From Bacteroidales bacterium (GTDB lineage Bacteria; Bacteroidota; Bacteroidia; Bacteroidales; UBA12077): a stretch of DNA of 64,000 nt. Shown in pieces: positions 1-64,000 of the stretch. The position numbers and the translations under genes were made by a program. Position 1 is the first letter of the stretch; every line of letters begins with the position of its first letter. The stretch is taken from the NCBI GenBank assembly GCA_016342685.1, contig JAEINU010000004.1, forward strand, positions 434,001 through 498,000, given 5' to 3'. Below the pieces are notes generated by a model. It ran no database searches. It saw only the letters and a list, made by a program, of their open reading frames with translations, and was not told the origin of the DNA.

Positions 1-161
1 GAATTTTTGGTTAATAAATCGATTTTTAAGGTTTTTCTAAACCCAACACTTATTAATTCTCAAATTCTTATGAAGGTGACCCCTTTAATAATGTGCTTTA
101 CAACACATTTTGTGGAGTGTTTAGGGGATGTTTTATAAATAGTTGATTATTAGAAATATAA

Positions 162-190
162 AAATCCCTTTCCGTAATTGAAAAGGGGCT
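162..190 (-). terminator. Probable intrinsic terminator of the vWA gene
   Basis: On the minus strand, downstream of the vWA gene stop, a CCCTTT/AAAGGG stem with a loop of about 10 nt is followed by ATTTTTAT. Nothing else recognisable lies in bases 1-234. Confidence 0.45.
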
Positions 191-234
191 AATTTACTAA
201 CCAAACTTAGCGAGATGAGTGGAAAGCATTAAAA

Positions 235-2073
235 TTATAAATGTTTTGCTAGTTTTATTAATTGTATAAATTCACTTCTGTATCCTTCTGAATCTTTTCC
301 CTTTGAGGCTGATGCCAAATCAATAATTGATTTATAAGTCGCGGTTCCTATGTTTTCTGAATTACGAAGTAGCATTCCAAATCCGGCAACGGAAGCCGAG
401 AACCTAAAGTTTTCGGACATATCGGTTACATAATTGTTTTTAAATGGAATTACTTCTTCGATCAAAATACTTTTTGTTCCTTTTGGTTTTTTATATCTAA
501 ACTTTACGGTTGCAACTTCGTCGCCTTCTCTTGCAAGATTATTCACATTTGTTGTTTGATATTTTAAGTTGTTCTTCTTTAAAGAACTCTTATTTGCTAA
601 TTTTATTTCATACAAGGCTGTTACCGTATGTCCAGAGCCTAATTCTCCCGCATCTTTCTTATCGTCTTCAAAATCTTCGTTATTTAACATTCGATTCTCA
701 TAACCAATTAATCTGTAAGACTCTACAATGGCAGGATTAAATTCAATCTGAATTTTTACATCTTTTGCAATGGTGAATAATGTTCCGCCAAATTCGTTCA
801 CCAAAACTTTTTTAGCTTCCATAATATTATCGATGTAAGAGTAGTTTCCATTTCCTTTGTCGGCAATAATTTCCATTTTGTCATCCATGTAATTTCCCAT
901 TCCGAATCCTAAAACAGATATAAAAGTTCCTCTTTCGCGTTCTTTTTCAATTAATCGTTCCAATTCGGAATTGCTCGATTGACCCACGTTAAAATCGCCA
1001 TCGGTAGCTAAAATGATTCTGTTATTTCCATTCTCTATAAAGTTTTCGCTAGCTACCTGATAAGCCAATTTTAAACCAGCAGCTCCTGCAGTTGAACCTC
1101 CCGATTGTAATCTTTCAAGTGAATTGATAATTGTTTGTTTATCGCTGCAACTTGTCGATGGAAGAACTAATCCTGAGCTACCTGCATAAACGACTATTGC
1201 AACACGATCTTCTTCACGTAATTGTTGAATAAGAAGTTTAAAAGCTTTCTTTAATAAAGGAAGTTTATTCTGTGAACTCATCGAACCAGAAACATCAATT
1301 AGAAAAACAATATTTGAGGCAGGTAGATTATCCATTTCTATTTTTTCGCCCTGTAAACCAATGTGTAACAACATGTTTTCTTCGTTCCAAGGGCAATGAG
1401 CAAATTCTTGATAAATAGCAAATGGATGTCCATTATCTGGTTGTGGGTAATCATAGTTAAAATAATTAATCATTTCTTCGATTCGAACAGCATCTACAGG
1501 GGGTTTTTGACCATTGTTTAAAAATCTACGCATGTTACTGTAAGAGGCAGCATCAACATCAATTGAGAAAGTTGATAATGGAGCTTTTATAGCATCTTTA
1601 TATCCATTTTCATGAATTGTAGAATATCCTTCTCGGTTAAATTCTTCTTCTTGTTCATAAAGCATAACAGGTGCAGACATATTGTATTCAGAAGATACTG
1701 ATTTGTCGCGAAAAGCTAGAATTCGACCACTTCGTTCTTTTTTTATTCCATAAGCAGTAACAACCACCTCATCCATTTCTAAAAGTTCTGCTTCTAAAGT
1801 TGCGTTAATAATGGTTTGATTTCCAACATGAATTTCTGCTGTTACCATTCCTACAAAACTGAAAACAAGAATGTCTTTATCAGACGCTTCAATTTGGTAT
1901 TTACCATCAATGTCTGTTGTTATTCCTAGTCTAGAGTTCTTAATTGTTACAGATACTCCTGGAATTGATAATCCGTCTTCTTTAGCTGTTACGGTTCCTT
2001 TTATTGTGCGAGCACTTACACTAAAACTTAGTAGTACTGCTAATGCTGAAATAATAAATACAATTTTTTTCAT
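235..2073 (-). CDS. Exported von Willebrand factor A protein with N-terminal carboxypeptidase-regulatory/TonB-box module (YfbK-like)
   Basis: 612 aa. A signal peptide covers about residues 1-21. A carboxypeptidase-regulatory-like beta-sandwich follows (about 22-100) and ends in a SusC-like TonB-box string, MDEVVVTAYG (about 100-110). After a linker come a YfbK-type vWA N-terminal region (near 165-210) and a vWA domain with an intact MIDAS motif, DVSGS (about 261-265). The C-terminus matches the DUF3520 region that follows vWA in YfbK proteins. The family probably mediates metal-dependent protein-protein contacts in the envelope; its function is not established. It is divergent from a sigma factor gene whose downstream partner carries nearly the same N-terminal module, which suggests a common regulatory unit. 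Family call is firm; role is inferred. Confidence 0.85.
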   Translation of the reverse strand: MKKIVFIISALAVLLSFSVSARTIKGTVTAKEDGLSIPGVSVTIKNSRLGITTDIDGKYQIEASDKDILVFSFVGMVTAEIHVGNQTIINATLEAELLEMDEVVVTAYGIKKERSGRILAFRDKSVSSEYNMSAPVMLYEQEEEFNREGYSTIHENGYKDAIKAPLSTFSIDVDAASYSNMRRFLNNGQKPPVDAVRIEEMINYFNYDYPQPDNGHPFAIYQEFAHCPWNEENMLLHIGLQGEKIEMDNLPASNIVFLIDVSGSMSSQNKLPLLKKAFKLLIQQLREEDRVAIVVYAGSSGLVLPSTSCSDKQTIINSLERLQSGGSTAGAAGLKLAYQVASENFIENGNNRIILATDGDFNVGQSSNSELERLIEKERERGTFISVLGFGMGNYMDDKMEIIADKGNGNYSYIDNIMEAKKVLVNEFGGTLFTIAKDVKIQIEFNPAIVESYRLIGYENRMLNNEDFEDDKKDAGELGSGHTVTALYEIKLANKSSLKKNNLKYQTTNVNNLAREGDEVATVKFRYKKPKGTKSILIEEVIPFKNNYVTDMSENFRFSASVAGFGMLLRNSENIGTATYKSIIDLASASKGKDSEGYRSEFIQLIKLAKHL

Positions 2074-2194
2074 AACTTTAAGATTTTAAATTAATATTCG
2101 TTTTCTAATAGGGTGCAATTTTTGAAAAGATTCCATAAAAAATTCACAATTTTTTTAAATTATTTTTTAAGATTCAGAATATAAGCATGATAAG

Positions 2195-2785
2195 GTGAAT
2201 GACAATCTTAAACATAAGGATCATAAATTAGATTCTGAATTACTTCAGCAGTATAAGAACACGGGCAATCTTGAAATATTAGGAGAGTTATACAATAACT
2301 ATATTCATCTGGTATATGGCGTTTGTTTAAAATATTTAAATAATCGTGAGGAAAGTAAAGATGCAGTGAATAAAATTTTTGAGAAGTTAATTACGGAGAT
2401 TCCAAAGTTTGAGATACAAAACTTTAAAAGTTGGTTGTATGTATTAACCAAGAATTATTGTTTAATGGAAATTCGTAAATTGAAAACCGAAAAAAAACAA
2501 TTTGAGAATTTTTCTCAGGATTATTTTATGGAATCGACAGATATTTCGCATCCTATTGATGAGGTTTCGGATGTAAGTATTGAAGATCAACTTAAAGTCT
2601 GTATTGAGAGACTCAAAAAAGAGCAAAAGCAATGTGTTGAGATGTTTTATTATGAATCGAAATGTTACAAAGAAATTTCCAGTACATTAAAGATTGATGA
2701 AAATAAAGTAAAAAGCTATATTCAAAACGGGAAAAGAAATTTAAAAACCTGCCTTGAGCAGCATATGCAGAAAGAAAATGTCTAG
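2195..2785 (+). CDS. RNA polymerase sigma-70 family (ECF-like) sigma factor
   Basis: 196 aa. It starts at GTG, the only plausible start after the in-frame TAA at 2168-2170; the nearby ATG at 2187 is in another frame and stops after three codons. Region 2 is visible around residues 27-95 (NNYIHLVYGVCLKYLNN, then FKSWLYVLTKNYCL). Region 4 has the helix-turn-helix around 130-185 (CYKEISSTLKIDENKVKSY). It directs core RNA polymerase to a specific promoter set. The stop overlaps the start of the downstream membrane protein gene, so the two are probably translationally coupled. By position that protein is the candidate anti-sigma or signal-transducing partner. Confidence 0.85.
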   Translation: MNDNLKHKDHKLDSELLQQYKNTGNLEILGELYNNYIHLVYGVCLKYLNNREESKDAVNKIFEKLITEIPKFEIQNFKSWLYVLTKNYCLMEIRKLKTEKKQFENFSQDYFMESTDISHPIDEVSDVSIEDQLKVCIERLKKEQKQCVEMFYYESKCYKEISSTLKIDENKVKSYIQNGKRNLKTCLEQHMQKENV

Positions 2786-4199
2786 AAAAAAACTGTCATA
2801 TAAAGATTTTAGAGCTTATTTCAGCAATAACATGCAAAATAATCAAAAGCATGATTTTGAGAAAGAAATAATGCGTGATGTTTTTGAAGAAGAGGCGTTT
2901 GATGGCTTATCAACATTAAGCAAGGGTGAACGAGATTCGGATATTCTGGAGTTAAAATACGCAGTTAAATCAAGAGCTAAAAAAGCCAAAACCATCGTTC
3001 CTGTTTGGTTTAGATATGCAGCGGGGGTTGTGATATTAATTGGTGTTGGTTTAAGCGTTTTATTATTTAACAATACTTTTTGGCAAGGTTCTGTTTTAAA
3101 AGAACAAATTTCTGAAGAAATGGAAGTTGCCGATAGCTTGATTAATTCAGCCGAAAAGGAAATTCAGCAAATTGCCGGAATTAAAGATACGCTTGTACAA
3201 CAAGGTATTGTAGCTGACAATCGACAAGAGGAAGGCCAGAAAGACAAAAAACAGGAATCTACTTCAGAGGATATTGTATTAAATGAAATTATTCTGGAAT
3301 TTGAAGATGAGGTAGTAAGTGATGCACAAATTCAGATTGCGGAATCTGACATAGAAGAAGATTCCTATTTCGAAGTTCAGGAGACTAATAATTTGCCTGA
3401 AAAAAAGTTAGAAGATAAAACTCAGAATAAGATTGTAGATGATATTAGCGAACCTCAAGTTATGAAATCTGAGCAGGCTTTACAAGATAAAGTGGAAGGC
3501 TTACAGTTTGAGAAATCAGCTATGCGTGAGCGTTCAAAAAAAATTAAAGAAAGTCCGACAATTGCTCAAGCGGCTAATGTAAATCCAAAAACAATTACGA
3601 TTAATGGTAAAGTTGTTGGCGCAGAAGATGGCCTTTCTATCCCTGGCGTTTCAATTGTTTTAAAGGATAACCCCAACATTGGAGTTGTTACAGATATTGA
3701 TGGTAAATTTGAAATTGCTCTTCCTGAAAATGATGAGGAACTTAAAACCTTAATTGCATCTTTTGTTGGAATGCAAAGTGCTGAAATTAAATTAAAGGGA
3801 GATTCAAACTTGTTGGTTTATATGGAGCCAAATGCGATGGAAATGGATGAAGTTGTTGTTACTGCATATGGCATTCAACGAGAAAGCAAGGAGTTGGAAT
3901 TCGAAAATGCTCAACCGCCTCAAAACAATAGTTTAAAAGAATATAAGAATCAGATACTTGAACAAATTGATTTTAACAGATTAACAGATTTTCCGGGAAA
4001 ACACAAAATGCGTATATCTATAGCTTTAGATTCTTTTGGAAATATTCAACAAATAGAGTTTAAGAAATCTCCAAATATTATTTTTAATCAAGAAATTGAA
4101 AGAATAATTCGTGATTATGGACAGTGGACACCTGCAGAAAAGAATGGTGTTCGTATTGATTCTGAGGTTAAATTCACACTAAAAATTGATATAGACTAA
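2778..4199 (+). CDS. Single-pass membrane protein with carboxypeptidase-regulatory domain and TonB-C-like end (candidate anti-sigma partner)
   Basis: 473 aa from ATG 2778; an in-frame ATG at 2754 lies deeper inside the sigma gene and is less likely. About 75 charged cytoplasmic residues precede one transmembrane helix (about 75-97). A long acidic, probably disordered periplasmic stretch follows, then a carboxypeptidase-regulatory-like domain (about 270-355) ending in MDEVVVTAYG, and a C-terminal segment resembling the TonB C-terminal fold (GKHKMRISIALDSFGNIQQI, then W-TPAEKNG). The topology fits a protein that senses in the periplasm and contacts the sigma factor in the cytoplasm. The N-terminus has no anti-sigma motif I can name, so that role rests on gene order. 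Its middle module is nearly the same as that of the divergent vWA protein. Confidence 0.75.
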   Translation: MSRKKLSYKDFRAYFSNNMQNNQKHDFEKEIMRDVFEEEAFDGLSTLSKGERDSDILELKYAVKSRAKKAKTIVPVWFRYAAGVVILIGVGLSVLLFNNTFWQGSVLKEQISEEMEVADSLINSAEKEIQQIAGIKDTLVQQGIVADNRQEEGQKDKKQESTSEDIVLNEIILEFEDEVVSDAQIQIAESDIEEDSYFEVQETNNLPEKKLEDKTQNKIVDDISEPQVMKSEQALQDKVEGLQFEKSAMRERSKKIKESPTIAQAANVNPKTITINGKVVGAEDGLSIPGVSIVLKDNPNIGVVTDIDGKFEIALPENDEELKTLIASFVGMQSAEIKLKGDSNLLVYMEPNAMEMDEVVVTAYGIQRESKELEFENAQPPQNNSLKEYKNQILEQIDFNRLTDFPGKHKMRISIALDSFGNIQQIEFKKSPNIIFNQEIERIIRDYGQWTPAEKNGVRIDSEVKFTLKIDID

Positions 4200-4201
4200 G
4201 C

Positions 4202-5620
4202 TTACTCTTTTGCTAAAGAGTTAAGTAGTCCACGGAAAACAATTCCATGAAAAGGATATACCGAGAACCAGTACAAGCGACCCCATAATCCTTTTGGGCG
4301 AAATGTTGCTGTCTGATATAATTGCTTGTCCTTAATTCTAAATTCGAGCCAGGCTTCGCCGGGCAATTTCATTTCGGCGAAAAGCAATAAACGACCTTCG
4401 TCTTTTTCGGCATATAGTACTCTCCAAAAATCGATTACATCTCCTGGAGAAATATTATTGGGGTGTGTGCGTCCTCTTCGTAATCCAACGCCACCAAATA
4501 GGTTATCTATAAAGCCTCTTATTTTCCATAAAAATGTTGCATAATACCAACCATGTTCTCCACCAATTTCCCAAATTTTCTGAATAGTAAACTTGCGATC
4601 AATAAGCGTTTTACTTCTTTTATCTAAGTAGCATCCATTTGTTGGAACATTTATAAATTCGGAGAATTTGGAGTTTAAACGACCACTAATTAATGAATCT
4701 TTCCAACTGGAGATTATTTGGTTGTTTTCAATAGCTGAAAGTGTTTTTTCAATTGCCATTTTGTATCCGACAGGATGAATGTCCAACACATTATTTATAT
4801 TGGTATTTCGACAAATAACTTCTACTTTCATGCTACTAACAAGTGCCGAAGCAAGCTTGTATGATGTTGAGGCAATAAAATAAAGCCAGTAAGATGATAG
4901 CTTTGGAGTCATAACAGGAATAATATATATCCATCTCCGCAATTTTCTTACTTGGGCAAAACCAAGAAGCATTTCTTTGTAGGAAAGAATATCAGGACCA
5001 CCAATATCAAAACTTTTATTATATGTATCTGCATTTAGTAAGCTTTTATTTAAGAGGGCGATAACGTCGGAAACTCCAATAGGCTGGCATTTAGTATTTA
5101 ACCATTTTGGCGCCACCATTATTGGTAACTTCTCAACCAGATCTCTTATAATCTCAAACGATGCACTTCCCGAGCCTATAATGATACCGGCTCGTAATGT
5201 TGTGAAATTATATTTTCCTTTAGAAAGCTCATTTTCGACCGCTTTACGGGAATTTAAATGTTTTGAGAGGTTTTCTTCATTTACAATTCCACTCAAATAA
5301 ATAATATGTTTAACTTTTGTTCTTCCTAAAGCATGCCTAAAGTTTTGTGCAACAATGATTTCTATTGTTTCATAATTGGTTGATGTTGACATGGAGTGCA
5401 TTAAATAATATGCTGCATCAATATCCTTTGGAATTTTTTGCAAGCTCGATAAATCAAAAAAATCAGTTTCTATAATTTCAATTTGATTCTTGAATGATTC
5501 AGGAATTTTAAATCTTTTTTTATCTCGAACACAACATATTACATAGTTTCCCTTATTTAAAAGAACCGGCAATAGTCGTTTTCCAATGTATCCAGTTGCA
5601 CCAGTTAATAATATTTTCAT
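4202..5620 (-). CDS. SDR-type NAD(P)-binding protein with C-terminal DUF2867
   Basis: 472 aa from the ATG at 5620. An in-frame ATG at 5632 adds four residues, but the Rossmann strand begins directly with MKILLTGATGYIGKRLL, so the shorter form is preferred. The dinucleotide-binding GATGYIG motif sits at about residues 7-13. The N-terminal ~290 residues look like an atypical extended SDR/NmrA-like domain (YLSGIV, then a GGPDILSY segment). The C-terminal ~150 residues match DUF2867 (GDVIDFWRV, WLEFRIKD, RPKGLWGRLYW). The substrate is unknown; members are annotated only as epimerase-like oxidoreductases. It is convergent with the preceding membrane protein gene (2 bp between them) and divergent from the desaturase. 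Confidence 0.8.
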   Translation of the reverse strand: MKILLTGATGYIGKRLLPVLLNKGNYVICCVRDKKRFKIPESFKNQIEIIETDFFDLSSLQKIPKDIDAAYYLMHSMSTSTNYETIEIIVAQNFRHALGRTKVKHIIYLSGIVNEENLSKHLNSRKAVENELSKGKYNFTTLRAGIIIGSGSASFEIIRDLVEKLPIMVAPKWLNTKCQPIGVSDVIALLNKSLLNADTYNKSFDIGGPDILSYKEMLLGFAQVRKLRRWIYIIPVMTPKLSSYWLYFIASTSYKLASALVSSMKVEVICRNTNINNVLDIHPVGYKMAIEKTLSAIENNQIISSWKDSLISGRLNSKFSEFINVPTNGCYLDKRSKTLIDRKFTIQKIWEIGGEHGWYYATFLWKIRGFIDNLFGGVGLRRGRTHPNNISPGDVIDFWRVLYAEKDEGRLLLFAEMKLPGEAWLEFRIKDKQLYQTATFRPKGLWGRLYWFSVYPFHGIVFRGLLNSLAKE

Positions 5621-5819
5621 GACACTTCGCATTATATATAAAAATAACAGTTGTTTATGTACATTGTTCGAAATCCTTTATTCTCTTAATCTAAGGGTGG
5701 AAAACATCGTATAATTTAAAGGTAATATAAATAAAAAAGTACTTGAACTTTAATGATTTAAAAGTGTTTAATTATTATTAAAAATAATTGCTTAAGAAGC
5801 ACTAAAAAAGAAATAGTTA

Positions 5820-6917
5820 ATGGGTCAGGCAGGAATAAGATTTTCAGGAGAAAACAAATTAGAGTTTATTATTGAGCTGCGAAAAAAGGTTATGAATTAT
5901 TTCGAAACCAATAATATTTCAAAGTATGGGAATATGAACATTGTTCTGCAAACAATTTTAATGTTTTCGATTTATCTTGTTCCTTATTTTTTAATGATGT
6001 TAGGAATAATTGATTCTTTCTTTGGAGTTTGGCTTGGTTGGATAGTTATTGGATTGGGTAATGCGGGGGTTGGTATGGTAACAATGCATGATGCAAATCA
6101 TCAATCGTTCTCTAAAAACCCAATGGTTAATGTCTGGATGTCTAAAACTTTATTCTTATTGGGAGGTTTGCCAGAAACGTGGCAGTATCAGCATAATACA
6201 TTACATCATGGTTTTACAAATATCGATGGCCATGACGAAGATATTAATCCAGGTCCTTTTTTACGTTTTTCGCCACATAAGCCCTTGTATAAGGCACATA
6301 GATTTCAGCATTTTTATGCATGGTTTTTCTATGGTTTAATGACCATTTCGTGGATTACCACTAAGGATTTTAAGCAATTGTATAATTATAAGAAAAGAGG
6401 AGTATCCTTAAGTAGTAATAAATCTCATGGGCAATTATTAGCCATTCTTATTATTTCAAAAATACTTTATTACGGTGTGTTTATGATTTTGCCACTAATA
6501 ATTTTACCGTTTGCATGGTATTGGATTATTGTATTTTTCTTAACAATGCATTTTACAAGTGGCTTTATTTTAACGATTATTTTTCAAACGGCTCATGTTA
6601 TGCCAACTTCGCAATATCCTTTACCGGATGAAAGTGGAACTATCGAAAATAACTGGGCAGTACATCAATTATTTACAACCTCTGATTATGCCCCAAAGAA
6701 TAAGGTTTTGTCGTGGCTAGTTGGAGGCTTAAATTATCAGGTTGAGCATCATTTATTTCCTGACATAAGCCACGTTCATTATCACAAAATATCGGGCATT
6801 GTAAAAATAATGGCGCAAAAGTATAACTTACCCTATCATGTGCAATCAGGATTTTTTAAAGCTATACTGGAGCATGCCAAAATGTTAAAAAAACTGGGGA
6901 GAGCGTATTCTATTTAA
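5820..6917 (+). CDS. Membrane fatty acid desaturase (front-end / linoleoyl-CoA desaturase type)
   Basis: 365 aa. All three histidine boxes of membrane di-iron desaturases are present: H90-D-A-N-H94, QHNTLHH (about 124-130) and QVEHH (about 307-311). The Q in place of the first H of box three is typical of front-end desaturases. Hydrophobic helices flank the boxes, and no cytochrome b5 domain is fused. The MGQAGIRFSG start agrees with the family, where an (I/V)RFS segment precedes the first helix. It would introduce a double bond into membrane acyl chains using an external electron donor. Its stop codon overlaps the end of the convergent cold-shock-domain gene by 8 bp. Confidence 0.88.
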   Translation: MGQAGIRFSGENKLEFIIELRKKVMNYFETNNISKYGNMNIVLQTILMFSIYLVPYFLMMLGIIDSFFGVWLGWIVIGLGNAGVGMVTMHDANHQSFSKNPMVNVWMSKTLFLLGGLPETWQYQHNTLHHGFTNIDGHDEDINPGPFLRFSPHKPLYKAHRFQHFYAWFFYGLMTISWITTKDFKQLYNYKKRGVSLSSNKSHGQLLAILIISKILYYGVFMILPLIILPFAWYWIIVFFLTMHFTSGFILTIIFQTAHVMPTSQYPLPDESGTIENNWAVHQLFTTSDYAPKNKVLSWLVGGLNYQVEHHLFPDISHVHYHKISGIVKIMAQKYNLPYHVQSGFFKAILEHAKMLKKLGRAYSI

Positions 6918-7362
6918 AAAGCTTCACCTTTACTGCTGTTGGGCCTTTTTGTCCCATTTCAACTTCAAAACTAACAAGATTGCCTTCTTTTATTTCTTCA
7001 AGTACATTATTTACATGAACAAAAACACTCTCTTTAGTTTCAGAGTCTTTTATGAAGCCGTATCCTTTTGATTCGTTAAAGAAAGCAACAGTTCCTTTTC
7101 TTATTGGATCTATTTCTTCACGTGCTCTAGAAGGAACACCAATCTCAATATCTTCAGCTTTTATTACTTTTTTCTTTTTTGTTGGGTCAGGAGGAGTAGA
7201 AGTAAGCATACCATTTTCATCAACATAAGCGATCATATCATCAAGACTGCCTTTTTTCTCACCATCTTTTCGAGCTAGCTTCTTCTTTTCTTTTTCTTTT
7301 CGCTTTTTCTCTTTTTTATTTCTAACTTCTTTTTTGTTGAATGTTTCCTGTGATCTACCCAT
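6910..7362 (-). CDS. Cold-shock-domain protein with long basic N-terminal extension
   Basis: 150 aa. The C-terminal ~65 residues form a cold-shock domain with RNP1 (KGYGFIKD) and RNP2 (VFVHVN) motifs, which bind single-stranded nucleic acid. About 85 residues precede it, starting with a very lysine/glutamate-rich stretch (KKEVRNKKEKKRKEKEKKK) and followed by a DDMIAYVDENG segment. The extension makes it about twice as long as ordinary Csp proteins. It is probably an RNA chaperone with extra nonspecific RNA contacts; that role is inference. A promoter-like TACCTTTG lies about 85 bp upstream. The gene ends inside the tail of the convergent desaturase gene. Confidence 0.85.
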   Translation of the reverse strand: MGRSQETFNKKEVRNKKEKKRKEKEKKKLARKDGEKKGSLDDMIAYVDENGMLTSTPPDPTKKKKVIKAEDIEIGVPSRAREEIDPIRKGTVAFFNESKGYGFIKDSETKESVFVHVNNVLEEIKEGNLVSFEVEMGQKGPTAVKVKLFK

Positions 7363-7730
7363 AGAATAATTGCAGTTTTTATATTAATAATAATTATAAA
7401 ACAAACTTTTGTTTGAGTCAATTGATTCTTAAAATCAAAATCTGGGCAAAGGTACGCTTTTATTTTCAGGACTTTACTTTTTACATGCTTTTTATTTCTA
7501 AATAAGCCTTTGTTATTTATACACAAATAAAAGTTATTTAAAAGTAATGTTTGATTAATTTGCTGCAGGATCTTTAAGAACAGCTTGTTCTTTTGTTAGC
7601 TACGAAGCACCAAAAGCATTTTCCAGATGAACAGATAGAATCTAAAAACCAATAGTTTTTCTTAAAATTAAATAGGGAAAAACAAACGAAAAGCAGCTTG
7701 AGAGCTGTTTCTAATATTAAGTATGAAAGA
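7363..7730. other. Intergenic stretch without a recognised gene
   Basis: Between the cold-shock-domain gene and the racemase gene. Apart from the promoter-like element at 7447-7454 I find no convincing ORF, tRNA or strong hairpin. Confidence 0.5.
7447..7454 (-). promoter_or_regulatory. Bacteroidota-type -7 element (TACCTTTG)
   Basis: On the minus strand the octamer TACCTTTG matches the Bacteroidota -7 consensus TAnnTTTG and lies about 85 bp upstream of the cold-shock-domain gene start. No clear -33 TTTG is seen at the usual distance, so the call is tentative. Confidence 0.4.
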
Positions 7731-8426
7731 TTATTCTTTTAGAGCTTCTAAAACTGCCATTTCTGCATGGATAGTTGTGGTATCAAAAATCGGAATTGTA
7801 ACATCTTCTTGCTTTATTAAAAGCGGAATTTCTGTACAACCCAAAATAACTCCTTCGGCACCTTGCTCAATTAGATTGTTAATAATCCGTATGTATTCTT
7901 TTTTTGAGGCATCTTTTATATTGCCTAAGCAAAGTTCATTATATATTATTTTATGAATGATATCTCGATCATTGTCATTTGGAATAACAACATCAATATG
8001 GTGTTTATCGATTAATCGATTTTTATAAAACTCCTGCTCCATGGTGAATTTAGTTCCAAGCAGTCCAACTTTTCTGAGTTTTTTGTCTTTTATAGAATGT
8101 GCTGTTGCATCGGCAATATGCAGCAAAGGTAGATTTATGCTATTCTGAACTTCGTTTGCCATTTTATGCATGGTATTTGTGCAAATAACGATCATATCCG
8201 CACCCGCTTTTTCGAGACTTTGTGCAGCATCGATCATAATTTCAGTAAGCTCATTCCAATTGCCTTCGTGTTGTAAAATTTTTATCTGTTCAAAATCAAC
8301 CGAGAATAATATTGTTTTAGCAGAATGCAGTCCACCAAGTTCGGATTTTACTTTTTCATTTAATATTCGATAATATTCGAGCGATGATTCCCAGCTCATT
8401 CCTCCAATTAATCCGATCGTTTTCAT
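7731..8426 (-). CDS. Aspartate/glutamate racemase family amino acid racemase
   Basis: 231 aa from the ATG at 8426, where MKTIGLIGGMSWESS matches the family's first strand; a longer reading frame upstream would run into the next gene. It has the two catalytic cysteines of cofactor-independent racemases, C82 (VICTNTMH) and C197 (LGCTEIPLL). The spacing and TNTMHK context resemble YgeA-type broad-specificity racemases rather than MurI. The likely reaction is interconversion of L- and D-amino acids; the substrate cannot be read from sequence. It is followed by no gene on the same strand and preceded by a secreted metallopeptidase-like gene 52 bp upstream. Confidence 0.85.
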   Translation of the reverse strand: MKTIGLIGGMSWESSLEYYRILNEKVKSELGGLHSAKTILFSVDFEQIKILQHEGNWNELTEIMIDAAQSLEKAGADMIVICTNTMHKMANEVQNSINLPLLHIADATAHSIKDKKLRKVGLLGTKFTMEQEFYKNRLIDKHHIDVVIPNDNDRDIIHKIIYNELCLGNIKDASKKEYIRIINNLIEQGAEGVILGCTEIPLLIKQEDVTIPIFDTTTIHAEMAVLEALKE

Positions 8427-8478
8427 ATGATTTTTGTTAAAATTATTGGCGAAAGATAAAGTAAAAATCTCAATAGTT

Positions 8479-9288
8479 TTATAGGGAATTCGCATTAAAA
8501 TTTTGCATAAAACTTAACCACTGTTTTATTAGTTCATCTTCTTTAGTTCCTAAAGATTTTAGGATTTCTGATTTTGTATTGTATTGCAATAATTCAAAAA
8601 GTTTCTCTTGCTTCCAATTACTTGAAATAAACATAAGCATGGTTCCAGATTGCCCATACCTTAAATTGCCTTTCCAAAAAGAATCTAAATTAGTAGGAGA
8701 GTTACCATTTACAATGGCATCTTTGACTTCTAAGATTCGTTTATTATCACATTGACCAGAAACAAATGTTGCAAGTCCTTCAATAAACCAGTCAATGCCC
8801 ATTGTGTTGCTAAAATCAGGACTAATATTATGTTGTCCATGATATACGTGTACAAGTTCATGAGTAAAGATTCGTTGGATCTTGATTTTGTTTTTAGAAC
8901 TGTGTTCACAGGCCAAAGAATCCCAGGTGTAGGGTACAAGGATGTCTAGTTTTGTATTAACTCCGCTTGCCACCATCCAGCATTCAGATTTAAAGTCCGG
9001 CATATTCCAATCTGTTTGCCATTGTTTATCTAATGATTCCCGATTGGGATGAATAAAAAGTTCAAAGTTTTGAGGAAAATTATTTCTAAAGAAATTTTCG
9101 ACTGTTTTAATGCCAGTTTCGGTGTAGTCTTTATATTCTCTGATCAAAACTGTATCACAAGTAGTATAATGTAAATTATAACTTTCGTATTTCTCGGAAA
9201 TCCATTTATCGGATGCTTGATTCCAACTTAAAAATATGAATGCTGCCAATAGTAATAACCAATTGTAAAGAAATTTTTTACTTGTCAT
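8479..9288 (-). CDS. Secreted gluzincin-like metallopeptidase (peptidase MA-like)
   Basis: 269 aa. An N-terminal hydrophobic signal or anchor segment (about 6-22) is followed by a lumenal domain. It has a canonical HExxH zinc site, H143-E-L-V-H147, and a downstream glutamate in a WFIEGLATF helix (E170), the gluzincin pattern. The fold resembles the peptidase-MA-like proteins that have 'EGLA' after HExxH. It would be a zinc peptidase in the periplasm or at the surface with unknown substrate. It lies upstream of the racemase on the same strand, so co-transcription is possible but unproven. Confidence 0.75.
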   Translation of the reverse strand: MTSKKFLYNWLLLLAAFIFLSWNQASDKWISEKYESYNLHYTTCDTVLIREYKDYTETGIKTVENFFRNNFPQNFELFIHPNRESLDKQWQTDWNMPDFKSECWMVASGVNTKLDILVPYTWDSLACEHSSKNKIKIQRIFTHELVHVYHGQHNISPDFSNTMGIDWFIEGLATFVSGQCDNKRILEVKDAIVNGNSPTNLDSFWKGNLRYGQSGTMLMFISSNWKQEKLFELLQYNTKSEILKSLGTKEDELIKQWLSFMQNFNANSL

Positions 9289-9362
9289 AATTATTTTTAT
9301 TTGAAGTTGATTGATTATATGACGTTCAAAGAAGGATAGTGGTTACAAGTTTTTCTAAATGC

Positions 9363-9395
9363 AAAAATGGGCTGCATAAAATGCAACCCATTTTG
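9363..9395 (-). terminator. Terminator of the tandem fibre-like gene pair
   Basis: 14-bp stem AAAATGGGCTGCAT (9364-9377) and ATGCAACCCATTTT (9381-9394), with one mismatch and a 3-nt loop. On the minus strand it follows the last gene of the pair and runs into a T-rich tail. Confidence 0.7.
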
Positions 9396-9409
9396 GTTTT
9401 TTTTAAAGG

Positions 9410-11233
9410 TTACAATACTTGATCGGTACAAATCCAATCTGTTCCATTATAAATTAAAGTTGCATTATCATATTGGGAAAGCACTATTCCAGAAGGCGAA
9501 AGCGCATTAACTATAATGAAAAATGTAGGGTTTATGTTAATAATTGTAACTTTTTGACCTTTCTTCATATTAGTAAAGTATGCCCCTGAATGAGCTGTGG
9601 GATCAATCTTTATAACACTTTTACCCTGAACATCAATAAATAAACTACCGTATTCTGGAAGTGAAGAATCTAAAGAAACGTTATGAATTAATGTTCCAGA
9701 AAATTCTAAATTATTTGTGATGTTTAAATCTTGGATAGAAATGTCACCTGCAACATCTAATTTATATGTTGTTACTGGTTTTCCAATTCCAATATTACCA
9801 TCATTAGCAATAATTAATTTATCTGAATTTTGTGTTTGAAAGATAATTTCTCCATTAGAGTCATTATCGTTATCTGCTTTGATAGTTGTACTTCCTGTAT
9901 TCTGAGTTGAACTTGTACCTGATGACGGAATACCTGTTAATTGACTTCCATTACCATTAATAGAAGCATTAAGAGTCCCATTAATATCAAGCTTTACCAA
10001 AGGATCTATTTTCCCTATTCCAACATTTCCCTTTTTATCAATAAAATAAGAATTGTCTGATTTATGAGCTGTTATTTTAAATGGAACCTTGGCTGGTAAA
10101 TTTGTAGTTTCTGTAATTGCGAAATAATTTGCATCTCCAGTATAATTATCATTTATTTCAATTGTCCAATCTGAAGTTGGGAAAGAAGTCGATAGGCTTG
10201 TATCCCAGAATTTTAACCTTATAGTTGTATCAACTAATGCTAAGATATTGTTATTAAAGTTATAACCAGCTTCAATATTTGATCCAATACCCATGTTACT
10301 ACTAACAATAAAATCATCAAGAATTACTTTATTAGGAACTTGTTGAGTAGAATCAATGAAATACCATTGATACATTAGAGAATGTTCTACATTAAATGTT
10401 TGTTCGTTAAGTAACTCGTCGTAATAGGCAAGTGTACCCATGCCAAATTCGTGCACAAAAGTGTTATTGTAAAACATTAATCCATTCTTGGGTTTAGAAG
10501 GGATGTTTGAATGTAGAATTCCACCACCTACATGTAATGCTGCTCCACCAAAATTAGATGTATTTTCAACACCAATTCCGACTTTCCCTTTATTATAATA
10601 AACACTATCGTTTATTTCAGACCATAAAATCTCATAAGCTGTTCCAGCAGTTGTACCAAAGCCTGGAAATTCATCATAAATCATATTACTATTATCTTCT
10701 ACTTGGTTTTGTAATGTATCTAAATTAACACTTTCGGTAATAGAAATTAAATCTAATTTAGTTGATTGCTCTTCAGTAATAAATATTTGTGGGTGGTTTA
10801 AAATCGTATTATAATCTAGTTCTTGGGCAAATCGTGTTTTATTACTATATATTGATTTAGGTGTGTTTAGTAGTTGGTTTACTGCTAATACTTCATAATT
10901 ACTCTTTCCTGATAGATCAATAGCAGTTTCTAAGAAATAATGATTTTTCCCCCATTCCATAGTTGAAAAATCACCTAAGGCTACATTTCCTTTACCAATT
11001 TTTAAAGTAACCACTCCATAATTATTAGTTGAAAGAGTGTGAGTTTCTTTATAGACTTCTGTTCCTGTTGGATTATCTTTTATTATAGAGAAACGTAGGC
11101 TAATTGTCTGGTTCGTTACTGCTTTGTTATTCTGATCCGTTATAATGGATTGAAAATTAAAGCTATCAGGTGCTTGAGCTGATGCATTAAGGACAAAGTA
11201 TATTGTACTAAGAATTAATAATATTTTTTTCAT
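9410..11233 (-). CDS. Secreted fibre-like protein with repeated VGIG...KLDVNG motifs (paralog 2)
   Basis: 607 aa with a clear signal peptide (cut after about residue 19, NASAQA). The N-terminal ~110 residues form a Bacteroidota-type domain (FNFQSIITDQNN, then EVYKETHTLSTNNYG). The rest carries repeats of the form GNVGIG-x-x-P-x-x-KLDING (near 401, 481) and GKVGIGVENTSNFGGAALHVGGG (near 215), as in phage-tail-fibre-like surface proteins. The end is a beta-rich segment with a CTDQVL terminus. I do not see a T9SS C-terminal domain or S74 chaperone. Function unknown; a surface-exposed structural or adhesive protein is a guess. It lies 11 bp downstream of its paralog and is presumably co-transcribed. 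Confidence 0.75.
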   Translation of the reverse strand: MKKILLILSTIYFVLNASAQAPDSFNFQSIITDQNNKAVTNQTISLRFSIIKDNPTGTEVYKETHTLSTNNYGVVTLKIGKGNVALGDFSTMEWGKNHYFLETAIDLSGKSNYEVLAVNQLLNTPKSIYSNKTRFAQELDYNTILNHPQIFITEEQSTKLDLISITESVNLDTLQNQVEDNSNMIYDEFPGFGTTAGTAYEILWSEINDSVYYNKGKVGIGVENTSNFGGAALHVGGGILHSNIPSKPKNGLMFYNNTFVHEFGMGTLAYYDELLNEQTFNVEHSLMYQWYFIDSTQQVPNKVILDDFIVSSNMGIGSNIEAGYNFNNNILALVDTTIRLKFWDTSLSTSFPTSDWTIEINDNYTGDANYFAITETTNLPAKVPFKITAHKSDNSYFIDKKGNVGIGKIDPLVKLDINGTLNASINGNGSQLTGIPSSGTSSTQNTGSTTIKADNDNDSNGEIIFQTQNSDKLIIANDGNIGIGKPVTTYKLDVAGDISIQDLNITNNLEFSGTLIHNVSLDSSLPEYGSLFIDVQGKSVIKIDPTAHSGAYFTNMKKGQKVTIININPTFFIIVNALSPSGIVLSQYDNATLIYNGTDWICTDQVL

Positions 11234-11244
11234 AGTCCAAAAAG

Positions 11245-13047
11245 TTATAAAGTATTAATTCCGATACAATACCAATTTGTTCCATCACAAATAAATCGTG
11301 CACTAGAGTTTAAAGTAAGAGTTTTATTTACAGATCCCGGGAGTAGAATCTTTTGTGTTCCAGCACCGTTATGATTGATAATAATTTCAGCTTGTATAGT
11401 AGTTATGCTTATTTCTTGACCTTCAATCCCGGCAGAGAAACCGTCAATTGTTTGATTTGCAGCGGTATTAAATATTATCACACTTTTATTTGAAACATCG
11501 AAATCTAAGGTATTTTCCCCAGGATCTGTGTAGGAAGTTATTTTATAAACAATACTACCTGCCGAAACATTTCCGCTAGCATTAATACTTTCAAAGCTTC
11601 CAGAACCATTAACATCTAACATAGCCACAGGAGCTTCTGTTCCAATTCCTACCTTTCCATCATTTGTAATTAATACTTTTGTAACATTCTGAGTTTGAAA
11701 AGCAATCTCTCCTGTTCCATTAGCATCTGTATCTGCACTTATAACAGTAGTATCAATATTTGATATTCCGCCTGTTCCGCCTGTGATTCCTGTTAAACCT
11801 GATCCATCACCTATAAACGAACTTGCTTTTACAATTCCATTCACATCAAGTTTTGAAACAGGAGTATTAGTTCCTATCCCGATATTTCCATACGAATTGA
11901 TAAAAAAAGAATTAGTTGGAGCTCCTGCCATAATTTTAAAAGGGGTTGTTTCTGATGTAATATCTTTAATAGCAAAATGGGAAGTTCCACCATTGCTTGA
12001 TTCATTAATTTCTATTTGCCAATCGTTAGATGGTGAATCTCCTGTAATACTATCGGTATCATCAAAGAGAATCCGTAAATTATTTTCTTTTATAATTATA
12101 GTATTAAATCCAAAATCTTCTCCATTAACTGCATCCTGTCCTACAGCAAGACTGCCATCAACAATCACATCATTAACGATTACAGCATCTTTTGCTTCTG
12201 AAGTCCATTTATATTTTGCACCTAATACAATATTATTTCCTGAATTGTCATAATATCGAAAAGAACCTGCACCAGTTGTATCATAATATAGAATTCCAGG
12301 AGTATTGGCACTTGGAATTCCATCGTATAAAATTCCACCTCCTACGTGAAGAACAGATCCTCCAAAATCAGATGTTGTATCAACTCCAATTCCAACACTC
12401 CCATCATAAAATAGATTGTCTTCTACTATATTCCAAATGATATTATTCCCCTCTAAAGCAGTTCCGGGAACTGTACCAAAGCCAGGGAAAGAAACCTTTT
12501 CATTATTTATAGCAACATCTGCAGCCATTTGATCAAGATCCAAACCTGAAGTTATTGTTATAGAATCTATTTTTGCAATTTGTTCGTTTGTAATAGTTAT
12601 TGGAAGGTTCGTTAAAGAATTATAATCGGCACTATCGGCATAACCTGCAATTTGAGAATACAAAGAATATGGAACACTTGCTAATTTTGAAGTGCCAATT
12701 ACTTTGTAAGAATTACCTCCACTTTCATCAATTGCAGTCTCTAGATAAAATGCATCTGCATTCCAATCAATATTTTCTATTGAACCATTAATAGCAGTTC
12801 CAGAACCAATTTCAAGACTTACTAAACCATATGCGTTTGTTGTTTTCACAAAAGTTTCTTGATAAACAACTGCACCCGAAGCGTCAGATTGTAAGATACT
12901 CATTTGAATACCTACAGACTTATTGTTGATTGTATTTGAACTTGCATCTCTAACCACCATTTGATAATTAAAACCAAATGGATTTTGAGCAAATGCACTT
13001 GATGTTATAGCAATAATGATGGCTATAAAAAATAAATGTTTTCTCAT
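11245..13047 (-). CDS. Secreted fibre-like protein with repeated VGIG...KLDVNG motifs (paralog 1)
   Basis: 600 aa with a signal peptide (cut after about residue 20, SSAFAQN). Architecture matches the downstream paralog: N-terminal FNYQMVVRDASSN domain, then GSVGIGVDTTSDFGGSVLHV, GNIGIGTNTPVSKLDVNG, GKVGIGTEAPVAMLDVNG, and a C-terminal IKVTIN-like beta segment ending in ICDGTNWYCIGINTL. Both proteins share the order of landmarks, so this is a tandem duplication that has diverged. Function unknown, presumably extracellular. It is the first gene of a two-gene unit. Confidence 0.75.
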   Translation of the reverse strand: MRKHLFFIAIIIAITSSAFAQNPFGFNYQMVVRDASSNTINNKSVGIQMSILQSDASGAVVYQETFVKTTNAYGLVSLEIGSGTAINGSIENIDWNADAFYLETAIDESGGNSYKVIGTSKLASVPYSLYSQIAGYADSADYNSLTNLPITITNEQIAKIDSITITSGLDLDQMAADVAINNEKVSFPGFGTVPGTALEGNNIIWNIVEDNLFYDGSVGIGVDTTSDFGGSVLHVGGGILYDGIPSANTPGILYYDTTGAGSFRYYDNSGNNIVLGAKYKWTSEAKDAVIVNDVIVDGSLAVGQDAVNGEDFGFNTIIIKENNLRILFDDTDSITGDSPSNDWQIEINESSNGGTSHFAIKDITSETTPFKIMAGAPTNSFFINSYGNIGIGTNTPVSKLDVNGIVKASSFIGDGSGLTGITGGTGGISNIDTTVISADTDANGTGEIAFQTQNVTKVLITNDGKVGIGTEAPVAMLDVNGSGSFESINASGNVSAGSIVYKITSYTDPGENTLDFDVSNKSVIIFNTAANQTIDGFSAGIEGQEISITTIQAEIIINHNGAGTQKILLPGSVNKTLTLNSSARFICDGTNWYCIGINTL

Positions 13048-13227
13048 ATTATAAGTATTAAAGTTTTTACATTATGTGTTTATACACGGGAGGTATTACA
13101 ATTATTAATAAAAGTGTTGTTTGAATATGCGAGAAGTAAATGTAATTAATTATAGGATATGAGAGGTGATTAAATATAAAATTATGATGAAAAGGTTAAT
13201 TCATTATTTAATTAACATAAATTTTAA

Positions 13228-13264
13228 TACTAATGGGGTTTTTATAAAAAAAAACCCATTAGTA
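13228..13264 (-). terminator. Hairpin downstream of the small lipoprotein gene
   Basis: 10-bp perfect arms TACTAATGGG (13228-13237) and CCCATTAGTA (13255-13264). On the minus strand the loop contains a run of nine T. The T run lies inside the loop rather than after it, so termination is probable but not certain. Confidence 0.5.
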
Positions 13265-13283
13265 AATGTGAGTTTGTTATTAT

Positions 13284-13625
13284 TTAAAATTTACCGTAGA
13301 ACTTAGAAATGTCAAAAAAGTATTCTATTTCTTCGCCATCAGGTTTTACAAATGTAAGAATATCGTATGGTGTTTTTCTTTCATAAACCAATGTTTGTCC
13401 AACAAATTGACAATCTGGACAAGCCTTCTGAGCATATTTATACTCCTCAGCAATACTTGAAACAACTATTGCACTTTTAAATGAACTTCCGTCTTTTAAT
13501 GTAGATTTTTGATTGTGCTCGGTTTTTTCTTCCGAAGAATTGCCTTGAAGACTTTCTTTTGTTGTTTTGCAGGAAAGAAGTAAGATTGCAGACAAAATGC
13601 TAATTAGAATTAATGTTTTTCTCAT
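13284..13625 (-). CDS. Small lipoprotein of unknown function
   Basis: 113 aa. The signal peptide has a lipobox ending at C19 (AILLLSC), so it is a membrane-anchored lipoprotein. After a polar linker (about 20-50) a compact domain has a CPDC motif (about 69-72) and a hydrophobic C-terminus (DILTFVKPDGEEIEYFF). CPDC could be a redox pair or metal ligand; neither is shown by the sequence. I do not recognise the family. It follows the methyltransferase gene by 7 bp on the same strand, so the two probably form an operon. Confidence 0.7.
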   Translation of the reverse strand: MRKTLILISILSAILLLSCKTTKESLQGNSSEEKTEHNQKSTLKDGSSFKSAIVVSSIAEEYKYAQKACPDCQFVGQTLVYERKTPYDILTFVKPDGEEIEYFFDISKFYGKF

Positions 13626-13632
13626 AATTGGA

Positions 13633-14256
13633 TTAAGTTTTTCTACATGTTATTACATAACACCTTAAATCAGGTTCGTTTGGCATAAACTTTATTGGTT
13701 CGTCAATTTCTTTATAAGAAACGAGTCCAAACTTAATGAATTGTTTTTCAATAGAATCAGGATCGTAAAAATATACTTTAAGACCATTTTCCATTTCATA
13801 TCGATTTGCACTAATAATTTTCTCTTTACTTAGAATTTTATCATTGATTGATACTACAACAAATACCATGTATCCATTTTCGTTTAATTGATTATAACAT
13901 ACACTCAGCATTTTTGAACGGGTAGTTTCATTAAATAAATGAAGTAGAGAATAACAGAAAACCCCATCGTATTTGGTATTATCGAATGGCATGTCTAAAA
14001 TAGAACCATAAAAAATAGGGAAGTTATAGCCATGCTCCTTAGCAAGTTCTATAGCAGATTCAGATATTTCAACACCAGTAAGATTGAGTCCTTTATCTAT
14101 AAAAGGTTTAGCATTTCGTCCATATCCAACTCCTGGAATAAGAATATTTTTTAAACCTTCGGAATAGAAAAATTCGGCTATTTCTACTGCAGAATCACTT
14201 GGATAAAAATTCCAAAGAGTTCCGTGTTTGCTAAAAAGTTCTTCCCAAAACTCCAT
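13633..14256 (-). CDS. Class I SAM-dependent methyltransferase
   Basis: 207 aa from the ATG at 14256 (MEFWEELFSKHG); the longer frame would start at a TTG and has no support. Motif I is LIPGVGYGRNA (about residues 40-50), with the acidic end of strand 2 in GVEISESAIELA, and motif IV-like FCYSLLHLF. This is the Methyltransf_25/11 type small-molecule or thiopurine-like methyltransferase group; the substrate is unknown. It is the first gene of a unit with the small lipoprotein. The 346 bp upstream separate it from the divergent mqo gene. Confidence 0.8.
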   Translation of the reverse strand: MEFWEELFSKHGTLWNFYPSDSAVEIAEFFYSEGLKNILIPGVGYGRNAKPFIDKGLNLTGVEISESAIELAKEHGYNFPIFYGSILDMPFDNTKYDGVFCYSLLHLFNETTRSKMLSVCYNQLNENGYMVFVVVSINDKILSKEKIISANRYEMENGLKVYFYDPDSIEKQFIKFGLVSYKEIDEPIKFMPNEPDLRCYVITCRKT

Positions 14257-14602
14257 CTTAATTTTTGTTTTATTAATCAAATTTATGAAATCTAATTAAT
14301 AGATACATAATGCATAAGGAAATAGATTTAAAAAGATGTGAAAACTTTTTTGATGTTTTTCTGTTATTAACAATGATTATAAATAGCAAGTTGCAATATT
14401 TCAGTTATGTTACAAAACACGTATGGATAAAGACTCATATCTACATAGGTTTATTAAATATGTTCGTGCTAAATAAGGAATAAAACGTGTTGAAAAGTCT
14501 GTGGGGCTTATTTTATATGGAATATGATGTATAAATTTGTATTAGTTTTGAAACAAAAAATTATTATTTAGTTTTATATCGCAAACAACAAACTAAGTTT
14601 TT
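14257..14602. other. Divergent intergenic region between the methyltransferase and mqo
   Basis: AT-rich, without an ORF I would defend. It holds the probable mqo promoter at 14511-14539. No riboswitch or strong hairpin was recognised. Confidence 0.5.
14511..14539 (+). promoter_or_regulatory. Probable mqo promoter
   Basis: TTTT at 14511-14514, 17-bp spacer, then TAAATTTG at 14532-14539, close to the Bacteroidota consensus TTTG / TAnnTTTG. It lies about 60 bp upstream of the mqo ATG. Confidence 0.45.
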
Positions 14603-16090
14603 ATGGAAAAGAATCAAATAACTGATGTAACATTAATTGGCGCAGGCATTATGAGCGCAACATTGGGTGTTTTTATTAAGAAATTAATGCCGAATTCAAG
14701 AATTACAATTTACGAGAAGCTTGATAATGTAGCTGATGAAAGTTCATCATCTTGGAATAATGCAGGGACAGGTCATTCGGCATTTTGTGAATTAAACTAC
14801 ACCCCTGAACAGGCCGATGGTTCTATAAACATTGATAAGGCCCTGAAAATTGCTTCAGCTTTTGAAGTATCGAAAGAACTATGGTCGTACTTGAAATCAA
14901 AGGATGAAATACCACAAAAGGAATCTTTTATACAAGCAGTTCCTCATATGAGTTTTGTTTGGGGAGATGATAACATTTCCTTTTTAAGGAAAAGACATCA
15001 AGCATTAACAAAGTATGCTCTTTTTGAAAATATGCAATTTACGGAGGATTTTGATGAAATTGCATCGTGGGCTCCATTAATGATGAAAAATCGTGATCGA
15101 TCAGAAATAATTGGAGCAACAAGAATGGAGATTGGAACCGATGTTAACTTCGATGTTATTACAAAAGGAATGATTCAGTATCTTGAAAATACAGATGGTA
15201 TTGAGTTAAATCTAAAACATGAGATTAAAGATTTAACAAAACAGGCTGATGGTAGTTGGAAGATTAAGGTAAAAGATCAAAATACTGGGAAGACAAAAAC
15301 TGAGTATAGTAAGTTTGTATTTATTGGAGCAGGTGGCGGAGCGTTACCTTTGTTACAAAAATCAGGAATTAATGAGGGATTAGGATATGGTGGATTTCCA
15401 GTTAGTGGAATGTTTTTACGATGTAAGAATAAAGAAATTATTGAGCAGCATAGTGCAAAGGTTTATGGAAAAGCTGCAGAAGGTTCACCGCCAATGTCGA
15501 TGCCACACATGGACAAACGTAAGATTGATGGTGAGCAGTCGGTACTCTTTGGTCCGTATGCGGGAATATCTACTAAGTTTCTGAAAAGTGGCTCGAGTTG
15601 GGATTTACCAAAATCATTTCGCTTACATAACATTGTTCCTATGATGGCTGTAGCACGACATAATTTTGGCCTCATAAAATATTTAATTAGTCAGGCTTTG
15701 CAATCTCCAAAAGACAGATTTAAGACCTTAAAAATATATTTCCCTGATGCTAAATTTGAGGATTGGGAACTTTATTCGGCAGGTCAGCGGGTACAAATAA
15801 TGAAAAAAGACAAAAAGGAAGGTGGCGTTTTAAAACTTGGAACAGAAATTATAAGTGATTCGGACGGTAGTTTAGCAGCTCTACTAGGAGCATCGCCAGG
15901 AGCATCTACTTCTGTTTCTATTATGCTCGAAGTTTTGGAAACTTGTTTTCCCGAAGAAATGAAATCGAAGGGATGGATAGATAAGCTTACAGAAATGATT
16001 CCTTCTTATGGGAAATCATTAATCGATGATGCTAAACTTTGCAGGAAAACAAGATTCTCGACTAGTAAAGTGTTGGGTTTGATTGACTAA
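14603..16090 (+). CDS. mqo: Malate:quinone oxidoreductase
   Basis: 495 aa, the usual Mqo length. It has the N-terminal FAD-binding motif IGAGIMSATLG (about residues 12-22) and family signatures WNNAGTGHSAFCELNYTP, GATRMEIGTDVNFD, VFIGAGGGALPLLQKSGI and a C-terminal PGASTSVSIML. It oxidises malate to oxaloacetate at the inner face of the cytoplasmic membrane and passes electrons to quinone. It has its own promoter and is followed by a strong terminator. A diverged copy of its last ~32 codons lies 1.3 kb downstream (17350-17446). Confidence 0.95.
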   Translation: MEKNQITDVTLIGAGIMSATLGVFIKKLMPNSRITIYEKLDNVADESSSSWNNAGTGHSAFCELNYTPEQADGSINIDKALKIASAFEVSKELWSYLKSKDEIPQKESFIQAVPHMSFVWGDDNISFLRKRHQALTKYALFENMQFTEDFDEIASWAPLMMKNRDRSEIIGATRMEIGTDVNFDVITKGMIQYLENTDGIELNLKHEIKDLTKQADGSWKIKVKDQNTGKTKTEYSKFVFIGAGGGALPLLQKSGINEGLGYGGFPVSGMFLRCKNKEIIEQHSAKVYGKAAEGSPPMSMPHMDKRKIDGEQSVLFGPYAGISTKFLKSGSSWDLPKSFRLHNIVPMMAVARHNFGLIKYLISQALQSPKDRFKTLKIYFPDAKFEDWELYSAGQRVQIMKKDKKEGGVLKLGTEIISDSDGSLAALLGASPGASTSVSIMLEVLETCFPEEMKSKGWIDKLTEMIPSYGKSLIDDAKLCRKTRFSTSKVLGLID

Positions 16091-16099
16091 AAGGTTTAA

Positions 16100-16138
16100 A
16101 AAATGACTCCATTTTAAAAATAAATGGAGTCATTTTTT
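16100..16138 (+). terminator. Terminator between mqo and a convergent lipoprotein gene
   Basis: Stem AAATGACTCCATTT with AAATGGAGTCATTT around a 7-nt loop, followed by a T run. Because both sides are A/T runs it can serve both convergent genes. Confidence 0.8.
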
Positions 16139-16143
16139 GAAAC

Positions 16144-17160
16144 TTATTTCTTTGGTGTAAAAACTGCGGTGAAAGTTTTATTACCTGCTTCAAAATAAAT
16201 AGTGTAATATATTGTAATAATTCCTGTTTGGGCATCTATATTACCATCTTTATGACTCCATACGTCATTAGAATACTTATCAGCTAATTTTTGAGTGGGA
16301 ACAGTAATAATCTTATTTTTTTCAATGAAATGAAATCCATAATCAGGGTTTAAAGGATAAGTAAATGTCCCAACATATTCTGTTAAATACGTATCAACAC
16401 CAATTTTAGTAATTTTTTCATTCCAACTAGCATTAACACCATCGTTTCTAGTTGTAACTACTGAATAATCTCCTTCAATATAATATGGCTGCAATGTTGT
16501 AAATTCATATTCCTCGCTATAAGAGATCCCTTTTTTGTTGATCGCAAATGCTTTAACAAAATATTTTTGGCCCATAGAAAGATCGGTCAAATCTAATTCA
16601 AACATTCCAATATCAGCTATATTATTTATTGTCAATACAGAATCCATAATATCAGTACTGTCTTCTATTGAAAGACAAATGCCAATTTCATCAATATTAT
16701 CATATCCTCCCATGTAAGTTAAACTTATTGCTACTTTTGCTGAAAATGATTCTACAAGATTAACTTTAAGATTAAGTGAAGGTAAATCATATTCATTTGT
16801 TATAAATTCTTTAACCTCCCCATAAACTATTTCATCATTATTTAATGCATATGATCTGAAATAGTATTTTTCTCCATCATCTAGGCCTGTAACAGTACTT
16901 TGATAATTTCCTTTTATTTGATTATTTACAACTGTTTTATCATCATTTATTGTTGGGGTTGAATGTTTTGACCAACAATGCCCATAAGAGTCTATTCCTT
17001 TTCCAAAATTAATAATTTTTCCATTAAGGGTTATAGATTCGCAATATTGTTGCGTAAAATCAAGTGTTTCAACTTCAATAGGATCCATTACATTGTCTTT
17101 GTCACATCCAAAAAATAATATAGCAAAACAAGTAAGTAGTAGTGTAATTTTTTCTCTCAT
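16144..17160 (-). CDS. Lipoprotein with fibronectin-III-like repeats
   Basis: 338 aa. The lipobox ends at C19 (AILFFGC). Two beta-sandwich repeats with FN3-like spacing follow, each ending in GxKYYFRSYALN / GQKYFVKAFAINKKG (about 30-125 and 126-225). A C-terminal domain (about 226-338) ends in NKTFTAVFTPKK. Such proteins are membrane-anchored surface or periplasmic lipoproteins; function is unknown. It lies on the minus strand between mqo and the mqo-tail remnant, so it may have arrived by the same rearrangement. Confidence 0.7.
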   Translation of the reverse strand: MREKITLLLTCFAILFFGCDKDNVMDPIEVETLDFTQQYCESITLNGKIINFGKGIDSYGHCWSKHSTPTINDDKTVVNNQIKGNYQSTVTGLDDGEKYYFRSYALNNDEIVYGEVKEFITNEYDLPSLNLKVNLVESFSAKVAISLTYMGGYDNIDEIGICLSIEDSTDIMDSVLTINNIADIGMFELDLTDLSMGQKYFVKAFAINKKGISYSEEYEFTTLQPYYIEGDYSVVTTRNDGVNASWNEKITKIGVDTYLTEYVGTFTYPLNPDYGFHFIEKNKIITVPTQKLADKYSNDVWSHKDGNIDAQTGIITIYYTIYFEAGNKTFTAVFTPKK

Positions 17161-17237
17161 AACTTTTGTGATTAATAAGAATAAAATTAAGATTTTTTCT
17201 TTAATAAAAAGAAAAAACCTTAATTATTTGAAACTTT

Positions 17238-17272
17238 GTCCATAGTTAATCTTATTAAGATTAACTATGGAC
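17238..17272. repeat. Perfect 35-bp palindrome (17-bp arms, 1-nt centre)
   Basis: Arms GTCCATAGTTAATCTTA and TAAGATTAACTATGGAC are exact reverse complements around a single T. It is 78 bp upstream of the lipoprotein gene start and 80 bp before the mqo-tail remnant. Without a loop it is better suited as a protein-binding site or a transposon/recombination footprint than as a simple terminator. Only weak T-richness follows. Confidence 0.75.
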
Positions 17273-17349
17273 ATTTTCTCTGACTACCTATTGAATGTAA
17301 TAAACAACAACTTTTTGTTTCAATTAATAAGATATATATTCTTAATTTA

Positions 17350-17446
17350 GAAATGATTCTTTCCAATGAAAAATCATTAATTGATAACATACCGTTATGC
17401 CGAGAAACCAGATTCTCGACTAGCAAAGCCCTGAATTTAATTGATT
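17350..17446 (+). pseudogene. Remnant of a second mqo 3' end
   Basis: An in-frame stretch of about 32 codons ends with ...TRFSTSKALNLID and a stop. It aligns without gaps with the mqo C-terminus (...TRFSTSKVLGLID, stop); 23 of 32 residues are identical by my hand count. No similarity continues upstream, and the fragment has no start signal of its own. It is best read as the leftover of a duplicated or exchanged mqo gene rather than a working gene. Confidence 0.75.
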
Positions 17447-17465
17447 AAAAAAGTATTTAAAGAGA

Positions 17466-17498
17466 AAAGCGCAGTTCATTTTATGAACTGCGCTTTTT
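17466..17498 (-). terminator. Terminator downstream of the small basic ORF
   Basis: Stem AAGCGCAGTTCAT with ATGAACTGCGCTT, tight loop and T run on both strands. It ends the small minus-strand ORF and also sits just after the mqo-tail remnant on the plus strand. Confidence 0.75.
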
Positions 17499-17503
17499 AA
17501 GTT

Positions 17504-17608
17504 TTAATTTCGTTTAGCTTTTTTCTCTCTTTTTTCTTCCTTTTTTTCTTTGGCAGTTTTAAGAGGTTCTTTTTTTACGTTCTTCTTTGCGTCTTGAGAT
17601 TTTGCCAT
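17504..17608 (-). CDS. Small lysine-rich protein (34 aa)
   Basis: An ATG-initiated ORF of 34 codons begins MAKSQDAKKNVKKEP and continues with almost only K, E, A and R up to KAKRN. It lies between the EamA transporter gene and a strong terminator placed only 6 bp after its stop, which supports it as a transcribed gene. The composition suggests an RNA- or ribosome-associated peptide, but I do not recognise a family. Too short for statistics, hence the modest confidence. Confidence 0.55.
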   Translation of the reverse strand: MAKSQDAKKNVKKEPLKTAKEKKEEKREKKAKRN

Positions 17609-17628
17609 GATATTATTCTTTTAAATAA

Positions 17629-18576
17629 TTATTTTTGAATTCTATTTTGATTTGTTGGTAAAGGTACGATTATTTCTTTTTCTTTATTATTTGATTTTAC
17701 TTGCTTTTTTTTCTGTTTAGCAAAATGCACAGTGTAAATTCCAATAACAACTATAATTCCCCCACAAATTTGCCAGATAGTTAGTTTTTCACCTAGCATT
17801 ACAAATGCAATAATTCCAGCTAACACAGGTTGAGCAAGCAAAGTGGCTGAGACTAAAGAAGCAGGTAAATGGCCTTGAGCATAATTGATAAGAAACCATG
17901 CACCAGCCTGAATCATAACACCCATAACAATGAATAAAGCCCATGCTTTTGATGAATATCCAATAAATTCGAAATCCTGAATTAACACAAAAATTCCAAG
18001 GAATATACTTGTTGCTAGGGAACTTATAAACAGATAGGATATTGTATTTAAATATCTTCTTCCAATTTGGGTAAGAAGCATAAATCCTGCATAAAACATA
18101 CCTGCAAAAAGACCAAGAATTAAGCCTTTAAAAATCCCATTAGGTTGATATAAATCCTGAATCATTAGAAATGTAACACCGATTAAAGCAACTAATAATC
18201 CTATCCAGAATTTATAAGTTTGACGTTCTTTAAAAAACAGAAATGCTCCAATTCCAACCCATAATGGTGCAAGATTACCAACCAATGTTGGCATAGCAGC
18301 ATTCGAATGCATAATACCTGTTGCCCATAAAGCCATATCAATAGCTAAACAAAGTCCGGCAAAAATTGCAATAACAATTCCTTTTGATTTTAGTTTTTCT
18401 TTGCTTTTAAGTCGTGAAATTGTAAAAGGAATAATTAAGGTAATGGTTCCAAACAGTAATCTATAGAATACGGTAATTGTTCCAGGAGCTCCTGCATCTT
18501 TTATTAGAACTGGCGAAAAGGCAATTAAGAATGCTCCCAAAATCAGGAAAATATATGGTTTTTTATTGTTGTTCAT
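17629..18576 (-). CDS. EamA/DMT-family transporter
   Basis: 315 aa with ten predicted transmembrane segments in two EamA halves (about 5-145 and 155-285). Landmarks are PTLVGNLAPLWVGIGAFLFF at the end of the first half and LPASLVSATLLAQPVLAGII at the end of the second. A short charged tail follows. DMT-family permeases export metabolites or amino acids; the substrate here is not readable. It is 42 bp downstream of a secreted protein gene on the same strand and 20 bp upstream of the small lysine-rich ORF, so a three-gene unit is possible. Confidence 0.85.
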   Translation of the reverse strand: MNNNKKPYIFLILGAFLIAFSPVLIKDAGAPGTITVFYRLLFGTITLIIPFTISRLKSKEKLKSKGIVIAIFAGLCLAIDMALWATGIMHSNAAMPTLVGNLAPLWVGIGAFLFFKERQTYKFWIGLLVALIGVTFLMIQDLYQPNGIFKGLILGLFAGMFYAGFMLLTQIGRRYLNTISYLFISSLATSIFLGIFVLIQDFEFIGYSSKAWALFIVMGVMIQAGAWFLINYAQGHLPASLVSATLLAQPVLAGIIAFVMLGEKLTIWQICGGIIVVIGIYTVHFAKQKKKQVKSNNKEKEIIVPLPTNQNRIQK

Positions 18577-18618
18577 TTCAGTTTTTTATATGTAACTACA
18601 TGTTATGCATAAAAACTC

Positions 18619-20223
18619 TTAATTCATAAAAGTTACTTTTATTAAAACATCTTCTTTTTTCTTTTTGTATGCTTCTAATATAATTTCATTATCATCAAGG
18701 ATTATTAGTCTGTCAGTATAAAATTGTTTTAAAGTCATTCCTTTGATGGAACTGGTTTTCAACACAGGAATTTTTTTAATTTCTCCAGTTAATTCAGATA
18801 TTTTATAAGCAAATAATACGGCTTCTTTTTTATCCTGATAAGTATAGGGTTCCGCATTTAATGGTTCATCCAAATTATCAGGAGTATCAAAAAAGATTAT
18901 ATAATAAAAACCATTATTGAAGAAATTTTTAAAAGACATTGTTCCTTTTCCTTTACTACCAAACTGCTCTTTAGATATTTTTTTCATCCAAGTGGTTTTT
19001 CCTTCTGGATCTATTTTAGTAACAATAATATCATTATAATTATAAATATAGTTTTCATGTCTTCCGGTTTTCGAGTATGTAGTAATTGTTTCAATATACT
19101 GTTGCTCGCTTATAATAGTTAAACTTTCGTCATTGTTTTTGATTGTTTTAACAATTTTATAATCAATAAGTTCAGGTCTTGGTGGTTCATTGTAATATAA
19201 GTCAGTTTCATCGTTTTTAATATCAACTGTTTTTTCAAAGAATTTATTGGGAAATTCAAAAAGAGAAGTATTCCGAGATTTTCCATTTTGATCCATATCT
19301 AAAATAAAAAGACCATGAGCTTGAAATTGAACTGGATCTTCACTATAAAAACCGCTAAAAGAGATTTGATTTTCTGTAGTTTCAGAAAATTTTATGCTGG
19401 TAATTAATTTATCCCCGGCATCCATTCCTGATAGATTAAACATGGTATCGGAATTAGTTTGATATTTAAAGATTTCCAGTTCAGGAATTTCTTTCCTGTG
19501 ATTTTTGTTGTTTTCGTAAACAGTTGCAAGAATATATACATTTCCTTTGGGGTCAATTGCATGGTCATGAAAATTCATTTGTTTTTCAGTGTATTGCATT
19601 TTTACTTCTCTATTCCACAAAGGCTTTATGTACTGGTTAAAAACATATATTCCGGTTATATCATAATTAATGGCATCAATCCTTTTTTCACGTAAATAGC
19701 GATACTGGACAAGAAGTTTTGAATTGTCATCAGATATTTTAAAGTAAAATTTATGACTTATTCCATGCCCCCAAAAACCAACAATATTATCAATAGGTAT
19801 TCTTGATAAATGATGGTTTACCGTAATTAATTTTGTTGTGATAGCCTCAAATTTCCCGGTTTCAAAATTTATTTCTTTGTAAAATAATTGCTCATTTTTA
19901 TTGGGTTTATCCCAAAGAGAATAGAAAAAGTAATATTTTTTGTTCAATTCTATAATGCTTTCTACCACTGAATTTTCAGGGAGTTTTTCTTTATTTGTTT
20001 TTATCAGTGCTGGTTCTGTCGAATTTATTTTTTGTATAAATACATCTTCGGCAATAACTTTAACACTTAATATTTTATTTTCTTTATAGAAGTAAACCTT
20101 TCTCTTGCCATCAATAACTTGGTAAGGTTTGCTTACTTCGAAAGAAAAATCATCGGAAGATTCAACTTGGGCATGCAATAAATAAGGAAGTGTGAGAATA
20201 ACAGATAATAAAATAAGTCTCAT
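18619..20223 (-). CDS. Secreted protein of unknown function
   Basis: 534 aa with a cleavable signal peptide (about 1-18, LPYLLHA). The mature part is rich in short beta strands with aromatic residues and repeating 'N-x-Y/F-I-x-D' blocks, which looks like a beta-propeller, but no named domain was recognised. It has no lipobox and no T9SS C-terminal domain. A TACTTTTG element lies about 35 bp upstream. Position before the EamA gene gives no clue to function. Confidence 0.65.
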   Translation of the reverse strand: MRLILLSVILTLPYLLHAQVESSDDFSFEVSKPYQVIDGKRKVYFYKENKILSVKVIAEDVFIQKINSTEPALIKTNKEKLPENSVVESIIELNKKYYFFYSLWDKPNKNEQLFYKEINFETGKFEAITTKLITVNHHLSRIPIDNIVGFWGHGISHKFYFKISDDNSKLLVQYRYLREKRIDAINYDITGIYVFNQYIKPLWNREVKMQYTEKQMNFHDHAIDPKGNVYILATVYENNKNHRKEIPELEIFKYQTNSDTMFNLSGMDAGDKLITSIKFSETTENQISFSGFYSEDPVQFQAHGLFILDMDQNGKSRNTSLFEFPNKFFEKTVDIKNDETDLYYNEPPRPELIDYKIVKTIKNNDESLTIISEQQYIETITTYSKTGRHENYIYNYNDIIVTKIDPEGKTTWMKKISKEQFGSKGKGTMSFKNFFNNGFYYIIFFDTPDNLDEPLNAEPYTYQDKKEAVLFAYKISELTGEIKKIPVLKTSSIKGMTLKQFYTDRLIILDDNEIILEAYKKKKEDVLIKVTFMN

Positions 20224-20257
20224 AAGTATTTAATAAGAAGGTTAATTGTTGTGGTTT

Positions 20258-20265
20258 CAAAAGTA
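20258..20265 (-). promoter_or_regulatory. Bacteroidota-type -7 element (TACTTTTG)
   Basis: Minus-strand TACTTTTG matches TAnnTTTG and lies 34 bp upstream of the secreted protein ATG. No good -33 box is seen. Confidence 0.4.
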
Positions 20266-20477
20266 TTTCTTTTTCTTTAAAACAGTTTCCTGAATTTGAT
20301 AATTTTATAGAATAAGGAAAAAAAAGAGTTTAAACAATTATTCAGAATTTATGCTTTTACAAATGATTTGTAGATTGTTGTAAATATCTTTATATTAAAC
20401 CTTAATATCAAACTAAAACATTAAATGTATAATTCTGTTTATATATTTAATATTCTATGGTTTAAATAAAATTAAGT

Positions 20478-21074
20478 ATGAAAGTATTAATCTTATTTGC
20501 TCATCCTGCATTTCATAAATCAAAAGTTAACAAAATTCTGGTTGATGGTTTATCAGAACTTGAAGGTGTTACTTTTCATGATTTATACGAGCATTATCCT
20601 GAATTCGATATTGATGTTAAGGAAGAACAAAAATTACTATCTGAGCATGATTGCATCATATTTCAGCATCCGATTTTTTGGTATAGTACTCCGGCTATTT
20701 TAAAAGAATGGCAGGATTTGGTATTAGAACACGGTTGGGCATTTGGGAGTGAGGGAAATGCACTTAAAGACAAATTATTTTTTTGTGCCTTAACAGCAGG
20801 TGGGCCTGAACAAGCGTATCAAGTAGAAGGTTATCATAATCATACTTTGAATCAATTGTTAGCTCCGCTTAAGCAAACAGCACAATTGTGTAAAATGATT
20901 CCTTTACCCCCTTTTGCTGTGCATGGCACTCATGCAATGGAAACCGATGAAATTTTAGATCATAAAAATGATTATTTTACTTTATTAAAAATGATTATTG
21001 ATGATAAATTGGATTTAGATAAAGTTTCGGAGCTGGATTATTTAAATCAATATTTAATTAAGGAGGAGTTGTAA
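20478..21074 (+). CDS. KefF/KefG-type NAD(P)H-dependent flavoprotein oxidoreductase
   Basis: 198 aa flavodoxin-like fold. The signatures are VLILFAHPAFHKSKVN at the phosphate-binding loop, FQHPIFWYSTPAILKEWQD and LTAGGPEQAYQ, as in KefF/KefG/NQO1-like quinone reductases. In characterised systems this protein is the ancillary activator that binds the KefC/KefB potassium efflux channel. The stop (TAA ending at 21074) is immediately followed by the kefC-like ATG at 21076, and AGGAGG lies inside its last codons. The two are translationally coupled. Confidence 0.88.
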   Translation: MKVLILFAHPAFHKSKVNKILVDGLSELEGVTFHDLYEHYPEFDIDVKEEQKLLSEHDCIIFQHPIFWYSTPAILKEWQDLVLEHGWAFGSEGNALKDKLFFCALTAGGPEQAYQVEGYHNHTLNQLLAPLKQTAQLCKMIPLPPFAVHGTHAMETDEILDHKNDYFTLLKMIIDDKLDLDKVSELDYLNQYLIKEEL

Positions 21075-21075
21075 T

Positions 21076-22992
21076 ATGCACGATGGTGATTTTTTTTATC
21101 AGGCATTTGTTTATTTAAGTGCAGCAGTAATTGCTGTTCCAGTTGCTAAGAAATTAGGATTAGGATCGGTTTTAGGATATTTAATTGCTGGAGTTTTAAT
21201 CGGACCTTTTGTTTTTGGTTTTATTGGGCAGGAAGGACAGGATGTAATGCATTTTGCTGAGTTTGGTGTTGTAATGATGTTGTTTTTAGTTGGATTGGAA
21301 TTACAGCCTTCTTTATTGTGGAAATTGCGTTCTCCAATTTTAGGATTGGGAGGAATACAAGTAATTGCTACATCAGCAATAATAACAGGATTGGTATTGT
21401 TATTTACTTCTTTACCTTGGCAAACTGCTTTGGCAATTGGACTTACATTAGCTCTTTCATCAACCGCAATTGTTTTACAAACGCTGAGTGAAAAAGGATT
21501 GCTTAAAACCGAGGGAGGACAAAATGCCTTTTCTGTTTTATTATTTCAGGATATTGCTGTAATTCCCATATTGGCGTTTCTTCCGCTTTTAGCTATTGCA
21601 GAAGCGGGAACTACAGTTGCACATGAAAGTACAACATGGATTGATGGGCTGCCAATTGTTCTTCGCACATTAGTCATTTTAGGAGTAATTGTTTCTATTG
21701 TAGTTGGTGGGCGATATTTAATTAGTCCGGCATTTCGATTAATTGCTCAAACGCGATTAAGAGAATTATTTACGGCAGCTGCATTATTACTGGTTATTGG
21801 AATAACACTTTTAATGACTAAGGTAGGATTAAGCCCTGCATTGGGAACATTTTTAGCAGGAGTTGTTTTAGCTCAGAGCGAATATCGTCACGAGCTGGAA
21901 ACAGATATAGAGCCGTTTAAAGGATTGTTATTGGGATTGTTTTTTATTGCTGTCGGTGCATCAATTGATTTTCAGCTTATCGTAAATAATCCAGGATTAA
22001 TCACATTAATTGTATTAGGACTGGTTGTTGTAAAATTAGTTGTTCTGTACGTAATTGGTAGATTTTTTGGTATGCGAATGGATAATAATATGATGTTTGC
22101 TTTTGGATTGGCACAAGGGGGTGAATTTGCTTTTGTATTATTTTCTTATGCACTTAAAAATGGAGTAATAACTGATTCAACCGCAAATCCATTAATAGCT
22201 GCTGTTGCAATATCTATGGCATTAACTCCACTTTTAATGCTACTTAACGAGAAATTGATTCAACCATATTTTGGAACCAAAAAAGAAGACGATAGAGAAG
22301 CTGATGTAATTGATGAGCAAAACGAAGTTATTATTGCCGGATTTGGTAGATATGGAAGTACTATCGGAAGATTTTTGCAAGCTAATGGAACTCAGGCAAC
22401 GTATCTCGATATTGATCCGAATAATGTTGAATTGTTGAGAAAGTTGGGCTTAAAGGTATTTTATGGAGACGCTTCGCGACATGACTTGTTGAATGCGGCT
22501 GGAGCTAAGGAAGCAAAACTTTTAATTGTAGCTGTTGACGATTCGGAAAAAGCAATCGAGATTATTGAAACAGCACAAAAACACTTTCCACACCTTAAGA
22601 TTATTTCTAGATCTAAATCATGGGACGATTATTTTAATATGCTTGATAAAGACTTGTTGGGTGTATTCAGAGAGTTTTCGGACGGTGCTTTGCGAATGGC
22701 GGCTGATGCATTATGTTTTGTGGGATTAAGAAAAAATCAGGTTCAACGTGCGTTAAAAAAGTTTCGTAAGCACGACGAAATGTATTTAAAGGAACTTGCC
22801 AGCTCACGACATGAACATAATACCTTTATTAAGCACAGTAAGCAACACATCGAAGATCTGGAGAAGATGATTTTGGATGATATTGAAAACGAAGCAAAAG
22901 ACAAAGATTTAGGATGGGATACCACAACTATAAAAGAAGAGTTTATCCCAATTCTTAATAAATTAAAAGAGGAAGCAAAAAAGAACACCTAA
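21076..22992 (+). CDS. KefC/KefB-like glutathione-gated-type K+/H+ antiporter (CPA2)
   Basis: 638 aa. The membrane domain (about 1-385) contains CPA2 signatures (GVLIGPFVFGF, FGVVMMLFLVGLELQP, LALSSTAIVLQTL). A cytoplasmic RCK/TrkA-N domain starts near residue 417 with NEVIIAGFGRYGSTIG. The C-terminus has a charged extension typical of KefC. Classical Kef systems are held shut by glutathione and opened by glutathione adducts with electrophiles. The partner oxidoreductase directly upstream fits that type. Its last codons nearly touch the convergent YyaL-like gene (6 bp apart). Confidence 0.9.
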   Translation: MHDGDFFYQAFVYLSAAVIAVPVAKKLGLGSVLGYLIAGVLIGPFVFGFIGQEGQDVMHFAEFGVVMMLFLVGLELQPSLLWKLRSPILGLGGIQVIATSAIITGLVLLFTSLPWQTALAIGLTLALSSTAIVLQTLSEKGLLKTEGGQNAFSVLLFQDIAVIPILAFLPLLAIAEAGTTVAHESTTWIDGLPIVLRTLVILGVIVSIVVGGRYLISPAFRLIAQTRLRELFTAAALLLVIGITLLMTKVGLSPALGTFLAGVVLAQSEYRHELETDIEPFKGLLLGLFFIAVGASIDFQLIVNNPGLITLIVLGLVVVKLVVLYVIGRFFGMRMDNNMMFAFGLAQGGEFAFVLFSYALKNGVITDSTANPLIAAVAISMALTPLLMLLNEKLIQPYFGTKKEDDREADVIDEQNEVIIAGFGRYGSTIGRFLQANGTQATYLDIDPNNVELLRKLGLKVFYGDASRHDLLNAAGAKEAKLLIVAVDDSEKAIEIIETAQKHFPHLKIISRSKSWDDYFNMLDKDLLGVFREFSDGALRMAADALCFVGLRKNQVQRALKKFRKHDEMYLKELASSRHEHNTFIKHSKQHIEDLEKMILDDIENEAKDKDLGWDTTTIKEEFIPILNKLKEEAKKNT

Positions 22993-22998
22993 AACCAA

Positions 22999-25107
22999 TT
23001 AGTTGATTTGCTTAAGAGCTTCAGCAACTTCTGTTACTGGCAACTTACATGTTCTATTTTGACACACATAGATTGTGGTTTGTCCTTTTATGTTTTTATT
23101 CTTGAGAAGAGATAATGTCCCTTCGTTTTTACCTCCTGATAAAAACACATTTGGTAAATAGTGTTGATCTAATTCTTTTCGTTTGGCTTCAAAATCTTTT
23201 CCAACAATTGCTATTTCGTAAGGTTCACTTGCAAACCATGCCATTAGAATATCCCAATTTGCAAAATAAGCGCCACTTTTTAAGGCATTTTCTTTTACAT
23301 TGCTTAGCATTTTTTCTGATTTCAGGATATAGTCGTCATTGTAAAAGTATTTACCTAGAACGAATAGATTTTTAGCCATTTCGGAATTTGATGCAGGAAT
23401 TACATTATCCATTAATTCCATTTTACGTGCAATAAGAGCAGGATCTAAATCAGATGTATAATAAAATAACCCACTGGTTTTGTTATAGAAATGCTCAAGA
23501 GAATAATTCAATAAATCACCTGCTTCTATTAACCATTTTTCATCGAAAGTAGCTTGATACAGCGAAACAAATGCAGCAATTGTAAATGCATAATCATCTA
23601 AAAATCCATTAATTGATGCTTTTCCGTTTTTATAGTTTCTATGCAATCTGTTATCGGAAGTTTTAATTTTCGAATTAATAAACTCAGCATTTTTTAAGGC
23701 AAGTTTTAAATAATGTTCATCCCCGAATACTCTATAAGCATCGACATAGGCTTTAAGTATCAGTGAATTCCACGATGTAAGAATTTTATCGTCTAATCCC
23801 GGACGAATGCGTTTTTCACGTTCTTTTAAAAGTATTGTTTTTGCTTCAAAGACTCTTATTAATAATTCACTTTCCGTAATTTGATATTTCTCTGCAATAA
23901 CTTTTTCGTTGGATTTATTAAGTAAGATGTTTTTCCCATCTTCCCAGTTCCCATTTTCTGTTACATTGTAATAGTCAATTATTAGATCTGTTTTTTCTCC
24001 TAAAACTTCTTTTAATTCATTCTTTGTCCAAACATAAAATTTTCCTTCTTCGCCTTCGCTGTCGGCATCTAGCGAGGAATAAAAACCACCTTCTTTCGAT
24101 GTTAGTTCGCGTTCAATAAATGCTAAAGTTTCTTGTACTATAATTTTATAGTTGGGATTTTTTGTTTGTTGATAAGCAGATGAATAAAGACTTACAAGTT
24201 GAGCATTATCATACAACATTTTTTCAAAATGGGGTACCTTCCATAATTCATCAACAGAATATCGAGCAAAACCACCACCAACCTGGTCGTAAATTCCACC
24301 ATCAGCCATTTTATCTAAAGTTGTTGTAACAGCTTTTAGTGCATCATCATTGTTCGTTAAATAGTTATATTGTAATAGAAACTGATAACCAACTGGTAAA
24401 GGAAATTTTGGTGCACCTTTTGTTCCGCCATTTTTATAATCAACACTTCTTTTCCAGCTCTCGAAAATTGTATTTAAATCATTTATAGAAAACTTTGAGA
24501 TTTCTGGACTCATGTTAATTAGTTCGCTAGACTGAACGCCTTGCGTGAGTGATTTTGCCTGCTCTTCTGCTTTTTCAGGATTTTGTTTTACAAAATTTGA
24601 AACCTGACCAAGCATATCGAGCCATTTTTCTTTTGGGAAATAAGTTCCACCGTAAATTGGTCGTCCATCTGGCAAAGTAATGCAATTCAAAGGCCAACCG
24701 CCACTTCCTGTAATCAGTTGAACTGCATTCATGTAGACCTGATCAATATCGGGTCTTTCTTCCCTATCAATTTTAATCGCTACAAAATGATCGTTCATGA
24801 ATTGGGCAACTTCTTCGTTTTCGAAACTTTCATGTTCCATTACATGGCACCAATGACAGGCCGCGTAACCAATACTTATGATAATTAATTTGTTTTCAGC
24901 CTTAGCCTTGTCCAAAGCTTCTTTTCCCCATGGATACCAATTAACAGGATTATGTGCATGTTGTAATAAATAAGGACTGCTCTCGTTAATGAGCTTGTTT
25001 GTAAATTTATGTTCTGTTGATTTCATCTGATTATTTTTATGATGTGATTGTCCGCATGAAGTAAGAGAAAGAAATAAAATAAAATTGAGAATGTAAAAGA
25101 TTTTCAT
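22999..25107 (-). CDS. YyaL/SSP411-like thioredoxin-domain protein, predicted lipoprotein
   Basis: 702 aa. The DUF255 thioredoxin-fold N-terminus is clear: [20 protein letters not shown] then [15 protein letters not shown] with the C84-H-W-C87 redox-like motif, and [23 protein letters not shown]. An (alpha/alpha)6 barrel-like domain follows to the end ([26 protein letters not shown]). Family members are normally cytosolic and of unclear function. Here a lipobox at C18 ([10 protein letters not shown]) predicts membrane anchoring. It is convergent with the Kef operon and divergent from the LysE-type gene. Confidence 0.88.
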
Positions 25108-25227
25108 AGACCCTGTTTCTTACTTTATATGGCGGCAATATTGAAAACATTCGAGTGCTATATTTGTTCATGATTTCAAGAATATGCTATTTTTACAGTT
25201 GAAAAGAATACTTAAGAATTAATAAGG

Positions 25228-25851
25228 ATGTTAAATTATTTGATTTTTGGAATAACTTATGCTTTTGCTGCAGGAGTTCAGCCAGGACCATTGCAAACCT
25301 ATATTATATCGCAAACAATTGAAAAAGGATGGCGCTCTACTTTACCAGCAATATTTGCACCTTTAATTAGTGATTTACCCATTGTAGTATTAATATTATT
25401 TTTACTTAGTTCAGTTCCTGATAACTTTATTATCTTCTTAAGAATGGGGGGTGGACTGTTTTTAATTTACCTTGGCTATAGAGCATATAAATCATGGAAA
25501 AATTATAATCCTGACGAAGCAATTTCTGATACATCAGGAAAACAAACATTGTTTAGTGCCGCATTGGTTAATCTTTTTAATCCGAATCCTTATTTAGGAT
25601 GGAGTTTAATTATGGGTCCCATGCTTTTGGAAGGATGGCGAATTGAACCTGTTAATGGGATTGCATTGCTAGTTGGCTTTTATATCACTTTGATAATTAC
25701 TCTAGCTGCTACCATAATCATTTTTGCTTTTGCTCGAAAACTTGGACCAAAGATTAGTAAACTCTTACTTGGTATATCATCAATTGTTTTATTCTTGTTT
25801 GGTATTTATCAATTAAGTCTTGGAATATATTATTTTGTTAATATGCAATAA
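25228..25851 (+). CDS. LysE-family amino acid exporter
   Basis: 207 aa with about six transmembrane helices. It has the family motif GVQPGPLQTYIISQTIEKGWR in the first loop and LVNLFNPNPYLGWSLIMGP in the second half. LysE/RhtB proteins export amino acids or related metabolites by cation exchange. The gene stands alone between divergent and convergent neighbours. The start ATG follows AATAAGG, a plausible weak ribosome binding site. Confidence 0.85.
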   Translation: MLNYLIFGITYAFAAGVQPGPLQTYIISQTIEKGWRSTLPAIFAPLISDLPIVVLILFLLSSVPDNFIIFLRMGGGLFLIYLGYRAYKSWKNYNPDEAISDTSGKQTLFSAALVNLFNPNPYLGWSLIMGPMLLEGWRIEPVNGIALLVGFYITLIITLAATIIIFAFARKLGPKISKLLLGISSIVLFLFGIYQLSLGIYYFVNMQ

Positions 25852-25891
25852 CGATTTTCGTTAAATGGAAGCTGTAATCAATTTCGAAATG

Positions 25892-26530
25892 TTATCTTTC
25901 TAAAGAATTAATTGGAAAAGGAACTCCATGGCCAGGATAAACCGTGTGAATAAAGAAGTTTTTTAATTTCCATAGGCTAGAAATAAGTTCTCTTTTATTT
26001 TCATTGATTCTGTTTAATTGGGGCTTTTTGTTATTTGTAAGTAAATCGCCACAAAACAAATCACCATCATCTGTAAGTACTCCTATCGAACCTTTCGAAT
26101 GTCCGGGGAGATATAATATTCGGGCATTAATCCCATATTCCATTAAACTAAAGCCTTCATCAACGTTAAAATCAGGATTAAAGGTCTTAATCTTTAAAAT
26201 CGTGGATAGTAGTTTTTTGAATAAACTGTTTCCTTGCGAATAATTTCGTCCATTTTTTACCATTTTCTCATCATGAAAATGCATAGCTACTTTGGTATGG
26301 TATTTTTCTTTTAAATACGCACAATTCCCTGTATGGTCAAAATCTCCGTGTGTTAATAAAATTAACTTTAAGTTTTCGGGTGTACAACCCGATTTAAGGA
26401 GCTCCTTTTCAAGCTTTTTTCGTTTGGATTTATCTCCAGTATCAATTAAAATATATCCACTTAAATTCTTAATTAGATAACAGTTTCCAGCAAGTCCTCC
26501 CAGAACTATTGTTTTTATATTAGTAATCAT
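25892..26530 (-). CDS. MBL-fold metallo-hydrolase
   Basis: 212 aa. The first metal motif reads T-H-G-D-F-D-H (LLTHGDFDHTGN), the variant with Asp replacing the second His that is common in this subfamily. Other ligands appear as the LPGHSKGS histidine, the D in FCGDLL and H in VYPGHG. It is a small cytosolic hydrolase of YflN-like type, substrate unknown. It lies downstream of a truncated DUF427 gene on the same strand, 96 bp away. Confidence 0.88.
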   Translation of the reverse strand: MITNIKTIVLGGLAGNCYLIKNLSGYILIDTGDKSKRKKLEKELLKSGCTPENLKLILLTHGDFDHTGNCAYLKEKYHTKVAMHFHDEKMVKNGRNYSQGNSLFKKLLSTILKIKTFNPDFNVDEGFSLMEYGINARILYLPGHSKGSIGVLTDDGDLFCGDLLTNNKKPQLNRINENKRELISSLWKLKNFFIHTVYPGHGVPFPINSLER

Positions 26531-26626
26531 TTTGATAGAATTTAAGGATTAATAAAGAAGGTACGAATTCCAATTAAAATCAAATCTGATTAGCAAGGAA
26601 AATTTGAGAGAATGAATTGTTAGTTT

Positions 26627-26791
26627 TTAGGGGTGAATTTTAATTCCTTTCCAAAAACAGATTATTTTGGTTTCACTAGGTTTTAAATATTCACAATTAA
26701 CTGATTCGATTGAGAAGTAAATGGCATCTACAACTTGAACGATGTCATTACTTTCAGTTATTACTTTTCCGTTCCATATTGCTTGTGCCAT
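26627..26791 (-). CDS. Short DUF427-type protein (54 aa), truncated relative to family
   Basis: The ATG-initiated ORF of 54 codons begins MAQAIWNGKVI and contains YFSIESVNCEYLKPSET and CFWKG, which line up with the N-terminal half of DUF427 proteins (AIWNGxVIAES, YFPPESVxxEYLKPSxTxTxCPWKG). Family members are about 90 residues or more. This one stops shortly after the WKG motif, with no trace of the usual second half in any frame of the next 90 bp. It may be a pseudogene or a functional mini version. Confidence 0.65.
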   Translation of the reverse strand: MAQAIWNGKVITESNDIVQVVDAIYFSIESVNCEYLKPSETKIICFWKGIKIHP

Positions 26792-27001
26792 AACAGTAAA
26801 TTTAGTTAATAAACTTCACTATTTGTCCTTTAGCTTTAAGATTAACGAAAATGTAAAGACCCTATCTTGTGGATTAAGTGATATTTGAGCTTGTTTTTAA
26901 TAAAACTGGCAATCAGGCACTTAAATAACGAATAAATATTAAAGTTTGGTAAGCTTAACCATTTTATTTACATGTTTATGTTTAAAAGATGGCGGGTTTA
27001 A

Positions 27002-28810
27002 TTAGAATATCAATTTGAATAACCAGATAATAATACCGATAATGATTCCGATTATGTAAAAAATAATTTTCAGCACCCAGAAGCCAAGCCATCCAACTAA
27101 ACTAACCACTATTGTTAATCCGGTTGAGTTTATTAATAAAACAATTGCCAAAATTAGAAACGAGAAAACAATTGAAGTAATAATTCCTAGACTTAATCTT
27201 AAATGTGATCCTGGCAATACACCAAAGATTTGGTCAGATATATTTCCTGAAAATTTACTTATTTTGAAAACTATCCATGCAGTAATTATTGACATTATCC
27301 AAGGATGAATGTTAAATAGAAAGTTTGTAGGTCGATTTATAAACTCAGCCCAAGAAAAAATAAAGTTTACATCTCTAAAATAGACAAACGACATAAAACC
27401 AATTATTAAAGCTGCAATTACTCCTCCAATCTTAGCACCAAAGAAATATGGTTGAGCAATTTTTTCTCGAAGCTCATACAATTGATTTTTTACAGTTTCT
27501 TTTTGTTCATAAACGTCTATATCCTTACTTTTCTTGGTTATTCTGTATGCCTTAACGTATGATCTACTTTCTGCAGCCTTGTATGCAGTGTTTACAAGTT
27601 GTGACGAAAACTCAGAAATAGGATTTAAACCCGGAATAATAGTGTGGTTCTTACCCTGAAATGCGAAACAATAGGTTTTTCCTTCAAAAGTGTAGTTTAA
27701 TAACCAAACATCAATTTTTCTTATATCTAAATCTTGAAAAAGAATTTTTTGTGATGAATTACATTGTGATTTGGCTTCCTTAAGATGTCTATTAAATAAT
27801 TCATCTAGATGTGTGTCTTGTGGTAAATGCTCAAGACTTATTTCTTCTTCTCTGGTGTTAAATAATAACTCCGATTCATAATCGCTCCAATTATCTTTAA
27901 ATTCAGGGAATTTAGCCGATAATTTTTGATGAAGCATAGCTGCATCTTTGGTGTCAGCATTAAGAGTTTGGTTTAGATTTATATAATGTAATAGTTGTTG
28001 TTTGCCTTCACATGTAGGACAAACATTTCTTCCACTTCCAGAGCATTTCGGACAGGTAATTCTTCCATTACCTCCACACGTACTGCAGGTTACTTTTCCT
28101 TTTCCGCCACAAGAACGACATTGAGTTTTACCAGTTCCTCGGCAACTCGAACAATTAACCGAATTGTTTATTTCTCCACTTCCGTGGCATGATGAGCAGG
28201 TTTCAAAAACATTCTTTTCCCAACTACTTTCATAAGCATAGACCTTTCCTGAACCACCACATGAACTACATTTTTGTGTTCCTCCTGTAAAGCCTCTACC
28301 ATTGCAATGACTACATTGTGTTTTACCACTTCCAGAGCACGATGTACATTTAGTATCTCCTGTTCCATTACATTTTGGACAAGTAATAGATTTTTCGCCA
28401 TGGCATTGAGTGCATGTAATCCAACCTTTAGCACCACAACGGTGGCAATCTTCTATATACTCTGAACCTGTTGCAAAAAAGTTAAACTCATCGTCTGTAT
28501 ATTTCTCTATAGTTTTTAAATTCCATTCCCAAACATTAATATCATTTAAATTAAAGTATTTACGTTCAGGTATCTTGCGTTGGTCATAAGGAATAAACTC
28601 TTCGCTTTTCGAACGCTTTTCATATTGGGTGTCTAAAAGAACAGGATAGGCTGGGGCATAAAGGAGGGATTCAACTTTTATACTATCACCAAAATTTTGG
28701 TAAGGATGATGAGGTATATTATTCGACCAAGCATTAATTTTTTTTATTAATTCAGAAATTAATCCTTGATTGTCTGAATTATCTATTTCGTATATATAGT
28801 CTGAGCTCAT
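27002..28810 (-). CDS. Membrane protein with 12 CxxC zinc-finger-like motifs (DnaJ central-domain-like, no J domain)
   Basis: 602 aa. Residues about 118-270 carry twelve CxxC(x)G motifs (CHRCGAKG, CTQCHGEK, CPKCNGTG, CTSCSGSG and so on), like the cysteine-rich central domain of DnaJ but roughly three times as long. There is no HPD-containing J domain. A ~150-residue soluble domain follows, and the C-terminal ~150 residues hold four or more hydrophobic segments. It is therefore a membrane-anchored zinc-binding protein, cytoplasmic side likely. Function unknown; chaperone-like or scaffold roles are guesses. It is 19 bp downstream of a small signal-peptide/TM protein gene. Confidence 0.8.
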   Translation of the reverse strand: MSSDYIYEIDNSDNQGLISELIKKINAWSNNIPHHPYQNFGDSIKVESLLYAPAYPVLLDTQYEKRSKSEEFIPYDQRKIPERKYFNLNDINVWEWNLKTIEKYTDDEFNFFATGSEYIEDCHRCGAKGWITCTQCHGEKSITCPKCNGTGDTKCTSCSGSGKTQCSHCNGRGFTGGTQKCSSCGGSGKVYAYESSWEKNVFETCSSCHGSGEINNSVNCSSCRGTGKTQCRSCGGKGKVTCSTCGGNGRITCPKCSGSGRNVCPTCEGKQQLLHYINLNQTLNADTKDAAMLHQKLSAKFPEFKDNWSDYESELLFNTREEEISLEHLPQDTHLDELFNRHLKEAKSQCNSSQKILFQDLDIRKIDVWLLNYTFEGKTYCFAFQGKNHTIIPGLNPISEFSSQLVNTAYKAAESRSYVKAYRITKKSKDIDVYEQKETVKNQLYELREKIAQPYFFGAKIGGVIAALIIGFMSFVYFRDVNFIFSWAEFINRPTNFLFNIHPWIMSIITAWIVFKISKFSGNISDQIFGVLPGSHLRLSLGIITSIVFSFLILAIVLLINSTGLTIVVSLVGWLGFWVLKIIFYIIGIIIGIIIWLFKLIF

Positions 28811-28829
28811 TGTAATGGGATAAATGAAA

Positions 28830-29243
28830 TTAGAAATTAATCTTATTTATAAAAACCTGTTTGTATTGTTTTAGAAACCATATAATAAAGAAGACGAAAA
28901 ATATTGGCCATATTAATGATAAAAGGCTTGAAGGGTGACTAAAAATCTTAGACAATGCATCTTTCTTTAGACTTAAACGATCTTCTTTGTTTTTAACTTC
29001 TTGATTTTCATTTATTATTTTAAACTCATCTTTAATATTTGTTATCGTTGTGATTGTAGATTCTACTGACAACCCTTTTAGCGGTTCTAACATCACTGTA
29101 TATGTAGACATTGATTTTGGTGAAACATCAAGTGAATCTATTGTTGAATAACGGTTTGAAAGCTTGCTAGTTTTTTCTTGACTATATACGCAATGACTTG
29201 CCATTAATAGGAAGATTAATAGTAGAAATTTTTTCTCAATCAT
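28830..29243 (-). CDS. Small exported protein with C-terminal transmembrane helix
   Basis: 137 aa. A cleavable signal peptide (cut near residue 21, CVYSQE), a polar middle part, and a single hydrophobic helix (about 107-127) followed by a short basic tail. It would be an inner-membrane protein with its domain in the periplasm. The family is not recognised. It is the first gene of an apparent operon with the zinc-finger-rich membrane protein. Confidence 0.65.
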   Translation of the reverse strand: MIEKKFLLLIFLLMASHCVYSQEKTSKLSNRYSTIDSLDVSPKSMSTYTVMLEPLKGLSVESTITTITNIKDEFKIINENQEVKNKEDRLSLKKDALSKIFSHPSSLLSLIWPIFFVFFIIWFLKQYKQVFINKINF

Positions 29244-29490
29244 TTTTATTGGCTTAATGGAATACGTTTAACAAGTCGAATTTAGCTAAAAAAATTGTAT
29301 TGTGAAAAATATAACAATAATTAAATTCTACAAATTCCTAAAGCAGTGTGGAGTATGATCTAAATCAATCTTGAAAATTACGTGTGGAAATTATAATTTG
29401 CAGGAGCTTATTTACGTTATATAAATTATTTCATTAAAGATAGTATTGATAATATTTGTTATCTTGATTAAAAAAAGAACCAAAAGAATC

Positions 29491-30168
29491 ATGAAAAAGC
29501 TTTTATCAATTGTTTTATTATTGATAATTTTTTTAGGATATTCATGCTTAAAAGATACACCTGAAGATTTTAATAATCCTGAATCGTCGTGGAACCCTAG
29601 TTTTTCAATTGCTATTGGTCAAACTTCTTTGAAAATGAACGAAGACAGTGGTTTTGATACTTTGTTATTATTAAATAATCCAACAACAGGCTATCCATTT
29701 TGGGTAGAAGAATTTGATGTGCCTTTAGAATATACAATGCCTTTTGATTTGCAAGAAATTACAGAATTTTCAGAAGATATTGTAAGTCTGATGTTTCGCT
29801 TTAATGTTGATAACGGATTTCCAGCGGATGCAATAGCTCAGGCGTATTTTTTGGATATAAGCAATAATGTAGTAGATTCTTTGTTTGTGAATGGGCCATT
29901 AACTTTCGATGAGGGAGAAGTGAATAGCGAAGGAGAAAGTGTGAAAAAAACCCATACCCAAAACGATATTGTTTTCGAAGGTGATAAAATTGATGCATTA
30001 TCTGATGTTCGGAATATTCTTCTAAAAGGGAGTATTAATAATTTAGCATTAGATACAAATCTTATAGAGTTTTACCCTAACTATTCTGTTGATATTCAAA
30101 TGGGAGTTCAGGTAGAACTGAATATGAGTCTTTCTCAAGATCAATTATCAAATAATAATATTCAATGA
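29491..30168 (+). CDS. Lipoprotein of unknown function
   Basis: 225 aa from the ATG at 29491; upstream in-frame codons encode a basic stretch that spoils the signal peptide. The lipobox ends at C19 (IIFLGYSC). The mature part is acidic, beta-rich and of no known family. The stop TGA overlaps the next ATG (30165-30168), so translation is coupled to the DUF5723 gene. That suggests the lipoprotein and the outer-membrane protein work together. Confidence 0.7.
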   Translation: MKKLLSIVLLLIIFLGYSCLKDTPEDFNNPESSWNPSFSIAIGQTSLKMNEDSGFDTLLLLNNPTTGYPFWVEEFDVPLEYTMPFDLQEITEFSEDIVSLMFRFNVDNGFPADAIAQAYFLDISNNVVDSLFVNGPLTFDEGEVNSEGESVKKTHTQNDIVFEGDKIDALSDVRNILLKGSINNLALDTNLIEFYPNYSVDIQMGVQVELNMSLSQDQLSNNNIQ

Positions 30169-31643
30169 TCAATTATAAAAGCATAATTATAAAATTATAT
30201 TTGATTTTTATTGGATTTACAATAAGCGTAAATGCTTATTCACAGCAGAATAGCACTCTGTTTTTGTTGCATGATATACCACAAACAAACTTACTAAACC
30301 CTGCGGTGCAAATTAAATGTAAATGGTTTGTCGGAATACCATTACTTACATCAGCACAGTTCAATTACAGCAATTCTACATTTTCGTATAACGACTTATT
30401 CTCAACAAATTCGGGTTCTTCATCTTTGGATATGGATAGCTTTTATGAAAATATCAGAAAAACAAATTTGATTAGTTCTGAACTTCATTTGGACCTTATT
30501 TCGGTAGGTTATAGAACAGGTGATTATTATATCAATTTCAATATTTCGGAAAAAGTAAATATGGCCATTACATATCCAGGAAGTATATTAGAACTTGCAT
30601 GGAAAGGAAATACTCAGTTCCTTGGTGAAACCGAAAAGGTTAACAATCTGCGAACGCATACAACTTATTATAGAGAATATGCTTTGGGGGTTTCGAAAGT
30701 TTGGGATGCGTATAATATTTTTGGTGTACGAGCTAAATTGTTATTTGGGAAAGCCAATATTTATTCAGGAAAATCAGAAATGAGTATTTACACCGATCCA
30801 AATACATTTAATTTGGAGGTTGATGGAGATATTAATATAAACTCCTCGTATCCTATAACAATTAATCAGGATGCTGATGGAAATATATCAGGAATTTCAA
30901 CTGGAGATCTTGATATTTTAAATTTTCTAATGAATGGCAAAAACAAAGGTTTTGCTATTGATTTAGGATGGATTCATCAGTACAATGAAGATATTACTTT
31001 ATCGGCAAGTGTATTGGATTTAGGTTTTATTCGTTGGCAAACCGATGTAAATAATGTTGCACTAAAGGGAAGTTTTGATTATTCAGGCGTTGGACTAGGA
31101 ACTGGATTTGATGATACAGAATATATTCTCGATATCCGTGATTCTTTATTTAATAGTTACGATCAAACAGTAACACAAGACAAATATTACTCTTGGTTAC
31201 CAACGCAGATTTATTTGGGTGGAATGTATCAATACAAACCTAAATTAGGAATTGGGCTTGTAAACAGAAATGTAATTTACCGCAATAAATTGCATTCATC
31301 GCTTACTCTTTCGGCAAATACTACCCTTTGGAAAAAATTTACAGGAAGTTTAAGTTGGTCGTATTTAAACAATACTTACAAGAATGTTGGTTTGGCTTTG
31401 GCGTGGCACGGTCGTGGTTTGCAGTTTCATGCTGTAAGCGATAATGTTTTAGGTTTTTTCAAACCCTTTGATGCTCGTACCCTAAATCTTCGTTTTGGAT
31501 TTGCCTTAATGTTAGGCTGCCCAAAAAATAAAGAAGAAGAACTTAAAATGAGTAATGATTACAGTCCAATGAATAAAGGGAATTGTTATTGGGCCGAAGA
31601 CGTTCAGAAAAAATACAAAAAGAAGAGGAAGAAAAAGAAATAA
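30165..31643 (+). CDS. DUF5723-type outer membrane beta-barrel protein
   Basis: 492 aa with a signal peptide (about 1-26, NAYSQQ). The mature protein starts with TLFLLHDIPQTNLLNPAVQIK, the typical opening of DUF5723/PorV-like barrels. It continues with alternating beta strands and ends in a lysine-rich tail (KKYKKKRKKKK). Predicted outer-membrane localisation in a Bacteroidota-specific family, role undefined. Translationally coupled to the lipoprotein gene upstream. Confidence 0.75.
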   Translation: MINYKSIIIKLYLIFIGFTISVNAYSQQNSTLFLLHDIPQTNLLNPAVQIKCKWFVGIPLLTSAQFNYSNSTFSYNDLFSTNSGSSSLDMDSFYENIRKTNLISSELHLDLISVGYRTGDYYINFNISEKVNMAITYPGSILELAWKGNTQFLGETEKVNNLRTHTTYYREYALGVSKVWDAYNIFGVRAKLLFGKANIYSGKSEMSIYTDPNTFNLEVDGDININSSYPITINQDADGNISGISTGDLDILNFLMNGKNKGFAIDLGWIHQYNEDITLSASVLDLGFIRWQTDVNNVALKGSFDYSGVGLGTGFDDTEYILDIRDSLFNSYDQTVTQDKYYSWLPTQIYLGGMYQYKPKLGIGLVNRNVIYRNKLHSSLTLSANTTLWKKFTGSLSWSYLNNTYKNVGLALAWHGRGLQFHAVSDNVLGFFKPFDARTLNLRFGFALMLGCPKNKEEELKMSNDYSPMNKGNCYWAEDVQKKYKKKRKKKK

Positions 31644-31731
31644 ATCAAATTCCATTGACATTTAATCCTTCTTTAAGTAATTTCGTCTAATTATTCGTAC
31701 TCAAAAATTTATATTCATTCAAAATCATACC

Positions 31732-33849
31732 ATGAAAAATAATTATTTAAAAACGTTATTGCTGTTCTTTGCAGCAGGAATCTTTTTTATCGGTATAAAC
31801 TCATGTAGCACTACTGAAATGAAAGAAGAAGCCCCAATTATTGGAAAAGCAGATTTAAAATTGGAATCTGATATTATGACCCCAGAAGTTCTTTGGTCGT
31901 TTGGTCGATTAGGTGATGTACAAGTATCACCAGATGGGAAAACATTGCTTTATGGCGTGTCTTATTATTCAAAAGAACAGAATAAGAGTAACCGAGAGTT
32001 ATTTACTCTTCCTGCTGAAGGTGGAATCGTTACTCAAATTACAAAAACTGTTGGTGGAGAATACAATGCAATTTGGTCAGTTGATGGAAGCAAGATTTAC
32101 TTTTTAGCTGCTGCTAAAAAAGGAAATGGATTACAAATTTTCTCAATGAATCTTGATGGATCAAATAGAATGCAAATTTCGAATGAACCAGAGGGAATTA
32201 CAAATATAAAACTTGCTCCAAATGGGGAAAAGATTTTATTTACCTGTGAAATAAAAGTGGATGATATTGTTAAGGATATTTATCCTGATTTACCAATGGC
32301 TGATGCTAAGTTATATGATGATATTATGTATCGTCATTGGGATGTTTGGGAAGATGGATATTATTCTCATGTTTTTGTTGCTGACATAGTGAATGGAAAA
32401 GTTAAGAACTCAAAAGATGTAATGGAAGGAGAACCTTTCGAATCTCCGTTAAAACCTTTTGGTGGAATCGAAGAAATCACTTGGAGTCCTGATAGTAAAA
32501 CAGTTGCTTATACTTGTAAAAAGTTAAAGGGTAAAGAATATTCTTTAAGCACAAATTCTGATGTTTACTTATACAACTTAGAAACGGGTGAAACTACCAA
32601 TTTTACTGAAGGAATGCCTGGTTACGATTGGCAACCTTTATATTCTCCTGATGGAACAAAATTGGCTTGGTTAAGTATGGCTCGTGCCGGTTTCGAAGCC
32701 GACAAACAACGATTGTTTATTGCTGATTTAGAAACAGGCAAGAAGAAAGATTATTCTGAGAATTTCGATCATAGCCCATTCAGTATGCAATGGACAAACG
32801 ATAGTAAATCTATTTACTTTGTTGCAGGTGTTTTTGCAACGCATCAAATTCATAAAATTGATTTAGAAACAGGTGAAATTAATGCTATAACAGAAGGAAT
32901 GCACGATTACCATTCTGTTGCAATTGCTGGAGATCAGTTAATAGGAACAAAAGTTTCTATGGTTAAGCCTCAGGAGATTTATGCTGTAAATGCTGAATCA
33001 GGTGAGGAAACAGAATTAAGTTTTGAAAACAAACATATTTTGGATCAGTTAACAATGCCAACTGTTGAGAAGCGTTTTGTTAAAACAACCGATGGAAAAG
33101 AAATGTTAACTTGGGTTGTTTTACCTCCTAAATTTGATGCAAACAAAAAATATCCAGCAATTTTATTCTGCGAAGGTGGACCACAATCTCCATTAAGTCA
33201 GTTTTGGAGTTACCGTTGGAATTTCTCAATTATGGCTTCGAACGATTATGTTGTTGTTGCACCGAATCGTCGTGGTGTTTTAACCATGGGACAGGAGTGG
33301 ACCGATCAAATTAGTAAAGACAACAGCGGACAAGCAATGAAAGATCTTTTATCGGCTATCGATGAGGTTAAAAAAGAACCTTATATTGATGAGGAAAACA
33401 TTGGTGCTGTTGGTGCTAGTTTTGGAGGATTTTCTGTTTATTGGTTAGCTGGGAATCATAAAAAGAGATTTAAAGCATTTATAGCGCATTGTGGTGTTTT
33501 CAATTCCGAAATGGAATTTATGACTACCGAAGAAATGTTCTTTGATACTTGGGAAAAAGGTGGAGCTCCTTGGGAGAAAAACAATAAGGTTGCAATGAAA
33601 TCTTATGCAGGATCACCAGATAAATTTGTTCAAAACTGGGATACTCCTATTTTGGTTATTCACGGGGGAAAGGACTTTAGAATCCCTTATACTCAAGGTA
33701 TGGCAGCATTTAATTCTGCACGTTTGTTAGATGTTAAAGCTCGATTCTTGTATTTCCCTGAAGAAAACCATTGGGTATTAACTCCACAGAATGGAATTTT
33801 ATGGCAACGTACATTTTTCGATTGGTTAGATCAACATTTAAAAGAATAG
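31732..33849 (+). CDS. S9-family serine peptidase (dipeptidyl/acylaminoacyl peptidase), lipoprotein
   Basis: 705 aa. The signal has a lipobox at about C25 (FIGINSC). A seven-bladed beta-propeller (about 45-430, with repeated 'SPDGxK' blades) precedes the alpha/beta-hydrolase domain. The catalytic serine is in GASFGGF (about S563), the aspartate in HGGKDFRIPY (about D648) and the histidine in EENHWV (about H681). This resembles DPP5-like enzymes of Bacteroidota that cleave dipeptides from oligopeptides in the periplasm. Specificity is not shown by the sequence. It has its own leader and ends 20 bp before a MITE-like repeat. Confidence 0.88.
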   Translation: MKNNYLKTLLLFFAAGIFFIGINSCSTTEMKEEAPIIGKADLKLESDIMTPEVLWSFGRLGDVQVSPDGKTLLYGVSYYSKEQNKSNRELFTLPAEGGIVTQITKTVGGEYNAIWSVDGSKIYFLAAAKKGNGLQIFSMNLDGSNRMQISNEPEGITNIKLAPNGEKILFTCEIKVDDIVKDIYPDLPMADAKLYDDIMYRHWDVWEDGYYSHVFVADIVNGKVKNSKDVMEGEPFESPLKPFGGIEEITWSPDSKTVAYTCKKLKGKEYSLSTNSDVYLYNLETGETTNFTEGMPGYDWQPLYSPDGTKLAWLSMARAGFEADKQRLFIADLETGKKKDYSENFDHSPFSMQWTNDSKSIYFVAGVFATHQIHKIDLETGEINAITEGMHDYHSVAIAGDQLIGTKVSMVKPQEIYAVNAESGEETELSFENKHILDQLTMPTVEKRFVKTTDGKEMLTWVVLPPKFDANKKYPAILFCEGGPQSPLSQFWSYRWNFSIMASNDYVVVAPNRRGVLTMGQEWTDQISKDNSGQAMKDLLSAIDEVKKEPYIDEENIGAVGASFGGFSVYWLAGNHKKRFKAFIAHCGVFNSEMEFMTTEEMFFDTWEKGGAPWEKNNKVAMKSYAGSPDKFVQNWDTPILVIHGGKDFRIPYTQGMAAFNSARLLDVKARFLYFPEENHWVLTPQNGILWQRTFFDWLDQHLKE

Positions 33850-33868
33850 AAAATACTTATTCTAAAAT

Positions 33869-34008
33869 AAAAGGGGCTGTCCCAAAAGCCCTTTTATTGT
33901 CATTCCCTTGAAAAAGGGAATCTCTTAATTAAATTGTACACAATGAATTACAAGATCCCCAATCAAGTTGGGGATGACAGATGATGATTTTTTGGACAGC
34001 CCCTTTTT
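33869..34008. mobile_element. MITE-like inverted-repeat element (~140 bp)
   Basis: Terminal arms read AAAAGGGGCTGTCC at the left and GGACAGCCCCTTTT at the right. Inside, GTCATTCCC...GGGAATC and GATCCCC...GGGGATGAC form a second nested inverted repeat, so the whole element folds on itself. It has no coding capacity. It lies 20 bp after the S9 peptidase stop and may also act as a terminator there. I see no second copy in the window. Confidence 0.6.
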
Positions 34009-34025
34009 ATAAACGTATATTAAAT

Positions 34026-34136
34026 CTAATTTTTGCAATCTATGACCCATTCTAGTATAGGATCCTTTCTATTTTTTAAATCTTCGAAAGAAGAGTAGAT
34101 TTCTTTATCTGGATAAAATGAATCATTCTCTGGTTA
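34026..34136 (-). pseudogene. Possible ORF remnant, 36 codons without a start
   Basis: On the minus strand an open stretch between in-frame TAA and TAG encodes a protein-like sequence (NDSFYPDKEIYSSFEDL, ILEWVIDCKN). It has no start codon. It may be the C-terminus of a lost gene, between the MITE-like element and the Cys/His lipoprotein. Short enough to be chance. Confidence 0.25.
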
Positions 34137-34154
34137 ACTTAAAAAATAATATTA

Positions 34155-35300
34155 TTAGTACATAGAAACCAGATTTACGTCGCCATAAGCCGTAATTCTA
34201 TGGATACTTGTTTGATATATAGAATTTTGACTATCCCATACTTTTAAGTACAAATCAAAATTTGTTGTTTGGATTGGTTGTTTAGTTGTACTTTTAGCTG
34301 AAACAGACATTAAAAAAAGTTTTGATCCTGTGCCAACCATATATGCTTCACCCGTAGATCCATCACTTCTTTTTAGCCACCATGAATATGTGTAAGGACT
34401 TATGCCCCCGCTGGCTGTGGCTGTCCACGATCCTGTTCCATTTACAAGAATTGAAGTGCTTCCTGTAAAATTAGCTAATAATGCAGGCGGAGGAGGTGGA
34501 GGTGGGGTTCCAACCGTAAATCTTTTATTACTTGACAGTTCAACAGGATATGATCTACTATATGAGTTATCACCTGTTGGTTCTGTTTGGTGTGTTGCCC
34601 TTAGGGTTATTGTTACTTGTTCGTAATCATCGCTAATTATTTTGAACGTAGCCAAATGCCCAGAAGGAGTTCCATAAAATTGGATTACATTGCTGGGGGT
34701 GCAAGTCCATTGATACAATACTCCGGGAGCCGAACCATTGGTTCTTACCGTAAAAATATTTCCATTTTCAGGACTTGCATTGCTCATGATTAAATCCATA
34801 TTTAAGGAGTATCTTCTAAAATAGCTATATGAAACTCCTGGATTTAAATAATAATAGTTAATACTATTTTGATAAAGTGCTCCACCAATACCTTCTTTAG
34901 AGCGTACAATATCTCCATCTGTTATCATTGCGGCGTGTGTTATCCCCGTAGGATCTTTAGCAGCATAATATATTGCATCGCTCCAATAAAGTACTTTCGA
35001 AGGAAACAATCCGTTTTCTTTAAAAATACCAGTTTGGACATAATCGTTGTAAAAACTATAGCCATTACCAATTTCTTTTTCTCCTGTTTCACAAAGAGTA
35101 AATGCAAGCCCAAAACAGTTGTATAAATTATCAACTGCTCCGATTTGAAGATGCTCATTTGTAGGTTCATCACCAAGAATAATTTGGGGATTGGATAATT
35201 CCTTTTCAGAAAATGTTCCATTATCAACTAACAAATCTTCTTTTTGACAGGCAAAAAGAAGAATAGTCATACTGAAATATGCAAATAATATTTTTTTCAT
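34155..35300 (-). CDS. Lipoprotein with papain/NlpC-like Cys-His motif, polyproline linker and PKD-like domain
   Basis: 381 aa. The lipobox ends at C18 (ILLFACQK). The first domain has NCFGLAF with a candidate nucleophile C62 and ITHAAMITDGD with H122, the order seen in NlpC/P60-like and related cysteine peptidase or amidase folds. An Ig-like region follows (about 170-265), then a seven-proline linker (PPPPPPPA, about 267) and a PKD/Ig-type beta domain to the end. It might cleave cell wall or small amides, but the third catalytic residue is not identified. It is 89 bp downstream of a small secreted protein gene on the same strand. Confidence 0.65.
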   Translation of the reverse strand: MKKILFAYFSMTILLFACQKEDLLVDNGTFSEKELSNPQIILGDEPTNEHLQIGAVDNLYNCFGLAFTLCETGEKEIGNGYSFYNDYVQTGIFKENGLFPSKVLYWSDAIYYAAKDPTGITHAAMITDGDIVRSKEGIGGALYQNSINYYYLNPGVSYSYFRRYSLNMDLIMSNASPENGNIFTVRTNGSAPGVLYQWTCTPSNVIQFYGTPSGHLATFKIISDDYEQVTITLRATHQTEPTGDNSYSRSYPVELSSNKRFTVGTPPPPPPPALLANFTGSTSILVNGTGSWTATASGGISPYTYSWWLKRSDGSTGEAYMVGTGSKLFLMSVSAKSTTKQPIQTTNFDLYLKVWDSQNSIYQTSIHRITAYGDVNLVSMY

Positions 35301-35389
35301 GATTATTTAATTAGAGTGTTACTTGTTTTTTACAATAATTTCGGACCATATTTCAGTAGTCTCATATCGAATGTAAATTTTGAAATTAC

Positions 35390-35788
35390 TTATTGAACAT
35401 AAGCGTATACGCTATTAATTACTCTTAGCTCTTTTACTGTGCCGTTGATATTAAATTTCATAAATAAATCATAATAAATAGTACCTGTATCTTGAGTGTA
35501 AATTGTAATTTTAACAGTGCTATAATGATCGCGAACAACTTGACAAGTCCCACTAGGACTAATAGCACTTGCACTTATAAAACTAGATACATATGAAGTT
35601 GAGTATCCATTAGCTTGAAGAACTGTTCCTATTGTTTCATAATCCACAACATAAGATGATGTGCCTCCACCTGATCCACCCGTACCATCATCATCATCTC
35701 CTGGATATGGTATGCTGGCAAATAAGCTTGTTGAAGAAATACATGTAGCAATAAATACTAACATTACTGATGCAAATAACTTTTTCAT
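35390..35788 (-). CDS. Small secreted protein of unknown function
   Basis: 132 aa. A signal peptide (about 1-25, TSLFAS) is followed by an acidic/glycine-rich linker (PYPGDDDDGTGGSGGG) and a compact ~90-residue domain (VVDYETIGTVLQANGYS, TIYYDLFMKFNING). I do not recognise the family. It precedes the Cys/His lipoprotein gene and probably shares its transcript. Two direct repeats with a TTAACGTTAA-like core lie 130-200 bp upstream and may regulate it. Confidence 0.6.
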   Translation of the reverse strand: MKKLFASVMLVFIATCISSTSLFASIPYPGDDDDGTGGSGGGTSSYVVDYETIGTVLQANGYSTSYVSSFISASAISPSGTCQVVRDHYSTVKITIYTQDTGTIYYDLFMKFNINGTVKELRVINSVYAYVQ

Positions 35789-36250
35789 AATTATGCTTTT
35801 TTAATTTGAATTAACACCTACTCTAACTATGGCTTTTCGGTTAACGCCCTTGATTACAAGTTATTCGAAAGTACTAAAAATATCATTCATAATTAAATTG
35901 ACTAATGAAAGCATAATACAGAAAATACATTAACGTTAAAAAAAAACCAAATAGCGTAATAAAAAAATACAATAACGTTAAAATTAAATTGATCAAAAGT
36001 TTTAAGTAAGGACAAAAATTAATCAATAATCAGATTTTAATAATAATATCTTCAAAATCTATATCTAAATATAGGATTCAATAATTTTTTATTAAAAAGT
36101 ACAATTATTAAATGCTGTTTTGTTCTGATTTAAACATTTCACCAAATTCCAAGTGATGTGTTGGAATTATTAAGATAAAGTTTTACGGATGAGGATTAGA
36201 CAATCCAACTAATGAAATTATTTTATGAGAGATGGAATTCGTATAAAACA
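35789..36250. other. AT-rich intergenic region with paired direct repeats
   Basis: Between the small secreted protein gene and the tRNA-Gln terminator. It holds the direct repeats at 35922-35941 and 35964-35983. No ORF or RNA gene was recognised in the remainder. Confidence 0.5.
35922..35983. repeat. Two 20-bp direct repeats with a TAACGTTA core, 42 bp apart
   Basis: Copies at 35922-35941 and 35964-35983 differ at one base (AAAATACATTAACG... and AAAATACAATAACG...). Start-to-start distance is 42 bp, about four helical turns. They look like tandem binding sites for one regulator upstream of the small secreted protein gene. Confidence 0.5.
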
Positions 36251-36279
36251 AAAAACCCAACTTATATAAGTTGGGTTTT
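36251..36279 (-). terminator. Terminator of tRNA-Gln
   Basis: Minus-strand hairpin AAACCCAACTTAT / ATAAGTTGGGTTT followed by TTTTTTGTTTT, starting 2 nt after the tRNA 3' end. Confidence 0.85.
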
Positions 36280-36280
36280 G

Positions 36281-36353
36281 TTGTCCGACCAGGGCTCGAA
36301 CCTGGACTCTTCTGAACCAAAATCAGATGTGTTGCCAATTACACCATCGGACA
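36281..36353 (-). tRNA. tRNA-Gln (anticodon TTG)
   Basis: Complete cloverleaf read on the minus strand. The acceptor stem is TGTCCGA/TCGGACA, the D arm GTGTAATTGGCAACAC, the anticodon arm TCTGA-TTTTGGT-TCAGA with anticodon TTG, and the T arm CCAGG-TTCGAGC-CCTGG. The CCA end is not encoded. It has its own promoter and terminator. Confidence 0.95.
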
Positions 36354-36367
36354 ATTGAATGAGTGTG

Positions 36368-36397
36368 CAAATTTAGAAAAAAATTATTATCTGCAAA
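36368..36397 (-). promoter_or_regulatory. Promoter of tRNA-Gln
   Basis: On the minus strand TTTG (36394-36397), 18-bp spacer, TAAATTTG (36368-36375): a full match to the Bacteroidota -33/-7 consensus, 15 bp before the tRNA. Confidence 0.75.
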
Positions 36398-36494
36398 TTA
36401 TTTTGAAAGGTTTTTTTAAAAAAAGCATCATAAACATGAAAAAAATGGTGATTTGAATAAATCTAACCACCATTTTACTTTACAAACCATTTTT

Positions 36495-38084
36495 TTATTC
36501 CATATTGGAGTTTTTATTATAGTGTCTTTCGAGACCATCTTCAGTCATTTTCCAATATTTATTAATCATTTCGTCATTTCTGTAATAATCTTCCTTTTTT
36601 ATATAATCAAGCTGTTCTTCGATACTTTCATCGAGATATAAGATATATCCTTCGGGTACTTTTATAGTGATATCTACTTCTGGGAAACTCCAGCGATTTT
36701 TATCTATTAAAGAATATACGGCATCGAATAAAATAATAGAATCTTTTTGAATTACATGATATTCAATATCGTCGGCATTCTCTAAAGCTTCGTGTCTGTT
36801 GGAGCCTCTACCTTCTTTCTCAATTTCAACTATTATGTGATCGGCATGTCCTCTGATAATATCTATTTCAGGATATGCATACAGTTGTTTCTCATCATTC
36901 TCATCATACATAATTTGAAATTCTTCATCGAAAATATAAAACCGGGAAGTTTCAATGGAATCGTCTTTGCGAGTTGTAAGGTATAGTGTTTTATTTGCGG
37001 GTTCATCAATAATAAGAGTTTCGTCATCAACAACAGAATGAGAGAAATCTTTAACCTGAGACCCAACAACAACAACAAGCACAATCAAACTTAATATCCA
37101 GGCTAAAAATCCTATTCCAGCAACAGAACGATCGTTAGGGCGTAAACCTAATAATAGTTTTAATCCCCCATAGATAATACCTACAAGCGGAATAAAAACT
37201 ACTAGAACTGAACATATTACAACTAACCAAACTGTATTAGGATCCATAAATGAATGAAACATATCGGAAATAATAACATGGTCGTTAATTATGAGATTAT
37301 TCCATGGCATAAATGGTTCTCCAATAATAAATGTCCCAGTTATTCCTAATAGAAATCCAACACCAGCAACAACGAGCACTAAGCCAAATACGGCAACAAT
37401 AAATCGCAATATAAATCTGAAAAAAGCACCGATAGCATAAATCAGACTCTCAAAAAATCCACGTGTACGATCGTAATCTTTAGAATTTTTTATATTCTTA
37501 AAGTTGTCCTTTACGTTTTCGTACTCTTTCCGTACATTTTTTTCAATATCGGAGATATTAAAATTTTCTCCTCGCATATCAAGCTTTTGTGCTGTTGTAT
37601 TTGCTGCTGGTAATAAAGCCCATAGAACGATATAAATGATTCCTATTATGCCATAACCAATTATTAATACAAGAAACAAAATTCTAATAATTATTGGATC
37701 TATGTTTAAATAGGTTCCGATACCAGAACAAACTCCTCCAAGAACTCTATCATCGGGATCGCGATACAATCGTTTTGAAGTTTTATTTTGTTGTTGATAA
37801 TCGGTTCCGTTGTTTTCTTCTTCGCTTTCAAAATCTTCCGGGCGACCCATTATTTCTATTACTTCATCAATATCCTCTTTAGAGATTACTTGTTTTTGTT
37901 CAGTGAGTTTGCTTTGCAGGATTTCTGCAATTCGATGTTCTATATCGGTAATAATTTCTTTACCTTCGTTATTTGATGCAAATCTTTGATTTATTGCCGT
38001 TAAATAGTTTTGCAATGTTTGATAAGCATCATCGTCTAAATGGAAAATTACACCGCCTATATTTATTTTAACTGTTTTTTTCAT
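36495..38084 (-). CDS. PspC-domain membrane protein (long form)
   Basis: 529 aa. The N-terminal ~100 residues (KINIGGVIFHLDDDAYQTL, then EDIDEVIEIMGRPEDFE) are a soluble domain shared with the paralog two genes upstream. A PspC domain follows (about 107-160; KRLYRDPDDRVLGGVCSGIG, then transmembrane helix). Further hydrophobic helices span about 215-350, and the end is a soluble beta-rich domain. PspC proteins belong to envelope-stress circuits. It is the last gene of a PspC-PadR-PspC operon, with 10 bp between it and padR. Confidence 0.82.
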   Translation of the reverse strand: MKKTVKINIGGVIFHLDDDAYQTLQNYLTAINQRFASNNEGKEIITDIEHRIAEILQSKLTEQKQVISKEDIDEVIEIMGRPEDFESEEENNGTDYQQQNKTSKRLYRDPDDRVLGGVCSGIGTYLNIDPIIIRILFLVLIIGYGIIGIIYIVLWALLPAANTTAQKLDMRGENFNISDIEKNVRKEYENVKDNFKNIKNSKDYDRTRGFFESLIYAIGAFFRFILRFIVAVFGLVLVVAGVGFLLGITGTFIIGEPFMPWNNLIINDHVIISDMFHSFMDPNTVWLVVICSVLVVFIPLVGIIYGGLKLLLGLRPNDRSVAGIGFLAWILSLIVLVVVVGSQVKDFSHSVVDDETLIIDEPANKTLYLTTRKDDSIETSRFYIFDEEFQIMYDENDEKQLYAYPEIDIIRGHADHIIVEIEKEGRGSNRHEALENADDIEYHVIQKDSIILFDAVYSLIDKNRWSFPEVDITIKVPEGYILYLDESIEEQLDYIKKEDYYRNDEMINKYWKMTEDGLERHYNKNSNME

Positions 38085-38094
38085 TTTAGCTAGA

Positions 38095-38421
38095 TTATTT
38101 GTTTTTAATCAAGTTTACTGCATCAACGAGCTCTGTCCACGATTGCTCAAGTTCTTTTAAATACTCTTTTCCTTTTTCGGTTAAAGTGTAATATTTACGT
38201 GGAGGTCCTTGTGTTGATTCTTCCCAGCGATAACTTAATAATTCAGCATTTTTTTGCCTTGTAAGAAGAGGGTAAAGTGTTCCTTCTACAACAATCATTT
38301 TAGCTTCTTTTAAAGCTTTAATAATGTCTGAAGCGTAGTAATCCTGCTTTGATAAAATAGAAAGTATGCAGAATTCCAATACGCCTTTTTTCATTTGAGC
38401 TTTTGTATTTTCGAGATTCAT
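38095..38421 (-). CDS. PadR-family transcriptional regulator
   Basis: 108 aa. A winged helix with the PadR N-terminus (KGVLEFCILSILSKQDYYASDIIKAL), the wing (GPPRKYYTLTEKGKEYL) and a short C-terminal dimerisation helix. PadR proteins are usually repressors that bind inverted repeats near their own operon. It is encoded between two PspC-type genes. A perfect dyad overlaps the operon promoter region at 39141-39165, so autoregulation is likely. Confidence 0.88.
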   Translation of the reverse strand: MNLENTKAQMKKGVLEFCILSILSKQDYYASDIIKALKEAKMIVVEGTLYPLLTRQKNAELLSYRWEESTQGPPRKYYTLTEKGKEYLKELEQSWTELVDAVNLIKNK

Positions 38422-38458
38422 CTTTTCTTAATTTTAGTTTTTTACTACAAATAGTGTT

Positions 38459-39076
38459 TTAGAATTTCATGTTTTTTCTAACATTATCAAATTCTTCGCG
38501 AACAGCCTTTTTAATGTTTTCAATAGTTATAGCTTCGCCATGCATTTCGAGTTTTTGTGCTGTGGTGGCTGCTTCTGGGATTACAATCCATAATATAATA
38601 TAAATCCAAAAACCAACTGAACCTGCAAATAGCAGAATTATAAATATGATTCTAAAAACAATTGGGTCGATGTTAAAATATGCGGCTAAACCACCACAAA
38701 TACCAGCTAACAATCTATTGCTTCGACTTCGATAGAGTCTCTTCGACGGTTTTTGATTCGTTGTTCTTCGTGATTTAGAATTTGAAGAATTATTGGATTT
38801 GTTTTGGGCATCATTATCATAAAAGACTTCTGGTTCACCCATAATTTCAACTATTTTCGAAACATCTTCTTTCATTATAACATCACGTTTTTGTCCGAGT
38901 GTCTCAGAAAATAGTTCAGAAAGCCGAGCTTCAATATCCGACATAACTTCGCGTTGCTCATCGTCATTCTTAAACTGCTTTTCAACAGCCATTAAATAAG
39001 TGTGTAGCATTTCATAAGCATCGTCATCTATATGAAATACTATCCCTCCTAAATTTATTGTTATTGTTGTTTTCAT
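38459..39076 (-). CDS. PspC-domain protein (short form)
   Basis: 205 aa. The same N-terminal domain as the long paralog (INLGGIVFHIDDDAYEML, KIVEIMGEPEVFYD) is followed by the PspC core (KRLYRSRSNRLLAGICGGLA) with one hydrophobic helix pair (about 135-165) and a charged C-terminal helix. It lacks the long multi-helix and beta-rich tail. It is the first gene of the PspC-PadR-PspC operon. Confidence 0.85.
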   Translation of the reverse strand: MKTTITINLGGIVFHIDDDAYEMLHTYLMAVEKQFKNDDEQREVMSDIEARLSELFSETLGQKRDVIMKEDVSKIVEIMGEPEVFYDNDAQNKSNNSSNSKSRRTTNQKPSKRLYRSRSNRLLAGICGGLAAYFNIDPIVFRIIFIILLFAGSVGFWIYIILWIVIPEAATTAQKLEMHGEAITIENIKKAVREEFDNVRKNMKF

Positions 39077-39088
39077 ACTTTTTAATTT

Positions 39089-39165
39089 ATAGTACTATAC
39101 ATTACATACAAAATTACTATACAAAGATATATAAAAATAATAGTACTATGCAACACATAGTACTA
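39089..39165 (-). promoter_or_regulatory. Promoter and probable PadR operator of the PspC-PadR operon
   Basis: A minus-strand TATCTTTG (39122-39129) is a good -7 element. Upstream of it sits a perfect dyad, TAGTACTATG-CAACA-CATAGTACTA (39141-39165), overlapping the -33 position. Downstream of it ATAGTACTAT recurs (39089-39098). Three copies of the TAGTACTA core around one promoter are what an autorepressing PadR protein would need. The assignment to PadR is inferred from position. Confidence 0.6.
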
Positions 39166-39246
39166 AATAAATTACTAATAATGTTTTAATGCGCTGATAA
39201 TCAATAATAAAATTTTTTAGTATTTTTGATGAAAACTAGAAAAAAT

Positions 39247-40044
39247 ATGAAAATACAAGGTGCGTTATTAAAAATGCGATCGGAATTGAATGATCCAGTT
39301 GATTATTTTCTAAAATTGAATGAGCAGGAATTGCACATGAACAATTTAATAAATAAGGAATTAAAGATTACATTTTTAGATGAAATTCACTGTATTCGTT
39401 GTGGAAGACTAACGAAAAAATCATTTCATCAAGGATATTGTTACCCTTGTTTTCGAACAGCTCCCGAAACGGATGATTGTATTTTAAGACCAGAAAAGTG
39501 CCAGGCGCATGAAGGTATTTCGCGTGATATGGAATGGTCTAAAAATAATTGTTTACAGGAGCATATAGTTTATTTAGCTATTTCGAGTGGATTAAAAGTT
39601 GGCATAACAAGATTAACACAAGTACCAACTCGCTGGATAGATCAAGGGGCAAGTTTTGCAATTAAAATTGCTCAAGTTCCGAATAGAAATACGGCAGGAT
39701 TACTAGAAGTAAATTTAAAAAAATATTTTGCCGACAAAACAAACTGGCGTAATATGCTAACCAATAAAATTGATAGGGAATCTAGTTTATTGGAGCAAAA
39801 AAATAAAGCAAAAGAGTTGGTTAAAAAGGAGTTTGTTAAGTATTTTATTGACGATAATGATATTGTTGAACTAGCATACCCTGTAATTGAATTTCCTGAA
39901 AAAGTGAACTCTTTTTCATTTGATAAAGAGCAAAGTATTTCTGGGAAATTAATGGGCATTAAAGGTCAGTATTTAATTTTTGATGGAGGAAGAGTTCTAA
40001 ATATCCGTAAACACAATGGTTACGAGGTTGAATTAGAATATTAA
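39247..40044 (+). CDS. DUF2797 zinc-binding protein
   Basis: 265 aa from the ATG at 39247 (MKIQGALLKMRSEL). Longer options at 39229 and 39226 fall on or next to a TATTTTTG promoter-like element (39221-39228), which argues for the later start. A four-cysteine zinc site (CIRCGR...CYPCF, about 47-68) and a further Cys pair precede the conserved segment VYLAISSGLKVGITR and PTRWIDQGA. The family has no established function; a GIY-YIG-like fold has been suggested by the VGITR pattern. It is divergent from the PspC-PadR operon. Confidence 0.8.
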   Translation: MKIQGALLKMRSELNDPVDYFLKLNEQELHMNNLINKELKITFLDEIHCIRCGRLTKKSFHQGYCYPCFRTAPETDDCILRPEKCQAHEGISRDMEWSKNNCLQEHIVYLAISSGLKVGITRLTQVPTRWIDQGASFAIKIAQVPNRNTAGLLEVNLKKYFADKTNWRNMLTNKIDRESSLLEQKNKAKELVKKEFVKYFIDDNDIVELAYPVIEFPEKVNSFSFDKEQSISGKLMGIKGQYLIFDGGRVLNIRKHNGYEVELEY

Positions 40045-43000
40045 TTATTCGTCGTTGTGTTCAATTTCGCGTTTAATCTCTTCTTGAATTTTTTGTAACT
40101 GATTCTTTTTATTTACCTCCCGAAGTTTCTGAGCAGTTTGTGTAAAGTATTGGTGGTTTTTTATAAATCGCAATTGCATTTGGTTCCATTCAAGAATTGA
40201 GTCGATCTTATTTCTTTCAGCTAATTCTTTATATAAATTAATTGATACAGGAACAAAATCTGTTCTTCCAAGATAATCTAAATCGGCATCGCACATGATT
40301 TCTTCTAATAGATTTTTTGGTCGTGGAGGCATTTGTGTTACAGTTATTAGTTCACATATTTGCCTAACTTGAGTGTTGGTATATTTGTATTCTGGCAGAA
40401 TTTTTTTTGCAAGTTTTACGCTTTCCTCTTCATGTGTATCATAATTTACTAAATGGCCCATGTCATGAAATAGAGCTGCAGTTTTTAAAATCAGCATTTC
40501 TTGATCGTTAACGCCTTCGGCCCTTCCAATTAATTCAACCTGAGTAACAACATCAATGGTGTGTTTTACATTGTGATAATATAAATTATCGGGCAGTCCA
40601 TCTTCGAGCTTACTTAAAACAAACTCCTCAACATCGTTTACTCTCAGGAGCTGTAGTTGGGTAAAGAATTTATCATTTGGAGTTTGCCCTTTTAAGTCTT
40701 TGGCAAGTTCGGGTTTAAAGCCTTCAACAAAATACATATCAATTTCACCTTTGTACTTTACAGGCATTTTCCCCCTGTATTGACAAATAAAGAAATCTTT
40801 AATTAACATGTAGGTATTTTCTGTAATGTTTATTTTGCCCGATTTACTTGAGGCCTCCATTCTACTTGCAGTATTTACTGTTCCTCCCCAGATATCATAT
40901 GATATTTTGCTTTTTCCTAAAACTCCTGCAATAACGGGACCTGTATCGATTCCAATTCTTAAATCCCAAATGTGTTTTGTACTTACATCAGCGGTTTCCT
41001 TTAATTCTTTCATGAAATGCTGCATTTCAAAAGCAGCTAATACAACTTCCACAGGGTTGGTTCTGTTTTTCATTGGAATACCTCCAGCACACATATAGGC
41101 ATCACCAATCGTTTTAATCTTTTCGATGTTGTGTTTTTCAACTACCGTATCAAATTGGAGGAAAAATTTATCTAACTCATCAATTAAAAGTTCCGAATCC
41201 ATTTGTTCAGAAATCTTAGTAAATCCCTGTATGTCAGAAAAAAGAACTGTAACCATATTGTAATGATAAGGTCCGGCCTTGCGTCCTGATTTTAGTTCTT
41301 TGGCAGTATTTTTTGGTAAAACTCTTTCGAGTAAATTATCTGCTTTTTCTTTTTGTATTACAACCTCTTCGGTACGTTCGTGTATAATATTTTCTAACCT
41401 AAATCGTTCATGTGCAAAGTAATAAGCTCTCCATTTTCCAATTAGAATAAAAATAAGAATCAGGGTAACCAGATATAAAATAAAAGCAACTTTTGTTCGG
41501 TATACAGGAGGTTTTATTGCAAATTCATAACTGATGCTGTTTGAAATCTCATTAAGTATGTTTTTGGCGCGTACCTCAAACGTATAATTCCCTTCAAATA
41601 GATTGGTGTATTCCTTTAGAATAGAATTTGTCCAACTCGACCAATTGCTATCAAATCCATGCAATCTGTATTGGTAAAGTATTTGCTTTTCGCTTTTATA
41701 ATCGGTTGCCGAAAATTCAAATTTTACGGAATTTAAATTATAGGCCAATCGGGGAATTTTACGATTGATATCAATTGTTGAGCCAAAAGCTTTAGAATAA
41801 AGAATTGAATCTGAATTTAAAACGACTTTATTAATAAGTGTCTTAAATTGTTGTTTTTTCTTCAGTTCATCACTTAAGTCTAGACGAACTAAACCATCAA
41901 GTCCGCCAAACCAAACTATACCATTATTATCGGGATGAATAGAGGTTATGAAAAAATCATTAATACGATTTAATGGAAGTGGAATTAATGATTTGAATGA
42001 TTCTTTATTTCTGTATTTTACAAAGGTTGAATTTTTAGTATTATCCTTTCCTATGAAATTCATCCAGATGTTATTGTCAGAATCTTCGACAATCGGATAA
42101 ACCCAATTGTTTTTTGATCCAATATTAAAACCGTATTCCTGATCTAAATAGAATTGTTCTTTTTCTTCATTATATCTATAAACCCCATTCGAAGTTGAAA
42201 AAAGGATATCTTCGGATATTGGGTTTAAGTTAATCCAATCGATTTTTTGAGGGAGATTATGAGATTGATTATATTCGATAACCCCTGAGTTTGTTAAAAA
42301 AGGATCAATTTTATATATTTTGTTGTAATTTGCTACAAGCCACAATAAACCATTTTTATCTTCTGCAATACCGGTAATTTTATCTTTTATTCCAGAATGT
42401 TTTTGTTCAATAATAAAAATTTCGTTCGTAAATCGAATGGATGAAATACCGTTTGTATAACCTAAGAAAAAATATTCAGAATTCTTTTTTGAATGAAATA
42501 CGCTTGTTATTTCTTTAGCGTCTCTGTTGTAAAATAAAATTGCAGAATTGTTTTTAATCTCAAAAATCCCTTTGTTGCTTAAAACAAACAATTTCTCATT
42601 TAGAACATGAAGATGATAAGCTTTAGCATCAAAGTTTTTGACAGCTAGAAAGCTTGATGTTGCTTGTTTATTTTCATCAAGAAAATAAACACCTTGAGAA
42701 GTAGCAACATAAAGTTTATTTTTAAATCGAATGACTGATGAAACATTTCCTTTTAAACCCTGATTTTTATTAAAATAACGATATGCAGAAGGTAATTCAA
42801 TGCGACTTATTCCTTGGTTGTGCAAAGCCCAAAGATTATCATTCTTATCGGCATATAAATAATTTATCGACAAATTAAAAAGGCCTGTCTTTTCATCTAT
42901 AAAGCTTTGAACTTCTCCTTCTTTATTTATTACTACAATTCCAGACAAAGCGGTTCCAATGGCATAATTACCATTGCTTAAAATGCAAGCAGACGTGAAA

Positions 43001-43752
43001 ATTCCATCTTCGATGTATTGATCAGCAGCTGTAGTAAATTTTTTAGGCTTATTGAAATCATAAATATAAAATCCGATATTCTTCCTTGTTTTTATTAACA
43101 ATTGATCGTTGTACGAAAGAATAGTTAAAATTTCCTTATCGGCAAAGAACTTTGAATTTGGCAAGTTCGTTATTTGATTTTTTTTCAGTTTTTGCAGTCC
43201 ATACGCTGAAGATTCTACGTAAAGTTGATTGTTAACATTGAAGATATGACAATCTGATTCGAAATCCTTTAGTACCGAAATCTTTTCACCATTCCAATTG
43301 TAAAGTTTATTATCAGTGCAAAAAAAGATTTGTTCATGAATTGAAATTATCTGTTTAATGCTTCCTATTTTCTCTGTAAAATTATCTAGTAGAGAAACAA
43401 ATATTTGACCATTTGATGTAGGTTTAATAATTCCAAATATGTTGTTTCCACCAACATAAATTAATCCATCTGAACCTAAAACAAACTGATGATCATTTAT
43501 TTCTTTAAATAAATCCCACGAATTTCCGTTATATTTAAGAATTCCATTTGAATTATTTATATATAATACTCCATTGTTATCTTGAACAATAGAGTAATTA
43601 TTGTTATTTAATCCATAATTATTAAGAATGATTTGTTCAATATAAGGAGTACCACTATCTTTACTATAGCTAGGTATAGATATCAGAATTTGTAAAATAA
43701 GGATGGTGGAAAAAAAAATTGTATTTTTACACAAGTTTACTATAAATTGCAT
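40045..43752 (-). CDS. Membrane sensor: two-component-type propeller, Y_Y_Y, adenylate cyclase and HD domains
   Basis: 1235 aa. A signal peptide is followed by a large periplasmic part with repeated Reg_prop blades (about 40-660) and a Y_Y_Y domain (about 680-745). A single transmembrane helix lies near 754-771. In the cytoplasm a short coiled helix (ERTEEVVIQKEKADNLLERVLP) leads into a class III cyclase domain (about 830-1010): FSDIQGFTK carries the first metal Asp and TIGDAYM the second, with substrate-specifying K (EKIKTIGD) and D (YDIWGGTVNTASR) as expected for ATP. An HD domain ends the protein (FHDMGH about 1092, then DADLDYLG). It would both sense an extracellular ligand and control cAMP. 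HD activity is an inference. Confidence 0.85.
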   Translation of the reverse strand: MQFIVNLCKNTIFFSTILILQILISIPSYSKDSGTPYIEQIILNNYGLNNNNYSIVQDNNGVLYINNSNGILKYNGNSWDLFKEINDHQFVLGSDGLIYVGGNNIFGIIKPTSNGQIFVSLLDNFTEKIGSIKQIISIHEQIFFCTDNKLYNWNGEKISVLKDFESDCHIFNVNNQLYVESSAYGLQKLKKNQITNLPNSKFFADKEILTILSYNDQLLIKTRKNIGFYIYDFNKPKKFTTAADQYIEDGIFTSACILSNGNYAIGTALSGIVVINKEGEVQSFIDEKTGLFNLSINYLYADKNDNLWALHNQGISRIELPSAYRYFNKNQGLKGNVSSVIRFKNKLYVATSQGVYFLDENKQATSSFLAVKNFDAKAYHLHVLNEKLFVLSNKGIFEIKNNSAILFYNRDAKEITSVFHSKKNSEYFFLGYTNGISSIRFTNEIFIIEQKHSGIKDKITGIAEDKNGLLWLVANYNKIYKIDPFLTNSGVIEYNQSHNLPQKIDWINLNPISEDILFSTSNGVYRYNEEKEQFYLDQEYGFNIGSKNNWVYPIVEDSDNNIWMNFIGKDNTKNSTFVKYRNKESFKSLIPLPLNRINDFFITSIHPDNNGIVWFGGLDGLVRLDLSDELKKKQQFKTLINKVVLNSDSILYSKAFGSTIDINRKIPRLAYNLNSVKFEFSATDYKSEKQILYQYRLHGFDSNWSSWTNSILKEYTNLFEGNYTFEVRAKNILNEISNSISYEFAIKPPVYRTKVAFILYLVTLILIFILIGKWRAYYFAHERFRLENIIHERTEEVVIQKEKADNLLERVLPKNTAKELKSGRKAGPYHYNMVTVLFSDIQGFTKISEQMDSELLIDELDKFFLQFDTVVEKHNIEKIKTIGDAYMCAGGIPMKNRTNPVEVVLAAFEMQHFMKELKETADVSTKHIWDLRIGIDTGPVIAGVLGKSKISYDIWGGTVNTASRMEASSKSGKINITENTYMLIKDFFICQYRGKMPVKYKGEIDMYFVEGFKPELAKDLKGQTPNDKFFTQLQLLRVNDVEEFVLSKLEDGLPDNLYYHNVKHTIDVVTQVELIGRAEGVNDQEMLILKTAALFHDMGHLVNYDTHEEESVKLAKKILPEYKYTNTQVRQICELITVTQMPPRPKNLLEEIMCDADLDYLGRTDFVPVSINLYKELAERNKIDSILEWNQMQLRFIKNHQYFTQTAQKLREVNKKNQLQKIQEEIKREIEHNDE

Positions 43753-43849
43753 ATATTGGTTTTTTGGAAGCTTAGTGCCAATAAAATTACGTTGTAATAT
43801 AAGAAATTTTTTTAAACAGAGATATTGAATTTCTATAAATTTAAACTTT

Positions 43850-44680
43850 ATGATGGCTAAAGATCATAATATACTAATACCTTGGGATTTTACTCCTGTA
43901 GCGGAATACGCTTTACAGCATGGATTTAAATTTGCCGAAAAAGCAAAAAGTAAAAAAATTAGCTTAGTACATATAATTAAAAGTGACAAGGAGTACGATG
44001 AAGCTTTAAAAAAGTTAGAGCAGGTTGCAAGTAAATATAGGGGCAAGAATGGTTTAGCCGTTGAAGCTATTGTTAGAAAAGGGAGTATTTTTACCACAAT
44101 CGGCGAAGTGGCGTCAGAATTAGAAGCTGAGTTAGTTGTTATGGGAACTCATGGCTTAAGAGGAATGCAGAAACTTACTGGTAGTTGGGCCCTAAAAGTA
44201 ATTGTAAGTTCTAAAGTGCCTTTTGTAGTTGTTCAAGAACCACCAAACGAGACAGATTTTAAAGACATTGTATTTCCAGTAGATTTTAAAAGAGAAAGTA
44301 AAGAGAAACTTAATTGGGTAACCTATTTCTATAAAAACTTCGCACCTAAATTCCACATCATAAAACCAAACACAACAGATGTTGGTTTTATTAAAAGAAT
44401 AAAAGCAAATATGGCTTTTGCTCGAAAATTTATGGACAGTAAAAAAGTCGATTATGAGATTCATACCGCAGAAGGTAAAAAAAGTTTTCCGATTGAAATA
44501 ATGGACTTTGCCGCTGGAATAAATGCTGATCTTATATTAATTTTATCAACGAAAAACATAGGATTTACCGATTATGTGCTTGGTGCTCAAGAACAGTATA
44601 TTATTGCTAATAGCTCTAAAATACCTGTAATGGTTATTAATCCACGAGAAGATCTTACAAAATTCGGTGGTTTTTATTAA
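43850..44680 (+). CDS. Two-domain universal stress protein
   Basis: 276 aa with two UspA folds in tandem. The first is about 5-130 (NILIPWDFTPVAEYAL, then VVMGTHGLRGMQKLTGS, the nucleotide-binding G-x2-G-x9-G region). The second is about 140-265 (DIVFPVDF, DYVLGAQEQYIIANSSKIPVMV) and has lost the clear nucleotide motif. Cytosolic, role in stress survival by family. It is divergent from the large sensor gene and separated from rdgB by a terminator. Confidence 0.88.
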   Translation: MMAKDHNILIPWDFTPVAEYALQHGFKFAEKAKSKKISLVHIIKSDKEYDEALKKLEQVASKYRGKNGLAVEAIVRKGSIFTTIGEVASELEAELVVMGTHGLRGMQKLTGSWALKVIVSSKVPFVVVQEPPNETDFKDIVFPVDFKRESKEKLNWVTYFYKNFAPKFHIIKPNTTDVGFIKRIKANMAFARKFMDSKKVDYEIHTAEGKKSFPIEIMDFAAGINADLILILSTKNIGFTDYVLGAQEQYIIANSSKIPVMVINPREDLTKFGGFY

Positions 44681-44706
44681 AATAAAATATTTGTAATAAT
44701 AATTGG

Positions 44707-44735
44707 TGGATGACAATTGTCATCCATCTTTTTTT
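44707..44735 (+). terminator. Terminator after the universal stress protein gene
   Basis: Perfect 20-bp palindrome TGGATGACAATTGTCATCCA followed by TCTTTTTTTG. Confidence 0.8.
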
Positions 44736-44743
44736 GATAGAAA

Positions 44744-45319
44744 ATGGATTTAGTATTTGCAACAAACAACAAACATAAACTCGAAGAAATTCAACAGTTA
44801 ATAGGTGTTAAAATTAACTTAAAGAGTTTGAGTGACATTAATTGTTCTGATGAAATTCCTGAAGATTTCTTCACTCTTGAAGAAAATGCATCTCAAAAAG
44901 CAAATTATATTTTTAATAAATATAATATGGATTGCTTTGCCGATGATACAGGATTGGAAATTGAAGCCTTAAAAGGGGATCCGGGAGTTTTGTCTGCAAG
45001 ATATGCTGGTGAATCCAAAGATTCTGAGGCAAACATGAAAAAAGTTTTGGAAAAACTAAAAGGTGAAAAGAATCGAAACGCCAGGTTTAGAACTGTAATT
45101 TCTTTAATCATCGATAAAAAAGAATATTTCTTTGAAGGAATTGTAAATGGAGAAATCCTTGAAGGCAAAACAGGTAAAGATGGATTTGGATATGACCCAA
45201 TATTTATGCCCACAGGATATTCAGAATCATTTGCAGAAATGTCTATTGACGAAAAAAATCTTATAAGTCATAGAGCAATCGCTACCAAAAAGTTAGTGGG
45301 TTTTTTATTAAACCTATAG
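44744..45319 (+). CDS. rdgB: XTP/dITP diphosphatase (RdgB/HAM1 family)
   Basis: 191 aa, normal length. Signatures are VFATNNKHKLEEI at the start, CFADDTGLEIEAL with catalytic acids, GVLSARYAG, GFGYDPIF and SHRAIA. It hydrolyses non-canonical purine nucleoside triphosphates such as dITP and XTP to keep them out of DNA. Together with porZ and recO nearby this is a housekeeping neighbourhood. Confidence 0.92.
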   Translation: MDLVFATNNKHKLEEIQQLIGVKINLKSLSDINCSDEIPEDFFTLEENASQKANYIFNKYNMDCFADDTGLEIEALKGDPGVLSARYAGESKDSEANMKKVLEKLKGEKNRNARFRTVISLIIDKKEYFFEGIVNGEILEGKTGKDGFGYDPIFMPTGYSESFAEMSIDEKNLISHRAIATKKLVGFLLNL

Positions 45320-45369
45320 TCCAACAATATTTTTTATCGATTTAAGTTATTAAAAATAAAATCATTCGA

Positions 45370-47652
45370 ATGAAAAGAATCTCTTTTTTAATAATTTGTA
45401 TAATTTCTGTTTACTCACTTAAAGCTCAAATAGGAGTGGGTGAGTGGAGAGATCATTTACCTTTTAATTATGCAATTTCTGTTACCGAATCTTCTTCGAA
45501 AGTTTATGTTGCATCGGAGAGTGGTATTTTTTCCTATGGTAAAAGCAGTAATAATGTCGAAAAACTAACAAAAGTTAATGTTTTATCAGATATTGGAGTT
45601 TCAACAATTAGTTATTCCGAGCAAAATAAAGTTTTACTTGTGGGTTACGAAAATGGCAATCTGGATATGGTTTTCGACAATCATGTTTTTAACTTATCTG
45701 ATATTAAAAGAGAGATGATAAGTGCAAGTAAATCAATTAATAATATTTATTTTATTGATGAATATGCATACTTATCTTGCGGTTTTGGAATTGTTGTTGT
45801 TAACCTCGATAAAAAGGAGATTAAGGAAACATATTATATTGGAGAGTTAGGAGCGCTAATACAGGTTACTCAGATTGTTTTAGATGATGGTTATTTATAT
45901 GCCGCAACTAACCAAGGAGTTTATTATGCAGATTTTGCGGATCAGAATTTAGCCGATTATTCTAAATGGCAGCGAATCGAAAATATACCTAATTATTATG
46001 GATCACATAGTTCAATAATTGTTATAAATGGAAAAATTCTGGTTAATCAGAATAACGAAACATTTAACGATATATTATATTTATACAATGGTTCTTCCTG
46101 GTCAGTTTTTAGTAATGATTACAGTGAGATCCGCAGTATAAAAAGGAGCGAAGAAAATATTCAGATAGTTACAAATCAAAACATACTTTTATATACAACA
46201 GATTTTGTTTTTGTAGATTCTATTTCAGATTCGGAGTCGGTTTCTATAAATCCATTTGATGTAAGTAGCGTTGATAACAATAACTATTGGATTGCCGATA
46301 GAGGAAATGGTTTGGTAAAGTTTAACAACTCCATGGAAATAATAAACCCAAACTCACCCTATACATCAAATGCATTTAATATTGAAACCTCAAATGATAA
46401 AGTAATTGTTGCAGCTGGAGGAGTGGGGGCATCGTGGAATAATAAATTTCTAAATGGATCATTCTTTACATTTGAAAACGAACGATGGTCATCGAAATTT
46501 AATTATGATGTACGAGATTATCTGGTTGTAAAAATTGATCCAAGAAACCAAGAACATTATTATGCTGGCAGTTGGGGTTATGGTGTTTCAGAATACCTGA
46601 ATAACGAATTGGTTGAGACATATTCTTATTCTAATAGTTCTTTGCAAACAATAATTTCTGGAGAGGATTATTGTAGAATTGCAGGTGTGGATTTTGACAA
46701 CGAGAACAATCTTTGGGTTACAAATTCGAGTGTTCCCAATCCCATTTCTGTTCGAAAAACGGATGGAAAATGGAAAAGTTTTCATTTCGAGGGTGTAATT
46801 AGTAATATTCTTTTGTCTGAGATTATCGTTACAGGGAACAATCATAAGTGGGTTATTTTACCAAATGGGAATGGTTTATTTGTTTTCGATAATATGGGAA
46901 CCATAGATAATGAGAATGATGATCAATATAAGAAGCTAAGTATTATCGATGAGAATGGAAAAATTATTACAAACCGAACATATTCTTTAGTTGAGGATTT
47001 AACTGGTGATATTTGGGTAGGCACAGATCAAGGTGTTGTTGTTTATTACAATCCTGAAAATATTTTTGATGATGAATCATTCCACGCAAATAGAGTTGTT
47101 TTAACAATTGGCGATGCAACTGATTACTTGTTAAAAACGGAAGTTATAAATTCAATTGCCGTTGATGGAGCGAATAGAAAGTGGATTGGAACAGAAGGTT
47201 CCGGAGTTTATTTGGTTTCTAAAGATGGAACAGAAGAAATTAATCATTTTACTGAGGATAATAGTCCTTTATTATCGAATAAAATAGTCGACATTGGAAT
47301 TAATCATGAGTCAGGGGAAGTTTTTTTTGCAACCGAAAAAGGATTGATATCGTATCGTGGATCGGCAACAATGGGAAACGATGAGTTTAAAGATGTTTAT
47401 GTTTATCCGAATCCTGTGCGCGAAAATTACGAGGGAGATATTACTATTCGAGGTTTAGTTTCTGACGTAAATGTAAAGATTACCGATATTAGTGGAAACA
47501 TAGTTTATGAAACAACAGCTGAAGGTGGTCAGGCAACTTGGGATGGGAAAAACTTTGATGGAAGGCGACCAAGTACTGGAGTGTATCTTGTATTTTGCAC
47601 AAACGACGATGGATCAAAAACGCATATTACAAAACTACTTTTCATAAAATAG
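45370..47652 (+). CDS. porZ: PorZ-like type IX secretion system protein
   Basis: 760 aa with a signal peptide (about 1-19, SLKAQIG) and the characteristic opening GEWRDHLPFNYAISV. The protein consists of two beta-propeller domains with repeated 'W-GT/TDxGV' blades (IWVGTDQGVVVY, KWIGTEGSGVYL) and a C-terminal sorting-like domain starting near residue 685 (VYVYPNPV, ending GVYLVFCTNDDGSKTHITKLLF). In Porphyromonas gingivalis PorZ is a surface component of the T9SS attachment complex, delivering A-LPS for cargo modification. Its presence predicts a T9SS elsewhere in this genome. Confidence 0.85.
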   Translation: MKRISFLIICIISVYSLKAQIGVGEWRDHLPFNYAISVTESSSKVYVASESGIFSYGKSSNNVEKLTKVNVLSDIGVSTISYSEQNKVLLVGYENGNLDMVFDNHVFNLSDIKREMISASKSINNIYFIDEYAYLSCGFGIVVVNLDKKEIKETYYIGELGALIQVTQIVLDDGYLYAATNQGVYYADFADQNLADYSKWQRIENIPNYYGSHSSIIVINGKILVNQNNETFNDILYLYNGSSWSVFSNDYSEIRSIKRSEENIQIVTNQNILLYTTDFVFVDSISDSESVSINPFDVSSVDNNNYWIADRGNGLVKFNNSMEIINPNSPYTSNAFNIETSNDKVIVAAGGVGASWNNKFLNGSFFTFENERWSSKFNYDVRDYLVVKIDPRNQEHYYAGSWGYGVSEYLNNELVETYSYSNSSLQTIISGEDYCRIAGVDFDNENNLWVTNSSVPNPISVRKTDGKWKSFHFEGVISNILLSEIIVTGNNHKWVILPNGNGLFVFDNMGTIDNENDDQYKKLSIIDENGKIITNRTYSLVEDLTGDIWVGTDQGVVVYYNPENIFDDESFHANRVVLTIGDATDYLLKTEVINSIAVDGANRKWIGTEGSGVYLVSKDGTEEINHFTEDNSPLLSNKIVDIGINHESGEVFFATEKGLISYRGSATMGNDEFKDVYVYPNPVRENYEGDITIRGLVSDVNVKITDISGNIVYETTAEGGQATWDGKNFDGRRPSTGVYLVFCTNDDGSKTHITKLLFIK

Positions 47653-47678
47653 AAAAAGCCGCAATTAAGCGGCTTTCT
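47653..47678 (+). terminator. Terminator after porZ
   Basis: Stem AAAGCCGC / GCGGCTTT with a short AATTA loop and T-rich tail. It separates porZ from the convergent CsgG-like gene and may serve both. Confidence 0.75.
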
Positions 47679-47697
47679 TATTTATTCTCTATGATTC

Positions 47698-48918
47698 TTA
47701 TTTTTTTCTTATACAACGAACTTGTCGTCTGGCATTACTACCAGTATCGTATGTTTGACCATTCATAAAGTTTTTCTCAAACATCGCACTTGTACTACCC
47801 TGTTTTTTTGGTGTTGATGACCAATACCATTCACCATTCATATTAAGAGCAATTTTGTTATTATACATAAATTCAAGATTGTCAATAGTTGGTAAAATCC
47901 AGTCGTTATAGCCATATGCTGTAGAGCTTTCGCAAACATCATTGGCTTCTTTCCATTTGTATTCACCGGGCAAATCTTCGGGCATTACCTCGTAATCAGT
48001 ACCATATAAGCTAAATCCCCAGACACCTTCGGCATCAACTAAATTTATAGTACCATTACTATGAACGCACCTTACAAAAGATTTAGCTTTAGCAGCTGCA
48101 GGAACAAGTTTGTCGGCATCAAATGCCTGTCGATAATAAACATTGTTCTTTTCAGGAGTGGCAGACCAATACCAGTATGTTTGCATATTTCGTAATGCAG
48201 ATTTTTGAACATACAGTCTCGATATCTCAAGTTTTGTAGGTAATCTCCATTCTGTTAAACCATAAGCATTACTTTCCAGACAAGCTTCGTTTGCTTCCAT
48301 CCAAGTTGTTTTAGTAGGAGTTCCATCTATAGGCATAACGAGTAAACTTAAACCCATCATATTTAATTCAACTAAATCTTTAGAATCTGACTCATCAATT
48401 TCATATTTTGGTTGACTTAAAGAAGAGCGAGAATGACTATTTCTTACCGATGCTCCTTGTTGCTGCAACATTGCTCTTGAAACAGTTGAAACAACTGTAA
48501 ATAAGTCATCTAATCCCGATTGTGTTATTCCTGTATTTTGTCTTTCTATCTTAGCCGTAAGAACGTCAACCATTTTACATGATATATAATAATTTCCACC
48601 AACCGATGAGATTGATGCATAACAAACGTAGTGGGCTCCCATTTTTTTACCAAGTTCACCAATTTGTCCATCATCCACGTGTCCTGTCATTTGAAATTTA
48701 CTTTCGGCAAGAACTTTATTGATTAATTCACGCTCTAGAACTGTGAACCCAAGTGTGTTAACAACTGCATTGCTAAGTTCTTCGCGGATAACTATTTTTA
48801 GGTTTTGAGAAACATCTCCAACGGGATCAAATACCGCAACTTTTTTGTCTTCCTGACCATTTACAATGCCAATTACAGCGAATACAAGAAAGATGATCAA
48901 CAGGTTTATTTTATTCAT
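47698..48918 (-). CDS. Exported CsgG-like N-terminal plus two DUF1566 domains
   Basis: 406 aa with a signal peptide (about 1-21). The first domain (KKVAVFDPVGDV, FTVLERELINKVLAE, GAHYVCYASISSVGG) resembles the CsgG/GNA1162-like fold that computes 'penicillin-binding lipoprotein activator' type functions. Two DUF1566 repeats follow (TTWMEANEACLE...EWRLPTKLEI...YWYWSATPE, and KWKEANDVCES...DWILPTIDNL...EWYWSSTPK), which look like C-type-lectin-related modules. Function unknown; probably a periplasmic or surface-binding protein. It is 12 bp downstream of an LPP20-like gene, so an operon. Confidence 0.7.
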   Translation of the reverse strand: MNKINLLIIFLVFAVIGIVNGQEDKKVAVFDPVGDVSQNLKIVIREELSNAVVNTLGFTVLERELINKVLAESKFQMTGHVDDGQIGELGKKMGAHYVCYASISSVGGNYYISCKMVDVLTAKIERQNTGITQSGLDDLFTVVSTVSRAMLQQQGASVRNSHSRSSLSQPKYEIDESDSKDLVELNMMGLSLLVMPIDGTPTKTTWMEANEACLESNAYGLTEWRLPTKLEISRLYVQKSALRNMQTYWYWSATPEKNNVYYRQAFDADKLVPAAAKAKSFVRCVHSNGTINLVDAEGVWGFSLYGTDYEVMPEDLPGEYKWKEANDVCESSTAYGYNDWILPTIDNLEFMYNNKIALNMNGEWYWSSTPKKQGSTSAMFEKNFMNGQTYDTGSNARRQVRCIRKK

Positions 48919-48930
48919 GGCTATATTGAT

Positions 48931-50001
48931 TTAATTATTTATCCAGATTAATATTTTTTCCGATATAGGGTTACTTATTTCATTATATGCTTTTTCAGCA
49001 GCATCTTTATAAGATTTACTATGTGCACCTTTTTTTGTAAACTCATTCTGGTACACATGTTTATCCGAAGGAGCTTTAAAAAGTTTTACTTCGGCATCCA
49101 CATAGCTAAAATACACATTATTTGAGAAATTATACTCTCTTGACTTTGTATTTATTATAACTTTCCAATCTGCTTCGCTCTCATCCTTAGTGAATCTGCA
49201 ACCATTTTCTGCTAAAATTGCTTTCAAATTATTTTCTATTGATATTGTGTTATTCCCGAAAAGGTCTTCTTCTGCAACAATGTAAACGATTATACCTTGT
49301 GCTAAACGAGCATTTGCTTGAACAACATCATTATATAGCTTCATTGTTTTTTGCATTTTCAAATCTTCATCTGTAATATTTTTATCAACGGCACTTAGTA
49401 TTCCCTGAGATTTGGTTACTTCTGTAAAAACAGGTAGTGCTTTATTAAATTCTTCCTTTGCCTTATTTTTTTCTTTGTTTTTTTCTAGTTCAAGTGCAGT
49501 GTTAATAAAACCTTCAATTTGTTGAACCTGTAAGTTTAAGTTCGCTTTATAATATCCAATTATTTCATATTTGTTTGCAAATGCAAATCCATAAACCATA
49601 TTATCATTTACATAACTTTCTACACGAATTCCATTTATTTCAAGATCTGTAGATATTTTTGTTTCATACTTAAAATCTTCTTTGAAATTTTCGGAGCCAT
49701 TTTCAATTATACTTTGAGTATAATTTTCGCTAACACTTTTCACTGAAGCTAAAATGCTTTCCGACAGATCTGTACGAGCCAGGTCTTTTAGTCGTTCGGT
49801 TGCTTCTGATATAGATTCAGAAGTGTTTTTTTCATCTTGAGCAAATCCAGTAATAAAAACATTCGATGGATATTGTTCTGTTCTCCACGATTGTTTCAGC
49901 CATGAAGGCTCGTTTTGAGATTTTAATACATTAAAGGAGGCTAAACAAAGGAATAATAAAACTATTCGTTTAATATTTTTATTGAGGATTTCTATTTTCA
50001 T
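48931..50001 (-). CDS. Exported LPP20-like protein
   Basis: 356 aa. The signal peptide is cut near residue 29 (NVLKSQN). The N-terminal domain (about 35-155) begins PSWLKQSWRTEQYPSNVFITGFAQDE in the style of LPP20 family proteins, with a helical central part (ELEKNKEKNKAKEEFNK). The C-terminal domain is again CsgG-like (ADWKVIINTKSREYNF). Function unknown. First gene of a pair with the CsgG-like/DUF1566 protein; the combination recalls the LPP20/CsgG-type lipoprotein pairs of outer-membrane assembly loci. Confidence 0.65.
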   Translation of the reverse strand: MKIEILNKNIKRIVLLFLCLASFNVLKSQNEPSWLKQSWRTEQYPSNVFITGFAQDEKNTSESISEATERLKDLARTDLSESILASVKSVSENYTQSIIENGSENFKEDFKYETKISTDLEINGIRVESYVNDNMVYGFAFANKYEIIGYYKANLNLQVQQIEGFINTALELEKNKEKNKAKEEFNKALPVFTEVTKSQGILSAVDKNITDEDLKMQKTMKLYNDVVQANARLAQGIIVYIVAEEDLFGNNTISIENNLKAILAENGCRFTKDESEADWKVIINTKSREYNFSNNVYFSYVDAEVKLFKAPSDKHVYQNEFTKKGAHSKSYKDAAEKAYNEISNPISEKILIWINN

Positions 50002-50180
50002 ACAAGTAGTTATTTAATTTCGAAATATACATAAAATAGATTCGTGATTTTCAAATTACAAATAATATACCACTTTTTTAAAACCGAAGTTAAATTATTT
50101 GATTAAACTCGATAAAAATATGACAATCAGCTGTTAAACAATGATATTCTCATCTTTTAATATTCTTTTAAAGAAGATAT

Positions 50181-50208
50181 TTTAGTTAGAAAAGAATGAA
50201 TACTTTTG
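50181..50208 (+). promoter_or_regulatory. Promoter of recO
   Basis: TTTA (50181-50184), 16-bp spacer, TACTTTTG (50201-50208), close to the Bacteroidota consensus. The predicted transcript starts about 20 nt before the recO ATG at 50233, which rules out the upstream TTG at 50206 as start. Confidence 0.6.
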
Positions 50209-50232
50209 TACAAGATATCTAATAAAACTGAA

Positions 50233-50958
50233 ATGCTTTTTAAAACACGGGGAATTGTTCTGCATCATATAAAGTATTCTGAAACTAGCGTAATAGTAAC
50301 AATATATACTGAGCTCTTCGGAAGGCAATCGTATATTATTAATGGAGTTCGAGGTAAAAAATCAAAAATTAAGGCGAATATTTTACAATCTTTGTTTTTG
50401 CTCAATATGGAGGTTTATCATAAACCTAAACAAGACCTTCAAAGAGTTAAGGAAGCTCAACCTGACTTTGTATTTAGTTCGCTACCCTATGATATTAGAA
50501 AAAGCACATTAGCAATTTTTATTGCAGAGATTTTGTATAAAACAATTCAAGAACACGAAGCAAATGCTGAACTATTTAATTATTTGTACAATTCAATTCA
50601 GGTATTGGATTTAAAAGAAAAGGGAATTTCCAATTTCCACTTGTATTTTTTAATACATCTTACAAAATATCTCGGTTTCTTTCCTGAGAATAATTATTCT
50701 GATTCAAGATGTTATTTTGATTTAAAGGCAGGTCGCTTTATGCAAATTAAACCCATGCATTTATTCTTTATAGGTCCCATAGAAAGTAAGATTTTAAACA
50801 CATTGTTCGAATTTTCAGAGAATCAGCACGAAAATGTTAATATTCGCCATAAAGAAAGGATTGAAATTCTTGAAAAGATATTAGATTATTATTCATTACA
50901 TATTGATGGCATTTCAACCATAAAATCCTTAAGTATATTAAGGGAAGTTTTCCATTAG
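50233..50958 (+). CDS. recO: DNA repair protein RecO
   Basis: 241 aa from ATG 50233 (MLFKTRGIVLHHIKYSETSVI). The N-terminal OB-fold with YTELFGRQSYIINGVRGKKSK and the helical C-terminal part (LYFLIHLTKYLGFFPE, CYFDLKAGRF) match RecO of Bacteroidota. The zinc-finger cysteines of some RecO proteins are not obvious here. RecO acts with RecR to load RecA at gapped DNA during recombinational repair. Confidence 0.9.
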   Translation: MLFKTRGIVLHHIKYSETSVIVTIYTELFGRQSYIINGVRGKKSKIKANILQSLFLLNMEVYHKPKQDLQRVKEAQPDFVFSSLPYDIRKSTLAIFIAEILYKTIQEHEANAELFNYLYNSIQVLDLKEKGISNFHLYFLIHLTKYLGFFPENNYSDSRCYFDLKAGRFMQIKPMHLFFIGPIESKILNTLFEFSENQHENVNIRHKERIEILEKILDYYSLHIDGISTIKSLSILREVFH

Positions 50959-51095
50959 TCAATAAAAAAGTTATGTTGAGGCGCTAAAAGGAGTCTTTCA
51001 CCAAAATTAACCTGACTATTCTTTTAAACAAAAGAAAAGGGCATATTTTTGGATGTTACATTTCATAAGGATTTCCAGAATCACAAAAAGAAAAA

Positions 51096-51130
51096 TAAAA
51101 AGCCTTTGCCTGTTACAAGGCACTTTTTAA
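51096..51130 (+). terminator. Weak terminator-like hairpin between recO and the aminotransferase gene
   Basis: Stem GCCTTTG / CAAGGC with one bulged T, followed by ACTTTTTAAG. The rest of 50959-51182 shows nothing I recognise. Confidence 0.45.
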
Positions 51131-51153
51131 GTAAAGATATTTTTATACATTTG
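51124..51153 (+). promoter_or_regulatory. Probable promoter of the aminotransferase-like gene
   Basis: TTTT (51124-51127), then TACATTTG at 51146-51153, 30 bp before the ATG. The -33 part overlaps the preceding terminator-like T run. Confidence 0.45.
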
Positions 51154-51182
51154 CGTTCCACTTTTGGGAAATAGAAATTATT

Positions 51183-52322
51183 ATGATAAAAACGAAGATG
51201 TCGAACATAGGGAAAGATATTTATACTATAATTTCAGAATTATCTCAAGATACTGATATTATAAACTTAGCGAAAGTAGCTCCTGATTTTTCCTATTCTG
51301 AAGAATTAAATAAGCTTGCTGCTAAGTATATGAAGGAAAAATCTACGGAGTATTCGCACCCTGATGGATTAATGGAATTGCGTGAAGCAATTGTTGAAAC
51401 TATTTCGAAAAAGCACGGTGTTAATTTTAGCGCATTAAATGAAGTTACTGTTACAGCTGGTGCAACACAAGCTATGTATACTGTTATTAGTAGTTTTGTT
51501 GATGAAGGAGACGAAGTTGTTTTATTCGAACCAGCATTTAATAGTTATGTTCCTGCAATTCAGAGCAATGGTGGCAGACCAGTTTTTGTTCAATTAAAGC
51601 AACCCGATTATCGAATTGATTGGGAAGCTGTTCAAAAATTGATAAATACACGAACAAAATTAATTATTATAAATACTCCGCATAACCCAACAGGTATAAC
51701 TTTTAATCAAGAAGACATTGCTCAACTTAAGAAAATTACAAACGGCACGAAAATTAATGTAATTGGCGATGAAGTATTTGAGTCAATGGTGTTTGATGGC
51801 AAAAAGCATTATAGTGTTTTATCAAATGAGCAATTAGTCGAGAGAAGTATTGTAATTTCATCTTTAGGAATAACATTTAATGTTCCTGGATGGAAAATCG
51901 GGTATTGTGTAGCTCCTGAAAAATTGATGAGTCAAATCAGAAAGAATCAGCTTTTTCAAATTAATTCGGTGAATACGCCTTTACAATATGCAATGGCCGA
52001 TTATTTAAAAAATGGAGTTGATTTTAGTTCAATAAATAAGAAGTTTGAAGAAAAACGCGATTTTGTAATTGATTTATTAAAAGATTCGAAATTTGAAATA
52101 ATTCCGACACAAGGGGGGTTTTATCAATTAATAGATTATAGCAAAATAAGTGAAGAAAAGGACACCGAATTTGCAAGAAGAGTAATGGACGAATTTGGTG
52201 TTGCATTATTCCCATTATCAGTGTTTTATCACGATTCAATAGACGATAAAATTTTAGGATTTAGTTTCGCACGCGACGAAAAAGTACTTAAAGAGGCTGT
52301 TAAGAGGTTAAAGAAGATCTAA
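51183..52322 (+). CDS. Fold-type I aminotransferase homologue lacking the catalytic lysine
   Basis: 379 aa, full length for class I/II aminotransferases. It has many family motifs: HPDGLMELREAI, TAGATQAMY, EPAFNSYVPAI, NTPHNPTG (N168), GDEVFE (D196) and VPGWKIGYCVAP. The PLP-binding lysine position, normally S-(S/F)-G-K-T, reads S-L-G-I-T here, with I230 at that site. The tyrosine after the Asp is F199, and the substrate-carboxylate arginine near the end is G359 (ILGFSFARDE). The closest relatives in style are YbdL-type methionine/kynurenine aminotransferases. With all three residues changed it is probably a catalytically dead pseudoenzyme or a PLP-independent protein. It lies just upstream of the GH3 operon. 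Confidence 0.85.
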   Translation: MIKTKMSNIGKDIYTIISELSQDTDIINLAKVAPDFSYSEELNKLAAKYMKEKSTEYSHPDGLMELREAIVETISKKHGVNFSALNEVTVTAGATQAMYTVISSFVDEGDEVVLFEPAFNSYVPAIQSNGGRPVFVQLKQPDYRIDWEAVQKLINTRTKLIIINTPHNPTGITFNQEDIAQLKKITNGTKINVIGDEVFESMVFDGKKHYSVLSNEQLVERSIVISSLGITFNVPGWKIGYCVAPEKLMSQIRKNQLFQINSVNTPLQYAMADYLKNGVDFSSINKKFEEKRDFVIDLLKDSKFEIIPTQGGFYQLIDYSKISEEKDTEFARRVMDEFGVALFPLSVFYHDSIDDKILGFSFARDEKVLKEAVKRLKKI

Positions 52323-52364
52323 ATCTTATAAAAAACATAAAGAAATCATATTTCATCGTTATTA

Positions 52365-52403
52365 ATAAAACCAAATATTCAGTATATTTGGTTTTATATT
52401 TTT
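52365..52403 (+). terminator. Terminator after the aminotransferase-like gene
   Basis: Perfect 14-bp stem ATAAAACCAAATAT / ATATTTGGTTTTAT around TCAGT, followed by ATTTTTAA. Confidence 0.8.
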
Positions 52404-52425
52404 AAATAGATTTATTTAAATACAG

Positions 52426-53943
52426 ATGCAAATAATTGGCTCTTTAGTAACCTGGCTTAATTTTAAGCGATTATATCAGATAGACTTATTCAAAAAGTTT
52501 CCGTTTGATGCCCAAAGAGAAGTTTTTCACCAGCTTATCGAAAGTGCCAAAAGAACTGATTTTGGGGTTGAATACGATTTTAAATCTATTAAAAGCATAG
52601 AAGAATTTCAACAAAGAGTTCCAATTCATACTTACGAGAAAATCAAACCATATATTGATCAATTAATGCTGGGGAAACAAAATGTTTTGTGGCCTAGTGA
52701 GATAAAATGGTTTGCAAAATCATCAGGAACCACAAGCGATAAAAGCAAATTTATTCCAGTATCACGAGAAACCTTAGAAGATTCTCACTTTCGTGGAGGG
52801 AAAGATATTCTTGCCTTATATGCCACAAATTATCCCGAAACGGCTTTATTTAAAGGTAAAGGATTAACGCTTGGTGGAAGTCATCAAATAAATAAAATAA
52901 GCAATGAATCATTTTATGGAGATTTGTCGGCAATACTTATTGAAAATTTACCATTTTGGACATACTTTATAAGAACCCCAAGTCAGGAAATTGCTTTAAT
53001 GAGCGAGTGGGAGGAAAAATTAGAAAAAATTGCAGATGCTACCATAAAAGAGAATGTGACAAATATTGCAGGTGTTCCTTCCTGGATGCTGGTTCTAATC
53101 AGATATATTCTTAATAAGACGGGGAAACAAAATCTTTTGGAGGTTTGGCCAAACTTAGAGCTGTTTACACATGGTGGAGTTAGCTTTGAGCCTTATAGAG
53201 AACAATTTAAAAAATTGATCCCTACCTCTAAAATGAATTATCTCGAAACTTATAATGCATCGGAAGGATTTTTTAGTATTCAAGATCATCCAGATCAGAG
53301 TGATATGTTGTTGATGCTAGATTATGGAATTTTTTATGAGTTTGTACCGGTAGAAGAAGTTGATAACGAAAGTCCTAAGGCTTTTCATATTGATGACGTT
53401 GAATTAGATAAAAATTATGCAATTCTTATAACAACAAACTCAGGGTTGTGGCGATACATGATTGGTGATACAGTTACATTTACTTCATTATATCCTCATA
53501 AAATAAGGATAAGTGGAAGAACAAAGCATTTTATAAATGCTTTTGGTGAAGAGGTTATCATAGACAACGCCGAAAAGGCCTTACAAGAAGCAAGTAAAAG
53601 AACAAATGCTTCAATTAGAGATTATACAGCAGCTCCTGTATTTATGAGCGAAAAAAATAAGGGAAGTCATCAATGGTTGATAGAATTTGACAGGATGCCA
53701 ACAAGTGTGGAGGAATTTAGAGATGTTTTGGATGCGGCTCTGCAAAAGGTAAATTCGGATTATGAAGCTAAAAGATATAAAGATATTACTTTAGAAAAAC
53801 CTGTATTAACAGTTGCTAAAGATGGATTGTTTTATAACTGGCTTAAGGGGAAAGGTAAAATTGGAGGACAAAATAAAGTTCCAAGACTTGCAAATAACCG
53901 CGAATATGTTGATGAGCTTTTGGAGCTAAACAAAAAAATATAA
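52426..53943 (+). CDS. GH3-family acyl-adenylate / acyl-amido synthetase
   Basis: 505 aa. It carries the ATP/AMP-binding loop SSGTTSDKSKFIP (about 98-110), the YNASEGFF motif (about 285-292) and the RYMIGDT motif (about 344-350), plus SGRTKHFINAFGEEV, the usual set of plant GH3 proteins. In plants they join acyl acids such as auxin or jasmonate to amino acids. In Bacteroidota the family is known but its substrates are not. It heads a four-gene run with spacings of 7-11 bp. Confidence 0.85.
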   Translation: MQIIGSLVTWLNFKRLYQIDLFKKFPFDAQREVFHQLIESAKRTDFGVEYDFKSIKSIEEFQQRVPIHTYEKIKPYIDQLMLGKQNVLWPSEIKWFAKSSGTTSDKSKFIPVSRETLEDSHFRGGKDILALYATNYPETALFKGKGLTLGGSHQINKISNESFYGDLSAILIENLPFWTYFIRTPSQEIALMSEWEEKLEKIADATIKENVTNIAGVPSWMLVLIRYILNKTGKQNLLEVWPNLELFTHGGVSFEPYREQFKKLIPTSKMNYLETYNASEGFFSIQDHPDQSDMLLMLDYGIFYEFVPVEEVDNESPKAFHIDDVELDKNYAILITTNSGLWRYMIGDTVTFTSLYPHKIRISGRTKHFINAFGEEVIIDNAEKALQEASKRTNASIRDYTAAPVFMSEKNKGSHQWLIEFDRMPTSVEEFRDVLDAALQKVNSDYEAKRYKDITLEKPVLTVAKDGLFYNWLKGKGKIGGQNKVPRLANNREYVDELLELNKKI

Positions 53944-53950
53944 AACCCTT

Positions 53951-54757
53951 ATGGTAAGATTCTTTAGTATTATTTTTCTTTTTTGTTGTATGGATGTTTA
54001 TTCTCAAGTAGAGTTCATATTTATTAAAGAGATAAAAACAGAATCTACAAATTTTACAACAGACCAACTCGGAAATATTTTTTTGCTAAAAGATGGAGGA
54101 ATCACCAAAATCAATGCAACAAATAATAAGCAAAAAACATATAGCAACAATCTTTTTGGTAAAATTTCAAGAATAGATGCTTCCGACCCATTCCGCATAT
54201 TAGTTTTTAGTAAGGATTTTAATAAGATTTTATTTTTAGATAACAATTTGTCGGAAATAGCAAGTCCCATAGAATTATACAATCTAGGATATTATAATGT
54301 GAGTTCAGTTTGTCAATCAAATAGTGGTGGGTTTTGGCTTTTCGATCAAAATTTGAACGAATTAGTTTATTTCAATCGAAATTTAAAACAAGAAAAAAGG
54401 AGTTCTCAAATAACATCACTTCTGAATCCCGACATTGAAATAAATGAGGTTTTCATGGAAGAAAAAAATGATTATATTTATCTGGGCATAGAGGGAGAAG
54501 GTGTTTTGTTATTTGACATATACGGTACATATATAAAAACATTTCCGCTAAAAGAGATTTGTAGGTTTCAGATAATAGATGGGAATATTATTTATTTAAA
54601 TAAAGACGTATTGAATATTTATCAAACTAAGAATTTTAATAAAGATATATTAGATTTGCCTATTGAAAATTCAATAAACGCAAGAATTATACAGAAAAAT
54701 ATACTTGTACTTACTAACGATAAGTTAATTGAATATCAGTTAAATAATATAAAATAG
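53951..54757 (+). CDS. Secreted beta-propeller-like protein of unknown function
   Basis: 268 aa with a signal peptide (cut near residue 19, MDVYSQVE). Repeats of the type 'L-D-x-x-G-N-I-F-L-L' (TTDQLGNIFLLKDGGITKINA, SNSGGFWLFDQNL) suggest a small NHL-like propeller. Function unknown. It begins 7 bp after GH3 and precedes the small DNA-binding-type gene by 7 bp, so it belongs to the GH3 operon. Confidence 0.6.
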   Translation: MVRFFSIIFLFCCMDVYSQVEFIFIKEIKTESTNFTTDQLGNIFLLKDGGITKINATNNKQKTYSNNLFGKISRIDASDPFRILVFSKDFNKILFLDNNLSEIASPIELYNLGYYNVSSVCQSNSGGFWLFDQNLNELVYFNRNLKQEKRSSQITSLLNPDIEINEVFMEEKNDYIYLGIEGEGVLLFDIYGTYIKTFPLKEICRFQIIDGNIIYLNKDVLNIYQTKNFNKDILDLPIENSINARIIQKNILVLTNDKLIEYQLNNIK

Positions 54758-54764
54758 CTTTAGA

Positions 54765-55007
54765 GTGAAAAATAGGAATTTGGTAAAAGATGAAAGCTTA
54801 AAAAGATCACATCGTAAATCAATATTATTTAATAAGAGAGAAATGCAGGCAATAGATCACTATTGTAAAAGATATAAAATCAAGAATAAATCAAAATTTA
54901 TGCGTGAGATAATAATATCATCAATCTTAAAAAAATTTGATGAAGATTATCCTTCATTATTTGAGAAAAAGCCTACATTGTTTAATCAAAAATTAAAAAG
55001 ACGATAA
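54765..55007 (+). CDS. Small basic ribbon-helix-helix-like protein
   Basis: 80 aa starting at GTG. It begins with a basic patch (LKRSHRKSILFNKREMQA) and two helices (AIDHYCKRYKI, KSKFMREIIISSIL), as in the MobC/ribbon-helix-helix type proteins. It is probably a DNA- or RNA-binding protein. Conserved order with the following deoxynucleoside kinase gene, 11 bp away, suggests a chromosomal housekeeping role rather than plasmid mobilisation. The family call is tentative. Confidence 0.6.
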   Translation: MKNRNLVKDESLKRSHRKSILFNKREMQAIDHYCKRYKIKNKSKFMREIIISSILKKFDEDYPSLFEKKPTLFNQKLKRR

Positions 55008-55018
55008 AGATATAAGAT

Positions 55019-55660
55019 ATGATAAAAGATAACTCAAACGGTGCCATGCATATAGCAATTGCAGGAAATATTGGATCAGGAAAAACAACATTAACCGAAT
55101 TGTTGGCGAAGCAATATAATTGGGATGCACATTACGAAGATGTCGATGACAATCCTTATTTGAATGATTTTTATGAAGATATGCAACGATGGTCGTTTAA
55201 TCTTCAGGTTTATTTTTTGAATAGCCGTTTAAATCAAATCCTAAACATAAGAAAATCGGGAAAAACAGTTATTCAAGATCGAACAATATATGAAGATGCA
55301 TATATTTTTGCGCCAAACTTGCACTCTATGGGATTGATGTCTACACGCGACTTTGAGAATTATTTTACGCTTTTTAATCTGATGACATCTTTAATTCAAC
55401 CACCCGATTTATTAATTTATTTAAGAGCAACAGTGCCTACATTGGTAAATCAGATTCAGAAGAGAGGACGTGACTATGAAAACTCTATTCGCTTAGATTA
55501 TTTAAAGCGATTAAATGAAAGATACGAAGCTTGGGTTGGGTCGTATAATCTTGGTAATCTATTAATTATAGATGTTGATAATTTGAATTTTAAAGAAGAA
55601 AAAGAAGATTTAAGCAAGATTATCAGTAATATCGATGCACAAATTCACGGTTTATTTTAA
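55019..55660 (+). CDS. Deoxynucleoside kinase
   Basis: 213 aa. The P-loop GNIGSGKTT sits at about 16-24, the acid EDVDDNPYLNDFYED segment near 40, and the catalytic DR motif (QDRTIYED) at about 87-88. The LID region contains QKRGRDYE. It phosphorylates deoxynucleosides for salvage. An alternative start is the in-frame ATG at 55046 (MHIAIAGNIG), used by many relatives; I kept the first ATG because a purine-rich stretch precedes it. Last gene of the GH3 run. Confidence 0.88.
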   Translation: MIKDNSNGAMHIAIAGNIGSGKTTLTELLAKQYNWDAHYEDVDDNPYLNDFYEDMQRWSFNLQVYFLNSRLNQILNIRKSGKTVIQDRTIYEDAYIFAPNLHSMGLMSTRDFENYFTLFNLMTSLIQPPDLLIYLRATVPTLVNQIQKRGRDYENSIRLDYLKRLNERYEAWVGSYNLGNLLIIDVDNLNFKEEKEDLSKIISNIDAQIHGLF

Positions 55661-55685
55661 AAGAAACGTATTTATTATATTAGAG

Positions 55686-55718
55686 CGGTGTTCCGAAAAT
55701 TTCGGAATACCGTTTTTT
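55686..55718 (+). terminator. Terminator after the deoxynucleoside kinase gene
   Basis: Hairpin CGGTGTTCCGAAA / TTTCGGAATACCG followed by TTTTTT. It closes the GH3 operon. Confidence 0.8.
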
Positions 55719-55800
55719 AGTTTAAAAAATTATTAACTTTCGTTGCAACCATTATTAACTGAGTTTCGTCTAATTATTAAATAGTTAATATCGTACCAAT

Positions 55801-56508
55801 ATGAGAAAGCTTATATCATTAGTTTTTATTTCATTGATTCTAGTTGTATACTCTTGCCAAAAAGACGAATTAACTGAACCAACAAGTGTTGATTTAGAAT
55901 TCTCGATGGATTCGTATACCTGCAATGGAGATGGAGGAGCAAAATCGGGTACTTCTTTTGAAATGACTGAAGGTACCATGATTGTTGAATCAATCGAATT
56001 TGATGGAAGAAGAGATGCTGGCGAAGATTATTTTTTCACTTCTAACTTTTCTGAACCTCTTATTGCTCAAATGCATATTCAGCAAACAAATCAGAATGTT
56101 TCATATGATATTCCTCAAGGTGTTTATAACCGTATTGAGTTAAACTTTTCGATAGGTGATGGCAATGAGGATGCTTTATGCTTGCAAGGAAAATATCAAA
56201 GAGGTCCGTTAGACGAGATTGAAATCAGATTTGAGTATTCTTTTAAAGAACAGATTAGGGTTAGAGCCAGGAATAATAAAGACGAAGAGCAAATTGTCTT
56301 GAAGAGCAACGCCGATTTAAAGGCTAAAGTCATTTTTGATGTGCCTCATTTTTTTCAGTTTGTTAATATGAATATGATTAAAAATGCTGAAGTAATTCAG
56401 GTTGAGGGAAAAGATTTAATATTAATAAATAGTAATTCTAATATAAATATTTTTAATGTTTTGGTTCCTAAATTGGACAATTCGATACGTGTGATTTTTG
56501 ATGAATAA
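55801..56508 (+). CDS. Lipoprotein of unknown function (sigma-factor operon)
   Basis: 235 aa. The lipobox ends at C19 (LVVYSCQKD). The mature part is a beta-rich domain (FEMTEGTMIVESIEFDGRRDAGEDYFF, YDIPQGVYNRIELNFSIG), reminiscent of DUF4382-type lipoproteins but not certain. It is the first gene of a four-gene operon with the ECF sigma factor and its anti-sigma, 5 bp before the sigma start. A TAACTTTC box lies about 65 bp upstream. A surface-lipoprotein sensor or target role is an inference. Confidence 0.65.
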   Translation: MRKLISLVFISLILVVYSCQKDELTEPTSVDLEFSMDSYTCNGDGGAKSGTSFEMTEGTMIVESIEFDGRRDAGEDYFFTSNFSEPLIAQMHIQQTNQNVSYDIPQGVYNRIELNFSIGDGNEDALCLQGKYQRGPLDEIEIRFEYSFKEQIRVRARNNKDEEQIVLKSNADLKAKVIFDVPHFFQFVNMNMIKNAEVIQVEGKDLILINSNSNINIFNVLVPKLDNSIRVIFDE

Positions 56509-56513
56509 ATTGC

Positions 56514-57059
56514 ATGAAAGTAGATCTATATAGCGAAGAGGAAATCCTGAAAGCATGTAAAAAAAACAAAAGAGAATTTCAAGAAATCCTTTATCGCAGG
56601 TATGCCAAAAAAATGTACGGAATATGCATGAGCTATGCAGGAATAAGAGATGTGGCTCAAGACATTCTGCAGGAATCCTTTATTAAAATTTTCAAGAAAA
56701 TTAAAGATTTTAATATGGACGGATCACTGGAGGGATGGGTGCGTAGAATAGTTGTTAATACTGCAATTGATCATTTAAGAAAAGAAAAACGTTCGCATAG
56801 TTTTATCTCTGAAGAGATGGATTTTGATAATAATTCCGAAGCGGCATTTGGATATGAGAATCTAAAAACAAAAGATATTTTAGAGCAAGTTTCAAAACTG
56901 CCCGATGGTGCCAGAATCGTTTTCAATTTATATGCGATTGATGGGTTTACACATAAAGAGATAGCGCAAAAATTGAATATCTCAGAAGGAACATCAAAGT
57001 CGCAATTTAGTAGGGCCCGTAAATTATTAATGACGTGGTTAAATAAATTAAGTGCTTAA
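56514..57059 (+). CDS. ECF RNA polymerase sigma factor (Das-like)
   Basis: 181 aa. Region 2 (RRYAKKMYGICMSYAGIRDVAQDILQESFIKIFKKI) and region 4 (DGFTHKEIAQKLNISEGTSKSQFSRARK) are both clear. Because the next gene, 3 bp downstream, encodes an anti-sigma/beta-barrel fusion of the Dma type, it is probably the cognate sigma of a dual-membrane-spanning system. Target promoters are unknown. Confidence 0.9.
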   Translation: MKVDLYSEEEILKACKKNKREFQEILYRRYAKKMYGICMSYAGIRDVAQDILQESFIKIFKKIKDFNMDGSLEGWVRRIVVNTAIDHLRKEKRSHSFISEEMDFDNNSEAAFGYENLKTKDILEQVSKLPDGARIVFNLYAIDGFTHKEIAQKLNISEGTSKSQFSRARKLLMTWLNKLSA

Positions 57060-57062
57060 GAG

Positions 57063-58232
57063 ATGGATTTTATAAAGTGGTATAAAACTAAGATTGATCA
57101 AAGCAATTTAGAGCCTTCCGAGGTTGTTTGGGAAGGTATTCAAGATGCTCTTGATATTGATCATTCATGGCATTTTATAAATAATCATTTAAAGAATCAA
57201 GCTGTTATTCGCAGAAGAAAAGTTTATGCTATTGCAGCCAGTCTTTTATTATTTATTTCATTCGGGAGCTATTGGTTGTATAACAACACTTACGAAACGA
57301 ATAAGATTGAGCAATTAGTACAGGAAGTTGTTATAGCGGAAAAATCAATCTATAATAAGTCTGGGAATATTGTTGCAAAAAGCACTAATGAGTTAATTAA
57401 AGAAAACGTAATTGAAAAGATAAACACTGGAAACAGTTCAGGGGAAGATGCTACAATTACTAAAAAGTTTACAGAACCATATAATAATTATCCTCAAGGA
57501 GTAAAGCTCGCTGTTATTTACAGAAAAGAATTCTTTTTAGAAATCGAGACAAACGATAAAATCTCAAAATCAATAATCTCAAAAGGGAGTATAAAAGATA
57601 AAGAACATGAAAGGAAGGCGTTTAAAACGCTATATCTTGGGACTACAGGTCAGCTTGCAAACACATGGCTTTTAAATGAGAAAACATACAGTGGTTTTGA
57701 AAGTGCTAATTTGACTACATCCAACGCTTCTTTTGGATCAAACTGGGGGTTGTATATTGGATCAAATCTAACTAAGAATATAGACATGCAATTTGATCTT
57801 AATATTTTGGCTCAAAACAATCAGGATTACAACGAATATATTAATGGACATTATGTTTCTAATGTTATGAAATTCAGCTATTCACAGGCGGCTGTTTCTG
57901 TTCGGTATAATCTTGTTTCAAATCAACTTATGAAAGGAGAGCATGGAGTAAGTTTTGGTGGATACATGGGGTATTTGCATAATGCATATCAAATTGTAGA
58001 TGGAGAATCATTAAATCTTACAGATAATTATAGCCATTTCGATTATGGAATATTTTTAGCATACGAATATGTTATTCCATTGTATAAAAAACTAGGCTTC
58101 GGAACCGGAGTGCGGGCATATTATGGATTAAAAAATATTTATGCAGGGAATTATAATATTCCGTCGTACATGAACGAAACAAAGAATGCTTCAATTAATA
58201 TTAGTTTTTCGTTAAAATATTCAATTAAATAA
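57063..58232 (+). CDS. Dual-membrane-spanning anti-sigma factor (Dma-like): cytoplasmic domain, TM helix and outer-membrane beta-barrel
   Basis: 389 aa. The cytoplasmic N-terminus (EPSEVVWEGIQDALDIDHSW, about 17-36) looks like an anti-sigma recognition segment. One transmembrane helix follows (about 56-74), then a long linker through the periplasm (about 75-195). The C-terminal ~190 residues are an outer-membrane beta-barrel (GSNWGLYIGSNL, YSQAAVSVRYNLV, FGTGVRAYYG, ending in ISFSLKYSIK). Such two-membrane anti-sigma factors were described in Bacteroides thetaiotaomicron, where they link outer-membrane state to vesiculation. It starts 3 bp after the sigma gene stop. Confidence 0.78.
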   Translation: MDFIKWYKTKIDQSNLEPSEVVWEGIQDALDIDHSWHFINNHLKNQAVIRRRKVYAIAASLLLFISFGSYWLYNNTYETNKIEQLVQEVVIAEKSIYNKSGNIVAKSTNELIKENVIEKINTGNSSGEDATITKKFTEPYNNYPQGVKLAVIYRKEFFLEIETNDKISKSIISKGSIKDKEHERKAFKTLYLGTTGQLANTWLLNEKTYSGFESANLTTSNASFGSNWGLYIGSNLTKNIDMQFDLNILAQNNQDYNEYINGHYVSNVMKFSYSQAAVSVRYNLVSNQLMKGEHGVSFGGYMGYLHNAYQIVDGESLNLTDNYSHFDYGIFLAYEYVIPLYKKLGFGTGVRAYYGLKNIYAGNYNIPSYMNETKNASINISFSLKYSIK

Positions 58233-58306
58233 ATTCCATTCCAACCTTTTTTTGTTTGCTATCGTCTTAGTAAAAACATTTGTTTAAACCCTTAAATAAA
58301 ACGATT

Positions 58307-59203
58307 ATGAAGAAGATTGTGAAATTGGCAATGATTTTTGTTTTTGCAATGTTTTTATTCAATAGTTGCGAAGAAGAAGAAACAACAAAAGGTACATTGA
58401 CCTTATCAATTACCGATGCCCCTATTGATATGACAACCGTTAGTGGTGTTTATTTAACAGTTACTGAAATTCAGTTGAATAAAAGTGGAAGTGACTGGTA
58501 TACCTTTGAAGAGTTTGAAGGACCTCAAACATTTAATATATTAGAATTAACGGGTGGAGAATCTGCATTAATGGGAAGTTTTGCTATGGATGCTGGGAAT
58601 TATACCCAACTTCGATTTATTTTAGATGCACCAGAATTCGGTAACGCAAATCCTTCAAATCCTGGATGCTACATCAAATTCAATGATGGTACAGAAAAAC
58701 CATTGTTTGTGCCAAGTGGAAGTCGGTCGGGTTGGAAAGCTGTTGGTGCCTTTAAGGTTCCTTCTAATGGAGATGTTGCAATTACTGCCGATTTCGATGC
58801 ACGCAAATCGGTAATGAAACAGGGATCAAACGAATTTTATATTTTAAAACCAACGATACGTTTAATTGTTGATGATCAAGCAGGAAAAATCGCCGGTGGT
58901 GTTACCGGTATTCCTGCTGATACTGATATAATAATTTATGCCTACGAAGATGGAACCTACACAGATTCTGAGGCAGATGAACCAACAAATGATACAATAG
59001 CTCGTTTTCCAAATGCAATAACCAGCGATAAAGTATGTGATGATGATAGTTATCATTTATCATTTCTTGCGCCAATGACTTATGATTTAGTTGTTACAAC
59101 ATCCATCGACGGTGAGTTTCAAGAAGTGTTGGATATCGTTGAAGATGTTGTTGTAGAAAGTAGAAAAACGACGAGTGTTCCTATTGACCTTTCCTTGTTA
59201 TAA
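58307..59203 (+). CDS. DUF4382 lipoprotein
   Basis: 298 aa from the ATG at 58307; the longer frame would use a TTG. The lipobox ends at C21 (MFLFNSC). The DUF4382 domain (TLTLSITDAPIDMTTVSGVYLTV, QTFNILELTGGESAL, MDAGNYTQLRFIL) spans about 28-180. A second beta domain follows. Cell-envelope lipoprotein; role unknown. It ends the sigma/anti-sigma operon and may be part of its output. Confidence 0.8.
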   Translation: MKKIVKLAMIFVFAMFLFNSCEEEETTKGTLTLSITDAPIDMTTVSGVYLTVTEIQLNKSGSDWYTFEEFEGPQTFNILELTGGESALMGSFAMDAGNYTQLRFILDAPEFGNANPSNPGCYIKFNDGTEKPLFVPSGSRSGWKAVGAFKVPSNGDVAITADFDARKSVMKQGSNEFYILKPTIRLIVDDQAGKIAGGVTGIPADTDIIIYAYEDGTYTDSEADEPTNDTIARFPNAITSDKVCDDDSYHLSFLAPMTYDLVVTTSIDGEFQEVLDIVEDVVVESRKTTSVPIDLSLL

Positions 59204-59228
59204 TAACCCTATATTATTGCAAAACCCT

Positions 59229-59258
59229 AATAGGATCGATATTCATCGGTCCTATTTT
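59229..59258 (+). terminator. Terminator after the DUF4382 gene
   Basis: Stem ATAGGATCGAT / ATCGGTCCTAT with one mismatch, followed by a T-rich stretch. Confidence 0.6.
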
Positions 59259-59281
59259 CATTTGTTCTTTTTTGGGATAAA

Positions 59282-59312
59282 AAAAGGGATCGATTAATTC
59301 GATCCCTTTTGA
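59282..59312 (-). terminator. Terminator of kbl
   Basis: Minus-strand hairpin AAAGGGATCGA / TCGATCCCTTT with a 4-nt loop followed by a T run; 20 bp after the kbl stop. Confidence 0.8.
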
Positions 59313-59331
59313 GTTTTATAGAAGTATAAAA

Positions 59332-60522
59332 CTATTTTATAACCTTCATTTCTTTTCCTACTCGAGTAAATACTTCAACAGCTTTATCTAATTGTTCTCT
59401 TTTATGACCCGTAGAAATTTGAACTCTAATTCGAGCTTTTTCCTTTGGAACAACAGGGTAGTAGAATCCAATAACATAAATACCTTCTTCTAACAATCTT
59501 GAAGCGAAATCTTGTGATAATTTAGCATCATATAACATAACAGCTAAAATAGCAGAATTACTAGGCTTAATATCAAAACCTGCAGCCAACATTTTTTCTT
59601 TAAAATACTTTGTGTTCTCAACTAAATTGTCGTGTAATTCATTTGATTCTTCAAGCATTTTAAAAACTTCAATACCAGCAGAAGCAACACTTGGAGGAAT
59701 CGAGTTTGAAAATAAGTATGGACGAGAGCGTTGACGTAACATGTCGATAATTTCTTTTCTTCCAGTTGTAAATCCACCTATTGCACCACCGAAAGCTTTA
59801 CCAAGTGTTCCGGTAATAATATCAACTTTTCCTCTTAAATCATATAATTCAGAAACACCTTTACCTGTAGCACCGACAACACCAGCAGAGTGACATTCGT
59901 CTACCATAACCATAGCGTCATATTTTTCTGCTAATTCACAGATTTTATCTAAAGGAGCTACATGTCCGTCCATTGAGAAAACACCATCGGTAACTATTAA
60001 TCTGAAACGATGAGTTTGAGCAAGTTTTAGTTGTTCTTCTAAATCTTCCATATCGGCAGATTCGTAACGAAGACGATGAGCTTTACAAAGTCTAACGCCA
60101 TCAATAATAGAAGCATGATTTAATGTGTCGGAGATAATCGCATCTTCACTAGTTAATAATGGTTCAAATACACCACCATTAGCATCAAAACATGCTGCAT
60201 AAAGAATGGTATCTTCTGTTCCAAAATAATCTGAAATACGCTTTTCTAATTCTTTGTGTAAATCTTGAGTTCCACAAATAAATCTAACTGAAGACATTCC
60301 ATAACCATGAGAATCTAAAGCATCTTTTGCTGCCTGAATTAATCTTGGATGATTAGATAATCCAAGGTAATTGTTAGCACAAAAATTTAATACTTGGTCG
60401 CCTGTGCTTACAGTTATATCAGCCTTTTGTGGGCTAGTAATTATACGTTCGTTTTTGTATAGACCTGCATTTTCAATAGCTTCAAGTTCAGCTCTTAAGT
60501 GTTCTTTGATTTTACCGTACAT
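59332..60522 (-). CDS. kbl: Glycine C-acetyltransferase (2-amino-3-ketobutyrate CoA ligase)
   Basis: 396 aa, the usual length. It belongs to the alpha-oxoamine synthase family: CANNYLGLSNHP, NHASIIDG with H136, VMVDECHSAG with D208, and the PLP lysine K242 in TGTLGKAFGGAIGG. Identity to E. coli Kbl is high along the whole chain. The reaction joins glycine and acetyl-CoA reversibly to 2-amino-3-ketobutyrate, in threonine degradation. No threonine dehydrogenase is within the window. A TACTTTTAC box lies about 70 bp upstream. Confidence 0.92.
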   Translation of the reverse strand: MYGKIKEHLRAELEAIENAGLYKNERIITSPQKADITVSTGDQVLNFCANNYLGLSNHPRLIQAAKDALDSHGYGMSSVRFICGTQDLHKELEKRISDYFGTEDTILYAACFDANGGVFEPLLTSEDAIISDTLNHASIIDGVRLCKAHRLRYESADMEDLEEQLKLAQTHRFRLIVTDGVFSMDGHVAPLDKICELAEKYDAMVMVDECHSAGVVGATGKGVSELYDLRGKVDIITGTLGKAFGGAIGGFTTGRKEIIDMLRQRSRPYLFSNSIPPSVASAGIEVFKMLEESNELHDNLVENTKYFKEKMLAAGFDIKPSNSAILAVMLYDAKLSQDFASRLLEEGIYVIGFYYPVVPKEKARIRVQISTGHKREQLDKAVEVFTRVGKEMKVIK

Positions 60523-60728
60523 TTTATCTTAGTATTTATGTTTTTATTAAACAGAAACTTAACTGATTTTGTTTGATTTTTATAATTGGGCGTAAAAGTA
60601 GGTTAAATTTCAATGAAAAATATTAAGATAAATCATGTTTTTTAGCAAGCTCTAAATTCAAATATTTTTGAAAGTTTTTTAAGATTTACTTTACAATTAA
60701 TGATCAGAATATCAGCAATTCATTTATA

Positions 60729-60757
60729 AAAAAAGCTGCCCGTAAAGGCAGCCTTAA
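60729..60757 (-). terminator. Terminator of the oxoamine synthase/ACP/ligase operon
   Basis: Minus-strand stem AAGGCTGCC / GGGCAGCTT followed by TTTTT, 19 bp after the last stop codon of the operon. Confidence 0.8.
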
Positions 60758-60775
60758 ATCTATTTTTTTAAAAAA

Positions 60776-62023
60776 TTAACAACCATACATGTCGATAATC
60801 TCTTGTTTCGTTTTGCCAAGAATTTTATATTTTTTCCCAACTTGAATAAATGCATCCAGAGCTTTTTCGAGATGATGCATTTCGTGTCCAGCAGAAATTT
60901 GTGTTCGAATTCTTGCTGCACCCTGCGGAACAACAGGAAAGAAAAATCCTATGGCATAAATTCCTAAATCGAAAAGATCCTTACTTACATCTTGAGCAAG
61001 CTTAGCGTTGAAAAGCATTACGGGAACAATGGGAGTGTCACCATCTTTAAGTACAAATCCAGCTTCCGTTAATCCTTTTCTCCAAAAGGCCGTATTTTTC
61101 TCCAGTTTATCTCTTCTTTCGGTACTTTGAGACAGAATGTCTAATACTTTTAGCACCCCGCTAACAACAACTGGAGCAATTGTATTTGAGAAAAGATAAG
61201 GTCTTGCTTTTTGACGGCACATCTCAACAATCTCTTTACGTCCGGAAACACATCCTCCTGATGCTCCGCCAAGCGCTTTGCCAAATGTAGTTGTGATGAT
61301 ATCAATCTTACCCATAACATCACATTTTTCATGAGTTCCACGGCCTGTTTTACCTATAAAACCAGAGCTATGTGAATCATCTACAAAAAGCAGGGCATCA
61401 TATTTTTCACACAACTCAGCCATCTTATCTAGCTTTGCCGTATCGCCATCCATTGAATAAACACCATCGTTAATTACAACTTTTAGTCTTTTATTGGCAT
61501 GAAGTTGAAGTTTCTTTTCGAGATGCTCCATGTTGGAATGTTTGAACGTATCGTGTTGAGCAGGACATAATCGCATTCCATCAATAATTGAAGCGTGAAC
61601 CAAACGATCCGATATCATAACATCTTCGCTTGTAAGGATAGCTTCAAAAACTCCTGCATTTGCATCCATGCAAGAAGGGAATAGAATGGTATCTTCTGTG
61701 CCCAAAAACTCTGTAACTTTATTTTCTAGTTCTCGATGAATGTCCTGTGTTCCACAGATGAATCGTACCGATGACATTCCGTAACCACGAGTATCCAAAC
61801 CATCATGAGCAGCCTTAATAACGTCTGGGTGACTAGACAGGCCTAAGTAATTATTTGAACATACATTAATCACTTTTTTAATTGATGATCCTGTTGGAAA
61901 TTCAACTTCTATATCTGCCGCCTGCGACGAATGAATATATCTTTCTTGCTTAAAAAGCCCAGCTTCTTGAATGCTGTTTAATTGATTTTTATATAATTCT
62001 TTTATTTTATCTGAATATGCCAT
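60776..62023 (-). CDS. Second alpha-oxoamine synthase (candidate cysteate/serine acyltransferase for sulfonolipid or sphingolipid)
   Basis: 415 aa, PLP-dependent and close to Kbl, with CSNNYLGLSSHP, VHASIIDG, LFVDDSHSSG and the PLP lysine K249 in TTFGKALGGASGG. It is longer than Kbl at both ends. It is the third gene of an operon with an acyl carrier protein and an acyl-activating ligase. That context is that of lipid long-chain-base synthesis: serine palmitoyltransferase for sphingolipids, or cysteate fatty acyltransferase for sulfonolipids (capnine), which takes acyl-ACP. It could instead be a duplicated Kbl. The substrate cannot be decided from sequence. Confidence 0.75.
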   Translation of the reverse strand: MAYSDKIKELYKNQLNSIQEAGLFKQERYIHSSQAADIEVEFPTGSSIKKVINVCSNNYLGLSSHPDVIKAAHDGLDTRGYGMSSVRFICGTQDIHRELENKVTEFLGTEDTILFPSCMDANAGVFEAILTSEDVMISDRLVHASIIDGMRLCPAQHDTFKHSNMEHLEKKLQLHANKRLKVVINDGVYSMDGDTAKLDKMAELCEKYDALLFVDDSHSSGFIGKTGRGTHEKCDVMGKIDIITTTFGKALGGASGGCVSGRKEIVEMCRQKARPYLFSNTIAPVVVSGVLKVLDILSQSTERRDKLEKNTAFWRKGLTEAGFVLKDGDTPIVPVMLFNAKLAQDVSKDLFDLGIYAIGFFFPVVPQGAARIRTQISAGHEMHHLEKALDAFIQVGKKYKILGKTKQEIIDMYGC

Positions 62024-62082
62024 AATCGAATATTTTTAGATGAATAAAATAAACTATCAAATGAAAAATGATTGTTTAAATT

Positions 62083-62325
62083 TTATAAAAACTCTTTTAC
62101 CAAAACTACTATCTTATTCACGGTATCAAAAGCTTCTGGTGTTGCTTTATCATCAGGAATGGAGATTTTATATTTGGTCTCAAGAAATCTTTTTAATGAT
62201 ACCATTGAAAAAGAGTCAACAATACCACCCGAAATTAACGGAGTGTCAAATGTTATTTCATCATCTTCATCATCAGCATATTCTTCTATCACATATTCTA
62301 AGATAATTCCTTTCATGTCTTCCAT
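62083..62325 (-). CDS. Acyl carrier protein
   Basis: 80 aa, acidic. The phosphopantetheine attachment site is S38 in ISGGIVDSFSMVSL, with the usual helix 2 following (KRFLETKYKI). It would carry fatty acyl groups as thioesters. It differs from the housekeeping AcpP, which suggests a dedicated carrier for the downstream oxoamine synthase. It sits 59 bp upstream of that synthase and 60 bp downstream of the ligase. Confidence 0.88.
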   Translation of the reverse strand: MEDMKGIILEYVIEEYADDEDDEITFDTPLISGGIVDSFSMVSLKRFLETKYKISIPDDKATPEAFDTVNKIVVLVKEFL

Positions 62326-62385
62326 AGTAATTCATTTAGTTTTTAGTTTATAATTTATGGTTTTGTTTATGGTAATATTAAAATT

Positions 62386-64000
62386 CTAATCGTCTTCAAG
62401 GGTAGATATATCTCCAATTTCTTCACCCCATTCTTTTGCGTGAAGCAATCTTCGCATAATTTTCCCACTTCTTGTTTTTGGTAGAGTATCCATGTATTCA
62501 ATTTCCTGAGGCATTGCCAATGGAGAAAGTTTTTTTCGGATGAAATTCATGATTTTTAGCTCTAATTCATCGCTAGCTTCATTGCCTGGTTTTAATGTTA
62601 CGAAGGCTTTAACAACTTCCATATTAACATCGTCTGGTTTAGCTACCACAGCAGATTCTGCAACCGCTTCATGCTCTAGTAAAGCCGATTCTACTTCAAA
62701 TGGACTTACTAAATGGCCTCCGGTATTAATTACATCGTCATCTCTGCCAATAAACCAGTAATATCCTTCATTATCAATATATGCACGATCACCAGGTAAA
62801 TACCAGCCATTTTCAAACTTTTTCTGATAGGTTTCTTCATTTCTCCAATATGTTCTCATCATCGCTGGCCATCCGGGTTTAAATCCAATTAATCCAGGTT
62901 TTCCAATCTCATTAATTGGTTCAAATGTTTTGGTATCCAAAATGCTTGCTGTAATTCCAGGAAACGGTTTGCCCATTGATCCTGGCTTAATTTTCATTCC
63001 CGGGTAATTTGTTAACATCATTGATCCCGTTTCTGTTTGCCAGTAAGTGTCTAAAAAAGCTTTTCCAAATACCTTCTCAGACCATATTACTGCTTCAGCA
63101 TTTAATGGTTCGCCTACACTGGCTAAATGTCGCAACGAAGAAAGATCATGTTCTTTAATAATATTTTCTCCGGCTTTCATTAATGATCGAATAGCAGTTG
63201 GTGCTGAGTACCAAACAGTAATTTTTCTTTTTTGGATGAACTTATACCACGATTCTGCTGAGAATCCAGTATCAAGAACACATTGAGTAATACCTAAGCT
63301 CCATGGACCAATAATTCCATATGATGTTCCTGTAACCCACCCTGGGTCGGCGGTACACCAATAGATATCATCATCCTGAAGGTCGAGAACCCATTTTGTG
63401 GTTAAATATTGTGAAATCAGAGAGTAGTGAACATGCTTTACTCCTTTAGGTTGACCCGTAGTTCCTGATGTATAATGTAAAACGGATGGAGATTCAGCTT
63501 TTGTTTGGCTAATTTCAAAATTCTCAACTTGGATTGCATCATCCATATTAAATGCAACTTCTCTTTCTCTCAATGGATTTTTACCTTCATAATCAACAAT
63601 AATAATATGTTTCAAATAAGGCATTTGATCCAGAATCTTTCGAACTTTGGACACATGTTTTCGCTGTGTAATAATAGCAGTTGTTTGTGCATTGTCTAAA
63701 CGCACATGTAACGATTCATCGCCAAAGGCTGAGAATAGGGGTTGTGCAATTGCTCCGAGTTTTAAAATTCCCAAAAACCCCATGTATAGTTCGGGGATTT
63801 TGTCCATAAAAAGACAAACTCGGTCTTCAGTTTTTATACCCAAGTTTTTTAGAAAAGAAGCAATTGTGTTGCTTCGTAAACGAACATCATTAAAGGTGTA
63901 GGTTTTTTCAATTCCACCCAATCCTTCCCAAATCAAAGCTTTTTTATCGGCTTTTCCTTGTTTGCAGATTCGGTCTGAGCAATACCAACCAATATTAATG
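62386..64000 (-). CDS. Acyl-CoA/ACP ligase (AMP-forming), 5' end outside the window
   Basis: At least 537 codons; the reading frame is open up to the right edge (...INIGWYCSDR precedes the first Met-like codon), so the start lies beyond 64000. It is an adenylate-forming enzyme with the P-loop YTSGTTGQPKGV, the YWQTETGSMM motif, the hinge WFIGRDDDVINTGGH and the C-terminal lysine in LPKTRSGKIMRR. It is closest in style to the acetyl-CoA synthetase AcsA group. Next to an ACP and an oxoamine synthase it probably loads fatty acids on the carrier. Confidence 0.88.
   Translation of the reverse strand, partial: INIGWYCSDRICKQGKADKKALIWEGLGGIEKTYTFNDVRLRSNTIASFLKNLGIKTEDRVCLFMDKIPELYMGFLGILKLGAIAQPLFSAFGDESLHVRLDNAQTTAIITQRKHVSKVRKILDQMPYLKHIIIVDYEGKNPLREREVAFNMDDAIQVENFEISQTKAESPSVLHYTSGTTGQPKGVKHVHYSLISQYLTTKWVLDLQDDDIYWCTADPGWVTGTSYGIIGPWSLGITQCVLDTGFSAESWYKFIQKRKITVWYSAPTAIRSLMKAGENIIKEHDLSSLRHLASVGEPLNAEAVIWSEKVFGKAFLDTYWQTETGSMMLTNYPGMKIKPGSMGKPFPGITASILDTKTFEPINEIGKPGLIGFKPGWPAMMRTYWRNEETYQKKFENGWYLPGDRAYIDNEGYYWFIGRDDDVINTGGHLVSPFEVESALLEHEAVAESAVVAKPDDVNMEVVKAFVTLKPGNEASDELELKIMNFIRKKLSPLAMPQEIEYMDTLPKTRSGKIMRRLLHAKEWGEEIGDISTLEDD

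Follow-up and report, generated by a model that had tools for sequence, protein, structure and literature searches.

The window analysed here, a 64,000-nucleotide stretch of a Bacteroidales contig, encodes a pseudo-aminotransferase that is real, arose by stepwise losses and is under selective constraint, yet can be dispensed with. From its active-site residues we consider it very probable that the protein has no transaminase activity, and a selectively maintained function is likely. We give about an even chance to the reading that it is a non-transaminating pseudoenzyme, an in-place descendant of a YbdL-type methionine/glutamine aminotransferase, which would hold PLP, PMP or a related phosphorylated ligand and act by binding. 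The gene and the codons that matter are these:

51183 to 52322, + strand: coding sequence of a YbdL-type aminotransferase homologue without the lysine; 379 aa, ATG to TAA, 0 internal stops.
51273 to 51275, + strand: codon 31, Lys, within what was the SQGFPDF substrate loop, from comparison of position 31 across relatives.
51777 to 51779, + strand: codon 199, Phe, at the site of the cofactor-contacting tyrosine; GDEVFE against SDEVYE in YbdL.
51870 to 51872, + strand: codon 230, ATA, Ile, at the site of the PLP Schiff-base lysine, the lysine of SSFGKTYH in the 1u08 alignment.
52257 to 52259, + strand: codon 359, Gly, at the site of the substrate-carboxylate arginine; LGFSFA against IRLCFA in YbdL.

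The roles of the lysine, tyrosine and arginine in aminotransferases are established. The window protein matches the Aminotran_1_2 domain (E 2.9e-53), and among solved structures E. coli YbdL (PDB 1u08, E 3.7e-88) is closest to it in sequence, with SSLGITFNVPGWK in the window protein against SSFGKTYHMTGWK in YbdL. Alignment to 1u08 bore out all three replacements called in the earlier note, lysine to I230, tyrosine to F199 and arginine to G359. The rest of the gene is intact, as the note had also held: all 379 codons are open, and the GAT, NPTG and GWK motifs are as in YbdL, so that catalytic residues are gone from an otherwise intact, conserved protein. An AlphaFold2 model from 27 aligned sequences (pLDDT 92.3, pTM 0.90) has fold-type-I architecture; Foldseek against the PDB ranked YbdL 1u08 first, with a TM of 0.95 and 39% identity. 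The protein also scores as a member of NCBIfam NF006569 (methionine aminotransferase, PRK09082), at 423 bits against a cut-off of 420; automatic annotation would therefore mislabel it as a methionine aminotransferase, a warning that a curated cut-off can be passed by a protein from which that activity is almost certainly absent. Seven other homologues were found in the same genome, all with lysine at the aligned position, and the search of that genome found no canonical YbdL-type copy among them.

Relatives came from a search of 295 genomes of the order, from which 26 + 80 loci were aligned as a selection from among the matches listed, and from a scan of genome contigs that gave 43 homologous loci, the nearest labelled Bacteroidales or Marinilabiliales metagenome assemblies; 7 of these 43 were counted among the whole-genome loci, 10 were aligned and 26 remoter ones were left out. 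In the window's own family, f1, the gene was found with at least 48% identity in 17 of 25 genomes, window included (14 of 20 in the window's genus, 3 of 5 in the sister genus). Across 133 aligned rows the triad reads K-Y-R in 108, I/V-F-G in 9 and K-F-G in 8, both of the latter types being confined to f1; the remaining 8 rows, outside f1, have the lysine, the tyrosine or both changed and keep the arginine. Position 359 is glycine in all 17 f1 members and arginine in the other 116 rows. K, Y and R are all present in each of the 103 canonical relatives compared in one alignment, a set that by construction excludes f1, the degenerate groups and five remote rows, groups having been set aside partly for differing. 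Codon 230 in the nine-member lysine-less clade is ATA, ATT, GTT or GTA, which encode only Ile or Val.

A sequencing error or chimera, already thought unlikely, can be ruled out because relatives from other assemblies carry the same changes, with I/V230 in 9 of 17 family members and F199 and G359 in 17 of 17. The other eight f1 members retain the lysine and sit at the same locus as the lysine-less ones. Such same-place homologues with an intact lysine were what the earlier note had named as evidence against a new role; they exist, but they are already without the tyrosine and the arginine, so the lysine went late in the series and did not begin it. As read from the alignments, the loss is stepwise, from K-Y-R through K-F-G to I/V-F-G.

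A 141-row tree (the 133 rows and 8 more), made by a quick search with the active-site columns removed, gave SH-aLRT values of 95, 98 and 99 for nested f1 sets of 17, 14 and 9 rows. The fewest changes on this tree are seven for the lysine, seven for the tyrosine and one for the arginine (R359, in f1); on this tree, then, the sampled order shows at least seven changes of the lysine, and the window's family is the only one to have lost the arginine too. Lysine is missing from 18 rows: nine of f1, L199 (R), L169 (I), L206 (E), L232 and L233 (P), L234 (R) and L236 to L238 (E). Those outside f1 are further YbdL-type homologues with the PLP lysine replaced and the substrate arginine kept; one genome, G114, has the lysine-less L206 (K to E) together with a canonical copy, L179. 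Four of the seven lysine changes (f1, f83, f73, f30) fall in copies adjoining recO or GH3. L199, L232, L233, L237 and L238 adjoin one of these genes; L236 of f30, L169, L206 and L234 are not placed by either in the stretches seen.

Constraining 28 rows into one group (17 of f1 and 11 of f83, f65, f73, f115 and f30, 10 of these 11 lying by recO or GH3) gave a likelihood 69.8 units above the free quick tree, with a p-AU of 0.923; this shows no clade, because the rows were picked after seeing the tree, several are long branches and the free search was short. A joint reading of the losses is that the order's YbdL-type gene, above all the copy by recO or GH3, was repeatedly made lysine-less by two routes. 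The window's family would have lost the substrate arginine and kept the PLP cup, while other lineages would have kept the arginine and lost the lysine and, in several, phosphate-site residues; the pocket of the window's clade would have been rebuilt (K31, H59, N120, N233, N261) as a new PLP-family ligand sensor or as an enzyme with a relocated catalytic group. We regard this joint reading as doubtful.

The gene lies between two conserved neighbours, with candidate transcription signals on either side:

50206 to 50958, + strand: recO, the upstream neighbour (RecO_N, RecO_C).
51140 to 51159, + strand: promoter-like element TTTTTATACATTTGCGTTCC, recognisable in 14 of 14 genus members aligned.
52365 to 52397, + strand: terminator-like 14-bp A/T-rich hairpin followed by a T-rich run, from an RNA fold of 52323 to 52415.
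52426 to 53943, + strand: GH3-family (acyl-acid amido synthetase type) protein, the downstream neighbour (Pfam GH3, GH3_M, GH3_C).

recO is directly upstream in 16 of the 17 f1 members, the seventeenth being cut off by a contig end, and GH3 is directly downstream in all 17, as it also is in f83 and f65. Further downstream most f1 loci have a hypothetical gene, a small gene and a deoxynucleoside kinase. In the window, 52426 to 55660 looks like an operon of GH3, the hypothetical gene, an 80-aa protein without a Pfam match and the kinase, with gaps of 7 to 11 bp; the kinase is also near GH3 in other families. Two opposite-strand genes (47698 to 50001; one Lcl_C/CsgG-like, one without a Pfam match) separate porZ from recO in the window and in L107, L108 and L109, and are absent from the other f1 loci compared. 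In L117 (G008) GH3 is present as two adjacent ORFs, perhaps through a frameshift or an assembly error. In the rest of the order, canonical homologues are mostly flanked by different genes. Eroded-site copies follow recO in f83, f73, f115 and f30, and a canonical gene in G113, L140, sits after porZ-recO, which supports descent in place of the window's gene.

Synteny indicated no partner. In 6 of 22 outgroup neighbourhoods the gene immediately after the homologue has a Pfam CN_hydrolase match and is presumably of the omega-amidase type. Co-loss with this gene was rejected, a protein 41–48% identical being present in 23 of the 25 f1 genomes; the same search in 41 outgroup genomes matched in 36, some only remotely.

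The earlier note had proposed a pseudoenzyme and held that a clade with conserved changes under purifying selection would argue for neofunctionalisation. Such a clade exists (I/V230, F199, G359), and dN/dS is 0.051 for the lysine-less pair L054/L055 at a dS of 0.37, a value from a single unsaturated pair by a simple method (Nei-Gojobori, NG86), other pairs, with dS above 1, being indicative only. This is like the neighbouring genes in the same two genomes: recO 0.070, porZ 0.074, GH3 0.031, the kinase 0.018 and the hypothetical neighbour 0.127. The promoter-like element is kept as well, although some of the 14 genus members differ in it by one to a few bases; outside it the DNA upstream of the gene has diverged. 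The Bacteroidetes -7 consensus is TAnnTTTG. The element fits this consensus and is the single match in the genome within 2 mismatches. Downstream, the fold of 52323 to 52415 has a z of -3.81, with 0 of 200 shuffles as good. Of the claim that the gene has its own promoter and terminator, a conserved promoter-like element and a terminator-like hairpin stand, but a stock sigma-70/terminator scan reported neither. The terminator scan did pick out, on both strands, a short G-C inverted repeat followed by T's at 51107 to 51122, just upstream of the promoter-like element, which is possibly the end of the recO transcript.

Eight f1 genomes are without the gene. In four of the window's congeners (G014, G019, G020, G023) recO is followed by GH3 across a gap of about 100–260 bases; in G002, of the sister genus, a remnant near a contig end has a stop and is missing its C-terminal part; in the other three (G003, G015, G021) no GH3 match was found, so the locus was not found there. 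A GH3 tree places G014, G019 and G020 inside the lysine-less clade (the GH3 of G023, split over contigs, is not in that tree), and because these clean losses fall there the gene is dispensable in at least one lineage.

Decay in relatives had also been named in advance as evidence against a new role, and there is some, in the four clean losses and the remnant with a stop; but the matched stretch is free of stops in all 17 f1 copies, of which L067 starts at the edge of its contig. The same observations bear on the possibility that the gene is dying, its reaction no longer needed, its active site lost and the gene being removed lineage by lineage, such that the conservation is only slow decay. 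The absences between recO and GH3, the broken copy in G002 and the eroded active sites of related lineages would all be expected of a dying gene, but 17 of 17 copies open, a dN/dS of about 0.05, a position 230 that is only Ile or Val, intact ring and phosphate positions and a conserved promoter-like element would not, and we consider this account improbable.

By analogy with LCB1 and its partner LCB2, the protein could instead be the non-catalytic subunit of a heterodimer with an active paralogue, a proposal to which we assign a similarly low probability. Y57, which we take to correspond to Tyr63 of kynurenine aminotransferase I (KAT-1), is retained. Tyr63 is given from the other subunit, according to PMC4926479, and LCB1 is still part of its enzyme without the PLP lysine, according to PMC3794620. 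The genome, however, has no second YbdL-type gene that we could find; the nearest homologue shares 28% identity with the protein and is encoded on a different contig, neither close nor linked as an LCB1-like arrangement would have it. No second homologue was found in the f1 neighbourhoods retrieved.

Ten positions of the protein, chosen by analogy with KAT/YbdL contacts as presumed to touch the PLP ring or phosphate (Y57, G93, A94, T95, F119, N164, N168, D196, S227, K238), are invariant in all nine lysine-less members; over the whole protein, 196 of 379 positions are invariant in these nine sequences. This makes PLP binding plausible, although the contrast overstates the case because ring and phosphate positions are well kept across the entire family. 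Lysine-retaining sisters vary at several of the ten: T95N in L065 to L067, Y119C in L064, and D196, the expected partner of the PLP ring nitrogen, to N in L060 and L062. Outside f1, the lysine-less rows of f73 (G, S) and f30 (P, Q, H) and L206 (E) no longer have K238, but L199, L234 and L169 still have K or R there. Other residues of the pocket region have changed and become fixed, K31, H59, N120, N233 and N261 each being present in 9 of 9 lysine-less members.

These changed residues leave a small chance, by analogy with ColD/E1, that the protein is a lysine-independent PLP/PMP enzyme with new chemistry, in which K31 or H59 might serve as base or K31 as a relocated Schiff-base lysine. K31 and H59 are both invariant in the nine; position 31 in the 103 canonical relatives is Q in 101 and K in none, and H59 is rare outside f1, where position 59 is P in 107 of 116 rows and H in the canonical row L026. 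ColD/E1 also offer a precedent of histidine for lysine (PMC8987622). Residue 230, however, is an inert Ile or Val. A swap of the lysine to position 31 is not supported, because K31 coexists with K230 in three of the seven lysine-retaining f1 members that have that position.

Equally slim is the prospect that the protein works together with the adjacent GH3, for example by holding the amino acid or acyl substrate of that protein or by regulating N-acyl amino acid synthesis. The adjacency in 17 of 17 f1 members and in f83 and f65 invites it, as does the GH3-like OlsH, which makes lyso-ornithine lipid and has almost 90% of its matches in Bacteroidota (PMC12493201). But GH3 occurs in 24 of 25 picked genomes of the order with a homologue within 1.5 kb in only 5 of the 24, which weakens GH3 as an obligate partner; in f73, f115 and 2 of 3 f30 genomes the gene follows recO while GH3 lies at another place; and a promoter-like element of its own and a hairpin set the gene apart from GH3.

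We return to the non-transaminating pseudoenzyme that acts by binding. Its ancestor would have been a YbdL-type methionine/glutamine aminotransferase at the same place. The sequences show that the whole family has R359G, Y199F and a changed substrate loop, and that the lysine was then replaced by Ile or Val in one clade of the genus, with purifying selection continuing and the ring and phosphate positions examined intact. Because chemistry residues were removed stepwise while the protein was mostly kept, another job is probable, and we infer a new role. The protein would still be a YbdL-like dimer whose pocket may bind PLP, PMP or a similar phosphorylated ligand non-covalently; the presence of such a ligand, as far as residues can tell, is a toss-up, and the ring and phosphate positions, conserved family-wide, may instead have been kept for structure. 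Amino acids would no longer be clamped by the usual arginine, and action would be through binding, that is, ligand sensing or contact with a partner protein, and not catalysis.

For few pseudoenzymes do the intermediate stages survive. In this case proteins without the arginine and proteins also without the lysine occupy the same syntenic locus, and another family has a canonical relative that likewise follows recO, so the order of loss is testable with natural proteins. Repeated loss in related lineages raises the question of what selects for the PLP fold without its chemistry.

A search of titles and abstract openings in the open-licence literature found no published description of the window's lysine-less family; pseudoenzymes are reviewed in PMC10211241. 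Comparison with known systems places the protein nearest to YbdL (1u08), with which it shares fold, length, the GAT, NPTG and GWK motifs and the ring and phosphate positions; it differs from YbdL in the absent Schiff-base lysine, cofactor tyrosine and substrate arginine and in the changed SQGFPDF loop. Human KAT-1/glutamine transaminase K (1w7l) has the same fold (TM 0.92), and we take N168, I230 and G359 of the window protein to correspond to its Asn185, Lys247 and Arg398. According to PMC4926479, Lys247 is the PLP lysine of KAT-1, and Asn185 and Arg398 contact the carboxylate; the window protein has I230 and G359 in place of the lysine and the arginine. LCB1/SPTLC1 of serine palmitoyltransferase is likewise a retained PLP-enzyme homologue without the PLP-binding lysine, and is a needed subunit (PMC3794620); it is, however, heterodimeric with its paralogue LCB2, and no such partner is seen here. 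Rv3778c of M. tuberculosis, an expressed PLP-enzyme homologue without the lysine that is presumed non-catalytic (PMC12910592), and Alt2 of S. cerevisiae, termed inactive in the title of PMC3458083, are comparable cases, but of other subfamilies and organisms. The sugar 3-dehydratases ColD and E1 share with the window protein an aminotransferase fold in which the catalytic lysine is replaced (PMC8987622); theirs is a histidine working with PMP, whereas the window's clade has Ile or Val in nine of nine members.
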